From an uncultured Chlorobiaceae bacterium (GTDB taxonomy: Bacteria > Bacteroidota > Chlorobiia > Chlorobiales > Chlorobiaceae), in the NCBI GenBank assembly GCA_903871235.1, contig CAIQGA010000151.1:1-43558 (forward strand): 43,558 nucleotides of DNA. Direction: 5' to 3'. Shown one piece after another: positions 1-43,558 of the stretch. Position numbers and translations under genes: made by a program. Positions within the stretch are counted from its first letter, which is position 1, and each line of letters begins with the position of its first letter. The notes under the pieces are model-generated. The model was given only the letters and a program-made list of their open reading frames with translations, was not told where the DNA came from and searched no databases.

Positions 1-177
1 AGTGGATTAAGAGTTGCTGATCTCAACAAGGATTTTGATATCATGCAGTCGGCCCGTGCGGCGGCATTCAGGATTGTTGAAGAGGATGGCCAGTTGCGGA
101 GTGCGGAGCATGTCATGATACGAGAGTGTTATGTCCGTCAATACCATGACCGGTTTACTCTGGCTGATATCGGGTAA
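1..177 (+). CDS. recG: ATP-dependent DNA helicase RecG, C-terminal end (partial)
   Basis: Only the last 58 residues are in the window; the reading frame is open from base 1 and stops at TAA 175-177. The segment opens with SGLRVADLNKDFDIM and continues with an alanine-rich helix (SARAAAFRI), which matches the end of RecG, where a G-[LF]-R-[VI]-A-D-L stretch closes the helicase wedge/C-terminal region. RecG remodels stalled replication forks and branched DNA. The gene lies 30 bases upstream of rsgA on the same strand, so the two may be cotranscribed. The helicase motifs lie outside the window, so the call rests on this short tail alone; another superfamily 2 helicase is possible but less likely. 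Confidence 0.72.
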   Translation, partial: SGLRVADLNKDFDIMQSARAAAFRIVEEDGQLRSAEHVMIRECYVRQYHDRFTLADIG

Positions 178-207
178 TTTTTTTGATAATGAAGGGGAGC
201 GTACAGT

Positions 208-1173
208 GTGAACATGGAGCGTAAAAGAGTGGCTGGTGAGGTGATGAAGGGGATGGTTGTTGAAGTTACCGGTTCAACCTATATGGTCGTTACCGACGGG
301 GGCGAGGAGTTCAGGTGCCGTACCACCCCCGGAACGAAGACTGAGAATAATTTTTCATCACTTGTTGCTGTCGGTGACCGGGTGGTGCTGAAGGAGACCG
401 AAACGGGTACGGAGTTGTTTGAAGCGGTGATTACCCTCGTGGAGCGTCGCCGGAGTGCCCTGACCAGAAAAAGGGATCTTCGCCGGAATCGCAGCAAGGA
501 GAAGGTGCAGGTGATTGCGGCAAATATTGATCAACTGGTGGTTGTGGTCTCGGCCTTCGACCCTCCTTTGAGTACCCGCCTGATCGACCGGTATCTGGTT
601 TTTGCCGAATCGGAGCAGTTGAAGACGGTGATTGTGGTCAACAAGATGGATCTTGATGATTCGACCGAGACCCGCGAGCTGATGAAGCCTTATCATGCCC
701 TGAATTACCGGATTCTCTACACGAGTGCCGAAGAGAAAAACGGAATGAAGGCTCTTCGCAAGGTGCTTGCCGGCAAGCTTTCTGCTTTCAGTGGCCACTC
801 GGGGGTGGGAAAGTCGACCCTGATTAATGAGCTTTTCGGCTCGGAGCGGCTTCGAACGGGCGAAACCAATTGGAAGACTGGAAAAGGGCTCCATACCACA
901 AGCAGCTCCATTATGCTGCCTCTGCCCCGTGGAGGCTACATCATTGATACCCCGGGGATAAGGGAGTTCAATCTGTCAGGCATTACGCGTGAAAACCTGC
1001 GCTTCTATTTCAAGGAGTTCCTCTTGGCTATGCAGGATTGTGCCTACTCTTCATGCTCGCATACGGTTGAGCCGGAGTGCGGTATTCGCAAAGCGGTTGA
1101 GTCGGGGCGTATTGATCCTGAGCGTTATGAGAGTTATCTTGCCATTTACGAGAGTATTGACCGCGACAGTTGA
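208..1173 (+). CDS. rsgA: Small ribosomal subunit biogenesis GTPase RsgA
   Basis: This 321-residue protein is a circularly permuted GTPase that acts late in 30S subunit maturation. The order is an N-terminal OB-fold (about 1-80), then G4 NKMD (145-148), G1 GHSGVGKST (196-204) and G3 DTPG (247-250). G4 preceding G1 is the permutation diagnostic of the RsgA/YjeQ family. The C-terminal zinc knuckle is visible as Cys278, Cys283, His285 and Cys291. The start is GTG 208; a GGGGAG ribosome-binding site at 194-199 sits eight bases upstream. An in-frame ATG two codons in (214) is an alternative. Length is normal for the family, and nothing is missing. Confidence 0.96.
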   Translation: MNMERKRVAGEVMKGMVVEVTGSTYMVVTDGGEEFRCRTTPGTKTENNFSSLVAVGDRVVLKETETGTELFEAVITLVERRRSALTRKRDLRRNRSKEKVQVIAANIDQLVVVVSAFDPPLSTRLIDRYLVFAESEQLKTVIVVNKMDLDDSTETRELMKPYHALNYRILYTSAEEKNGMKALRKVLAGKLSAFSGHSGVGKSTLINELFGSERLRTGETNWKTGKGLHTTSSSIMLPLPRGGYIIDTPGIREFNLSGITRENLRFYFKEFLLAMQDCAYSSCSHTVEPECGIRKAVESGRIDPERYESYLAIYESIDRDS

Positions 1174-1235
1174 GATTTCCAGGCTTAACAGGTCGCAGGT
1201 TGTACAGTTTTTGCCATCATGAACTATGTTGACCA

Positions 1236-2618
1236 ATGATTCTTACCCTCAATCCGGCTACTGAAGAGGTGATTGCCGAATATCAGACCATGAACTTCGG
1301 CGAGATTGAAGAGATTTTAGGCCACTCCCATCAGGCTTTTCTTTTATGGAGAGAGGTGCCATTGCTGGAACGAAGTACAGTGATGAGGCGTATGGCCCAG
1401 CTTCTTCGTGAGCAGAAGGAGCGCCACGCAGCACTGATAAGCCGTGAAATGGGCAAGCCCCTTGCGCAGGCGGTGGCGGAGGTGGTGAAGTGCGCCTGGG
1501 TTTGCGATTTTTATGCTGAGCAGGCGCCACTCTTTTTAAAGCCGGAAGAGTGCGACCTCGACGGTGGAGCAAGGGGAGTGGTGAGCTGTGAGCCGATTGG
1601 CCCTGTTCTTGGAATCATGCCCTGGAATTTTCCCTTCTGGCAGGTTTTTCGATTTGCTGCGCCAGCCATCATGGCGGGTAACGCTGTTGTTGTCAAGCAT
1701 TCGCCCAATGTGACCGGTTCGGCCATTGCCATTGAGGAGCTTTTCCGTGAGGCCGGTTTTCCCGAGCACCTTTACCGTACCGTCCATCTTGCCCTTGAGG
1801 ATGTTGATGCTCTGACCGGCTTCATGATTGACCATTCTGCCATCAGGGCGGTATCGGTGACGGGAAGTACTGCCGCAGGCCGTGCTGTTGCAGCCAAAGC
1901 GGGACGTGCTTTGAAAAAAAGTGTGCTTGAGCTGGGTGGCAGTGACCCTTATATCGTGCTTGATGATGCCGATCTTGCAGTGGCCGTTGAGCAGTGTATT
2001 GCGGCCCGCCTTTTGAACACCGGCCAGAGCTGCATTGCCGCCAAGCGCTTTATTGTGCACACCTCTGTCATGGAGCAGTTTGAAGCTCTTTTTCTGCACC
2101 GCATGAAGTCGGCGGTTGTGGGCGACCCGCTTGATCCGGCGGTGGAGGTGGGGCCGATTGCGCGCTTTGACCTTCGCCAGCAACTGCATGATCAGGTTTG
2201 CCGGAGTGTTGCCGATGGTGCGCGGCTGCTTTGTGGGGGCGAAATTCCTTCCGGAAAAGGCTTTTTTTATCCCCCAACCATTCTCTCTGGGGTATGCAAG
2301 GGAATGGCAGTCTACAGCGAGGAGACCTTTGGGCCGGTAGCCACCCTTATCGAAGTTGAGAATGACCAGGAGGCTGTCATGATTGCCAACGACACTCCCT
2401 ACGGACTTGGTTCAGCCGTTTTTTCCGCCAACCGTAAACGGGCACTTGCCATCGCTGGCCAGCTTGACGTCGGGAGCTGTTTTATTAACAGCATGGTAAA
2501 ATCTGATCCGCGTCTCCCTTTTGGCGGAGTGAAAGAGTCGGGTTACGGCCGCGAACTGGCAATTTACGGCATAAAAGAATTCGTCAACATCAAAACCGTT
2601 TTCACCCCCACCCCGTGA
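1236..2618 (+). CDS. NAD(P)-dependent aldehyde dehydrogenase, succinate-semialdehyde type
   Basis: This 460-residue enzyme of the aldehyde dehydrogenase superfamily oxidises an aldehyde to a carboxylate with NAD(P)+. The active-site set is complete: oxyanion Asn131 in PWNFP, the nucleotide-binding loop VTGSTAAGRAVA (208-219), general base Glu232 in LELGGSDPY, and nucleophile Cys266 in NTGQSCIAAKRF. The NTGQSCIAAKRF form and the short length resemble the Sad/GabD1 branch of succinate-semialdehyde dehydrogenases, so that substrate is the best guess, though sequence alone cannot fix it. The gene is 62 bases after rsgA with no functional link evident. It is followed by a small hairpin (2642-2656) and a strong terminator. 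Confidence 0.9.
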   Translation: MILTLNPATEEVIAEYQTMNFGEIEEILGHSHQAFLLWREVPLLERSTVMRRMAQLLREQKERHAALISREMGKPLAQAVAEVVKCAWVCDFYAEQAPLFLKPEECDLDGGARGVVSCEPIGPVLGIMPWNFPFWQVFRFAAPAIMAGNAVVVKHSPNVTGSAIAIEELFREAGFPEHLYRTVHLALEDVDALTGFMIDHSAIRAVSVTGSTAAGRAVAAKAGRALKKSVLELGGSDPYIVLDDADLAVAVEQCIAARLLNTGQSCIAAKRFIVHTSVMEQFEALFLHRMKSAVVGDPLDPAVEVGPIARFDLRQQLHDQVCRSVADGARLLCGGEIPSGKGFFYPPTILSGVCKGMAVYSEETFGPVATLIEVENDQEAVMIANDTPYGLGSAVFSANRKRALAIAGQLDVGSCFINSMVKSDPRLPFGGVKESGYGRELAIYGIKEFVNIKTVFTPTP

Positions 2619-2641
2619 CGCCTCACTGCGTCTCCGTAGGT

Positions 2642-2656
2642 GCGGGGTCACCCCGC
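2642..2656. repeat. Short GC-rich hairpin after the aldehyde dehydrogenase gene
   Basis: GCGGGG (2642-2647) pairs with CCCCGC (2651-2656) around a TCA loop. It lies 24 bases past the stop codon and has no T tract, so it is more likely a transcript-end stabiliser or a companion of the nearby terminator than a terminator itself. Confidence 0.4.
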
Positions 2657-2692
2657 CTTGCGTATCAAATATCCCGAATCATTTCCCCAAAG

Positions 2693-2748
2693 GCAACAAA
2701 CACAAAAGCCACTGTTTCTTTCGAAGCAGGGGCTTTTGTGTTTGTTGC
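2693..2748. terminator. Bidirectional intrinsic terminator between convergent genes
   Basis: An 18-base arm (2693-2710) is perfectly complementary to 2731-2748. Inside it, after one A/G mismatch, CTGTTTC (2712-2718) pairs with GAAGCAG (2723-2729), with one G-T wobble, around a four-base loop. The GC-rich core is flanked by an A-rich left side and a T-rich right side that also pair with each other. This is the expected architecture of a terminator working in both directions, and it sits between the aldehyde dehydrogenase gene (plus) and an HTH regulator gene (minus). Confidence 0.75.
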
Positions 2749-2760
2749 GTACGCTACGGC

Positions 2761-3264
2761 TTACAATGCAACAGCAAGATCTGAAAGATAGGTCTTGATC
2801 GACTGGTGCTTTCCAAGTCCGAGTTTTTTGTGCATTCTGTAGCGGATGCTCTCCATTCCTCTTGTAGAGATGCCGACAGAGCGGCCAATCTCTCTGGTGT
2901 CGTAGTTCAGTTTTACAAGAAGACTGATTCTCAGCTCGCGCTGGTTAAGGTTGGCATGTTTTTTCTGAAGTTTCGACAAAAAGACTGAATCAGACTCGGT
3001 GAGCTCTATGTTCAGACGTTTTTCAATAGTCTCGGTCTCAATAAGGCTCAGACAGGAGTCGGTCATCAACCTCTTTACTGCTGTATCAATTTCAAGAGCG
3101 TGTATCTGGTCGAGAAGATTGCGCAAAGAATTCGTTTTCTCTGCAATTGCGGTTGAGACCCTTGTGAGTTCCAGATCCTGATTCGCAACTCTGGTACGAA
3201 GAGCGGCAATCTCTTTTTCGTAATCAAAACTGCTCTTGCCGGTTTGTTCTACTTGTGCGTTCAT
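2761..3264 (-). CDS. Small LuxR-type HTH regulator with N-terminal coiled coil (short paralogue)
   Basis: This 167-residue protein has a predicted coiled-coil N-terminal half (about 15-60, heptad-like, rich in E, L, R and I). A C-terminal LuxR/GerE-like helix-turn-helix (about 105-165) contains RELRISLLVKLNYDTREIG and then SIRYRMHKKLGLGKHQS. It aligns end to end with the last 166 residues of the protein at 4737-5975, with similarity obvious at the DNA level too, so one arose by duplication. It lacks the paralogue's N-terminal sensory-like half and could be a constitutive or dominant-negative form if the two heterodimerise (inference). The start ATG at 3264 is preceded by AGGA with seven bases of spacing. 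The target is unknown; the DNA-binding fold itself is clear. Confidence 0.85.
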   Translation of the reverse strand: MNAQVEQTGKSSFDYEKEIAALRTRVANQDLELTRVSTAIAEKTNSLRNLLDQIHALEIDTAVKRLMTDSCLSLIETETIEKRLNIELTESDSVFLSKLQKKHANLNQRELRISLLVKLNYDTREIGRSVGISTRGMESIRYRMHKKLGLGKHQSIKTYLSDLAVAL

Positions 3265-3285
3265 TTTATCATCCTGTTTATTCGA

Positions 3286-3313
3286 TTTATAGTAACATCT
3301 TTACGCTGTTCAA
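3286..3313 (-). promoter_or_regulatory. Candidate sigma-70 promoter for the short HTH regulator
   Basis: On the minus strand, TTGAAC (3313-3308) is followed after 16 bases by TATAAA (3291-3286), with the ribosome-binding site and ATG 3264 just downstream. Upstream, TGAAA recurs at 3320, 3336 and 3346, the last two as CTTGAAA copies ten bases apart, which could be a helical-phase binding site. Confidence 0.5.
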
Positions 3314-3672
3314 CTTCGCTGAAACGGCAACTTCTTGAAACAGCTTGAAAGAGTGCCGTATCTTGCATGAGGGTTCCTTCCTCTCTACCTCATTTTCCTG
3401 ATATTGCGGAATATGCTCCGCGATGATTCGGTTACCTCAATTTCAGACGGTTTTCCCACAGAATATGAAAAAAACAGCGACCCACAGTACCAATCCAATT
3501 TATTTTCTTTCACTACCATCTCTTCAGTTTCACCCAGTGGTCGACGTGTTAGTGAGAGTAATATCGTTTTTGTTTTATAATAATGCAAGAAATAATTGTA
3601 GTTCTGTGTAGAAACACGCTCGCTTGTCGCTTTTTACTTTTTATAGTTGTTTCTTTTATGTATGAAATAGCT

Positions 3673-3711
3673 ATTAGTTCTCTGGGCGACCAGTACAGGA
3701 ACTAATTTTTT
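3673..3711 (+). terminator. Terminator-like hairpin with T tract, no gene upstream
   Basis: ATTAGTTC (3673-3680) pairs with GAACTAAT (3699-3706). An inner stem CTGG/CCAG (3682-3685 with 3690-3693) closes a GCGA loop, and a T run follows to 3711. The shape fits intrinsic termination on the plus strand, yet the nearest upstream plus-strand gene is already terminated near 2693-2748. It may end an unrecognised small RNA. Confidence 0.45.
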
Positions 3712-3824
3712 GGGGGGGGAAGGAAGTTTTTTGTTTATCAAGAGATGTTCGATCATTACCGTTATCTTGCTACTGTAGTTCATCAGGTTGAAGGCTCATT
3801 GATGTATTTTCTTTTTTTTACAGT

Positions 3825-4730
3825 ATGACGAAAAACCGCTTCCGTTACATTTTTATTTTTAATCCCGCAGCAGACAAGGGGCGTGCTTCGCGCAAGGCTG
3901 AATGGCTTAACGCTCTTCTCTCTGAAAGGAGGGACTCGGAACTCTTTACGACAAGCTATGGGGGACATGCGGGCGATATTGCCCGCTCTGAAGCAAGAGA
4001 GGGCACTTGTTTGATTGCTTGCGGTGGAGATGGAACGCTGCATGAAGTGGTCAATGCTGTTGCTGGACGGGGTGTCACGGTCGGGATTGTACCGATTGGG
4101 TCAGCAAATGATTTTATCAAAACCAGCCATCCTCAATGCAGCGCACATTCAGGGATCAGCCATTTGTTTGATGGAGAGACCAAAGTTGTTGATCTTGGCA
4201 GTGTCTCTTATGGCAAAGCGATGCATCGTTATTTTATCAACTCCCTCGGCATTGGTTTTACTGGAAGAATAGCAAAAAGCGTTCAACAGTCGCCTTGGTT
4301 AAAGGGAGAGCTTGGGTATGTTTATGCGCTTCTCAGCGTGCTTTTTCGTTACGTGCCTTTGACAATGGGTATCAAGATTACCCTTGAAGATTCCATTATT
4401 GAGCTTCATGAGCCAGTTTTTGTCTTTTCTGTTTTGAATGGAAAAGTTGAGGGAGGTAAATTCAGAATAGCTCCGAGTGCTGAGTTATCGGACGGTTTGC
4501 TTGATGTCTGTATCCTCAAGGCGGTGCCAAAATATCGTTTTTTCCGCTATGTGCTCCAGTATCTCAAAGGTACCCATATCAGCGACTCACAGGTTCTCTA
4601 TTGCAAGGCGAAGCGTGTGGAGGTAACGCTCCATGCAGCAGACGTGATGCATCTGGACGGTGAACTTTATGATAATGTTTCCGGCACGATTATAATTTCT
4701 GTTGTTCCGCAGGCTCTTTCTATGCAATAG
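3825..4730 (+). CDS. Diacylglycerol kinase-family lipid kinase (YegS/BmrU type)
   Basis: This 301-residue protein of the DAGK catalytic superfamily phosphorylates a lipid such as diacylglycerol, a sphingoid base or undecaprenol; the exact substrate is not readable. The N-terminal fold starts with FNPAADKGRA (12-21). The nucleotide-binding signature GGDGT is at 67-71, followed by VPIGSANDF (89-97), a variant of the usual P-x-G-T-x-N-D-F/L motif. The C-terminal half has the expected beta-sandwich sequence with HLDGELYD near the end. No signal peptide is seen, so it is probably cytoplasmic or membrane-peripheral. It sits between two minus-strand paralogous HTH genes, and its stop is only six bases from the convergent stop of the long one. 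No Shine-Dalgarno sequence is evident, but no better start exists in frame. Confidence 0.9.
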   Translation: MTKNRFRYIFIFNPAADKGRASRKAEWLNALLSERRDSELFTTSYGGHAGDIARSEAREGTCLIACGGDGTLHEVVNAVAGRGVTVGIVPIGSANDFIKTSHPQCSAHSGISHLFDGETKVVDLGSVSYGKAMHRYFINSLGIGFTGRIAKSVQQSPWLKGELGYVYALLSVLFRYVPLTMGIKITLEDSIIELHEPVFVFSVLNGKVEGGKFRIAPSAELSDGLLDVCILKAVPKYRFFRYVLQYLKGTHISDSQVLYCKAKRVEVTLHAADVMHLDGELYDNVSGTIIISVVPQALSMQ

Positions 4731-4736
4731 ACAGGG

Positions 4737-5975
4737 TTATGAAATTGCGAGATCCGAAAGAAAGCTTTTGATTGACTGGTGTTTTCCAAGGCCAAGTTTT
4801 TTGTGCATTCTGTATCGGATGCTTTCCATTCCTCTTGTTGAGAGACCGATGGAACGGGCAATCTCTGAGGTATCGTAGTTCAGCCTGACAAGCAGGCCTA
4901 TTCTCAGTTCGCGCGGGCTGAGGTTGGGAAACTTTTTCTGCAACGTGGACAAAAACAGTGAATCAGATCTGGTCAGTTCGATGTCTGGTTGTTTTTCGAT
5001 AATCACCTTATCAAGAAGGTCCAGGCAAGAATCGGTGATAGCGTCCTTAACGCTGGGGTCAATTTCAAGAGAGTCGAGCTTGTCAACAAGATCACGTAAC
5101 CTTTTTTTATTCTCTGTAATGACCGTTATAAATTTGGTCAGCTCCATATCCCGTATCTCGATTCTTCTCGTAAGAGCGGCGATTTCGTTTTCCATATCGC
5201 GAATGGATTTTTTGTTCACCTCCGTTTGCGCATTTGTTTTTATCACCATCTGAGTTATTCGATATTCAAGGTTCTGTTTAAGCAGTTGCTGTTCAGTCTG
5301 TTTTTTCGCTTCTTTTGCTATAAGATCTTTGCGCAAACAGTCTATTGCCTTGAAAAATGAATAATAGTGGTGGCCAGGCGGAGGGGGCGTTATTTGCTCG
5401 TCAAGCATGTCAAGCCAGGAGATCCTTGCAATAGCCTCAAGAAACCTCTTTTTTAAGGCTTGATCGGTGTGGTGGTTCACACAGCAGAAATCCGTGGATG
5501 AAAGTTTTCCTGCCTTGAATGCCACAATCTGTTCAATGGCCTCTTTATAGGTTTTGGCCAGTATGACACAAATTTTGTCGGGGGCGACTGCGGCAAAAGT
5601 TTCAACGATAATGCGCATGGAGTCCGCAATATTGTAAAAGCTTATAACCCCAAGCATAGGGCTCCAGTTAAAAAAAAGATCGGTTATCGCCAGCTTGTAG
5701 TCGAAGGAAATGCTCGATATGCAGTTCAGATCGAAGAGAATATGAAACTGCTGGTTCAGGAGATCAGATTCTGTGAGCACAAGTTGCAAGAGTTCGCTGT
5801 CCATAAAATCAAGGACAACATTTTGTCCGGCTTCAACCCGAGCCCAAGTGTGGACGATATTGCCATCAATCACACTTCCCCACTTGGTATATCCAGCAGC
5901 AGGGTGATGGATTTTCCAGTGGCTTTTTGCGGTTGTTTCGAGAGTTGCTCTGATACTTGAGTTTTGGTCTGCCAT
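4737..5975 (-). CDS. LuxR-type HTH regulator with N-terminal sensory-like domain (long paralogue)
   Basis: This 412-residue protein starts at ATG 5975. The N-terminal 190 or so residues form an alpha/beta domain containing FHILFDLNCISSISFDYKL and LGVISFYNIADSMRII, loosely like a STAS/SpoIIAA fold; I do not recognise it firmly. A proline stretch (TPPPPG) and a coiled coil (about 205-305) lead to the C-terminal LuxR/GerE HTH (SPRELRIGLLVRLNYDTSEI, then SIRYRMHKKLGLGKHQS). ATG 5996 would add seven residues, but 5975 is preferred because GGAAGGG (5991-5985) lies nine bases before it and a TATAAT (6007-6002) would be too close to 5996. The last 166 residues match the regulator at 2761-3264. There is no receiver Asp or PAS motif, so what is sensed is unknown. 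Confidence 0.85.
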   Translation of the reverse strand: MADQNSSIRATLETTAKSHWKIHHPAAGYTKWGSVIDGNIVHTWARVEAGQNVVLDFMDSELLQLVLTESDLLNQQFHILFDLNCISSISFDYKLAITDLFFNWSPMLGVISFYNIADSMRIIVETFAAVAPDKICVILAKTYKEAIEQIVAFKAGKLSSTDFCCVNHHTDQALKKRFLEAIARISWLDMLDEQITPPPPGHHYYSFFKAIDCLRKDLIAKEAKKQTEQQLLKQNLEYRITQMVIKTNAQTEVNKKSIRDMENEIAALTRRIEIRDMELTKFITVITENKKRLRDLVDKLDSLEIDPSVKDAITDSCLDLLDKVIIEKQPDIELTRSDSLFLSTLQKKFPNLSPRELRIGLLVRLNYDTSEIARSIGLSTRGMESIRYRMHKKLGLGKHQSIKSFLSDLAIS

Positions 5976-6001
5976 TTGATTTGGCCCTTCCTGCATACAG
6001 A

Positions 6002-6007
6002 ATTATA
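6002..6007 (-). promoter_or_regulatory. -10 element of the long HTH regulator gene
   Basis: TATAAT reads on the minus strand at 6007-6002, placing the transcript start near 5995, twenty bases ahead of ATG 5975. No good -35 is present at the right distance. The inner end of the palindrome 6021-6097 covers that position, which would suit an activator-dependent promoter. Confidence 0.45.
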
Positions 6008-6020
6008 GAAATTATTACAG

Positions 6021-6097
6021 GGTCAAATTCGGCTGAGTACTCATTGCTGCTGTTTTTGTGTTGAATCATGGGCATGAGTTACTCAGCTCCCTTGACC
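6021..6097. repeat. Large interrupted palindrome in divergent promoter region
   Basis: GGTCAA (6021-6026) pairs with TTGACC (6092-6097). GCTGAGTACTCAT (6032-6044) pairs with ATGAGTTACTCAGC (6074-6087), with a single extra T. The spacers inside each arm are 5 and 4 bases, and the centre is 29 bases. It lies between the minus-strand HTH gene and the plus-strand GlmU-like gene. It could be a dimeric or tetrameric operator or an RNA hairpin in a leader; no target-site duplication supports a mobile origin. Confidence 0.6.
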
Positions 6098-6245
6098 ACG
6101 AAGGTAAAGATATGCTTTTTTCAATAAATTTTTTTGACAAGTGGGTGGTTTTTTTAAAGACCGGACAAATTCCCTGCTTTTTTTATATTCTTTTGTGACA
6201 GGCGGGTAACGTAAAATTTTTATAGAATATAGGCTGTTTGCTATT

Positions 6246-7496
6246 ATGCAGGTTCTTGTGTTTGAAGAGACCGGGGTTCTGGAGCTGAAGCCCCTTGTTA
6301 ACCTTAAACCGGTCTATGCTCTTCGTACCGGGTTTCGCTCCCTTCAGGAAAAGCTTGACTCTTCGACAAGGGGAGAGGTAAAGCTTACCTGGCATCTTCG
6401 CCGCTATCTGGCCCCCTTTTATGCCGAGCAGCATCCGGAATTTGTGGTCAACCGGATTGAAGAGCATGATGTTTTACTGGTCAACGGTCGTATTGTTTTT
6501 GATGAGGCCTCCTCCAGAGTGATCGCCGAAGGTGAATTTGAGCCAGGAACAGCCTATATGCAGGGGAGTGATCTGCTCTTTGCAAGAGTACCGAGTTCCC
6601 TGATTACTGATGCCGACGGTCTGCTGCCGAATCTTTTTGATACCTCACTCCTTGCCGCCGAACTCGTTACAGAGAGAGTTACGGGGTTCCGTCTGCTCAC
6701 TCATCTTTGGGATATGATAGCATTTCATCCAGATGAGCTTTTGCTGGATGCAGAAACGCTTGAGCTTGGGCGTATAGAGGGAGATGTTCACCATTCGGTG
6801 GCTCTTGTTAACCGTTCAAATATCTATGTCGCTCCCGGAGCCATTGTTCGTGCTGGTGCTGTGCTTGATGCCGATGAAGGATTTGTGGCTGTCGGGGCTG
6901 GAGCGATTGTTGACCCGCAGGCGGTGCTGATGCAGAATGTTTTTCTTGCTCCCTGGTCGAGGGTGAAGATTGGTGCGAAACTGTACAGCAACGTTGCTGT
7001 GGGGACGGCATCGAGAGTTGGCGGTGAAGTTGAGGATTCCCTTCTTGACCCCTTTGTCAACAAGCAGCATGATGGTTTTCTTGGCCATTCCTATATTTCA
7101 TCCTGGTGCAATCTTGGCGCGGGCACCAATACGAGTGATCTCAAGAATAACTATAGCGGTATAAAATTGTTGCATAATGGCCGGTTGCAGAAGACTGGCA
7201 TGCAGTTTCTTGGATTGCTGATGGGTGACCACAGCAAGAGCTCCATTAATTCGATGTTCAATACCGGAACGGTTGTTGGAACAGGGGCGAACATTTTCGG
7301 CGGTGGATTTCCTCCCAAGGAGGTGCACTCTTTTTCCTGGGGAGGGATTGATGGTTTTGAGCCTTATGAGGTTGAAAAAGCTGTTGAAACTGCAAAAAGG
7401 GTTATGGAGCGTCGTCAGGTTGCGATGAGCAGCACGTATGAGTTGATGTTTCGTTTCGTTGCTGCCATGGAGAGTGCATCGCATTTGTTGGTCTAA
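6246..7496 (+). CDS. GlmU-like sugar-1-phosphate nucleotidyltransferase/acetyltransferase
   Basis: This 416-residue protein matches the alternate GlmU-like family of Bacteroidetes and Chlorobi. Its N-terminus (about residues 3-31) follows the pattern in which a beta-strand is followed by LxxxxPVxxLRxG, here LKPVYALRTG. The C-terminal part (about 200-370) is a left-handed beta-helix with hexapeptide repeats such as IYVAPGAIVRAGAVLDA, NLGAGTNTSDLKNNY and GTGANIFGGGFPPKEV, typical of acyltransferases. The expected role is UDP-N-acetylglucosamine formation for peptidoglycan and lipopolysaccharide. The classical GlmU pyrophosphorylase loop is not evident, in line with this divergent branch. No strong ribosome-binding site precedes ATG 6246. 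It is 19 bases upstream of the amidotransferase gene. Confidence 0.87.
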   Translation: MQVLVFEETGVLELKPLVNLKPVYALRTGFRSLQEKLDSSTRGEVKLTWHLRRYLAPFYAEQHPEFVVNRIEEHDVLLVNGRIVFDEASSRVIAEGEFEPGTAYMQGSDLLFARVPSSLITDADGLLPNLFDTSLLAAELVTERVTGFRLLTHLWDMIAFHPDELLLDAETLELGRIEGDVHHSVALVNRSNIYVAPGAIVRAGAVLDADEGFVAVGAGAIVDPQAVLMQNVFLAPWSRVKIGAKLYSNVAVGTASRVGGEVEDSLLDPFVNKQHDGFLGHSYISSWCNLGAGTNTSDLKNNYSGIKLLHNGRLQKTGMQFLGLLMGDHSKSSINSMFNTGTVVGTGANIFGGGFPPKEVHSFSWGGIDGFEPYEVEKAVETAKRVMERRQVAMSSTYELMFRFVAAMESASHLLV

Positions 7497-7515
7497 TTTT
7501 TAAGCATGGACAGGC

Positions 7516-8079
7516 ATGATTCTTGTTGTCGATAATTATGATTCGTTCACCTATAACCTGGTGCAGTATATCGGAGAGTCCGGGGTGAGGGTTGAGGTTT
7601 ACCGCAACGACGAGCTTTCCGTTGAGGAGATCGTCGCACTCGCTCCGGAAAAGATTGTTATTTCTCCGGGCCCCGGAACTCCAACTGATGCCGGTGTCTC
7701 AATGGCGCTGATCCATGCCGTACAGGGTAAAATTCCTCTTCTCGGGGTTTGTTTGGGGCATCAGTCGATTGGTGCGGCATTGGGTGGTCGTGTGGTGCGT
7801 GCGGCCACAATCATGCATGGCAAGACTTCGCAGGTTTACCATGATAGCGAGGGTATTTTCAGGGGAGTTGACAATCCGTTTGTTGCAACAAGGTATCATT
7901 CACTCATCGTGGAACGTCAGACGCTTCCGGTGGCTCTCACTATCCGCGCCTGGACTCAGGATGGGGTCATCATGGGGATGGATTCGAAGCAGCTTGGCCT
8001 TTATGGTGTCCAGTTTCATCCGGAATCCATCATGACCAGTGAGGGTAAAAAAATCATCCGCAATTTTCTTGAACTGTAG
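7516..8079 (+). CDS. trpG: Anthranilate/aminodeoxychorismate synthase glutamine amidotransferase subunit
   Basis: This 187-residue class I glutamine amidotransferase supplies ammonia from glutamine to chorismate for anthranilate (tryptophan) or 4-amino-4-deoxychorismate (folate) synthesis. It starts with the family hallmark [17 protein letters not shown]. The catalytic triad is Cys79 in GVCLGHQS and His168/Glu170 in QFHPESI, and the oxyanion region PGPGTP is at 51-56. Length and ends are those of stand-alone TrpG/PabA. No chorismate-binding partner gene (trpE or pabB) is in the window, so whether it serves tryptophan, folate or both cannot be decided. It follows the GlmU-like gene at 19 bases, suggesting cotranscription. 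Confidence 0.93.
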
Positions 8080-8105
8080 TATCTGACTGAGAGGATCGGG
8101 AGGCT

Positions 8106-8840
8106 ATGGATATTTATCGCTGTTCTTCACGAAGAGATAAGGAGAGTGCAACGGGCGTCGTGCAGCGTGCCGATTCGGGCCGGAAAAGTGATTTTATGGC
8201 TGATGGATGGCGGGTTTTCAAAATCATGGCGGAGTTTGTCAGCGGTTTTGAGATGATGGCGGACGGCGCGCCAGCAGTTGCTCTTTTTGGTTCTACAAGG
8301 GTGCAGGCCAAGAGCCCTGAATATGATATAGCTGAGAAGCTTGCTCACCTGCTTGCTGCTGAAGGCTTTTCAGTGATTACGGGAGGCGGGCCTGGAGTTA
8401 TGGCGGCAGCGAACAAGGGTGCCCAAAGTGCCGGAGGGGCATCCATAGGCTTCAATATAAAGCTTCCAAACCAGCAGCAGCCCAACAAATATATTGATCA
8501 AGACAAACTGCTCAGTTTTGACTATTTCTTTGTGCGTAAGGTGATGTTCATGAAATATGCCCAGGCATTTATTGCTTTGCCGGGTGGTTTTGGTACGCTT
8601 GATGAGGTTATGGAAGCTGTTACGTTGATACAAACGGGAAAAAGTGAGCGTTTTCCTGTCATATTGGTTGGAAAAAGTTATTGGGGTGGATTTTATCATT
8701 GGATTGAAGAGACGATGTGCCGGGAGAAGGGTTATATTTGCGCCGACGATCTTGAATTTATTTATCTGGAAGATAGTCCGGAAAAGGTTGTTGAAATTAT
8801 CAAAAGATTTTATCCTGACGGTTATTCCCTGAATTTTTAA
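8106..8840 (+). CDS. LOG-family (TIGR00730-type) nucleoside-5'-monophosphate phosphoribohydrolase-like protein
   Basis: This 244-residue Rossmann-fold protein of the LOG family was formerly annotated as lysine decarboxylase. Members hydrolyse nucleoside 5'-monophosphates or cytokinin ribotides to the base and ribose 5-phosphate. The diagnostic motifs are GGGPGVMAAANKGA (93-106) and PGGFGTLDEVMEAVT (159-173), with an Arg at 144 in the expected catalytic stretch FFVRKVMFM. The first 50 residues are an unusual extension relative to short LOG proteins. Methionines at 31, 41, 50 and 51 are alternative starts, but GAGAGGA about ten bases before ATG 8106 favours the long form. It is 26 bases after trpG. 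Substrate is not determinable here. Confidence 0.85.
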   Translation: MDIYRCSSRRDKESATGVVQRADSGRKSDFMADGWRVFKIMAEFVSGFEMMADGAPAVALFGSTRVQAKSPEYDIAEKLAHLLAAEGFSVITGGGPGVMAAANKGAQSAGGASIGFNIKLPNQQQPNKYIDQDKLLSFDYFFVRKVMFMKYAQAFIALPGGFGTLDEVMEAVTLIQTGKSERFPVILVGKSYWGGFYHWIEETMCREKGYICADDLEFIYLEDSPEKVVEIIKRFYPDGYSLNF

Positions 8841-8989
8841 GAGGGATATGGCCTCTTGCCATGATTCACCCCAGCCATTTCAGAAGTGCGCTGGTTTCAG
8901 CAACACTTAGTTTTGCATCGGTGTTTCCAGAGTCAAGGGAGCCCGAAAACCCTGAATGTCATTCCTGTTAATTTAAAACGTGTGTTATT

Positions 8990-9319
8990 GTGATATTTCC
9001 TTGTGAAAAAGCTGTATGGTACTACCTTCCTCAAATCAGGGCCGATCTTGCCATTGAACTTGTGAAAACCGGCATAACTCAGTCGCAGGCGGCAAAGAAG
9101 CTTGGTGTTACGCCCGCTGCCGTTTCGCAGTATATTCATAAAAAAAGGGGCATGCAATCAGTGAAGAGCAGAAGCTACCGCCAGGAGATTGAGCTGGCGG
9201 TTAAAAAAATCTGTGAAGAGGCATCGGCCGATGAGTTGCATCATCTTGTCTGCAACTGCTGTCACCTGTTGCAGAAGGAGGAAGGGCAGGAGAAGACGTG
9301 CGGCAAACAAAATTTGTGA
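8990..9319 (+). CDS. Cys-containing HTH regulator of the COG2522 type
   Basis: This 109-residue regulator has an XRE/sigma-like helix-turn-helix, ITQSQAAKKLGVTPAAVSQY (29-48), after an N-terminal segment MIFPCEKAVWYYLPQIRADLA. The family, best known from archaea, carries a Cys in the N-terminal P-C-E motif and a C-terminal cluster. Here these are Cys5 and a CNCC group followed by KEEGQEKTC at the end, so metal or iron-sulfur binding is plausible (inference). The start is GTG 8990, chosen because it gives the family N-terminus exactly; no Shine-Dalgarno sequence is evident. It is convergent with bshC, with six bases between the stops, and could be a redox-sensing regulator in thiol metabolism. 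Confidence 0.82.
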   Translation: MIFPCEKAVWYYLPQIRADLAIELVKTGITQSQAAKKLGVTPAAVSQYIHKKRGMQSVKSRSYRQEIELAVKKICEEASADELHHLVCNCCHLLQKEEGQEKTCGKQNL

Positions 9320-9325
9320 CCTCTT

Positions 9326-11017
9326 CTACAATTCGACAATGATGTGCGCTTCAGTTGCGTGTCCGGTCAGCAGATTTTTCAGAGTGCCGATCAGCTCCAT
9401 GCCGTATTTGTTGAGATAATAAAAAATGTTGATAAGCCGTTCCTGGGGCAACCCTTCCGGAAAAAGCGCGGTTTCAGCTTTCAGAATCTGCTCAAGAAGC
9501 TCTTCATGTTTGCGTCGGCTCGCCTTCCATGTTTTCTGTTCAATGGTTTCAATAATTTTTGTCGATTGCACTGTTGATGCGGCCAGTAGCGGTTCAAGAG
9601 TGGTGTCTATCTTGGCAAGCACTGGCCCAAGGGAGGCAAAAGTCCGTTGAATCTCTCTCTTGGCCTCTTCAAACAGCGCCTCCAGTTGAGGGTTTTCAGC
9701 GATGCCGATTGCATTTTTTTTCAGTTGTTGCAGGTTACTGAATACGGCATGGTAAATTTGTTTGCGTGAAACTCCCGGTTTTCCCGTTACCTGGAGCAGT
9801 TTGTCCATGATGCGGCTTATTTTTGGTTCAACAAGTGTAAAGCTCCCTCTGGGAATGATAAATGGCATCGTCAGGCCAAAGTGCTCGTAGTTTTTCCGGT
9901 ACTGTGCAAGGTAGCTGATTTCTCCTGGCCCTGCAATGCAGGCAAAGGTCGGCAAAACAAAGTCCTGGATAATTGGCCGGAGGACGACGTTTGGGCTGAA
10001 CTGTTCAGGGTGCTCCTGACAGAGTTCAAGGAGTTGATGTTTGGAAAAGCCCCGTTTTTCGGGCAGAATGGAGAAAGAGTCCGCCGTCGGGTGTTCAATT
10101 TTCTGCCGCTGGCCAAGGTGGTTGATATGAAAGAGATTGACTGTTCTCGGTTTTGTTTGTGCCGTGTAGCCAAGTTGTTCGAGGCGTGAACTTTGTGCAA
10201 TCACATTATAGGAGGATGCCGGTGAAGTTGATAGCTCCTGAACAAAGATTTTTGCTGACAGTTTCTTGAATTCGGGATCCTGGCTTGAGAGCAGAATCAG
10301 TGGCTGATGGCGGAAGAGCTGCATCATGGTACCCGCAAAGCTTATCTCGAAGGTGCTTCCTGGATAATAGCACTCCCTGAGAATTTTCGAGACGCTCTCT
10401 TTGTGGATGGAATCGGGCAGGAGCCGGAGAAACTCCTCGACCGTCCCGAGAATATCTTCGCCGAAGCAACTGTTGGCAACCATCTGATCCGGCACGCGTC
10501 GGTAAGGTTCCTGCCGGAAATGAGCAACCTGGTTGTCAGAAAAAATCGCCGTGTGGGCCGATTCCTCATAGTCATGGTCTTCACCTTCAAGCCAGAAGAT
10601 TGGCACAAAATCGTATTCAGGAAAGAGTGCTTTTTGCCGTTCTGCAAAAATAATTGCGGTCAGAGCTTTATAGATGGTGTAGATTGGGCCGGTAAAGAGG
10701 CCGAGCTGTTGACCGGTAACGATGGCCATACATCGAGGGGAACGGAGTTTTTCAATCTCCTTGAGGTGAAGTTCTGTGGCCCCGTAGCGGGTGTTTTGCC
10801 TGGAGAGGAGTCGCACAAGGGTTTCACGGTCAAACGTCCTTGAACCGAGCAGTCCGAGCTGGCGGTAGTAATCCGCCTCTCTCTGGTAATCGAGGTGGAA
10901 GCACTCAGAGACCAGTTCCGAGCGTGCGGAGCCATCTGAGGTATAGTCGCGGAAAAGTTGTGAAAATCCTTTTTTTGGTGTCAGGATCTGTTGGTATTCA
11001 AGCAGAAAGGTGTTCAC
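9326..11017 (-). CDS. bshC: Bacillithiol biosynthesis cysteine-adding enzyme BshC
   Basis: This protein of about 563 residues belongs to the BshC family. It adds cysteine to glucosaminyl-malate in the last step of bacillithiol synthesis; green sulfur bacteria are known to make the N-methylated form. The hallmark segment [17 protein letters not shown] lies at about 101-117, followed by [29 protein letters not shown] in order, and the C-terminus has the family's coiled-coil region. The longest frame begins at TTG 11047 inside surE. GTG 11017 is preferred because it lies four bases after the surE stop and gives the natural N-terminus [12 protein letters not shown]. Only a weak ribosome-binding site is visible, so translation is probably coupled to surE. 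Confidence 0.92.
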
Positions 11018-11021
11018 GGTT

Positions 11022-11825
11022 TTATTTTTGCAGGTTCCATTGTTCAAGGGCGCCGATAAGCGCGTGGTGGGTCAAATCACAGGAGAGCGGTGTAACGGTT
11101 ACATAGTTGTGCCTTATGGCAAATTCATCTTTGTGCAGGGTCTCATCAAGCAGTCGCAGTGTACCATTGAGCCAGTAATAAGGGTTCCCAAACATATCGT
11201 TTCGTTCAATGGCCGCCTCTTCCCAGCGTGAACCTCCCTGCTGGGTAATCATAATACCGGCAATCTGCGATTCCGCTACATTCGGAATATTGACCGAGAG
11301 AATGGTATCCGGCGGCAACCCTTCAAGAAGCACTTTTTTTGCCAGTTTGCGTGCAAATTTTGCCGCGTAGGTAAAGTCGGCATGTTCGTAGGTTGTCAGT
11401 GAAAATGCAAGCGAGGTGATGCCCTGGATGGCTCCCTCAAGAGCCGCCCCAACGGTGCCTGAATAGAGGGTGTTCATCGCTGTGTTACTGCCGTAGTTGA
11501 TGCCTGAGACAATCAAATCCGGTTTTGATGTCAGAATATGGCTCAGGGCAACCTTGATGCAGTCTACAGGGGTTCCGGAAACGGTATATCCAAAGAAACG
11601 ACCGTTTTTCAGGAATTTCTTTATTCGCAGCGGAACGCCGAGAGTCATGGCATGACTCATTCCGCTGTGGGGTTCGGCTGGCGCAACAACCGTAACCCGG
11701 CCGATTTTTTTCATCGCCGCCGCAAGCACATGAATACCCTCGCCTTCAATGCCGTCATCGTTACAGACCAGTATGTGAGGTTTCTCTGGCGTTTCGACGT
11801 TTTCTGGTTCGTTTGTCATGAGCAT
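11022..11825 (-). CDS. surE: 5'/3'-nucleotidase SurE
   Basis: This 267-residue metal-dependent nucleotidase of the SurE family dephosphorylates nucleoside 5'- or 3'-monophosphates. The N-terminal metal site is seen in [14 protein letters not shown] (Asp23, Asp24), then [16 protein letters not shown] with the conserved Ser54, and [10 protein letters not shown] with the conserved Asn. An N-terminal tail of about 15 residues precedes the fold. Two near starts exist (ATG 11825 and ATG 11819), neither with a clear Shine-Dalgarno sequence. Its stop lies four bases before the preferred start of bshC, forming an apparent two-gene operon. No direct link between nucleotidase activity and bacillithiol is known to me. 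Confidence 0.95.
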
Positions 11826-11890
11826 TTTTTTTTGTCTGATATGTGGTCATAGGCGCTTTCGGGTGCCTTGAAAATACAAAAAAGTTTTGC

Positions 11891-14635
11891 TCAAAAGTTA
11901 TGGCCGATACTGAAATAAATGATTGTATCTGAAAATTTTAACGATGTCGGTCCTATATCGGTTTCCTTAGGAATCGTGAATGCTTTTGAAACGGTAACTC
12001 TTGTCGGGCCGAGAGGGGTTTCCCATATCATGCTGGTTCCAATGCCGTGAATAATACGTGTCGAAGAGATGTCGTCAAGCTCTTTCCAGACATTCCCGAC
12101 ATTGTAGTGCAGGAGCAGTGACGTCGGAAAAAGAATTGCATAGGAGGGCTTGTAGCTTACCTGTATTCCGGCAGCAACCATATTGTCGCAGGGAAGCTCA
12201 TTTTCTTTTAACCCTATGAAGCGCTGACTCCAGGACGTTCCCGGTCCCCCAAGAAAAAATTTTTCAGACAGAGGCAAATTGTTACTGCTCAGACCAAAGA
12301 GTCCCGAAAGCTGCAACACGGTTTTGCTCCCAAGCCGGATATTTTCTTCGTGGTTACCTGATACCTGCCAGAACATATCGCGATTATCAAATATTACCGG
12401 GGTCATCGAATATCTGATGTTTGTAACTGTCCCTGATGTAGGAATCAGAGGGTTATCTCTTGAATCAAGGGTAAACTGTGTACCAACGGAGACCATATTG
12501 GTTTTTGCTGTCGGCAGTGCGTTGTCCGCGCCATTTTCAGCATAGGATTCTGAATTTTGCAGGGTCATATCGGCAACAAGTTTCCCGTTTTTTCGGATTC
12601 TTATGCCAAAGGCCGGGCTGAAACCGTATTTCTGTATTCCGTAATTTCGCACATTACCTTCAGCATTGCGGTTTTCAAAAGAGTGCTGGTCATAAAAGAG
12701 TCGTGAAGACATCGTCAGGTGCGATGGTCCGATGCGCGGCATATTGAACTCAAGGTTCAGCATGTTGCTTTTTCGTCCTGTTTTCAGCCAGCCACCGATT
12801 GAGTTTGTTGTTCCCCGGAGGTTTTCGTTTCTGACATCAAGAAGAAACTGTGCATTGTTTGTTTCATCATAACGCAATCCGAGCCGGAGCACAGACGAGT
12901 TTTTTTCTTCAAGCGAAAATTTGAGCAGCGAACTGCCGGCAGGGGTTGATGATACAGGAGATTCTTCGGAAATGGAGACGCGGCTGAAGACTCCTGTTTC
13001 ATAAAGATTATTGACTGACTCTTCAGCATGGAGGATGTTGAACGAGCGCGTGGTATCGATTTTTATTTCTCGCTCTACAGGGGTTATTCCCGTGATTTTT
13101 TTGTCCTGGTGTATTTCGATGCCGTCTGGTTTTCCTGAAGAGAGTTTTACCTGAAGCGTGCTGCCTGCCATTGAACTGCTTTCTATGGTGACAAGGCTGT
13201 ATCCCTTTTTTCGGTATTTTTTGATCAGTGCTTCTAGAGCTTTTGTGCCAGCAGCATTGGTAGAGAGTGTTTTTATGACCGGCCTGAAACAGGACTCAAT
13301 CTCTTCTTGTGAAAGGGTGTCGGGTGGCCCCCCTGTAACAGATATGTTTTGTATTCCCGGCAGCGGTTCAAGGTGGAATATGACGGTTTTGCGTTTGCTG
13401 TTCACTTCTGCGTAGACACTGGTGAAGAGATCGGTTTCGAGCAGTTCCTGAAGGGTTCGGGCAAGGTCGGTTCCATTGCGGACAAGAGCTGAAACAACAA
13501 GGTAGTGTTCCCGAAATTCTGGACGTTCCTGGGCAAAGAGAATTGTTTTTGCATAGTTTTTTATAGCGATGCCGCTCCTCTGGCTTTTTTCTTCTATACT
13601 GCGTTTTATGGTTCCGGCAAGAAGCTTTCCTTTTGTATATCCTGCATCCACAAGAGCCTGTATATCTGAAAAATCGGTCGCTTTATGTTCACTGAGGTCA
13701 GGAGTGATGACGATATCAGCCTTTGCCAACTGCGCAGGATACTGCAGTTTTGTCAGGATGGTCATGGCTTGATCGGCCGCTTTCCAGGGAAGATCAAGTT
13801 CTCCGCCGGTTGCGTACATGCTGCCATGAGTATCGATGGCAATTTTATAGCGTGCATTAATGGTTTCAAGTTCATCAACAGGAAGGTTTGCGACGAGTCC
13901 ACCGTCAACCAGTTGATAGCTATCACGCTTGATCGGTTCAAAGAGAATCGGGACAGTGCTGCTTGCCCGCATTGTTTCTGACAGGGAGCCGGAGGTGAGC
14001 GTGATACGTTTTCCTGAGACAAGGTCAGTCGATACCGCCCTGAAATTGACGGGGAGTGTTGAGAAGTCGCCAGAGCTTTTGTACAGACTGTTTAAAGCCA
14101 GAATGTCAAGAGTTCCGGTTAATTCCTGGGCAGAATTCAGCGATTTTGGAATCAGAAGCTTCAGTTTATCGAAACGGATTGCAATGGACGCACGGTCGCG
14201 GATTTTTTGCTGCTCAAGAAAGATGTTTGAACGGGAGTAATCGTCATGGATCGAAATCATGGATTGCCAGGGCAGGCTCCGGGCTATCTCTTCAAGCTCC
14301 TGTGGGCTGTATCCGCAACTGTAGAGCCCTCCGATAATTGCACCCATGCTTGTGCCTGCTATAAAGTCAATGGGTACACCCTCTTCATCCAGGGCTTTAA
14401 GCACACCTATCTGCGAAAGAGCGTTGGCACCACCGCCCGAGAGGGCAAGACCGACGCTTTTTCTTGCTGGCCTCATGGCATGGTGAAGAGCATAGCGGCG
14501 CATGGGCAGTTGAAGCGTGTCGGGATAGACAAAGGTAATGGCTGGCGCGCCCGAGGCACGGGCAGGTACGGTCACTCCCGGCAGGAGGGCGACAAGAAGT
14601 GCTGTTATGTAAAAAATTATTCTGACGTTCAGCAA
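11891..14635 (-). CDS. Patatin-like phospholipase with POTRA-like region and outer-membrane beta-barrel
   Basis: This protein of about 914 residues resembles PlpD-type secreted or surface phospholipases. After a signal peptide (hydrophobic IIFYITALLVALLPG, then ARASGA) comes a patatin domain with oxyanion loop LSGGGANALS, nucleophile Ser96 in GTSMG and Asp244 in DGG. A POTRA-like linker follows (about 370-520), then a C-terminal Omp85-type barrel ending in Phe. The longest frame starts at TTG-type codons overlapping accD. The start chosen is TTG 14635, because AGGAG lies eight bases before it and it puts the signal peptide at residue 1; ATG 14749 would add 38 hydrophilic residues before the signal. 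It is divergent from accD. Expected location is the outer membrane, with the lipase domain on the periplasmic or exported side. Confidence 0.9.
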   Translation of the reverse strand: MLNVRIIFYITALLVALLPGVTVPARASGAPAITFVYPDTLQLPMRRYALHHAMRPARKSVGLALSGGGANALSQIGVLKALDEEGVPIDFIAGTSMGAIIGGLYSCGYSPQELEEIARSLPWQSMISIHDDYSRSNIFLEQQKIRDRASIAIRFDKLKLLIPKSLNSAQELTGTLDILALNSLYKSSGDFSTLPVNFRAVSTDLVSGKRITLTSGSLSETMRASSTVPILFEPIKRDSYQLVDGGLVANLPVDELETINARYKIAIDTHGSMYATGGELDLPWKAADQAMTILTKLQYPAQLAKADIVITPDLSEHKATDFSDIQALVDAGYTKGKLLAGTIKRSIEEKSQRSGIAIKNYAKTILFAQERPEFREHYLVVSALVRNGTDLARTLQELLETDLFTSVYAEVNSKRKTVIFHLEPLPGIQNISVTGGPPDTLSQEEIESCFRPVIKTLSTNAAGTKALEALIKKYRKKGYSLVTIESSSMAGSTLQVKLSSGKPDGIEIHQDKKITGITPVEREIKIDTTRSFNILHAEESVNNLYETGVFSRVSISEESPVSSTPAGSSLLKFSLEEKNSSVLRLGLRYDETNNAQFLLDVRNENLRGTTNSIGGWLKTGRKSNMLNLEFNMPRIGPSHLTMSSRLFYDQHSFENRNAEGNVRNYGIQKYGFSPAFGIRIRKNGKLVADMTLQNSESYAENGADNALPTAKTNMVSVGTQFTLDSRDNPLIPTSGTVTNIRYSMTPVIFDNRDMFWQVSGNHEENIRLGSKTVLQLSGLFGLSSNNLPLSEKFFLGGPGTSWSQRFIGLKENELPCDNMVAAGIQVSYKPSYAILFPTSLLLHYNVGNVWKELDDISSTRIIHGIGTSMIWETPLGPTRVTVSKAFTIPKETDIGPTSLKFSDTIIYFSIGHNF

Positions 14636-14730
14636 TGGTGGTGCTCCTGGTTCATAATTCGGTGACAAGTGCTCTTTCTTCAGGCCGCTTTTGAGAATCT
14701 CATGTGGAGTTCCTATCTTGAGCTTTAATG

Positions 14731-14736
14731 TATAAT
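14731..14736 (+). promoter_or_regulatory. -10 element upstream of accD
   Basis: A perfect TATAAT (14731-14736) preceded by TG lies 21 bases before ATG 14757. No strong -35 is seen at 17 bases. The position in the divergent gap with the patatin gene supports a promoter for accD. Confidence 0.45.
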
Positions 14737-14756
14737 CTTTACACCTCATTTTGAAA

Positions 14757-15596
14757 ATGGCATGGTTTAAACGGGTAAAACCCTCAATACGTCCGACCGA
14801 CAAGCGTGATATGCCGGAAGGGCTTTGGTGGAAATGTGAAAAGTGTGGAGCGACGCTTCATAAAAAACAGTTTGAAGATCATTTTTTTACTTGTGCTGAG
14901 TGCAGTCATCATTTCAGAATATCCCCCTATAAGTATTTTTCAATTCTTTTCGACGGCGACAAGTACTCCGAGTTTGATGATACTTTGCGTTCAGCCGACC
15001 CTCTCGGTTTTACTGATACGAAAAAATATCCTGACCGGGTGCACGATACTATTGAAAAGAGCGGAAAAACCGAAGCATGCCGCAATGCTTATGGAGAGTG
15101 TGGATGCAGCCCTCTTGTTGTTTCCGCGATGGATTTTGGCTTTATCGGTGGCTCAATGGGCTCGGTTGTTGGTGAAAAAATAGCGCGTGCCGTCGACAAG
15201 TCACTTGAGCTCAATGCTCCTCTTCTTGTTATTTCACAGTCGGGCGGAGCAAGAATGATGGAGGGCGCCTTCAGTTTGATGCAGATGGCCAAAACCGCCG
15301 CACGACTGACCCGGCTGAGCGATAAAAAGCTCCCCTTTATCTCCCTGATGACCGACCCGACCATGGGCGGCATCAGTGCATCATTCGCCATGCTTGGCGA
15401 CATCAATATCAGCGAGCCAAAAGCCCTTATCGGATTTGCAGGCCCCAGGGTAATCCGCGATACCATCAAAAGGGATCTGCCTGAAGGGTTCCAGCGTGCC
15501 GAATTTTTGCTTGAACATGGTTTTCTTGATCGTATCATTCATCGCCGCGATCTGAAAAATGAACTGGTCACCCTGCTTGCCATGTTGAAGGTTTAA
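14757..15596 (+). CDS. accD: Acetyl-CoA carboxylase carboxyltransferase subunit beta
   Basis: This 279-residue AccD transfers the carboxyl group from biotin to acetyl-CoA together with AccA, making malonyl-CoA for fatty acids. The N-terminal zinc ribbon uses Cys27, Cys30, Cys46 and Cys49 (CEKC and CAEC). The crotonase-fold core contains [22 protein letters not shown] and [17 protein letters not shown]. The start is ATG 14757 ([10 protein letters not shown]), the usual N-terminus in this phylum; a TTG two codons upstream is unlikely. The stop overlaps the convergent thyX stop by four bases (15593-15596). No accA is nearby. Confidence 0.97.
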
Positions 15597-16243
15597 CTCC
15601 AGGCAAGCGCAGAGGCCGTAACAGGAAATTGTGCCATGAAAATTTTTTTGATTTCAAGGGCGATTTCCTGATGTTCCTGCTGTGTGCTTTTGTCGGTTCG
15701 AACCTCCAGATAGTGGATCCAGCTTCTCACAGAGCCCTTCATGTAGAGTTTTGTCTGGGTACCCATTGGCAAAAGCACTCTCGCGCACTCCTTGGCAATG
15801 CCCCTTTCAAGCGCCTTGTTGTACTCTTCAAGCGTCAGGCGGGCAATGCGTTCCTGTGCCTCATCAAACCACTCTTTTGTCTCGTTGTCCAGGTCGTTCA
15901 GCGAGTTTTGCCGGTTTTTGCTGTCCTGCCGTCTCGGCATGTATCGCTCAATCTCCTGCGCTTTTGCGTATCGCTGTGAGAACTCCTGGAACTGAAAACT
16001 TTTATGGCGAAGAATTTGAGGCGAAATGGCTCTTGAGGTCACAATTTCAACAGTCATATCCACCATCTCAAAGACGCTCCAGTGCTTGTGCCGAATACAG
16101 TAGGCGAGCAGCTTTTTATAATCCGGGCTTTCCTGATGAGGGCTGGATACTCGTGCGCAGTAAGCGATAAGCCCTTCAGGGGAGAGTAGTTGATTTTCGA
16201 CCTCGATGAGCGGAGAGGTGACCGAGATAAGGCGTACCTGCAT
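15593..16243 (-). CDS. thyX: Flavin-dependent thymidylate synthase ThyX
   Basis: This 216-residue ThyX makes dTMP from dUMP using FAD, NADPH and methylene-tetrahydrofolate. The ThyX signature is R79-H80-K81 followed by [11 protein letters not shown] (82-92). The canonical motif is RHR-x7-S, so the third Arg is replaced by Lys, while Ser89 and the flanking Glu and Arg are kept. Later conserved parts are [16 protein letters not shown] and [13 protein letters not shown]. The start is ATG 16243 ([11 protein letters not shown]); a frame 28 residues longer exists but lacks family support. It is antiparallel to accD, with stops overlapping by four bases, and divergent from clpP. Confidence 0.94.
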
Positions 16244-16400
16244 GTTCCACAATGTTTTTGTTGTATCGGAACCTAATATAGAAAAACGGATAAACTTTTC
16301 CCCTCCTTCCATTTTGGCGGAAAGCATCCTTTTTTGCTAATTGGAGGCAGAATTCTTTATTTTGACAGGCGACTTACCAAATTCAAACGACAGGGCAGTT

Positions 16401-17078
16401 ATGGCAAATATTAATTTCGGTTTTGAGCACCACGCCAAAAAGATGTATTCAGGGGCTATAGAGCAGGGGATCACCAACACTCTTGTACCTATGGTTATAG
16501 AAACTTCGGGGCGCGGCGAGCGGGCCTTCGATATTTTTTCACGGCTTCTGCGTGAACGCATTATTTTTCTCGGCAATGGAATTGACGAGCATGTGGCAGG
16601 GCTTATCATGGCCCAGCTCATTTTTCTTGAATCAGAGGATCCTGAGCGCGATATCTACATCTATATCAACTCTCCGGGTGGCAGTGTTTCGGCAGGTCTC
16701 GGGATATACGACACCATGCAGTATATCCGTCCAGAAGTTTCGACCGTCTGTGTCGGTATGGCCGCAAGTATGGGCGCATTTCTTCTTGCCAGCGGCGCAA
16801 AAGGCAAACGGGCATCACTTCCCCATTCAAGAATCATGATTCATCAGCCCTCCGGTGGCGCACACGGGCAGGAGACTGATATTGTTATCCAGGCCCGTGA
16901 GATAGAGAAGATCCGCATGCTGCTCGATGAACTGCTTGCCAGCCATACCGGCAAGGATATCCGTCAGATACGCGAAGATTCAGAGCGGGATCGCTGGATG
17001 AATGCTACGGAGGCGCTTGAGTACGGCATTATTGATGCCATTTTCCAGAAACGTCCCATGCCAGAAAAGAAGGACTAA
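16401..17078 (+). CDS. clpP: ATP-dependent Clp protease proteolytic subunit
   Basis: This 225-residue serine protease forms the tetradecameric chamber that degrades proteins fed by ClpX or ClpA/C. The catalytic triad is Ser123 in [11 protein letters not shown], His148 in [10 protein letters not shown] and Asp197 in EDSERDRW. The oxyanion loop SPGGSVSAG and the C-terminal [12 protein letters not shown] are standard. The start is ATG 16401 ([11 protein letters not shown]). A TTG at 16341 would extend it by 20 residues, but family length and an AGGG upstream favour 16401. It is 17 bases upstream of valS, which suggests cotranscription. Confidence 0.96.
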
Positions 17079-17095
17079 CCCCGACCGATGTTATC

Positions 17096-19807
17096 ATGAG
17101 TGATCAGACCGAAGTATTCAATCTGGAAAAAAGCTATAATCATCACGACGTCGAAGAGCGTTGGGGCAGTGCACACTGGGAGGCGCTCGGCAGTTTCCAT
17201 GCCGAAAGCTCCCGCGTGTCGGAAACAGGCAAAAAGCCCTATACCGTTCTCATGCCCCCGCCCAATGTGACCGGAAGTTTAACGCTCGGCCATGTACTGA
17301 ACCATACCTTGCAGGATATTTTTATCCGTTACAGCCGCATGACCGGAAAAGAGGCGTTGTGGCTTCCCGGTACCGATCATGCAGGCATTGCAACGCAGAC
17401 GGTGGTGGAGCGCAAGCTGAAAAAAGAGGGGATAACCCGTCACGATCTTGGGCGCAAGGAGTTTCTGGGCCACGTCTGGGAGTGGAGGGAGGAGTACGGT
17501 GACCTCATTTTGCGTCAATTGCGCCGACTTGGTATCTCCTGTGACTGGCGGCGCAACCTTTTTACCATGGATGAGAGCGCCTCAAAAGCGGTTATTAACG
17601 CCTTCATTACCCTCTATCGCGATGGATTGATCTACCGTGGCACTCGAATTATCAACTGGTGCCCCGTTTCACAAACGGCGCTCTCTGATGAAGAGGTGAT
17701 TATGAAATCGCGCCGGGACAGTCTGGTCTATCTGCAATATGCCCTTGTCAGCCATCCTGGTCGTTTCATCACCATTGCCACCGTCAGGCCCGAAACCATT
17801 CTGGCCGACGTCGCCATTGCCGTCAACCCCAACGATCCCCGCTATGCCGCTCTTGTAGGCGAGCTTGCCGTTGTGCCCATTGCCGGGCGCTATATTCCCA
17901 TTATTGCCGATGACTATGTCGATATTGAGTTTGGTACCGGCGCCCTGAAAATCACCCCGGCACATGACGCCAACGACTATGAGGTTGCCAAACGTCATAA
18001 TCTGCCCATCCTTTCGGTTGTTGGCAAAGATGGCAAAATGACTGATGAGTTTGGCTATGGCGGCATGGATCGGTTTGTTGCCCGCGAAAAAATTCTTGTC
18101 GACCTCGAAGAGTTGGGCAATCTTGTCCGTGTTGAGGAGTATGAACACAATGTAGGCTATTCCGAGCGGGCCGATGTGGTGGTTGAACCCTATCTTTCCG
18201 AGCAGTGGTTTGTCAAGATGAAACCTCTGGCTGAATCAGCCCTGCAGGTAGTCAACGATGGTGAAATACGCTTTCATCCTCCGCACTGGATCAACACCTA
18301 CCGTCACTGGATGGGCAATATCCGCGACTGGTGCATCTCCCGTCAACTCTGGTGGGGGCACCGCATTCCGGCCTGGTACGACAGCGAGGGCATGGTATGG
18401 GTTGCCGCATCTTACGAAGAGGCTTGTCATCTTGCCGGTACCGACAAACTGGTGCAGGACGAAGATGTGCTCGACACCTGGTTCTCCTCATGGCTCTGGC
18501 CGTTAACAACGCTCGGCTGGACAGACAAGCAGAGTGACAATGAAAATCTCAGGGCCTTTTATCCCACCGACACACTGGTGACAGGCCCGGATATTATCTT
18601 TTTTTGGGTTGCGAGAATGGTGATGGCCGGACTCTATTTCAAAGGGGCGGTTCCTTTCCGTGATGTCTATTTTACCAGCATTATTCGTGACATGAAGGGG
18701 CGCAAGCTCTCGAAGTCACTCGGTAATTCGCCCGACCCCGTCAAGGTGATTGACACTTATGGCACCGATGCCCTGCGTTTCACCATCATCTATATTGCAC
18801 CTCTCGGTCAGGATGTCCTTTTCGGCGAGGAGAAGTGTGAACTCGGCAGGAATTTTGCCACCAAAATATGGAATGCCTCGCGTCTGGTCTTTATGCAGCG
18901 AGAAAAGTATTTCCGGGATCATGAAGAGTTTGCAGCCGTTTATTCTGACTTCGATCCCCGTTCCGTAACAGGTGATCTGGCCGGAGAGTGGCTTCTGGCC
19001 GGATATCACGGCATGCTTGAGCGCTACCACGCCGCCTTCACGCAGTTCAGGGTTAATGACATTGTCAAAAATCTCTACGACTTTTTCTGGCGTGACTATT
19101 GTGACTGGTATCTGGAGGCTTTCAAGGTGGTGCTTTCAGGTGACAAGGGAAGAGAGAGTGCCCAGCAGACAGTTTGTCTTGCTGTCTCTGTACTTGAGGG
19201 CACCCTGAAGGCGTTGCACCCAGTGATGCCCTTCATTACTGATGAGATATGGCATCAGGTTCTTCAGCGTTCGGCGGATGAGAGCGTTGCTCTTTCACCA
19301 ATGCCTCTTTCCGATAGTGAGCTTGCGGGAACGGATCTCCGTGCATTTACCCTGATACAGAAGTTGGTGACCGAGGTGAGGAGCCTTCGCTCGCTCTTCG
19401 GTGTTCCCCACAGCAGTCGGGCCACGGTACTTCTCAGGCCAGGCAATGAGGGTGACCGATTGCTTCTCGAAGCCAATCTTCCGCTGATTGCCGCGCTCGG
19501 TCAATGCACTCCGCAACTTATGGAGTGTGGTGAGCGTCCGCCACACGCTGCTGGCTCAGTGGTTGAGGGTAATGAACTATTTGTGCTGCTTGAGGGGTTA
19601 ATATCGTTCGAGAAGGAGCGCATCAGGCTTCAGAAAGAGATCAGTAACATTACCTCCTATGTCAGCGCAATTCACAAAAAACTTGCAAACAGGGGATTTG
19701 CAGACAATGCTCCACCCGATGTCATTGCAAAAGAGCGTGAAAAACTCAGGGAGGCAGAGGATAATTTGGAAAAACTTGGCAGCAATCTTGCCGTTCTCAG
19801 CGATTGA
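17096..19807 (+). CDS. valS: Valyl-tRNA synthetase
   Basis: This 903-residue class I aminoacyl-tRNA synthetase charges tRNA-Val. The HIGH-type signature is in [19 protein letters not shown] (53-71), with LTLGHVLN as the HIGH equivalent. The KMSKS loop appears as KLSKS at 537-541. The editing (CP1) domain is present between them, with [16 protein letters not shown]-type sequence around 225-240 and [10 protein letters not shown] later. The anticodon-binding domain and the C-terminal coiled-coil arm (about 835-900) are complete. It begins 17 bases after clpP; a weak AGAAGGA lies further upstream, so translation may be coupled. Confidence 0.98.
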
Positions 19808-19875
19808 TTGGGTGAGTGTTTCGTTTTTATTTGTTTTTGTCTGACGGGATTGCAAGGGTGAAAAAAATCGTCCCC

Positions 19876-19905
19876 TTTGATTTAGTTCGAATGAAATGAT
19901 ATATT
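19876..19905 (+). promoter_or_regulatory. Candidate sigma-70 promoter of rpoD
   Basis: TTTGAT (19876-19881) and TATATT (19900-19905) are separated by 18 bases, about 80 bases before ATG 19985. An excellent AAGGAGAG ribosome-binding site follows at 19969-19976. Confidence 0.45.
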
Positions 19906-19984
19906 CCGACTTTTCCGGTTTATCATGCAACATGCAGGCCGTCAGGAAAGTTAAAACGCTGAAGTTCGCAAGGAGAGAGTATAC

Positions 19985-20884
19985 ATGAGGCAACTCAAAA
20001 TAAGCAAACAGATAACCAATCGTGAGAGCCTCTCTCTTGATCGTTATTTGCAGGAGATTGGAAAATATGACTTGTTGACAGCCGAGGATGAGGTCAAGCT
20101 GACCAAGGCGATCAAGGAGGGCTTTGATATGCCGGTCGATACGATTGAATACAAAAGGGCGAAACGTGCCCTCGACAAGCTGATAAAGGGTAACCTGCGT
20201 TTTGTTGTTTCTGTTGCCAAGCAGTATCAGAATCAGGGATTGACTTTGGGTGACCTGATTAATGAAGGAAATCTCGGCCTTATCAAGGCAGCAAAGCGTT
20301 TCGATGAAACCCGTGGTTTCAAGTTTATCTCATACGCGGTATGGTGGATCCGTCAGTCCATCCTTCAGGCTCTGGCCGAACAGTCGCGAATTGTGAGGCT
20401 TCCGCTCAACAGGGTAGGGACGCTTAACAAGATCAGCAAGGCTTACAGTCAACTTGAACAGGAATTTGAACGCGATCCGAATACAAGGGAGCTTGCCAAC
20501 CTTCTTGAAATGGATTCGCAGGATGTCGCCGACACCCTGAAAATTGCCGGACGCCATGTTTCCGTTGATGCCCCTTTTGCGCAGGGTGACGATAACCGCC
20601 TGCTCGATGTGCTGCAGAACGATGGCCATCTGCCCGATTACGGTCTTAACCGCGACTCACTCACCCTTGAGGTTGAACGCTCCCTCTCCGTTCTTGCACC
20701 GCGCGAAGCTGATGTTATCAAGTCCTACTTTGGAATTGGCATGGATAATCCGTTAACCCTTGAAGAGATCGGCGAAAAGTTCCGCCTCACCCGCGAACGT
20801 GTCCGTCAGATCAAGGAGAAAGCAATACGCAGGCTCCGCCAGTCGGCGTACAGCAAGATTTTAAAGGAGTATATCGGAAGCTGA
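19985..20884 (+). CDS. rpoD: RNA polymerase primary sigma factor (RpoD/SigA type)
   Basis: This 299-residue sigma-70 factor has region 1.2 ([20 protein letters not shown]), region 2 with [18 protein letters not shown] and [19 protein letters not shown], region 3, and region 4.2 with [28 protein letters not shown]. It lacks a long region 1.1. This short form, beginning [18 protein letters not shown], is the primary sigma in the Bacteroidetes/Chlorobi lineage, so it likely directs housekeeping transcription. Sigma-70-like -10/-35 boxes elsewhere in the window agree with that. The ribosome-binding site is strong. The histidine kinase gene begins 64 bases downstream. Confidence 0.93.
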
Positions 20885-20948
20885 TTATTTGGAAGTTGCG
20901 GTGTTGCAGGGTGTGACGGTTTCATGCGACATTACATTCTCAATACTT

Positions 20949-22985
20949 ATGAAAGCCCTCTTTACCCATAGAAAACCGCGTGCACTCCTTGGGGGTCTGT
21001 TTCTTTTGCTTGCACTGCTTATCTCCACACGGGCGATGGCTGCACCGCTGGTACTTGGTGATCGCAGTGCTTATGATCTGGCAGGCTCTATGGATCTGAT
21101 GAAAGACACCTCTCTCACGATCGGATTTGCTGAAGTCCTGCATGTGGCGGAGAAGGGCGGATTCCACCATCTCGATGGAAATCTTAATAACGGTTATAAG
21201 CGCGAAGCTTGTTGGGTACGGTTTACCATTGAACGTAATGCTTCATTTCCGGAAAAGAGCTGGCTCAGGCTCAAACCGAATTATGTTAATTATCTGACGC
21301 TCTATATCCAGACACCAGGCAAGGATCCCCGGCTGGCCTCCTCCTACCATAGAGTGCTTCTTGGCAATCATACCCCAGCCCTTGAGCGTCCCGTACTTCA
21401 TCCTGACTTTGTTGTCCCTCTCGTTCTGCCTGTATCTGAACCGGTCATTATTTATGCACGTGTTTTTTCAAACAGTTCCATCAGTCTTGCAGGTACGATT
21501 CACACAACAGAAGACTTGCGCGACTACACAAACCTGCATGTCATCACTCAGTCAGCCTTTCTCGGCATTGCCCTGACGCTCCTCGTGATAAACATGATTT
21601 TTTATATTTCAACTCGCGACACCCTCTTCCTTTATTATTCGTTCTATGTGCTCGCTGGAATAATTTTCAATTTCGCTGCTGAGGGTGTTTTGACCCTTTT
21701 ATTTCCGTCAGTAGTACATATCGTATCCGATTATCTCATCTATGGTGGAATTGGTGCGAATATTCTGGTCTACAGTGAATTCTCCCGTAAACTCTTTTTT
21801 TCGGTTGCGGGTGCATGGAGTTTGCGCTATATGCGTTTTCTCTCACTGCTTGGGGTTCTGACAATGGCGGCAGTGCCTTTTGGCTTCTACCAGTTTATTG
21901 CACCGTTTGCCTTTATTGGAACATTAACTCTGGTTGTCATACAAATGGTGTTAAGCATAAGGTTGACTCGCCATCTGCCAGGGATTGGAATCTTTATCGT
22001 TGTCGCCTTTGCTGTCAGCACTCTCGGTTATTTTCACATGCTGCTTCGTCTTATGGGCTTAATCCCACTGGATTTTTTATGGGATATGAATACGGTTCAG
22101 TTTACCTCCCTTATCCATATAACATTGATTTCCATCGCGCTTTCCGAGCGGATACGGATGTCCGAGCATGTTTTGGCCGAGAGCGCCTTCAAGGCACTTA
22201 ATGCCGCAAAAGAGACTGAACAGAAGGCGGTTGCACTTGCCAACCAGATGACGCAGGAGCTTCGCAACAGCAAGAGCAAGATCGAAGTTGCACTCGCTGC
22301 CGAACGACAGGCTCTTGAACAGCAGCATCGCTTTCTTTCGATGTTGTCACATGAATATCGAACCCCCCTTGCTGTTATCAGCGGCAACCTTGACATCATT
22401 GATTTTCAGGAAACCGGAAAACCGTGCGGATACGATGAAGAACTTACCGCCATGCATCTTGCTGTTGACCGGCTTGTTGAAGTGATGGATGTTTCATTGG
22501 AACGCAGTCGTCTCACGGAACCTAATATACAAGACGGGGTAAAGGAGATTGCGCTTGCATCCTTTCTTTCGTCACAGGTTGTACTCATGCGGGCAATGTG
22601 GCCTCTTCAAACTTTTTCCTACACTGAGGCTCCCGATCTTCAGACTATTGTCGGTGATCCTCAATACCTTAAAACAGCTCTTTTTAATCTCCTTGACAAT
22701 GCCCGTAAATATTCTCTGTCCGGTTCACCTGTTTACATCGAAAGCCACATCGAACAGCTTGAAGCAGTTATCACCATTAAAAATAAGGGAGTGGCCTTCA
22801 CGAGCAAAGAAGGAGAAGAGTTCTTTGATAAATATTCACGAGGTGTTAACAGCCACGATACTGGAGGAGCCGGCGTCGGACTCTGGCTTGTACGGCAAAT
22901 CATTGAACAGCATAACGGTCAGGTAAGGCTCAGTGCCCAACACTCAACCATCACGGCGACCATACGCATCCCTCTCGCCATTTGA
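20949..22985 (+). CDS. 7TMR-DISM sensor histidine kinase
   Basis: This 678-residue inner-membrane kinase has a signal peptide (about 1-31, ending in TRAMAA) and a periplasmic 7TMR-DISM extracellular domain, a carbohydrate-binding-like fold (about 40-180). Seven membrane helices (about 190-400) and a coiled coil follow. The HisKA domain has His468 in MLSHEYRTPLAVISGN. The HATPase domain has the N box FNLLDNARKYS (Asn584) and G2 box GGAGVGLWLV (about 640-649). All kinase motifs are present. The start is ATG 20949; a TTG-initiated frame at 20889 would put 20 residues ahead of the signal sequence. A response regulator gene starts 28 bases downstream, its likely partner. The ligand is unknown; DISM sensors commonly sense sugars or glycans. 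Confidence 0.93.
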   Translation: MKALFTHRKPRALLGGLFLLLALLISTRAMAAPLVLGDRSAYDLAGSMDLMKDTSLTIGFAEVLHVAEKGGFHHLDGNLNNGYKREACWVRFTIERNASFPEKSWLRLKPNYVNYLTLYIQTPGKDPRLASSYHRVLLGNHTPALERPVLHPDFVVPLVLPVSEPVIIYARVFSNSSISLAGTIHTTEDLRDYTNLHVITQSAFLGIALTLLVINMIFYISTRDTLFLYYSFYVLAGIIFNFAAEGVLTLLFPSVVHIVSDYLIYGGIGANILVYSEFSRKLFFSVAGAWSLRYMRFLSLLGVLTMAAVPFGFYQFIAPFAFIGTLTLVVIQMVLSIRLTRHLPGIGIFIVVAFAVSTLGYFHMLLRLMGLIPLDFLWDMNTVQFTSLIHITLISIALSERIRMSEHVLAESAFKALNAAKETEQKAVALANQMTQELRNSKSKIEVALAAERQALEQQHRFLSMLSHEYRTPLAVISGNLDIIDFQETGKPCGYDEELTAMHLAVDRLVEVMDVSLERSRLTEPNIQDGVKEIALASFLSSQVVLMRAMWPLQTFSYTEAPDLQTIVGDPQYLKTALFNLLDNARKYSLSGSPVYIESHIEQLEAVITIKNKGVAFTSKEGEEFFDKYSRGVNSHDTGGAGVGLWLVRQIIEQHNGQVRLSAQHSTITATIRIPLAI

Positions 22986-23013
22986 AAATCACAAAAAAAC
23001 TTTTCTCAAGATA

Positions 23014-23751
23014 ATGACAAAAGATATTGTGCCGAATAACAGCGGAATAATCATTGTCGAAGACGACAAACCTCTTCTCAACAGCGTTGTCAAATATCTG
23101 ACACTTGACGGATACCAGGTCACCGGAGTAAGCACAGCGCATGAATTTTACCAGCTTATGTTTGCAAAACCCTATGCTGTAGCCATCCTCGACGTTGGTC
23201 TCCCCGACCAGAGCGGTCTTGTTCTTGCTGAATACGTCAGAAAAAATACTGACATGCGGATTATAATGTTTACTGCTCGAGTTACCATCGAAGACCAACT
23301 TGCCGGTCATCAGGCCGGGGCGGATATCTATCTCATAAAACCGGTCGATTTTCGCCAGCTTTCAGCCTCCATCGCAACGCTGCTCAGTCGCCTTGCACCT
23401 CAATCAATCCCGCCGCTGTTCGCCAGTGCAACGCTCGAATCAACATCATCACTACCCTGGCGCCTCATCAGCTCAAAATGGATTCTGCAAACCCCGACGG
23501 GGCAAAGCATTGCACTGACCACTAAAGAGTTTGACTTCATAAACCTGCTTGTCATCAACCCGAACGCCGTTGTCACACGCCCCGAACTGCTTGCCCGGCT
23601 CGGTTACTTAAACAACGAATCCGGCAACCACTCACTGCAATCCCTTATTAACCGCTTGCGTCATAAAATAGAATCTCACAGCATTCTCTCTCCCATCAAG
23701 ACCTCCCATGCTGTCGGCTACATCTTCTTGGCCGATATCATCGTCGATTGA
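23014..23751 (+). CDS. OmpR-family response regulator
   Basis: This 246-residue regulator has an N-terminal receiver (about 10-125), with acidic pocket VEDD, phospho-acceptor Asp60 in AILDVGLPD, Thr in MFTARV and Lys in YLIKPVDF. A C-terminal winged-helix OmpR/PhoB DNA-binding domain (about 150-245) contains ALTTKEFDFINLLV and the late SLQSLINRLRHKIE. It is 28 bases downstream of the histidine kinase gene, so the pair is a normal two-component system. The start is ATG 23014; a 27-residue longer frame overlaps the kinase gene and shows no domain. The receiver is closely similar to the stand-alone receiver at 23918. Confidence 0.93.
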   Translation: MTKDIVPNNSGIIIVEDDKPLLNSVVKYLTLDGYQVTGVSTAHEFYQLMFAKPYAVAILDVGLPDQSGLVLAEYVRKNTDMRIIMFTARVTIEDQLAGHQAGADIYLIKPVDFRQLSASIATLLSRLAPQSIPPLFASATLESTSSLPWRLISSKWILQTPTGQSIALTTKEFDFINLLVINPNAVVTRPELLARLGYLNNESGNHSLQSLINRLRHKIESHSILSPIKTSHAVGYIFLADIIVD

Positions 23752-23815
23752 CTCCCTGCTGACTTTCCACAAAAACGTCCACGGTCACTTGCCTGACAGA
23801 TATCGCGTTGATTGT

Positions 23816-23845
23816 GCTAAAAAATGATAATTAATGTGTTGCACC
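23816..23845 (+). promoter_or_regulatory. Upstream motif pair, copy 1
   Basis: CTAAAAAATGATA starts at 23817 and is followed by TTA-x-TG; TGTTGCACC follows at 23837-23845. The same two strings occur upstream of the AraC gene (24383 on, and 24470-24478), with a different gap. The first string matches 17 of 19 bases between copies. It may be a shared regulator site. Confidence 0.4.
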
Positions 23846-23917
23846 TCTTGTTGTTTTATCGCTATAATACGGCGCAGCATATCTCTTTTTGAGGCAGTCA
23901 ATTATCGTGAACTTTTT

Positions 23918-24316
23918 ATGAATCAATCACATACGATCGAAAAAAACCTCCTTAAACAGGTCATTGTTGTCGAAGGTGACTCTTCTCTTCGAAGAAGCAT
24001 GGTCAACCATCTCATGCTTGATGGATACACGGTTACAGGGGTTGGTTCGGCTTATGATTTTTATCGGCAGGTTTTTGAAGAACCCTATGCACTTGCTATT
24101 ATTGATAGTGATCTTTTCGATCAGAATGGCCTGGTTGTGGCCGAATACGCAAGAAAAAACACAATCATGCGCATCATCACGCTCTCAGATCCACTCTCCT
24201 CTACTACCGTCCCCGCCAAGATCAAGGCTGGAGCAGATATCAATCTGGTAAAACCAGTTGATTTTCGACTTCTTGCCGCCTGTGTAACCACCCTTTTCAG
24301 TCGTATCAGCTTATAG
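23918..24316 (+). CDS. Stand-alone receiver, degenerate paralogue of the preceding response regulator
   Basis: This 132-residue protein is only a receiver domain. It aligns with the receiver of the regulator at 23014 along its whole length (for example LDGYTVTGVGSAYDFYRQVF against LDGYQVTGVSTAHEFYQLMF). The phospho-acceptor Asp63 and the Lys in NLVKPVDF are retained. The acidic pocket reads EGD instead of EDD, and the switch Thr is replaced by Ser (LSDP), so phosphorylation may be altered. No winged-helix output remains, and no remnant is visible downstream. It may act as a phosphate sink or a modulator of the kinase (inference). The start is ATG 23918; a longer frame from 23834 has no support. 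Confidence 0.85.
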   Translation: MNQSHTIEKNLLKQVIVVEGDSSLRRSMVNHLMLDGYTVTGVGSAYDFYRQVFEEPYALAIIDSDLFDQNGLVVAEYARKNTIMRIITLSDPLSSTTVPAKIKAGADINLVKPVDFRLLAACVTTLFSRISL

Positions 24317-24381
24317 GCTGATGGTGATTGGTTCAAATCGTGACTATTGCGAAAAATATGGATATTATTTCCAGCAACTGT

Positions 24382-24478
24382 TCTAAAAAATGATATTTAG
24401 TGCTTTGATTTTTTTCATGTAAGGAAGTATTATTAAAAAAAATTAGTTTTGCTTGATAAAATGGAAGATGTTGCACCG
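24382..24478 (+). promoter_or_regulatory. Upstream motif pair, copy 2
   Basis: CTAAAAAATGATA (from 24383) followed by TTA-x-TG, and TGTTGCACC at 24470-24478, precede the AraC-family gene. This is the same pair as at 23816-23845, but with the two parts about 75 bases apart instead of about 10. Intervening sequence is AT-rich and shows no clear promoter. Confidence 0.35.
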
Positions 24479-24504
24479 ATTTTGTAACCTTGCCGAGTAA
24501 TGAA

Positions 24505-25395
24505 ATGAGTATCTCTACGTTGAATGGTGTGCCGATTGTACCTGGAGATTTGGATAAGCTCGAGGGTCAGTTCATGTTTATCGATATGGGCTTTGAGGCA
24601 CTTGCGTCTCTCAATTGCAGCAATTCAGAGACGCATCGACACGCATACCACGAAATTATATGGTTTCGGTATGGAACAGCCGTCTATGTTGCGGATGGCG
24701 AGAGCGTCGAGTTGCCAAAGCATAGCCTTGTAAGCATTCCTACTGCATGTATTCACAGTATTTATCCTTCGCGTGATTGCAAGGCCACTGTCATCATGTT
24801 CAGGGCAGAGTTTTTACAAAATGCTTTACATCGGATCTTTTCTAAATGTAGCAGCAGTAGTATTCTTTACACAACAGAGGAACAAGCAGCCATCATAGAG
24901 TCTTATCTTGGACTGCTTTGTTACGAATCCGGGCAGGCAGACCAATATATTCCAAATGCGCTTCAGTATCTTCTTGCGGCTTTTATTGTAAAAATTGATG
25001 AGTTGCGAATTCTTCAATCAATGTTAAAGCCGCACTCCCTGAGTAAATCAGAAGCTATTTTGGAACAATTTGCTGTTCTCCTCGAAGAAAAATTTTATAC
25101 AGAGCACAGAGTAAGCTACTATAGCAAAACAATTGGAGTCTCAGCCCGCAAGTTGTGCGAGATTGTTCTGATTCATACCGGCAAATATGTCTCCCAAGTC
25201 ATCATGGATCGTGTCATTACGGAGGCAAAACGGATGATTCTTGTCACGGATTTCAGCCTCAAGGAGATCGCCTTTCAACTCGGTTTTGAAGAACAATCAT
25301 ATTTTACAAAAGTATTTAAACGGCTGACAGGGATTACACCGACTGAATTCATTCCTGGCAATATTGATGCAATGATTTATCAGCCGATTGTATAA
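24505..25395 (+). CDS. AraC-family transcriptional regulator
   Basis: This 296-residue protein has an N-terminal cupin-like sensing domain (about 20-120), with HRHAYHEIIWFRYG and a SIPTACIHSIYP turn. The C-terminal double helix-turn-helix (about 195-290) has the AraC signature SLKEIAFQLGFEEQSYFTKVFKRLTGITPTEF. The start is ATG 24505; TTG 24490 upstream would add five residues. It is divergent from nothing and reads toward the RND pump genes, 234 bases away, so it is a reasonable candidate for their activator. The gene is more AT-rich than its neighbours. The inducer is unknown, although members of this layout often bind small aromatic or sugar-like effectors. Confidence 0.92.
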   Translation: MSISTLNGVPIVPGDLDKLEGQFMFIDMGFEALASLNCSNSETHRHAYHEIIWFRYGTAVYVADGESVELPKHSLVSIPTACIHSIYPSRDCKATVIMFRAEFLQNALHRIFSKCSSSSILYTTEEQAAIIESYLGLLCYESGQADQYIPNALQYLLAAFIVKIDELRILQSMLKPHSLSKSEAILEQFAVLLEEKFYTEHRVSYYSKTIGVSARKLCEIVLIHTGKYVSQVIMDRVITEAKRMILVTDFSLKEIAFQLGFEEQSYFTKVFKRLTGITPTEFIPGNIDAMIYQPIV

Positions 25396-25482
25396 CAACG
25401 TTACTACTCCCCGATAATTGTTTGTTGTGTTGCTATGAAGTCATGGTATTGTCTTCAAAAGCGATCTTTTCGGTTGATTGTA

Positions 25483-25588
25483 AACAATTGTTATTTCTTG
25501 GTGAATTTTATTTGTTTTTTTTGCAAATACTACGCAAAGTTTTTTTATGAACAGGGTAAAGGGCATGCCTGAAAACTTCAGTTATACT
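25483..25588 (+). promoter_or_regulatory. Palindromic sites upstream of the RND pump operon
   Basis: A perfect palindrome AACAATTGTT lies at 25483-25492. A second dyad CTGAA-AAC-TTCAG (25569-25581) sits two bases before a -10-like TATACT (25583-25588), 42 bases ahead of the adaptor start. Either could be an operator for the AraC-family or OmpR-type regulator next door; which one is not determinable. Confidence 0.35.
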
Positions 25589-25629
25589 TCTTCGGTAAAA
25601 TTAATTACAGGGCTAAAAGAATTACTGAC

Positions 25630-26823
25630 ATGATAAGAAAAACCAAATTAGACCATTTTTTAGCCATTCCTTTGCTTCTCGGCGTCTGCCTGCCGATGCT
25701 TTTTTCCGGGTGTGGTCAGAAAAACGCGAAGATCGATGGCATGAAGAATATGAGGCAAGCCCTGCCGGTTGTGACGATTAATCCTTCCGACGCAGTGGTT
25801 GCAACCGAATATTCTGCAATGCTTGAGGGAAAGGGTAACGTCGATATCCGTCCCCAGGTCGACGGAACGCTCAGTGCAATCTGTGTCGATGAAGGTGCGT
25901 TTGTCAAAGCAGGGCAGGCGCTTTTCAAGATTGACGACAGGGTTTACCGCGAGCAGTACAACAGTGCACTTGCGGCCCAGCATTCGGCTGAAGCATCGCT
26001 TGCTACTGCAAAGCTGAATGAGGAAAAGCTTGTTCCGCTGGTTCAGGGCAACGTTGTCTCTGATATTCAGCTCAAAACAGCAAAGATCGCCACACAAGCT
26101 GCAACTGCGACGGTTGAACAGTTGAAAGCTTCAGCCCGTTCAGCCAGGGTTAATCTTGAGTATACCACTATCAAAGCACCGATGAGCGGATACATCGGAA
26201 AAATCTTGTTTCGTCAGGGAAATCTGGTCAGCAAAAACCAGCAGAGCGTGCTTGCCTCCTTGAGCGATGTCAGTAGCATTTATGCCAATTTCAGCATGAG
26301 TGAGTTGGCCTTCATGCAGTTTCGCGAGCAGTATGCTGGCAATACCATACAGGAAAAGGTAAAAAAGGTCTCCCCGGTCACTTTTGTCATGGCGGACGGA
26401 ACCAGCTATGCTGAAAAAGGGTCGCTCGGTACGATCAGTGGGCAGTTTGATCAGGGTTTTGGGTCGATGAGGGTTCGGGCGCTCTTCCCTAATCCCAATG
26501 CCCTCCTTCGCGCTGGCAGTATCGGAAAAGTGGTTATTGAAACGCTCTACCATAATGCTTTACTGGTACCTCAGACTGCCACAGTAGATTTGCAGGATAA
26601 GCTATTGGTTGGTGTTGTTGGCCCTGGAGGTATTGTAAAGAAACAGGTAATAACCATTGCCGCGAAAAGCGGTGATAATTACGTTGTCACCGACGGTCTC
26701 ACTCCGGGAGCAGTCATTGTCAAGATTGGTATCGACAAGCTGAAGGATGGGGCTGTTATCAAGCCTGTCACCGCAGTTTCACCAGTTGTAGCAAATGCCT
26801 CTGCTAACGAGGTGCGTAAATGA
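25630..26823 (+). CDS. RND efflux pump periplasmic adaptor (AcrA/MexA type)
   Basis: This 397-residue membrane-fusion protein joins an RND pump to its outer-membrane channel. The signal peptide ends in a lipobox, LFSGC with Cys28 lipidated, so it is anchored to the inner membrane. Next come the first lipoyl half (GKGNVDIRPQVDGTLSAICV), an alpha-helical hairpin (about 110-170), the second lipoyl half (TTIKAPMSGYIGKILFRQGN), and beta-barrel and membrane-proximal domains (to about 385). It is the first gene of a three-gene operon, 54 bases before the permease gene, downstream of the AraC gene. It resembles the HAE1 hydrophobe-efflux adaptors that export drugs, bile-like detergents or lipophilic compounds. 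Confidence 0.95.
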   Translation: MIRKTKLDHFLAIPLLLGVCLPMLFSGCGQKNAKIDGMKNMRQALPVVTINPSDAVVATEYSAMLEGKGNVDIRPQVDGTLSAICVDEGAFVKAGQALFKIDDRVYREQYNSALAAQHSAEASLATAKLNEEKLVPLVQGNVVSDIQLKTAKIATQAATATVEQLKASARSARVNLEYTTIKAPMSGYIGKILFRQGNLVSKNQQSVLASLSDVSSIYANFSMSELAFMQFREQYAGNTIQEKVKKVSPVTFVMADGTSYAEKGSLGTISGQFDQGFGSMRVRALFPNPNALLRAGSIGKVVIETLYHNALLVPQTATVDLQDKLLVGVVGPGGIVKKQVITIAAKSGDNYVVTDGLTPGAVIVKIGIDKLKDGAVIKPVTAVSPVVANASANEVRK

Positions 26824-26877
26824 GAAAGAGGAGAAACGATAAACAGATCGAAATGATAACGCTAAACCCGGTTGACC

Positions 26878-29800
26878 ATGTTTGAACGCTTTATACCAAG
26901 GCCGGTTCTTGCCACCGTCATATCAGTCATTCTGGTCATTCTCGGCATTCTCGGTATCACTCAGCTTCCGATTACCAGATTTCCCGATATTGCTCCTCCA
27001 AGTGTTAAGGTAACGGCTGTCTATCCCGGTGCCAGTGCAGAAACCGTAGGACGTTCAGTCGCCCCTCCGCTCGAAGCTGCGATAAACGGGGTTGACAACA
27101 TGACCTACATGACCTCAACCTCGGCTAATGATGGTTCACTTTCCATCACGGTCTATTTCAAGCAGGGGACAAGTCCTGATCAGGCGGCGGTAAACGTACA
27201 GAACCGGGTTGCTCAGGCGACCAGCCAGTTACCTAACGAGGTCGTCCAGATGGGCATTCAAACCTTTAAGGCCATGACAGCCCAGACCATGATTGTCAGT
27301 CTGAAGAGTACGTCAAAGGCATTTGACCAGGTATTCCTGATGAACTATGCCAAAATCAATATGGTCGACGATCTGTCAAGGGTGTCAGGCGTAGGTCAGG
27401 TGTCAATTTTTGGCAATAGGGACTACTCAATGCGCATCTGGCTGAACCCTCAAAAGATGGCGGCTTATGGAGTGACTCCGCAACAGGTTACCACGGCAAT
27501 ACAAAGCCAGAACCTCGAAGCTGCTCCCGGTTCTTTAGGCGAGAACAGTTCAGAGCCGATGCAGTATGTCATAAAATACAAGGGAAAGAATAAATATCCC
27601 GGTGATTATGAGCAGATGGTCATTCGTGCGAATCCTGATGGTTCGTTGCTCAGGCTTGGTGCTATCGCACGTGTTGAGTTCGGCGCCTATAGCTATGCTA
27701 TGGATTCAAAGGCAAATGGATTGCCGGCTTGTTGCTTTGCGGTCTATCAGGCTCCGGGATCGAATGCCAACCAGGTTGAAATCGGTGTTCGAAAAGCACT
27801 TGTCAGGCAGGCCGAATCATTCCCTGACGGGCTCAGCTATACCATTCCTTCCAGCACCAAAAAGATTGTCGATGAATCGATCGAGCAGGTTTTGCACACG
27901 CTTGTCGAAGCCTTTATTTTGGTTTTTATTGTTGTTTTTCTCTTTCTTCAGGATGTGCGCTCAACACTCATCCCTGCCATTGCTGTTCCTGTTGCAATTG
28001 TCGCCACATTTTTTTTCATAAACATTCTTGGGTTTTCCATCAATGTGTTGACCCTTTTCGGTATGGTTCTTGCCATCGGTATTGTCGTCGACGATGCCAT
28101 TGTGGTCGTTGAGGCGGTTCATGCCCAGATGGAGGGTAAGCACTACTCTGGAAAGATCGCTACAGGCACAGCCATGAGGGAAATCACGACGGCCATCATC
28201 TCCATCACTCTGGTCATGATATCGGTTTTTGTTCCGGTTGGTTTTCTTGATGGCTCATCGGGCATTTTTTACCGGCAGTTCGCTTTTACTCTTGCTTTTT
28301 CCATTTTTATCTCTGCGGTCAACGCTCTGACGTTGAGCCCTGCACTCTGCGCTCTTTTTCTTAAAAATCCTCATACCTCTGATGGTGGCGGAAACTCTGG
28401 TGAACGTAAAAAGTCAGGTGGAGCAGCCCATCGTTTTTTCACAGCTTTCAATGCCGGATTCGAGGTAATGAAACAGAAATACCTCGGTTCACTTATCTAT
28501 CTGATCCGCAATAAAAAGCTCACCTATTCACTGCTGGGTCTGCTGTTTGCCATTGTTGCTCTGTTTTTCGTGACGACGCCGACCGGCTTTATACCCGATG
28601 AAGACAACGGGTTCGTGCTCGTTTCCGTCACCACGCCACCTGGTTCCTCTTTTACCCGGACAGTAAAGGCACTCGACAAAGCGGCAGCAACCATCAAAGC
28701 CCTGCCTTCGGTGGAGGAGGTCGTGTCGATTACCGGCTTTAATATCCTTACCGCAGCCTCGAGTCCCTCTTCAGGTCTGCTTTTCGTTCAGCTCAAAGAG
28801 CCAAAGCACAGGGGCCCCGATGGAAAGATTTCGAAGGTCATTGATACATTCAACAAAAAACTCAACGGCGGCGAAGCAACCTGTTTTGCTCTCGCACAGC
28901 CTACTGTTGCGGGCTTCAGTGTGGTCAGCGGGCTTGAGTTTGTATTGCAGGATCGAACCGGAGGCTCTCTCAGCAAGTTCAGTGAAATCTCAAAAGGCTT
29001 TATCAGCGCCCTGATGAAAAGGCCGGAAATCGGATTTGCCTTAACCAACTTCAAAACGACCAATCCGCAGTATGAGCTTGTTGTTGATAATATCAAGGCC
29101 GCTCAGCTCGGCGTCAACGTCAATGATCTTATGGCCGTCATGCAGTCTTTTTTAGGCAGCAAGCAGGCATCTGATTTTAACCGTTTCGGTAAATACTACC
29201 GGGTACTCATTCAATCTGCTCCGGTCGATCGTGCCAACCTCTCCTCCCTGAACAACATTTTTGTCAGTAACTCCAGTGGCAACATGGTGCCGCTCAACTC
29301 TCTGATAACCATGAAACGGGTCTATGGCACTGAAACCGTTGACCATTTTAATCTCTTTAATGCTATTGCTATCAATGCCTCTGTCAAGCCGGGCTTCAGC
29401 ACAGGTCAGGCTATCAAGGCAGTAGAACAGGTTGCAACAACGACTCTACCCTCCGGCTACTCCTATGACTGGAAAGGACAGAGCCGTGAAGAAATTGAAT
29501 CGAGTGGTGGTCAGGTTGTTATTTTTTCGCTTTCCCTGATCTTTGTCTATTTTCTCCTTGCCGCGCTTTACGAAAGCTACATTCTTCCCTTGGCGGTGAT
29601 GCTTTCCATTCCGACAGGGATGCTCGGAGTCTTTATCGCCATCAAGCTTGCCGGAATTGCAAACAACATTTATGTGCAGGTTGCCATCATCATGCTGATG
29701 GGGCTGCTTGCCAAGAATGCAATCCTGATTGTTGAGTTTTCCATGCAGCGCAGGCTTGCCGGCAGCTCACTTGCCGCCTCGGCTATTCAGGGTGCCAAGG

Positions 29801-30090
29801 CAAGGCTGAGGCCGATTCTCATGACAGCGCTGGCCTTTATTGCCGGACTACTGCCGCTGATGTTTGTTTCAGGCCCGTCAGCCATGGGCAACCATTCCAT
29901 TGGTGCGGCTGCTATCGGAGGCATGGTCTTCGGGACTATGCTCGGCATCTTTATCATCCCGGTGCTCTTTATCACCTTCCAGTACCTTCAGGAACGTCTT
30001 ACCGGTACCCCGGTACCCATTGTTGAAGTGGCAGAGCTTATCGATGAGGTTCAGAGCCAGGAGAAGGCACACAGGGCAATGAAATCATGA
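26878..30090 (+). CDS. RND efflux permease (AcrB/MexB, HAE1 type)
   Basis: This 1070-residue inner-membrane proton/drug antiporter has twelve membrane helices and two large periplasmic loops. The proton-relay residues are present: Asp405 and Asp406 in GIVVDDAIVVVEAVHA (TM4) and Lys946 in AKNAILIVEF (TM10). The porter motif QGTSPDQAAVNVQNRV appears early. The N-terminus MFERFIPRPVLATVISV is typical; the start is ATG 26878, since an in-frame TTG two codons earlier is unlikely. It probably exports amphiphilic compounds from the periplasm. It follows the adaptor gene and precedes the channel gene, completing the tripartite pump. Confidence 0.97.
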   Translation: MFERFIPRPVLATVISVILVILGILGITQLPITRFPDIAPPSVKVTAVYPGASAETVGRSVAPPLEAAINGVDNMTYMTSTSANDGSLSITVYFKQGTSPDQAAVNVQNRVAQATSQLPNEVVQMGIQTFKAMTAQTMIVSLKSTSKAFDQVFLMNYAKINMVDDLSRVSGVGQVSIFGNRDYSMRIWLNPQKMAAYGVTPQQVTTAIQSQNLEAAPGSLGENSSEPMQYVIKYKGKNKYPGDYEQMVIRANPDGSLLRLGAIARVEFGAYSYAMDSKANGLPACCFAVYQAPGSNANQVEIGVRKALVRQAESFPDGLSYTIPSSTKKIVDESIEQVLHTLVEAFILVFIVVFLFLQDVRSTLIPAIAVPVAIVATFFFINILGFSINVLTLFGMVLAIGIVVDDAIVVVEAVHAQMEGKHYSGKIATGTAMREITTAIISITLVMISVFVPVGFLDGSSGIFYRQFAFTLAFSIFISAVNALTLSPALCALFLKNPHTSDGGGNSGERKKSGGAAHRFFTAFNAGFEVMKQKYLGSLIYLIRNKKLTYSLLGLLFAIVALFFVTTPTGFIPDEDNGFVLVSVTTPPGSSFTRTVKALDKAAATIKALPSVEEVVSITGFNILTAASSPSSGLLFVQLKEPKHRGPDGKISKVIDTFNKKLNGGEATCFALAQPTVAGFSVVSGLEFVLQDRTGGSLSKFSEISKGFISALMKRPEIGFALTNFKTTNPQYELVVDNIKAAQLGVNVNDLMAVMQSFLGSKQASDFNRFGKYYRVLIQSAPVDRANLSSLNNIFVSNSSGNMVPLNSLITMKRVYGTETVDHFNLFNAIAINASVKPGFSTGQAIKAVEQVATTTLPSGYSYDWKGQSREEIESSGGQVVIFSLSLIFVYFLLAALYESYILPLAVMLSIPTGMLGVFIAIKLAGIANNIYVQVAIIMLMGLLAKNAILIVEFSMQRRLAGSSLAASAIQGAKARLRPILMTALAFIAGLLPLMFVSGPSAMGNHSIGAAAIGGMVFGTMLGIFIIPVLFITFQYLQERLTGTPVPIVEVAELIDEVQSQEKAHRAMKS

Positions 30091-30118
30091 CAGCTAACAT
30101 TTTATGAACGGTACACCT

Positions 30119-31489
30119 ATGAAAAAAAAGCTTTTTTCTGTAATTCTTTTTGTGACTTGTGGCGGTCTTACGGCCTGCGGTGTAACCCACGAGTACAAAC
30201 AACCTGACGTAGCCTTCCCTGAGGGTTACCGGGGGGGCAAGTCGATAGCAAAAGAGAGTCCTGCTGACAGCTCTGTTGCCTTGCTGCCTTACAAAGCCTT
30301 TTTCGCGGATAGCAAGCTCCTGGCGTTGATTGATAGTGCAGTGGCACATAATATCGACATGCAGATTGCACTGAAAAATATCGATTATGCTCATGAGAGT
30401 CTTAATGTGGCCCAGCTTGGACAGCTTCCGACATTGAACGTTGAGGTGCAGTACACAAAGTCGAAGAGCAACCAGTATCTGGCTGGAGGAGTTTTGCAGT
30501 GGGAAGCAGATATCTGGGGAAAGATACGCAGCAAAAAAAAATCAGCTCTTGCCAACTATCTGAAAACAGGGGAAGCCGCCAAGGCCGTCCGCACCAAACT
30601 GGTGGCGGAGGTCGCCTCCGGCTATTACAATCTGCTCATGCTTGATACACAGCTTGAGATTTCAAGGAAAAACCTTGATTTTGCCGATACCACCCTCAAA
30701 ATGATACGTCTGCAGTTCGATGCAGGGCAGGGGACATCACTCGGTATTCAGCAGCAGGAGGCTTTGCGTCAAAATATAGCAGGATCGCTGCCGGTTCTTG
30801 AACAGAAAATATCGGCGCAGGAAAATGCCCTCAGTATTCTTTGTGGAAGTATGCCCGGCGATATAAAGCGTGAGCGTACTCTCCTTTCTACAAAAGTTGC
30901 CGATTCGCTCCCCGCCGGTATCCCTTCAGCCCTGCTGCAGAACCGGCCGGATGTCCGTGAAGCTGAGCTCGCTTTGCGGGGTGCTCATGCTGATATGGGT
31001 ACAGCAAAAGCCAGTCTCTACCCATCGCTTACGCTCTCGGCGAAAGGCGGAGTTGAGGCCGTCAAGGCAAGTGACTGGTTCAATCTGCCCGGCGCACTCC
31101 TTGGCTCGGTGCAGGGGGGACTGCTTCAACCGATATTCCAGAGGGGGCAGTTGAAAGCGCAGTACAATCAGTCTAAAATAGTGCGGGACAAAGCTGAACT
31201 CTTATTCAAGTCAGCAGTGATCCAGGCTGTCGGTGATGTATCCAACGCTCTCGTAAAGCTCGATAAGGTAAAAGAGCAGGAAGTTTTTGTTGAACAGCGC
31301 TCCACAACACTGCACAAAGCGGTTGACAATGCCGGATTGCTCTTTACGGCAGGCATGGCCACCTATCTTGATGTGCTTACAGCCCAGAGCAACTCGCTCC
31401 AGGCCGACCTGGACCTTGCCAGTGTCCGCAGTCAGCATCTTACAGCCATGTCAGATCTTTACCGCGCACTTGGCGGAGGCTGGAGGTAA
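30119..31489 (+). CDS. RND efflux outer-membrane lipoprotein channel (OprM/NodT family)
   Basis: This protein of about 456 residues belongs to the TolC/OprM/NodT family, the outer-membrane exit of the RND pump. The signal peptide ends in lipobox LTAC (Cys20). Two OEP repeats follow (about 60-260 and 270-455), with YKQPDVAFPEGY at the start of the mature part, QWEADIWGKIRSKKKSALANY, and LLQNRPDVREAELALRGAHA in the second half. ATG 30104 is an alternative start, five codons upstream, but ATG 30119 gives a normal lipoprotein signal (MKKKLFSVILF). It is 28 bases after the permease stop. A terminator candidate follows immediately. Confidence 0.94.
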   Translation: MKKKLFSVILFVTCGGLTACGVTHEYKQPDVAFPEGYRGGKSIAKESPADSSVALLPYKAFFADSKLLALIDSAVAHNIDMQIALKNIDYAHESLNVAQLGQLPTLNVEVQYTKSKSNQYLAGGVLQWEADIWGKIRSKKKSALANYLKTGEAAKAVRTKLVAEVASGYYNLLMLDTQLEISRKNLDFADTTLKMIRLQFDAGQGTSLGIQQQEALRQNIAGSLPVLEQKISAQENALSILCGSMPGDIKRERTLLSTKVADSLPAGIPSALLQNRPDVREAELALRGAHADMGTAKASLYPSLTLSAKGGVEAVKASDWFNLPGALLGSVQGGLLQPIFQRGQLKAQYNQSKIVRDKAELLFKSAVIQAVGDVSNALVKLDKVKEQEVFVEQRSTTLHKAVDNAGLLFTAGMATYLDVLTAQSNSLQADLDLASVRSQHLTAMSDLYRALGGGWR

Positions 31490-31540
31490 CCGGTCGAAGA
31501 GTGTGCTTCAGCGGAAAGTGCGTAAAGAGCCGGTTTTTTT
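31488..31540 (+). terminator. Candidate terminator of the RND operon
   Basis: AACCGG (31488-31493, overlapping the stop codon) pairs with CCGGTT (31530-31535), followed by a T run to 31540. A small inner hairpin GAAG/CTTC (31496-31499 with 31506-31509) partly fills the large loop. The fold is loose but the T tract is good. Confidence 0.4.
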
Positions 31541-31591
31541 GCAAAAAGACGGAATTGGAAAACTTGCGTTTAACTCAGAACAGGATTGTAT

Positions 31592-31735
31592 ATGAAAAAG
31601 ATGTCAGCAGGACAAAAACTTATGGTTGTAACCTTGTCAATGTTTTTGACGGGTATGCCCGACTTGCATGCTGTTGAGAGTCGGACAGTGTTGCGTAGCA
31701 GTGAAAAAAAGCCTCTTGTTGTTGAAAAAAAATGA
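31592..31735 (+). CDS. Small secreted protein of 47 residues, unknown function
   Basis: A 47-residue reading frame opens at ATG 31592, with AGGA six bases upstream. It starts MKKMSAGQKLMVVTLSMF and has a short hydrophobic stretch ending near HAVES, which looks like a signal peptide cleaved after DLHA. The mature part would be only about 20 residues, basic and acidic in blocks (RTVLRSSEKKPLVVEKK). Its stop TGA (31733-31735) overlaps the next gene's ATG (31732) by four bases, evidence of translational coupling and of a real gene. No family is recognised. It lies directly after the RND operon terminator. Confidence 0.6.
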   Translation: MKKMSAGQKLMVVTLSMFLTGMPDLHAVESRTVLRSSEKKPLVVEKK

Positions 31736-32184
31736 AAAAAACCGTTTTTCAATCTTTTTTTATAGCCGGTATTGTGGCTTGTGGAACTTTTCCCTTTTCT
31801 GAATTTGCAGTGGCAGACACGTTATCACTGTCGGTAAATTCTGGTATATCGGTATCGGATACCATCGAAAATCCACTGTTTATTGCTTCTTCACCGGCTG
31901 TCAGGCTCAAGTTCGGTGAGCCGCCAGATATGAAAACTGTTGCAGGCCAGATAAAACTTTTCAGGGTTACTGCTGGCGGAGAGCAGGAGGTGGCATGTCT
32001 AACAGTTTTAGACAAAGAGGATCCGACGGTTCTTTTGCTTTTCAAAAAAAACGAAACTGATTTGTCGGAAGCTGAAGAGTACAAGATAACGATAGGTGAT
32101 AACGTAAAGTCATGGAGAGGAAGACCTATTGGCAAAGGATATACAGGATATTTTTTTCACCATTTCAGCCATTATTCATTATGA
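31732..32184 (+). CDS. Secreted protein with Ig-like (SbsA/Big_5-type) domain
   Basis: This 150-residue exported protein has a signal peptide (about 1-28, ending FAVAD). The mature part follows the pattern of bacterial Ig-like domains of the SbsA/Big_5 type: VRLKFGEPPDM, then IKLFRV, VLLLFKKNETDLSEAEEYKITIGDNVKSWRGR near the end. Such domains normally occur in surface or secreted proteins; here it stands alone. The start overlaps the upstream 47-residue gene (ATGA), and its stop overlaps the downstream hydrolase start (ATG 32181). The role is unknown; a partner or chaperone for the hydrolase is possible (inference). Family call is from pattern only. Confidence 0.6.
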   Translation: MKKTVFQSFFIAGIVACGTFPFSEFAVADTLSLSVNSGISVSDTIENPLFIASSPAVRLKFGEPPDMKTVAGQIKLFRVTAGGEQEVACLTVLDKEDPTVLLLFKKNETDLSEAEEYKITIGDNVKSWRGRPIGKGYTGYFFHHFSHYSL

Positions 32185-33329
32185 AAAAATTACTCTTGAC
32201 ATTGCTGGCAGGAAGTTTTTTGGCAACCCCGAATATTAAAAGGTGGCGCTTTTGTCTGGTATTTCTTGGTCTCTTTATCGCTCATCCAGGCTACAGCAAG
32301 GAAAAACAGCATGAAAAAATAATTCCAACCGATTATTCCAAAGCAGATCATTGGCTCTCGTTGCCTGCACCGGTAAAAGCTGTTGATGTCTTTTATGTTT
32401 ACCCGACTGTTTGGGGTAATAAAAGCACTCCCGACAATCCGAAAGCCCCGGTAGATCCCAAGGCAATACCCCATATTTGCGCAATTACTGATACCTCAAT
32501 GGTCAAAGGTGCACGCTTAACCTTTGAAACACAGGCAACAGCCTTTGAAACCGTTGGCAACCTGTATGCACCTTATTACCGGCAGGCTAATGTTCCCTCA
32601 ATTATGGGTAACGTTAAAAAAGAGCCTCTGCACGATGTAAAAGCAGCCTTTGACTACTATATAAAGCACTTTAACAATGGGCGTCCATTTATTCTGGCTG
32701 CTCATTCGCAGGGTTCAGGTATTTTGATGCTGTTGTTGCCTGATATAGCCAGAAATCCGAAAGTTTATAATCGAATGATTGCCGCCTACTTGATCGGTGG
32801 TCATGTTCAACAGCTCTTTTTGGACAATGCAAATAAAGGTATTCCCAACCAAAGCCAAAAGCTTAAATTTGCTACCGGGCCAAATGATACCGGAGTCATC
32901 ATCTCCTTCAACACCCGATCCCCCATGTGGCGAGATCGCTATCAAAAGAGTGCTCTTGCCGTTTCGCCAGACCTGGTAATCAATCCAATCACCTGGACAC
33001 GGGACGAAACGGTAGCAACAACCGCTCAAGGACTTGGTTCATTGATGCCTTATAATGACAATGTTGAACCTGGGCATTTAAGCGATACGTTGACGCACTT
33101 TCGCAAGGTGCCGCAATATGCCGATGCCAGGGTTGATCGTTCCAGTGGACTATTACTATGCAGCACAGCCGAAGAAGCTTATTCGGCAACTATCAAAACT
33201 CCGGAAGGAATCTCAATCAATTTTGCAGCGCTTGGTCCTGGAATGTACCACATGTTCGATTATTGGTTTTACTACTTCAATATTCGTGAGAATGCTGAAA
33301 ACAGGGTAAATAAATTTTTAGGAAAATAA
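32181..33329 (+). CDS. Exported DUF3089-family alpha/beta hydrolase
   Basis: This 382-residue protein of the DUF3089 alpha/beta hydrolase family is marked by AVDVFYVYPTVWGNKST early, the nucleophile elbow AAHSQGS with Ser176, and a late MYHMFDYWFYYFNIRENA. It is probably an esterase or lipase acting outside the cytoplasm. The N-terminus is odd, with two hydrophobic segments (about 3-14 and 23-36) separated by the basic IKRWR, as if two signal peptides were stacked. ATG 32181 overlaps the stop of the Ig-like gene. Longer and shorter starts lack a better ribosome-binding site. Substrate is unknown. Confidence 0.85.
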   Translation: MKKLLLTLLAGSFLATPNIKRWRFCLVFLGLFIAHPGYSKEKQHEKIIPTDYSKADHWLSLPAPVKAVDVFYVYPTVWGNKSTPDNPKAPVDPKAIPHICAITDTSMVKGARLTFETQATAFETVGNLYAPYYRQANVPSIMGNVKKEPLHDVKAAFDYYIKHFNNGRPFILAAHSQGSGILMLLLPDIARNPKVYNRMIAAYLIGGHVQQLFLDNANKGIPNQSQKLKFATGPNDTGVIISFNTRSPMWRDRYQKSALAVSPDLVINPITWTRDETVATTAQGLGSLMPYNDNVEPGHLSDTLTHFRKVPQYADARVDRSSGLLLCSTAEEAYSATIKTPEGISINFAALGPGMYHMFDYWFYYFNIRENAENRVNKFLGK

Positions 33330-33446
33330 TAGCGCTACACTCTCTGTACAATAAGAAAAAAGATAAATCTGCTTATCGATCCTTCCCTTAAGCATTTTAA
33401 TATTTTATTTGCAGTAATAACCGTTTTATTCTGCTGTAAATGTACA

Positions 33447-33452
33447 TATAAT
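33447..33452 (+). promoter_or_regulatory. -10 element upstream of the PsiE-type gene
   Basis: A perfect TATAAT (33447-33452) lies 42 bases before ATG 33494 in AT-rich sequence. The -35 region is weak (TTTTAT at 33424-33429). Confidence 0.35.
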
Positions 33453-33493
33453 ATCTTTGGATTTTATTTATTCATATAACTATTAACATCATT

Positions 33494-33916
33494 ATGAGCG
33501 AAGTCGTAACGCATTTTCTTGTTAAGGTCACAAAACATGTTTTGCTGTTTTTGATTATACTTCTTGTGGCCAGTATGTTTTTTGGGTCGGTACATCTTGC
33601 GTACTATTGGTGCTTGCAATTATTGTCACCAGACCCACTTTATTTTGTGCTCGATATAGACGGGATGTTTTCGATATATGAAAAGATTTTAATTATTGTG
33701 GTTGGTTACGAACTTATCAAGTCAATAGTTATAATAATTCACTCCAACAAAATCCCCTTTCTTGAGATACTGCAGATTGCGGTCATTGCAGTGGCAAACA
33801 AAGTGATAACTCTTGATCTGCATAAAACAGATTTTTATGCAATGATTGGTCTTGCCTCTATTATAATTTCCATTGCTGTTGCCTATTTTTTGTTTAATCA
33901 CCACAGGGCTGAATAG
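33494..33916 (+). CDS. PsiE-family inner-membrane protein
   Basis: This 140-residue membrane protein fits the phosphate-starvation-inducible PsiE family. It has four hydrophobic helices (about 12-35, 62-82, 88-105 and 113-135), with the family's FEKILIIVVGYELIKSI-like segment (here YEKILIIVVGYELIKSI) after helix 1 and PFLEILQIAVIAVANKVITL in the middle. Function is not established in any organism to my knowledge, and phosphate control cannot be seen here. It has its own promoter-like -10. Composition is AT-rich relative to the housekeeping genes. Confidence 0.85.
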   Translation: MSEVVTHFLVKVTKHVLLFLIILLVASMFFGSVHLAYYWCLQLLSPDPLYFVLDIDGMFSIYEKILIIVVGYELIKSIVIIIHSNKIPFLEILQIAVIAVANKVITLDLHKTDFYAMIGLASIIISIAVAYFLFNHHRAE

Positions 33917-34061
33917 TGCCTATCGGTGCTATAAAACAGTCTGGCGGAAAAATGGCTTTTATAAAGTTTTTCAATGGTTCGATCGGTCCGGGAACCAGAA
34001 TGGACATATTCTCAACCTGATAATATTTTGTCATAGAACAGTTTAAATAAATAACAAGTAG

Positions 34062-34895
34062 ATGTTCAAACTCTTTTTTGCTGTAATTTGTGCTTTTTTT
34101 ATGGTCTCAATACAATCTCCCGATGCTTGGGCTGTCATTGATACTTTTGCAGGTCATAGTACAAGAAAAAACTCAAGCATCCTTTTTCTGACGCCGATGT
34201 CACAGGAAGTTGAACCACTATTAAAGGCGCATGTTGTTGAAAAAAGTCACCCGCTTTATCCCGATCTCGTCATTTATAAGGGTAAACTTGATAAGCATAC
34301 CCTCTTTGTAGGTATGCTCGGAATGGGAAAGGTAAATGCTGCGTATGCAATAACACAATACATTTTGGCTACCAGGCCTGATGTCATTATCCTGTTTGGC
34401 TCCGCCGGTGGGCTTCACTCTCTCAAGCGCGGGGTGCTTTTCGCAGCAGCACAGACATGGACATCCGATTACGGTGCGCAGGAGCCATCAGGCTTTGTGC
34501 GTTGGGAACCAGGTATTTTGCCTGTCGGACAAATTCAGCCGCCTGTAAAGAAGCTCGTTGATGCCAACATCCGCAATACCGTTTCATCCGGGTACCCTGA
34601 GGTTGAGTGGGTAACAATCGCAACGGGAGACAGTTTTGTTAATAGCACCTTACTCAGCCAGCAACTTGCCAGAGAGGGTGCCGATCTGGTTGATATGGAG
34701 TCGGCCGTTGTTGCAGATATTGCCTCCCGGTTCAACATACCCTCTCTTGTACTCAGGGTTGTCAGCGATGGAGCAGATGATAGCGCAAACAAAAGCTTTA
34801 CAGAATCGCTCGATCAGGTCTGCGAAAACGCAACACCGGAGATACTCTCCATAATCCGTACAGTCGCTGACGCCATTGCTGCCAGGAAGTTATAA
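34062..34895 (+). CDS. Exported MTA/SAH nucleosidase-like phosphorylase-superfamily protein
   Basis: This 277-residue member of the nucleoside phosphorylase/MTAN superfamily hydrolyses or phosphorolyses the glycosidic bond of purine nucleosides such as methylthioadenosine. Core motifs are LGMGKVNAAYAITQYI, ILFGSAGGLH, ATGDSFVNS, and the active-site pair Glu in VDMESAVVAD and Asp in VVSDGADDS. An N-terminal signal peptide (MFKLFFAVICAFFMVS, then DAWA) precedes it, so it should act in the periplasm, unlike the usual cytoplasmic MTAN. The substrate is unproven. It lies downstream of the PsiE-type gene and is convergent with the LptG/LptF-type gene, with 19 bases between. Confidence 0.88.
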   Translation: MFKLFFAVICAFFMVSIQSPDAWAVIDTFAGHSTRKNSSILFLTPMSQEVEPLLKAHVVEKSHPLYPDLVIYKGKLDKHTLFVGMLGMGKVNAAYAITQYILATRPDVIILFGSAGGLHSLKRGVLFAAAQTWTSDYGAQEPSGFVRWEPGILPVGQIQPPVKKLVDANIRNTVSSGYPEVEWVTIATGDSFVNSTLLSQQLAREGADLVDMESAVVADIASRFNIPSLVLRVVSDGADDSANKSFTESLDQVCENATPEILSIIRTVADAIAARKL

Positions 34896-34914
34896 ATTGC
34901 GGCGTCCATGAGGC

Positions 34915-35994
34915 TCAGTCGATACCGTTTTTATAAATGGCGTAGCCAATGCCGAGAAAGAGGATATTCGGGAGCCATGCGGCGAGCATCGGGTCGATGA
35001 TTCCCTGGTATCCGGCGATTGCGCTGGTTTTTTGCACTCCAATAAAGAGAAATCCGGCCAAAAGGGTGATGCTTATTTCAGTGGCAAGCCCTCCCCGCTT
35101 TCTTTTGGCCGAAAGTGGAACGCCGATGAGAATGATGACAAGAGAGGCGAATGGCAGGGCAATTTTGTTGTGAAACTTTACCATTGAGCGCTCAAGCCCT
35201 GAAAAACCGGCACTCTGTTTTTTTTCAAGGTACTGGTAATGGCGGATGATGTTCATTTCATCTGGCTGGACATTAAGTTCCGCCAGTGAGTGCGGCGAAA
35301 GAGCAAGTTTCAGCGGTTTTAACTTGTTGAAATGAAATGCTTCACTCTTTCCGGTAAAAAAACGGGTTGAAGCGTTCTGCATCACCCACTCGCTCTTTTT
35401 CGGCTCGTAGCGCATGGTATCGGCATCGGTTCGTGATATGAGTTTTGTACCACTGAACTCCTCGATAGAAACCGTGCTGAGCGTAGAGCAGTCCGCATTA
35501 AGGAGTCCTATCGACACCATCCGTTTTCCCGGTTCGAGAATATGGATGTTGCTGTTGTTGTGAGGCTCAGAGGGATTTTTTTTTAAATAGCGCTGTTCAA
35601 AAGTATTCTTTTCGGTAAACGCCGAGGGCGAGATCCACCATGCGTTGAAAATATTCAGCACAAGAATAGCCATACCACCGATAAAAAAGGGGGTCAGCAG
35701 TTGGCGCATACTGACACCGGCAGAGCGTATTGCCGGAAGTTCGCCTGAAAAGGAGAGTCTTCCGGCAACAAGAATTGAAGAAAGCAGGGCGCTCACTGGA
35801 GAGATGACCAGAATGATGGAGGGTATCGACAGGGTGTAATAACGGACAACGTCCCACAGAGAGATATTTTTGTCCATGAACTCATCAAGTTTTTCAACCA
35901 TATTGACGAGAACGAACAGGCAGACAAAGGCTATGGAGGTAAAAAGAAAAGCCTTTGCAAACTGCCTGAATATATACTTGTCGAGAATCTTCAT
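34915..35994 (-). CDS. LptF/LptG-family lipopolysaccharide transport permease
   Basis: This 359-residue YjgP/YjgQ-family permease belongs to the LptB2FG transporter that extracts lipopolysaccharide from the inner membrane. Three N-terminal membrane helices (about 10-35, 55-80 and 100-125), a periplasmic beta-jellyroll-like domain (about 130-270) and three C-terminal helices (about 275-355) are visible. The N-terminus [20 protein letters not shown] is typical. LptF and LptG are hard to separate without comparison; the closest reading is LptG. Its ATG 35994 shares one base with the stop of the upstream M16 peptidase gene (TAATG arrangement), so the two are translationally coupled. Confidence 0.9.
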   Translation of the reverse strand: MKILDKYIFRQFAKAFLFTSIAFVCLFVLVNMVEKLDEFMDKNISLWDVVRYYTLSIPSIILVISPVSALLSSILVAGRLSFSGELPAIRSAGVSMRQLLTPFFIGGMAILVLNIFNAWWISPSAFTEKNTFEQRYLKKNPSEPHNNSNIHILEPGKRMVSIGLLNADCSTLSTVSIEEFSGTKLISRTDADTMRYEPKKSEWVMQNASTRFFTGKSEAFHFNKLKPLKLALSPHSLAELNVQPDEMNIIRHYQYLEKKQSAGFSGLERSMVKFHNKIALPFASLVIILIGVPLSAKRKRGGLATEISITLLAGFLFIGVQKTSAIAGYQGIIDPMLAAWLPNILFLGIGYAIYKNGID

Positions 35995-38939
35995 TAATAG
36001 CCAAAAATATCCTTCAGCGAAAGCTCTTTCACGGTGCCATACTTCTTCAGGGTTTTCATGTCAAGCTCCTTTTTCTTGCCAAGCACCAGCATGACATGTT
36101 TTTTGTTCCTGAAATGGTCATTGTGAAATTTTTCAATATCGGCCAGGGTGAACCGGGCCGCTTCACGATAAATATCCCTCCTGATATCATGGTCGTGCCC
36201 CAGTCGGACAGCCTCTTCGTAATTGAAAAGAATCTCTGTTCTCGTCAGCCGCTCGGTTGAAATTTTCTGCAGAATGCCGTTTTGGGCCGAAGCAAAAAGT
36301 TCGGGTGATTCAGGCAGCTTGTTCATCAAAATGCTGATACCATCGAGCGCTTCGGGCAGTTTGTCGGCCTGGGTACCGATATAGCTGACAATATAGTTGT
36401 GCTCATCCTTCTGTTTCGGCGTTTTGTAGACCGAAAAAACAGAGTAGGCGAGCGCTTTGGCTTCGCGCAGCTCCTGGAAGACGACGGACGACATCCCGCC
36501 TCCGTAATATTCGTTGAAGAGGGTGGAGAGGGGGAGTATGGACGGATTGTAGAGCTGATCCCTTGTCATGAGAATGACCTCCGCCTGGGTCATATCGTAA
36601 TTGACGACATAGACAAGATTCTCCTGCTGCTCAAGATCATGGAACGGGTCGCTGACCGGTGGTGTCTTGAACGACTCGGGGTAATGGCGTACCGAACGCA
36701 ATTCACTGAGCACCTCCGTTGACGTTGCAGGGCCGTAGTAGAGCACCCTGTGCTTGTATTGCAGGAGGTTGTGCACTTCATCAAGCAGCTCTTTTGAGGT
36801 GACTTTTTCAAGCTCCTTATTGCTGAGGATGTTGGTGAAGGGCGAAGATGGACCGTATTTGCCATAATTGGTCATTGCCTCAAAGAGAATCTTCTTCTTG
36901 GCCAGCTTGGCATCGGTACGCTCTTTCAGTGTACCGGCTTTCAGCTTTTCAAGCGCCTCCTTGTCGGGTTTTGCATCAACAAGAAGATTTTCAAGCAGTC
37001 GAATGGCGGCAGCGGAGTTTTTCTGAAGTCCCGAAAGCTTCAGGTAGACGTAATCGTCAGACGTAAATGCCGAAAAGCTTGCGCCGATCTTGTAGAGCTC
37101 CTGGCTGAATTCAGCAGGAGTAAGATCGCCAGCTCCGAGATAGGAGAGGTATTCGAGGGCAAGCTCGATTGTTTTGCTGTTGTTTTTTCCGATATCGAAA
37201 ACATAATAGAGCGAGAAGAGCTCGTTTTCGTTGTTCTGCAGATAGTTCAGCTTAATGGATGGATTGACATCAAAAAAACCGATATCTTTGGTATAGTCAA
37301 GAAAAACAGGCTCAGTTTTTTCGGATTTCAGCGCCAGAAGTTTTTCGGCAAACGGTGACGAACTGTTCCGGTTCATCTTCAGCGGAGTGATCGGTGGCTT
37401 CTGGATCTTCGTCTCGCTCTTGGGGGTACCGTGTTCCTTGTAGATCGCGACATAGTTCGAGCTGTAGTGCTTCCTGACAAATGCGACAAGATCCTCTTTG
37501 GTGATTTTCTGGAGACGCTCGAGCTGGATAACATGATCGGGCCAGGCCATACCCCAAACAAACGCATCAACGTAGGCTTCAACGCGCCCCCGATTGCTTT
37601 CATAGAGCTTGAGTTGCTCAATTTTCATATCATTGATTGCTGCTTCAAGCAGCCAGTCTGGAAACTTTCCCTCTTTGAGCAGTTCAATCTGCGTGAGCAG
37701 CATCTCCTTTACTTCGTCGAGGCTCTGGCCCTCTCTTGGTTTTCCACTCAGAATATGGGCGGAGTAATCTTTCATCATGATCAACATTGAACCGGCATCG
37801 AGTACCTTCTGCTGCTGGTTCAGGTTAAGGTCAATAAGGCCAGCGGTCTGGTTGAACAGTATCTTGTCGGTAAGCGTGATGTAATCGGCATCAGAGTTGT
37901 TGATTCCATTAAAGCGGAATCCGATAACGATCTCTTCCGATTCAGGCCCTTTTACCTTGATGACTTCAGGTTCAGTGATTGCATCTTCGACAGGCGGGGT
38001 AAAGTGAGGCACCTCTTTGGACTGAAGCACCGAAAACTTTTTGTCGATCAGTTTTATGGTTGCATCCGGATCAAAATCTCCGGCAATGCAGAGCGCCATG
38101 TTGTTCGGCACATAGTAGGTATGGTAGTAGTTGACGACATTGCGGATCGAGGGATTTTTCAGATGCTCCGCCTTGCCAATGGTGGTCTGGGTGCCGTAGG
38201 TGTGTTTCTTGAAAAGTCCGGCAAAAAGATTTTCCCATATTTTCCGGCTGTCACTGTCCATCGTCATGTTCTTCTCTTCATAGACGGTTTCGAGTTCCGT
38301 ATGAAAAAGCCTCATCACCGGATTGCGGAAGCGCTCTGCCTCCATGGAGAGCCACTGGTCGAGCTTGTTTGAGGGAATATCGTTGACATAGACGGTCTGT
38401 TCGACCCAGGTGTAGGCATTGGTGCCCTGAGCGCCGATTGAGCCCAGAATCTTGTCGTATTCGTTTGGGACGGTATAGGTTGCCGCCACGTTGGATATGC
38501 TGTCGATATCCTTGTAGATCGCCGCCCGTTTTTCTATATCTTCGGTAGCGCGGTACTGCTCATAGAGTTCAGAAATTTTTTCGAGTGCGGTGTGCTCTTT
38601 TGCATAGTCGAGAGAGCCAAGTGAATCCGTTCCTTTGAAGAGCATGTGCTCAAGATAGTGTGCAAGACCGGTGGTCTCCGCCGGGTCATTCTTGCTTCCT
38701 GCGCGGACGGCAATGGAGGTGTAGATTCTCGGTTCGTCATGGTAAGGGCTCATATAGACCGTCAGTCCATTTTTGAGCGTATAGATTCTTGTGTGGAGCG
38801 AGTCTCCGGGAACGGTTGTGTATGGATAAGGCTTCTCTTTGTTGATCATGGGTTTACAGGAAATTAAATGCAAAAAAAGTATCCCGATGGTGAATATGGG
38901 GATATGGCGCGTTATAACTCTTCGAAAAGTATCCGGCAT
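35994..38939 (-). CDS. M16-family metallopeptidase, putative lipoprotein
   Basis: This protein of about 981 residues belongs to the insulinase/pitrilysin (M16) family. The inverted zinc motif H-x-x-E-H is HYLEH (His94, Glu97, His98), with the downstream Glu in the conserved ETVYEEKNM stretch. Two inactive C-terminal M16 repeats follow, one with [16 protein letters not shown]. The N-terminus has a hydrophobic signal and a lipobox LISC (Cys28), so a lipid-anchored periplasmic protease is likely. The start is ATG 38939; TTG 38942 is one codon ahead. It is cotranscribed with the LptG/LptF-type gene, which it overlaps by one base. Confidence 0.92.
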
Positions 38940-39092
38940 CAAAAAAAAAAGATAATAATGGGATTAAAAGCGGAAAATTGCAACCGCCCTGAATGACCTT
39001 TTTTAAAAAGATGCTCTCAAAAGCCATCTGTTCAGGAGGGGCTTGCAAGGGATGGAGACAGTTTACGCCGTACCGGTAGATAATCATTGTGG

Positions 39093-39122
39093 AAGAACTA
39101 ACAAACAGCATTAATAGTTCTT
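39093..39122. promoter_or_regulatory. Inverted repeat upstream of uvrB
   Basis: AAGAACTA (39093-39100) and TAGTTCTT (39115-39122) form perfect eight-base arms around a 14-base centre, 54 bases before ATG 39177. The spacing suits a dimeric regulator binding site. The enterobacterial SOS box CTGT-x8-ACAG is not present, so a link to LexA is only a possibility. Confidence 0.45.
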
Positions 39123-39176
39123 TTGTAGGGCAGAAAGAAGGGAAGTGAAACAACTATCAAGTGCGGAGTGTTTTTT

Positions 39177-41231
39177 ATGCAGGTGAACGGGAGCGGAATA
39201 TATAATCTTGTCAGTCCTTACAGTCCGGCGGGTGACCAGCCGAAAGCCATTGACGCCCTTTGTGAAGGGGTTCGTTCGGGAAATCCCTGGCAGACACTGC
39301 TCGGTGTGACCGGGTCGGGAAAGACCTTTACCATTTCAAATGTTATTGCCCGTTTCGACCGGCCTGTTCTGGTGATGAGCCATAACAAGACCCTTGCCGC
39401 GCAGTTGTATGGAGAACTCAAACAGTTTTTTCCCGACAATGCGGTCGAATATTTTATAAGTTATTACGATTTTTATCAGCCCGAAGCCTATCTCCCTTCT
39501 CTCGACAAGTACATCGCCAAAGACCTGCGCATCAACGACGAGATTGAGCGGCTCCGGCTCAAAGCGACCAGCTCTTTGCTCAGTGGCCGGAAGGATGTTA
39601 TTGTGGTGAGCTCTGTCAGTTGCATTTACGGTCTCGGCTCTCCTGAAGACTGGAAAGCGCAGATTATCGAACTCCGCTCCGGAATGGAAAAAGATCGCGA
39701 TCTCTTTTTGAAGGAGCTGATTGCTCTCCATTACATCCGCGATGATGTTCAGCCAACTTCCGGGAAGTTTCGCGTCAGGGGGGATATCATTGACCTTGTG
39801 CCCGCACATGAAGAACTTGCCCTCCGCATTGAGTTTTTTGGCTCTGAAATCGAAAGTATCCAGACCTTTGACATTCACAGCGGAGAGGTGCTCGGTGTTG
39901 AACGATATGCCTTTATCTATCCCGCCCGGCAGTTTGTCGCTGACGAAGAAAAACTCAAGGTGGCGATGCTCTCCATTGAAAATGAGCTGGCGGAGAGGTT
40001 GAACTATTACCGTGACGAAAACCGCTTTCTCGAAGCACGCAGAATTGAAGAGCGCACCCGCTATGACCTTGAAATGATGAAAGAGCTTGGTTACTGTTCC
40101 GGCATTGAAAATTACTCAAAGCATCTTTCGGGCCGTCCTTCCGGAGAGCGCCCCTGCTGTCTGCTCGATTATTTCCCTTCAGACTACCTTGTTGTCGTTG
40201 ATGAATCGCATGTGACGCTGCCGCAGATACGGGGGATGTACGGCGGAGACCGCTCCCGTAAAAACATTCTGGTGGAGCATGGATTCCGGCTCCCTTCGGC
40301 GCTCGATAACCGTCCGCTCCGTTTCGAGGAATTTGAGGCTATGGTGCCGCAGATTATCTGTGTCAGTGCCACTCCGAGTGACCATGAACTGCTCCGTTCC
40401 GGTGGCCTGGTGGTCGAGCAGCTTGTTCGCCCTACCGGCCTGCTTGACCCTCCGGTAGAAGTTCGTCCTGTGGCAGGTCAAATCGACAACCTTCTGGCTG
40501 AAATTCGTCTCCACACCGCAAAAGGCCATAAAGTGCTGGTCATGACCCTGACCAAAAGAATGTCGGAAGATCTGCACGACTTTTTTAGAAAAACGGGGAT
40601 TCGTTCGCGCTACCTGCACTCGGAGATCAAGAGCCTGGAGCGGATGCAGATTCTCAGGGAACTCCGGGTGGGAGATATTGATGTGCTTGTCGGGGTCAAC
40701 CTGCTTCGTGAAGGGCTCGATCTTCCTGAAGTATCCCTCGTGGCCATTCTTGATGCCGACAAGGAGGGCTTTTTGCGCAACACCCGTTCGCTGATGCAGA
40801 TTGCCGGCAGGGCCGCCCGCAACCTTGACGGATTTGTGGTGCTTTATGCCGATGTTATCACCCGCTCCATTCGTGAAGTGCTTGATGAAACCGCAAGACG
40901 TCGCACCATTCAGCAGCAATACAACGAAGCGCATGGCATTACTCCCCGTTCTATCACCAAATCGGTTGACCAGATTCTCGACACCACCGGCGTGGCCGAT
41001 GCGGAGGAACGTTACCGCCGGAAGCGTTTCGGTCTTGAGCCCAAGCCGGAGAGGGTGCTATCCGGCCTTCTCGACACGTTGACACCCGAAGCAGGCTACG
41101 CAATGGCCGCAGAACTCCGGCTTGAAATGCAGGAGGCCGCAGTCCAGATGGAGTATGAAAAGGCGGCCTATTTGCGTGACGAAATAACAAAACTTGAAGA
41201 GGCGCTGCAAAAACTGCCAACTGTGGAGTGA
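39177..41231 (+). CDS. uvrB: Excinuclease ABC subunit B
   Basis: This 684-residue UvrB is the damage-verifying helicase of nucleotide excision repair. Walker A is GVTGSGKT (43-50); the DNA-clamping beta-hairpin region has [10 protein letters not shown]; the helicase box is VVVDESHVT; motifs V/VI contain [16 protein letters not shown] and [12 protein letters not shown]. The C-terminal UVR domain ([25 protein letters not shown] region) is complete. The start is ATG 39177, with GGAG (39165-39168) eight bases upstream; GTG 39168 would add three residues. It is convergent with the glycosyltransferase gene at 41266 and divergent from the M16 gene. Confidence 0.98.
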
Positions 41232-41265
41232 GTTTAGTGTTGCCCTGTGAGAGACAACGCTTAAT

Positions 41266-43558
41266 TCATGTCGGCAAGCCAGGGAGACTCGTTTCCATAT
41301 CTGCACCGACACGGGCAAGCACACTCTCCCAGTCGCCAATTTTTGATTGCCGGTAGAGTTTTACACTTTTGTACCAGGGGCTGTCGTCTCTGTTGAGTAA
41401 CCAGCGCCAGTCCGGAGAGAATGGCAGCAATATCCAGGTCGTTTTACCCATTGCTCCGGCTACATGAGCAACGCTGGTATCGACAGTTATGATGATATCC
41501 ATAAGCTCACAGAGCGCAGCCGTATCGGTAAAGTCATGCAACTCATTGCCAAAATGAAGAATGGCCGGGTTGGACTCAAGCGTTGAACGGTCAATGTCGC
41601 GCACCTCTTTTTGCAGGCTTACATACTGACACGGTGAGGGTAGTTTTCCTATAATATCCGCAAGCGGGATGCTTCGGTTATGGTCATTCTGGTGTATTGT
41701 ACCGCCGCTCCATACAAGCCCGACACGCGGTTTATTCCGCTCACCCAACCTCTTTGCCCAATATGCCAGTTTGTCGGTATTGCTTCGCAAGTATTTTTCA
41801 GAAAAGGGAATAGAATGCAGGTCGGTTTTAAACGCCAACGGCAAGCTTAATAAAGGGCAGTGATAGTCGAAGGGGGGGAGCGCGCTGTCTTTGGCAATTA
41901 CATCCGCAACACCGGCAAGTTCCTGAAGCAAGCCGATGAGCGGTGGTTCCACTTCAAGAATGACCCGGTCGCATACATCAGCAACAGAGCGGGCATAGCG
42001 GCAAAACTGAATGGTGTCTCCAAGCCCTTGTTCGCTGTGCAGAAGAATGGTTTTACCCGCAAGCGATTCTTTTCCTGACCAGAGTGGTTGTGGAAAGTTT
42101 CTCTTTAAAGATGTAAACGTTTCTTTTTTCCATCTCCATTCATACAGCTCCCAGCCATTCTCAAAGTTCCCGTCAAGGAGCAGCGCAACTGATTTGTTCC
42201 AGTACGCATCAGCGTAGTCAGGCTTCAGTGCGATGGCTTGATTATAACTGGAAATAGCACTATCAAGTTTCCTGAGTTCCCTGAGTACAACTCCACGGTT
42301 GCAGTATGCCTCAGCGTAGTCAGGCTTCAGTGCGATGGCGTGGTCATAATTCGCCAGAGCGTCATCAAATTGCTTCAGTTCTTTGAGCGCATTCCCCCGG
42401 TTGTTGTAAAAAGCCGCATTGCCGGGGTGGATGGCAATGGCTTTGCCAATTAAGTCCACCCCCGTTTGGTAATGATGTGTCTGGGATGCTATAACCCCTG
42501 CAAGATGCAGCGCATCAAAATGCCCTGGCTGCGATTGCAGTACCTCTTCGTAGAGTAGTTGAGCCTGTGCCAACTGACCGCTCTGGTGAAGTCGCAGGGC
42601 TTGCTGAAACTTTCCCTGCGTTTGTGCGGCCAGAGCCGTTGTCGCAACATTTAGATCTGACATGAATTTGGCTGGCAGGCAGGGTTCGGTTTTTTCCAAA
42701 TCCGCCCCTGCATTGGTAACTGGTATTGCTGGTTTACGATTGCTTGTCGATACATGTTTTGAGCCCTCTGTTTGTGGCAACGACACAAGATGCTCAGGCG
42801 GCAGCCCTTCCTGATAGCGACCATACATCGCAGAAAAAACATCTTCGATGTGCCGGGTAAAGAGTTGCGTGTCAAACAGAGGTGTTATCAGGCGGTTACG
42901 CTCCAGTTTTTGCCGGATCAGCCTCAACTTTTCCGGATTGGTGGCAAGCTCAATGGCAAGAGCCTCGTACCCTTCCTGTGTGGAGGTGACAAGTTCAGGC
43001 AAATGAATGGCATGAAGCAGACTTGCCGCCACCCTGCTCGCAAAAGATTCGCCCATGCAGGTTAATACCGGCAATCCTGCCCACAAGGCGTCACTTGCTG
43101 TTGTATGGGCATTGCACGGCAGGGTGTCCAAAAACAAATCTGCCAGGCGGTGCCTTGCGAGATGTTTCGGGAGCGACATCCGTTGTGCAAAAACAAGCCT
43201 CTCAGCGTCAACACCCCGTTCAGTTGCCTCCTTCCGCAAATTGTTTGTGGCATTCACGTTATCCTTCAAAAGCCAGAGCACGCTTCCCTCTGTCTGCTTG
43301 AGAATCCGCATCCAGCCGTCAAAGGTGGCGGGAGTAATTTTGTAGTTGTTGTTGAAACAGCAGAAAACAAAACCGGTTTCAGGTAAGCCAAGCTCTTTGC
43401 GGGTGAATACCTTGTCGGCAATACGGCGCTGGCTGTCGTTCACCTGATAACAATCGGGCAGATATGCGATTTTTTCAATGTAACCCTGCCTGCTGCTCTC
43501 CGGAATCACGGTTCGGTCAGCAATGAGATAGTCAATATACTCCGCACTCATGGTGCCC
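41266..43558 (-). CDS. GT41 (O-GlcNAc transferase-type) + TPR + GT9-like fusion protein, partial
   Basis: At least 764 residues are in the window and the frame stays open past base 43558: the codons ahead of ATG 43551 read G-T, as in the GY-PGT segment of O-GlcNAc transferases, so the true start is outside. The visible order is the C-terminal half of a GT41 domain (AEYIDYLIADRTVIP, FCCFNNNYKITP, then DLFLDTLPCNAHTTASDALWAGLPVLT, about 1-265), a linker, TPR repeats (about 305-455), and a C-terminal GT9-like domain (about 490-755) with LLHSEQGLGDTIQFCRYA, RVGLVWSGG and VDTSVAHVAGAMG. It probably glycosylates proteins or polysaccharide at the cell surface. The stop is 34 bases from the convergent uvrB stop. 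Confidence 0.88.
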   Translation of the reverse strand, partial: GTMSAEYIDYLIADRTVIPESSRQGYIEKIAYLPDCYQVNDSQRRIADKVFTRKELGLPETGFVFCCFNNNYKITPATFDGWMRILKQTEGSVLWLLKDNVNATNNLRKEATERGVDAERLVFAQRMSLPKHLARHRLADLFLDTLPCNAHTTASDALWAGLPVLTCMGESFASRVAASLLHAIHLPELVTSTQEGYEALAIELATNPEKLRLIRQKLERNRLITPLFDTQLFTRHIEDVFSAMYGRYQEGLPPEHLVSLPQTEGSKHVSTSNRKPAIPVTNAGADLEKTEPCLPAKFMSDLNVATTALAAQTQGKFQQALRLHQSGQLAQAQLLYEEVLQSQPGHFDALHLAGVIASQTHHYQTGVDLIGKAIAIHPGNAAFYNNRGNALKELKQFDDALANYDHAIALKPDYAEAYCNRGVVLRELRKLDSAISSYNQAIALKPDYADAYWNKSVALLLDGNFENGWELYEWRWKKETFTSLKRNFPQPLWSGKESLAGKTILLHSEQGLGDTIQFCRYARSVADVCDRVILEVEPPLIGLLQELAGVADVIAKDSALPPFDYHCPLLSLPLAFKTDLHSIPFSEKYLRSNTDKLAYWAKRLGERNKPRVGLVWSGGTIHQNDHNRSIPLADIIGKLPSPCQYVSLQKEVRDIDRSTLESNPAILHFGNELHDFTDTAALCELMDIIITVDTSVAHVAGAMGKTTWILLPFSPDWRWLLNRDDSPWYKSVKLYRQSKIGDWESVLARVGADMETSLPGLPT
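42209..42339 (-). repeat. Perfect 29-base repeat inside TPR region, 102-base period
   Basis: The 29 bases at 42209-42237 recur identically at 42311-42339. The 102-base offset equals one 34-residue TPR unit and codes for AIALKPDYA on the minus strand. Identity at DNA level indicates a recent unit duplication or gene conversion. Confidence 0.8.

Follow-up and report, generated by a model that had tools for sequence, protein, structure and literature searches.

Two glycosyltransferase types in one TPR-containing chain at a Chlorobium contig end: a candidate multi-module protein glycosyltransferase

The gene that runs off the end of the contig analyzed here encodes one chain with two glycosyltransferase (GT) domains of different types, an OGT-type GT41 domain and, after a TPR region, a closing GT9-like domain. 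Based on homology and gene context, we propose, at a probability of about 0.6, that it forms the C-terminal portion of a cytosolic Chlorobium enzyme, built of several modules, that glycosylates proteins; its client would likely be an exported surface protein. The window, that is, the whole stretch of 43,558 nucleotides that was analyzed, is the complete contig C151 of the 234-contig assembly of an uncultured Chlorobiaceae bacterium (G000). The frame holds 763 stop-free codons at 41269-43557 on the minus strand and is closed by a stop codon at 41266-41268 (Table 1).

Table 1. Features of the contig end that bears the two-domain glycosyltransferase gene
Feature	Position	Strand	Basis and remarks
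3' part of TPR-glycosyltransferase gene	41266..43558	minus	ORF list; 763 codons, 5' end open at contig end 43558
C-terminal half of GT41 catalytic domain, aa 1-249	42811..43557	minus	Pfam PF13844, own profile, alignment to XcOGT 2vsn/2jlb and fly OGT 5a01
Linker between modules, aa ~250-303	42649..42810	minus	lies before stretch resembling N-termini of stand-alone TPR-GT genes
TPR region, aa ~304-474	42136..42648	minus	Pfam, own profile, predicted model
GT9-like GT-B domain, aa 475-754	41296..42135	minus	own profile, predicted fold, EQGLGD (D514) and DTSVAH (D693, H698)
uvrB, convergent neighbor, synteny anchor outside the enzyme	39168..41231	plus	named by eye

The GT41 assignment is carried by a Pfam match of the window protein to Glyco_transf_41 (PF13844) with an E value of 1.2e-58 (199.1 bits, cut-off 25; strongest over aa 50-236) and by an alignment of residues 1-233 to XcOGT (E 3e-53), in which the YK and HTT motifs are kept. 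K73 (the Lys of FNNNYK) and HTT align with XcOGT and are presumably the nucleotide-sugar-binding Lys and the HTT motif of such enzymes. Several Pfam TPR models match the window protein across aa ~316-464, where our own profile counts three repeats and the predicted model shows ten helices, i.e., five helix pairs. For the closing domain, Pfam gives Glyco_transf_9 (PF01075) an E value of 0.015 and 15.1 bits, below the cut-off of 22, and for this reason we call it “GT9-like”; comparable modules at two other loci exceed that cut-off (L152, 22.8 bits; L084, 63.5 bits). The motif QGxGD is invariant in 43 aligned rows, and the E before it is nearly so; the GxGD motif is shared with WaaC and WaaF. No NCBIfam model scored above its cut-off for the window protein, and Rfam gave 0 matches over 38900-43558.

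A search of PDB chains with a profile of the GT9 domain only (A2) returned one chance row (E 0.87) and was uninformative, so a fold search was needed. The predicted TPR-GT9 part (module aa 300-757) has a pLDDT of 95.2 and a pTM of 0.91, and the GT domain alone (the last ~285 residues) has a pLDDT of 90.6 and a pTM of 0.89. When the TPR was included, the fold search was filled by OGT/SPY and TPR chains. The GT9-like model by itself matched the GT9 structure 3tov best (Z 19.5, rmsd 2.7 over 246 residues), then WaaF 1psw (Z 18.0, rmsd 3.1 over 243), WaaC 2h1h (Z 17.3), and TibC 4rap (Z 16.1), with UDP-GlcNAc 2-epimerase as the next kind of enzyme (Z 13.2); Foldseek ranked the same kinds of structure first. 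The model thus confidently predicts a GT9-type GT-B fold for the closing domain. The first-pass annotation had described a heptosyltransferase-like end of the protein and had proposed structure prediction as a check; the predicted fold bears the description out, and the Pfam sequence score falls short of it. Chains of the plant chloroplast NDH-PSI complex (7wff_a, 9grx_1, and 7f9o_6) also match this fold (Z 15.3 to 16.5), hinting that an NDH subunit may derive from such a glycosyltransferase.

A further claim of that annotation, that TPR repeats follow rather than precede the GT41 domain, turns out to be an effect of the contig edge. The frame has no 5' boundary within the contig, our 442-position GT41 profile is matched only from 194 to 442, and the first in-frame ATG lies inside the catalytic domain and is not a start; the N-terminal GT41 half, and anything before it, is beyond the contig end, and this truncation produces the odd order. 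TPR precedes every complete GT41 module in relatives.

Where is the missing part? GT41 domains occur on five contigs of the window's genome (C12, C151, C158, C189, and C224), and four of these contigs end inside such genes. In 11 of 13 other genomes, uvrB is directly followed by a ~741-codon RelA/SpoT-like ORF and LemA/TPM-like ORFs, without a GT gene; in the other two (G015 and G005), other genes occupy the site. (uvrB, the 741-codon ORF, LemA, TPM, and purD were named by eye only.) Contig G002:C63 has an intact 892-codon TPR-GT41 gene between uvrB and the RelA-like ORF, on the opposite strand. In the window's genome, this arrangement is split between two contigs, with uvrB on C151 and the RelA-like ORF on C158, and both contigs carry a GT gene fragment whose orientation fits; the fragment on C158 encodes TPR-GT41. 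The N-termini of the C158 and G002:C63 proteins are 64% identical over 258 residues, with a start unlike that of the other paralogues, and in the GT41 tree, the C151 half groups with G002:C63 (98/94). Taken together, the synteny, the orthologous N-termini, and the tree point to C158 as the other side of the gap. Where C158 and C151 overlap (GT41 positions 194-425), they are only 81% identical, which indicates two module copies rather than one. Based on these comparisons, it is strongly supported that the missing N-terminal part lies on C158 and that the protein begins TPR-GT41, with at least two GT41 modules before TPR-GT9; the full gene would probably read TPR-GT41-(gap)-GT41-TPR-GT9, and have a length of no less than 684 + 763 codons, not counting the gap. 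The upstream extension proposed in the first-pass annotation would then be supplied by C158, across an inferred join. As a separate observation, G006:C55 (L069, 1696-3921) carries the RelA/SpoT-like gene that lies downstream of uvrB as two frames of 497 and 244 codons, through a frameshift or as a pseudogene.

The end of C12 stops 20 codons short of the start of C151, and a C12-C151 join, giving TPR-GT41-TPR-GT41-TPR-GT9 beside an export operon, is possible. As the sole or first-choice join, it was dropped because of the uvrB/RelA-like synteny, the N-terminus shared by C158 and G002:C63, and the GT41 tree; C12 more likely continues into C189 (the purD side), as G019 contigs C384 and C268 suggest. 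With either partner, GT41 is preceded by TPR.

The fusion of the two GT types recurs elsewhere. We scanned one genome per species (84,980 species) with a profile of the GT9 module and examined the best 79 of at least 578 confirmed loci; frequencies among these 79, several of which are short, describe this set and not all bacteria. GT41 and GT9 share one frame at 3 of the 79 loci. One of these, from an uncultured proteobacterium (L152), is an intact 1,380-codon TPR-GT41-TPR-GT9 frame to which window residues 1-755 align at 48% identity over 774 residues, unbroken at the junction. The second, from a Methylococcales MAG (L084, 1544-14896, on a 49-kb contig), has 4,451 codons and seven modules, (TPR-GT41)x3-(TPR-GT9)x3-TPR-GT41. 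The third, from an uncultured Chlorobiaceae MAG (L086), is open at its 5' end and reads GT41-TPR-GT9-TPR-GT41-TPR-GT41 over 2,030 codons. All three are MAGs, and each could be doubted singly; as three unrelated assemblies, they cannot share one error. At 11 further loci of the 79, GT41 lies in a separate frame, and at 65 TPR-GT9 stands without GT41 in the stretch examined. The 14 loci at which the two types co-occur are all titled MAG; in this analysis, the isolates with both types are those that carry the Azospirillum and Burkholderia plasmids, where the genes are separate. On two Azospirillum plasmids, the end of the TPR-GT9 gene overlaps the start of the TPR-GT41 gene by 4 bp, and in Burkholderia glumae, TPR-GT9 and TPR-GT41 genes lie in a row ~5 kb from a YadA-like gene. 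Among the matches listed for 40 relatives (24 of the genus), none has both domains in one frame.

For 50 of the best 79 loci (the first 50 distinct handles), GT41 domains were counted genome-wide; 8 of these loci contain a GT41 domain versus 0.61 expected, an expectation obtained by halving the domain matches to approximate gene numbers, with genome sizes rounded and placement taken as even. General clustering of glycan genes could explain part of this excess.

How did the chains arise? The GT9 module nearest to that of the window belongs to a stand-alone 711-codon TPR-GT9 gene (G011:C95), and the two domains are sisters (97) in a FastTree phylogeny of 119 GT9 domains with local supports only (identical rows and L053/L054, copies of L088/L082, were omitted). 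In this tree, the six rows from fused chains imply four label changes, of which well-supported branches force three or more; the scatter of the fused rows indicates that fusion has happened more than once or has been undone repeatedly. Just past the GT41 domain and linker, window residues 304-459 are 63% identical to residues 13-168 of the stand-alone G002:C63 protein. This likeness to the N-terminus of a stand-alone gene points to the in-frame fusion of whole TPR-GT genes, a route of module joining that the sequences strongly support. Arrays of a single type are also found: (TPR-GT41)x4 in 3,517 codons (G023:C79, L043, 8349-18899), (TPR-GT41)x3 in 2,186 codons (G023:C80), three or more TPR-GT41 modules in G019:C384 and G002:C8, (TPR-GT9)x2 in G016:C27, G014:C7, and G007:C44 (Chlorobium ferrooxidans DSM 13031, assigned to the same genus as the window's genome, with a 1,057-codon ORF), and a Rhodospirillales (TPR-GT9)x4 frame open at the contig end (L081, 4556-12532). 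A Rhodospirillaceae MAG has six tandem TPR-GT9-like frames, several of which overlap as stop-to-stop frames (L127, 2162-15006).

Known systems resemble single modules of these chains. The bacterial OGT homologues (XcOGT, 2jlb; T. terrenum OGT, 5djs) and eukaryotic OGT/SPY have TPR followed by GT41, as in the modules of relatives, but carry a single catalytic domain per chain, whereas here there are several TPR-GT modules, one of them of another GT fold. For the GT9-like module, a parallel in layout is FlmG, the flagellin glycosyltransferase of Caulobacter crescentus, which has TPR (1-313) and then one ~290-residue GT-B domain (309-596); its TPR part binds flagellins, FlmG is needed for flagellin glycosylation, and the GT part alone shows no flagellin binding and insufficient modification (PMC7591256). 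In a family sample of Caulobacteraceae, 55 of 60 genomes have matches to the GT9-module profile. Three inspected loci have a ~600-codon TPR-GT9-like frame beside flbT, one of them also with flaF and flagellins, and four flagellar-locus frames match the profile at 85 to 111 bits, without the DTSxxH motif. Because these frames match the profile, and as judged by genes in the same flagellar-locus context, FlmG is probably a distant relative of the GT9-like module. The FlmG-type genes differ in being stand-alone, distant in sequence, and free of both DTSxxH and a GT41 fusion, and flagellin gene context is absent at the window gene, which adjoins uvrB. In one Caulobacteraceae genome (L176, 6921-10522), two tandem TPR-GT9-like genes adjoin flbT, flaF, and flagellins.

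The autotransporter heptosyltransferases TibC/AAH (BAHT) likewise have a GT9-type GT-B fold and act on proteins; TibC has an N-terminal beta-barrel where the window protein has TPR helices, a dodecamer with an iron finger, and a single catalytic domain (PMC4358343). The HMW1C-like N-glycosyltransferases belong to GT41 and glycosylate a large exported adhesin, but they are N-linking, have one catalytic domain, and serve two-partner secretion. WaaC and WaaF are among the nearest solved folds and share the GxGD motif, at 11 to 14% identity; they lack TPR and act on lipid A-core.

In total, homology and gene context favor a protein glycosyltransferase that is cytosolic and multi-headed and whose substrates would be giant exported proteins. 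TPR-GT41 arrays sit directly behind an export operon in three genomes: that of the window (on C12), G011, and G023. As assembled from pieces scanned across the loci, this operon codes for a giant Big_9/cadherin-like repeat protein, OEP (an outer-membrane efflux protein), a rotamase of the PpiC kind, an ABC exporter with C39/cNMP domains, and HlyD; on G023:C79, type I secretion genes and the coding sequence for the C-terminal end of a Big_9 repeat protein directly precede the four-module frame. We propose an exported client because sister arrays in the same genome and genus follow such an operon; the link of the window gene itself, which lies next to uvrB and whose neighbors give no functional hint, is by paralogy. 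In a Chlorobiaceae MAG (L083, 756-11995), three separate tandem TPR-GT9 genes come after ABC- and HlyD-like frames and occupy the place that TPR-GT41 arrays take in other Chlorobium.

In the proposed mechanism, each module would consist of a TPR superhelix and one GT-B head, either OGT-type (GT41) or of the heptosyltransferase fold (GT9-like). The TPR blocks would hold the client polypeptide, as the TPR part of FlmG holds flagellin, and the adjacent heads would each transfer sugar to the held client, which would then bear modifications from two donor types. As the most likely client, we posit a large surface protein that would be glycosylated before its export by type I secretion. The suggestion of the first-pass annotation that a glycan is built directly on a protein is thus plausible, favored by homology and gene context.

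Several other readings of the same architecture deserve weighing. The two heads could act in sequence, with GT41 attaching an initial sugar to Ser/Thr that the GT9-like head then extends to a disaccharide at one client site. The joining of two different folds in one chain, and their encoding by overlapping genes in Azospirillum, suits this idea, as does the precedent of WaaC and WaaF, GT9 enzymes of LPS synthesis that extend glycans. However, each head has its own TPR block, the GT41 modules of L084 flank its GT9 modules on both sides, and TPR-GT9 without GT41 at 65 of the best 79 of at least 578 loci fits an enzyme able to find an acceptor by itself; we consider sequential action unlikely. 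Could the chain instead act on lipid-linked or free glycans of LPS or capsule, with TPR as an assembly scaffold? WaaF and WaaC are among the best fold matches, the Azospirillum pairs lie among polysaccharide-type genes (e.g., WavE and GT2/GT4), and sugar-nucleotide genes, identified by eye, flank the TPR-GT41 genes of G011:C50 and G023:C126, a context that would suit a polysaccharide role as well. Yet the GT41 enzymes of known function, to our knowledge, modify proteins, the protein heptosyltransferase TibC is nearly as close in fold, and there are no polysaccharide genes beside the window gene or beside the TPR-GT41 arrays of the export operon, all of which makes a surface polysaccharide synthase quite improbable.

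A dead or decaying fusion, with one or both heads inactive and the chain a TPR scaffold if anything, might be suspected from the incomplete GT41 half, whose N-terminal catalytic residues are off the contig, and from the separateness of the closest GT9 gene (G011:C95). Against this stand 763 codons without a stop, the retained motif residues, and differences concentrated at third codon positions (69/41/166 at positions 1/2/3 for the GT9 part versus G011 and 32/20/93 for the GT41 part versus G002), and we give decay very little credence. An assembly chimera, in which repetitive TPR sequence would have led to the merging of separate TPR-GT41 and TPR-GT9 genes, is barely credible: the fusion does lie at a contig end of a fragmented assembly in which paralogue contigs also end inside TPR-GT41 genes, but the longest exact match to the examined paralogue stretches is 35 bases, in the GT41 part and not at the junction, and the same order continues across the junction in L152, with L084 and L086 as further independent fusions. 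A frameshift was rejected as well, given a frame open throughout with third-position bias. The claim of two glycosyltransferase domains in one chain thus holds, with collinear fusions in independent genomes. The first-pass annotation had named an assembly join, a frameshift, or separate genes in relatives as grounds for doubt; the first two fell away, and the third was found for some relatives (G011:C95 and the Azospirillum plasmids), which does not in itself refute the fusion.

Returning to the protein glycosyltransferase that we favor, a bolder extension would be a class of giant modular polyglycosyltransferases, distributed among green sulfur bacteria and several lines of proteobacteria, that arose as whole TPR-GT genes of both GT types were fused time and again, giving chains with two to seven modules. 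How many modules there are, and in which order, might match the length and repeat pattern of one giant exported client, so that the enzyme would be a template-like ruler determining which repeat receives which sugar before type I secretion. We offer this as a long shot.

OGT-type and FlmG-type enzymes have been studied as single-headed protein glycosyltransferases in which TPR chooses the client. Single TPR-GT41 and TPR-GT enzymes are known kinds; for chains of up to seven modules that mix GT41 and GT9-like heads, and for GT41-GT9 fusions and multi-headed TPR-GT chains in general, our searches of open-licence PMC articles gave no publication, an absence that is weak evidence. The fusions, together with the overlapping gene pairs, suggest a functional link between the two enzyme families. 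Chains with two GT types offer a direct way to study the cooperation of catalytic heads with TPR modules, as well as the means by which bacteria might place more than one type of sugar on an exported protein.
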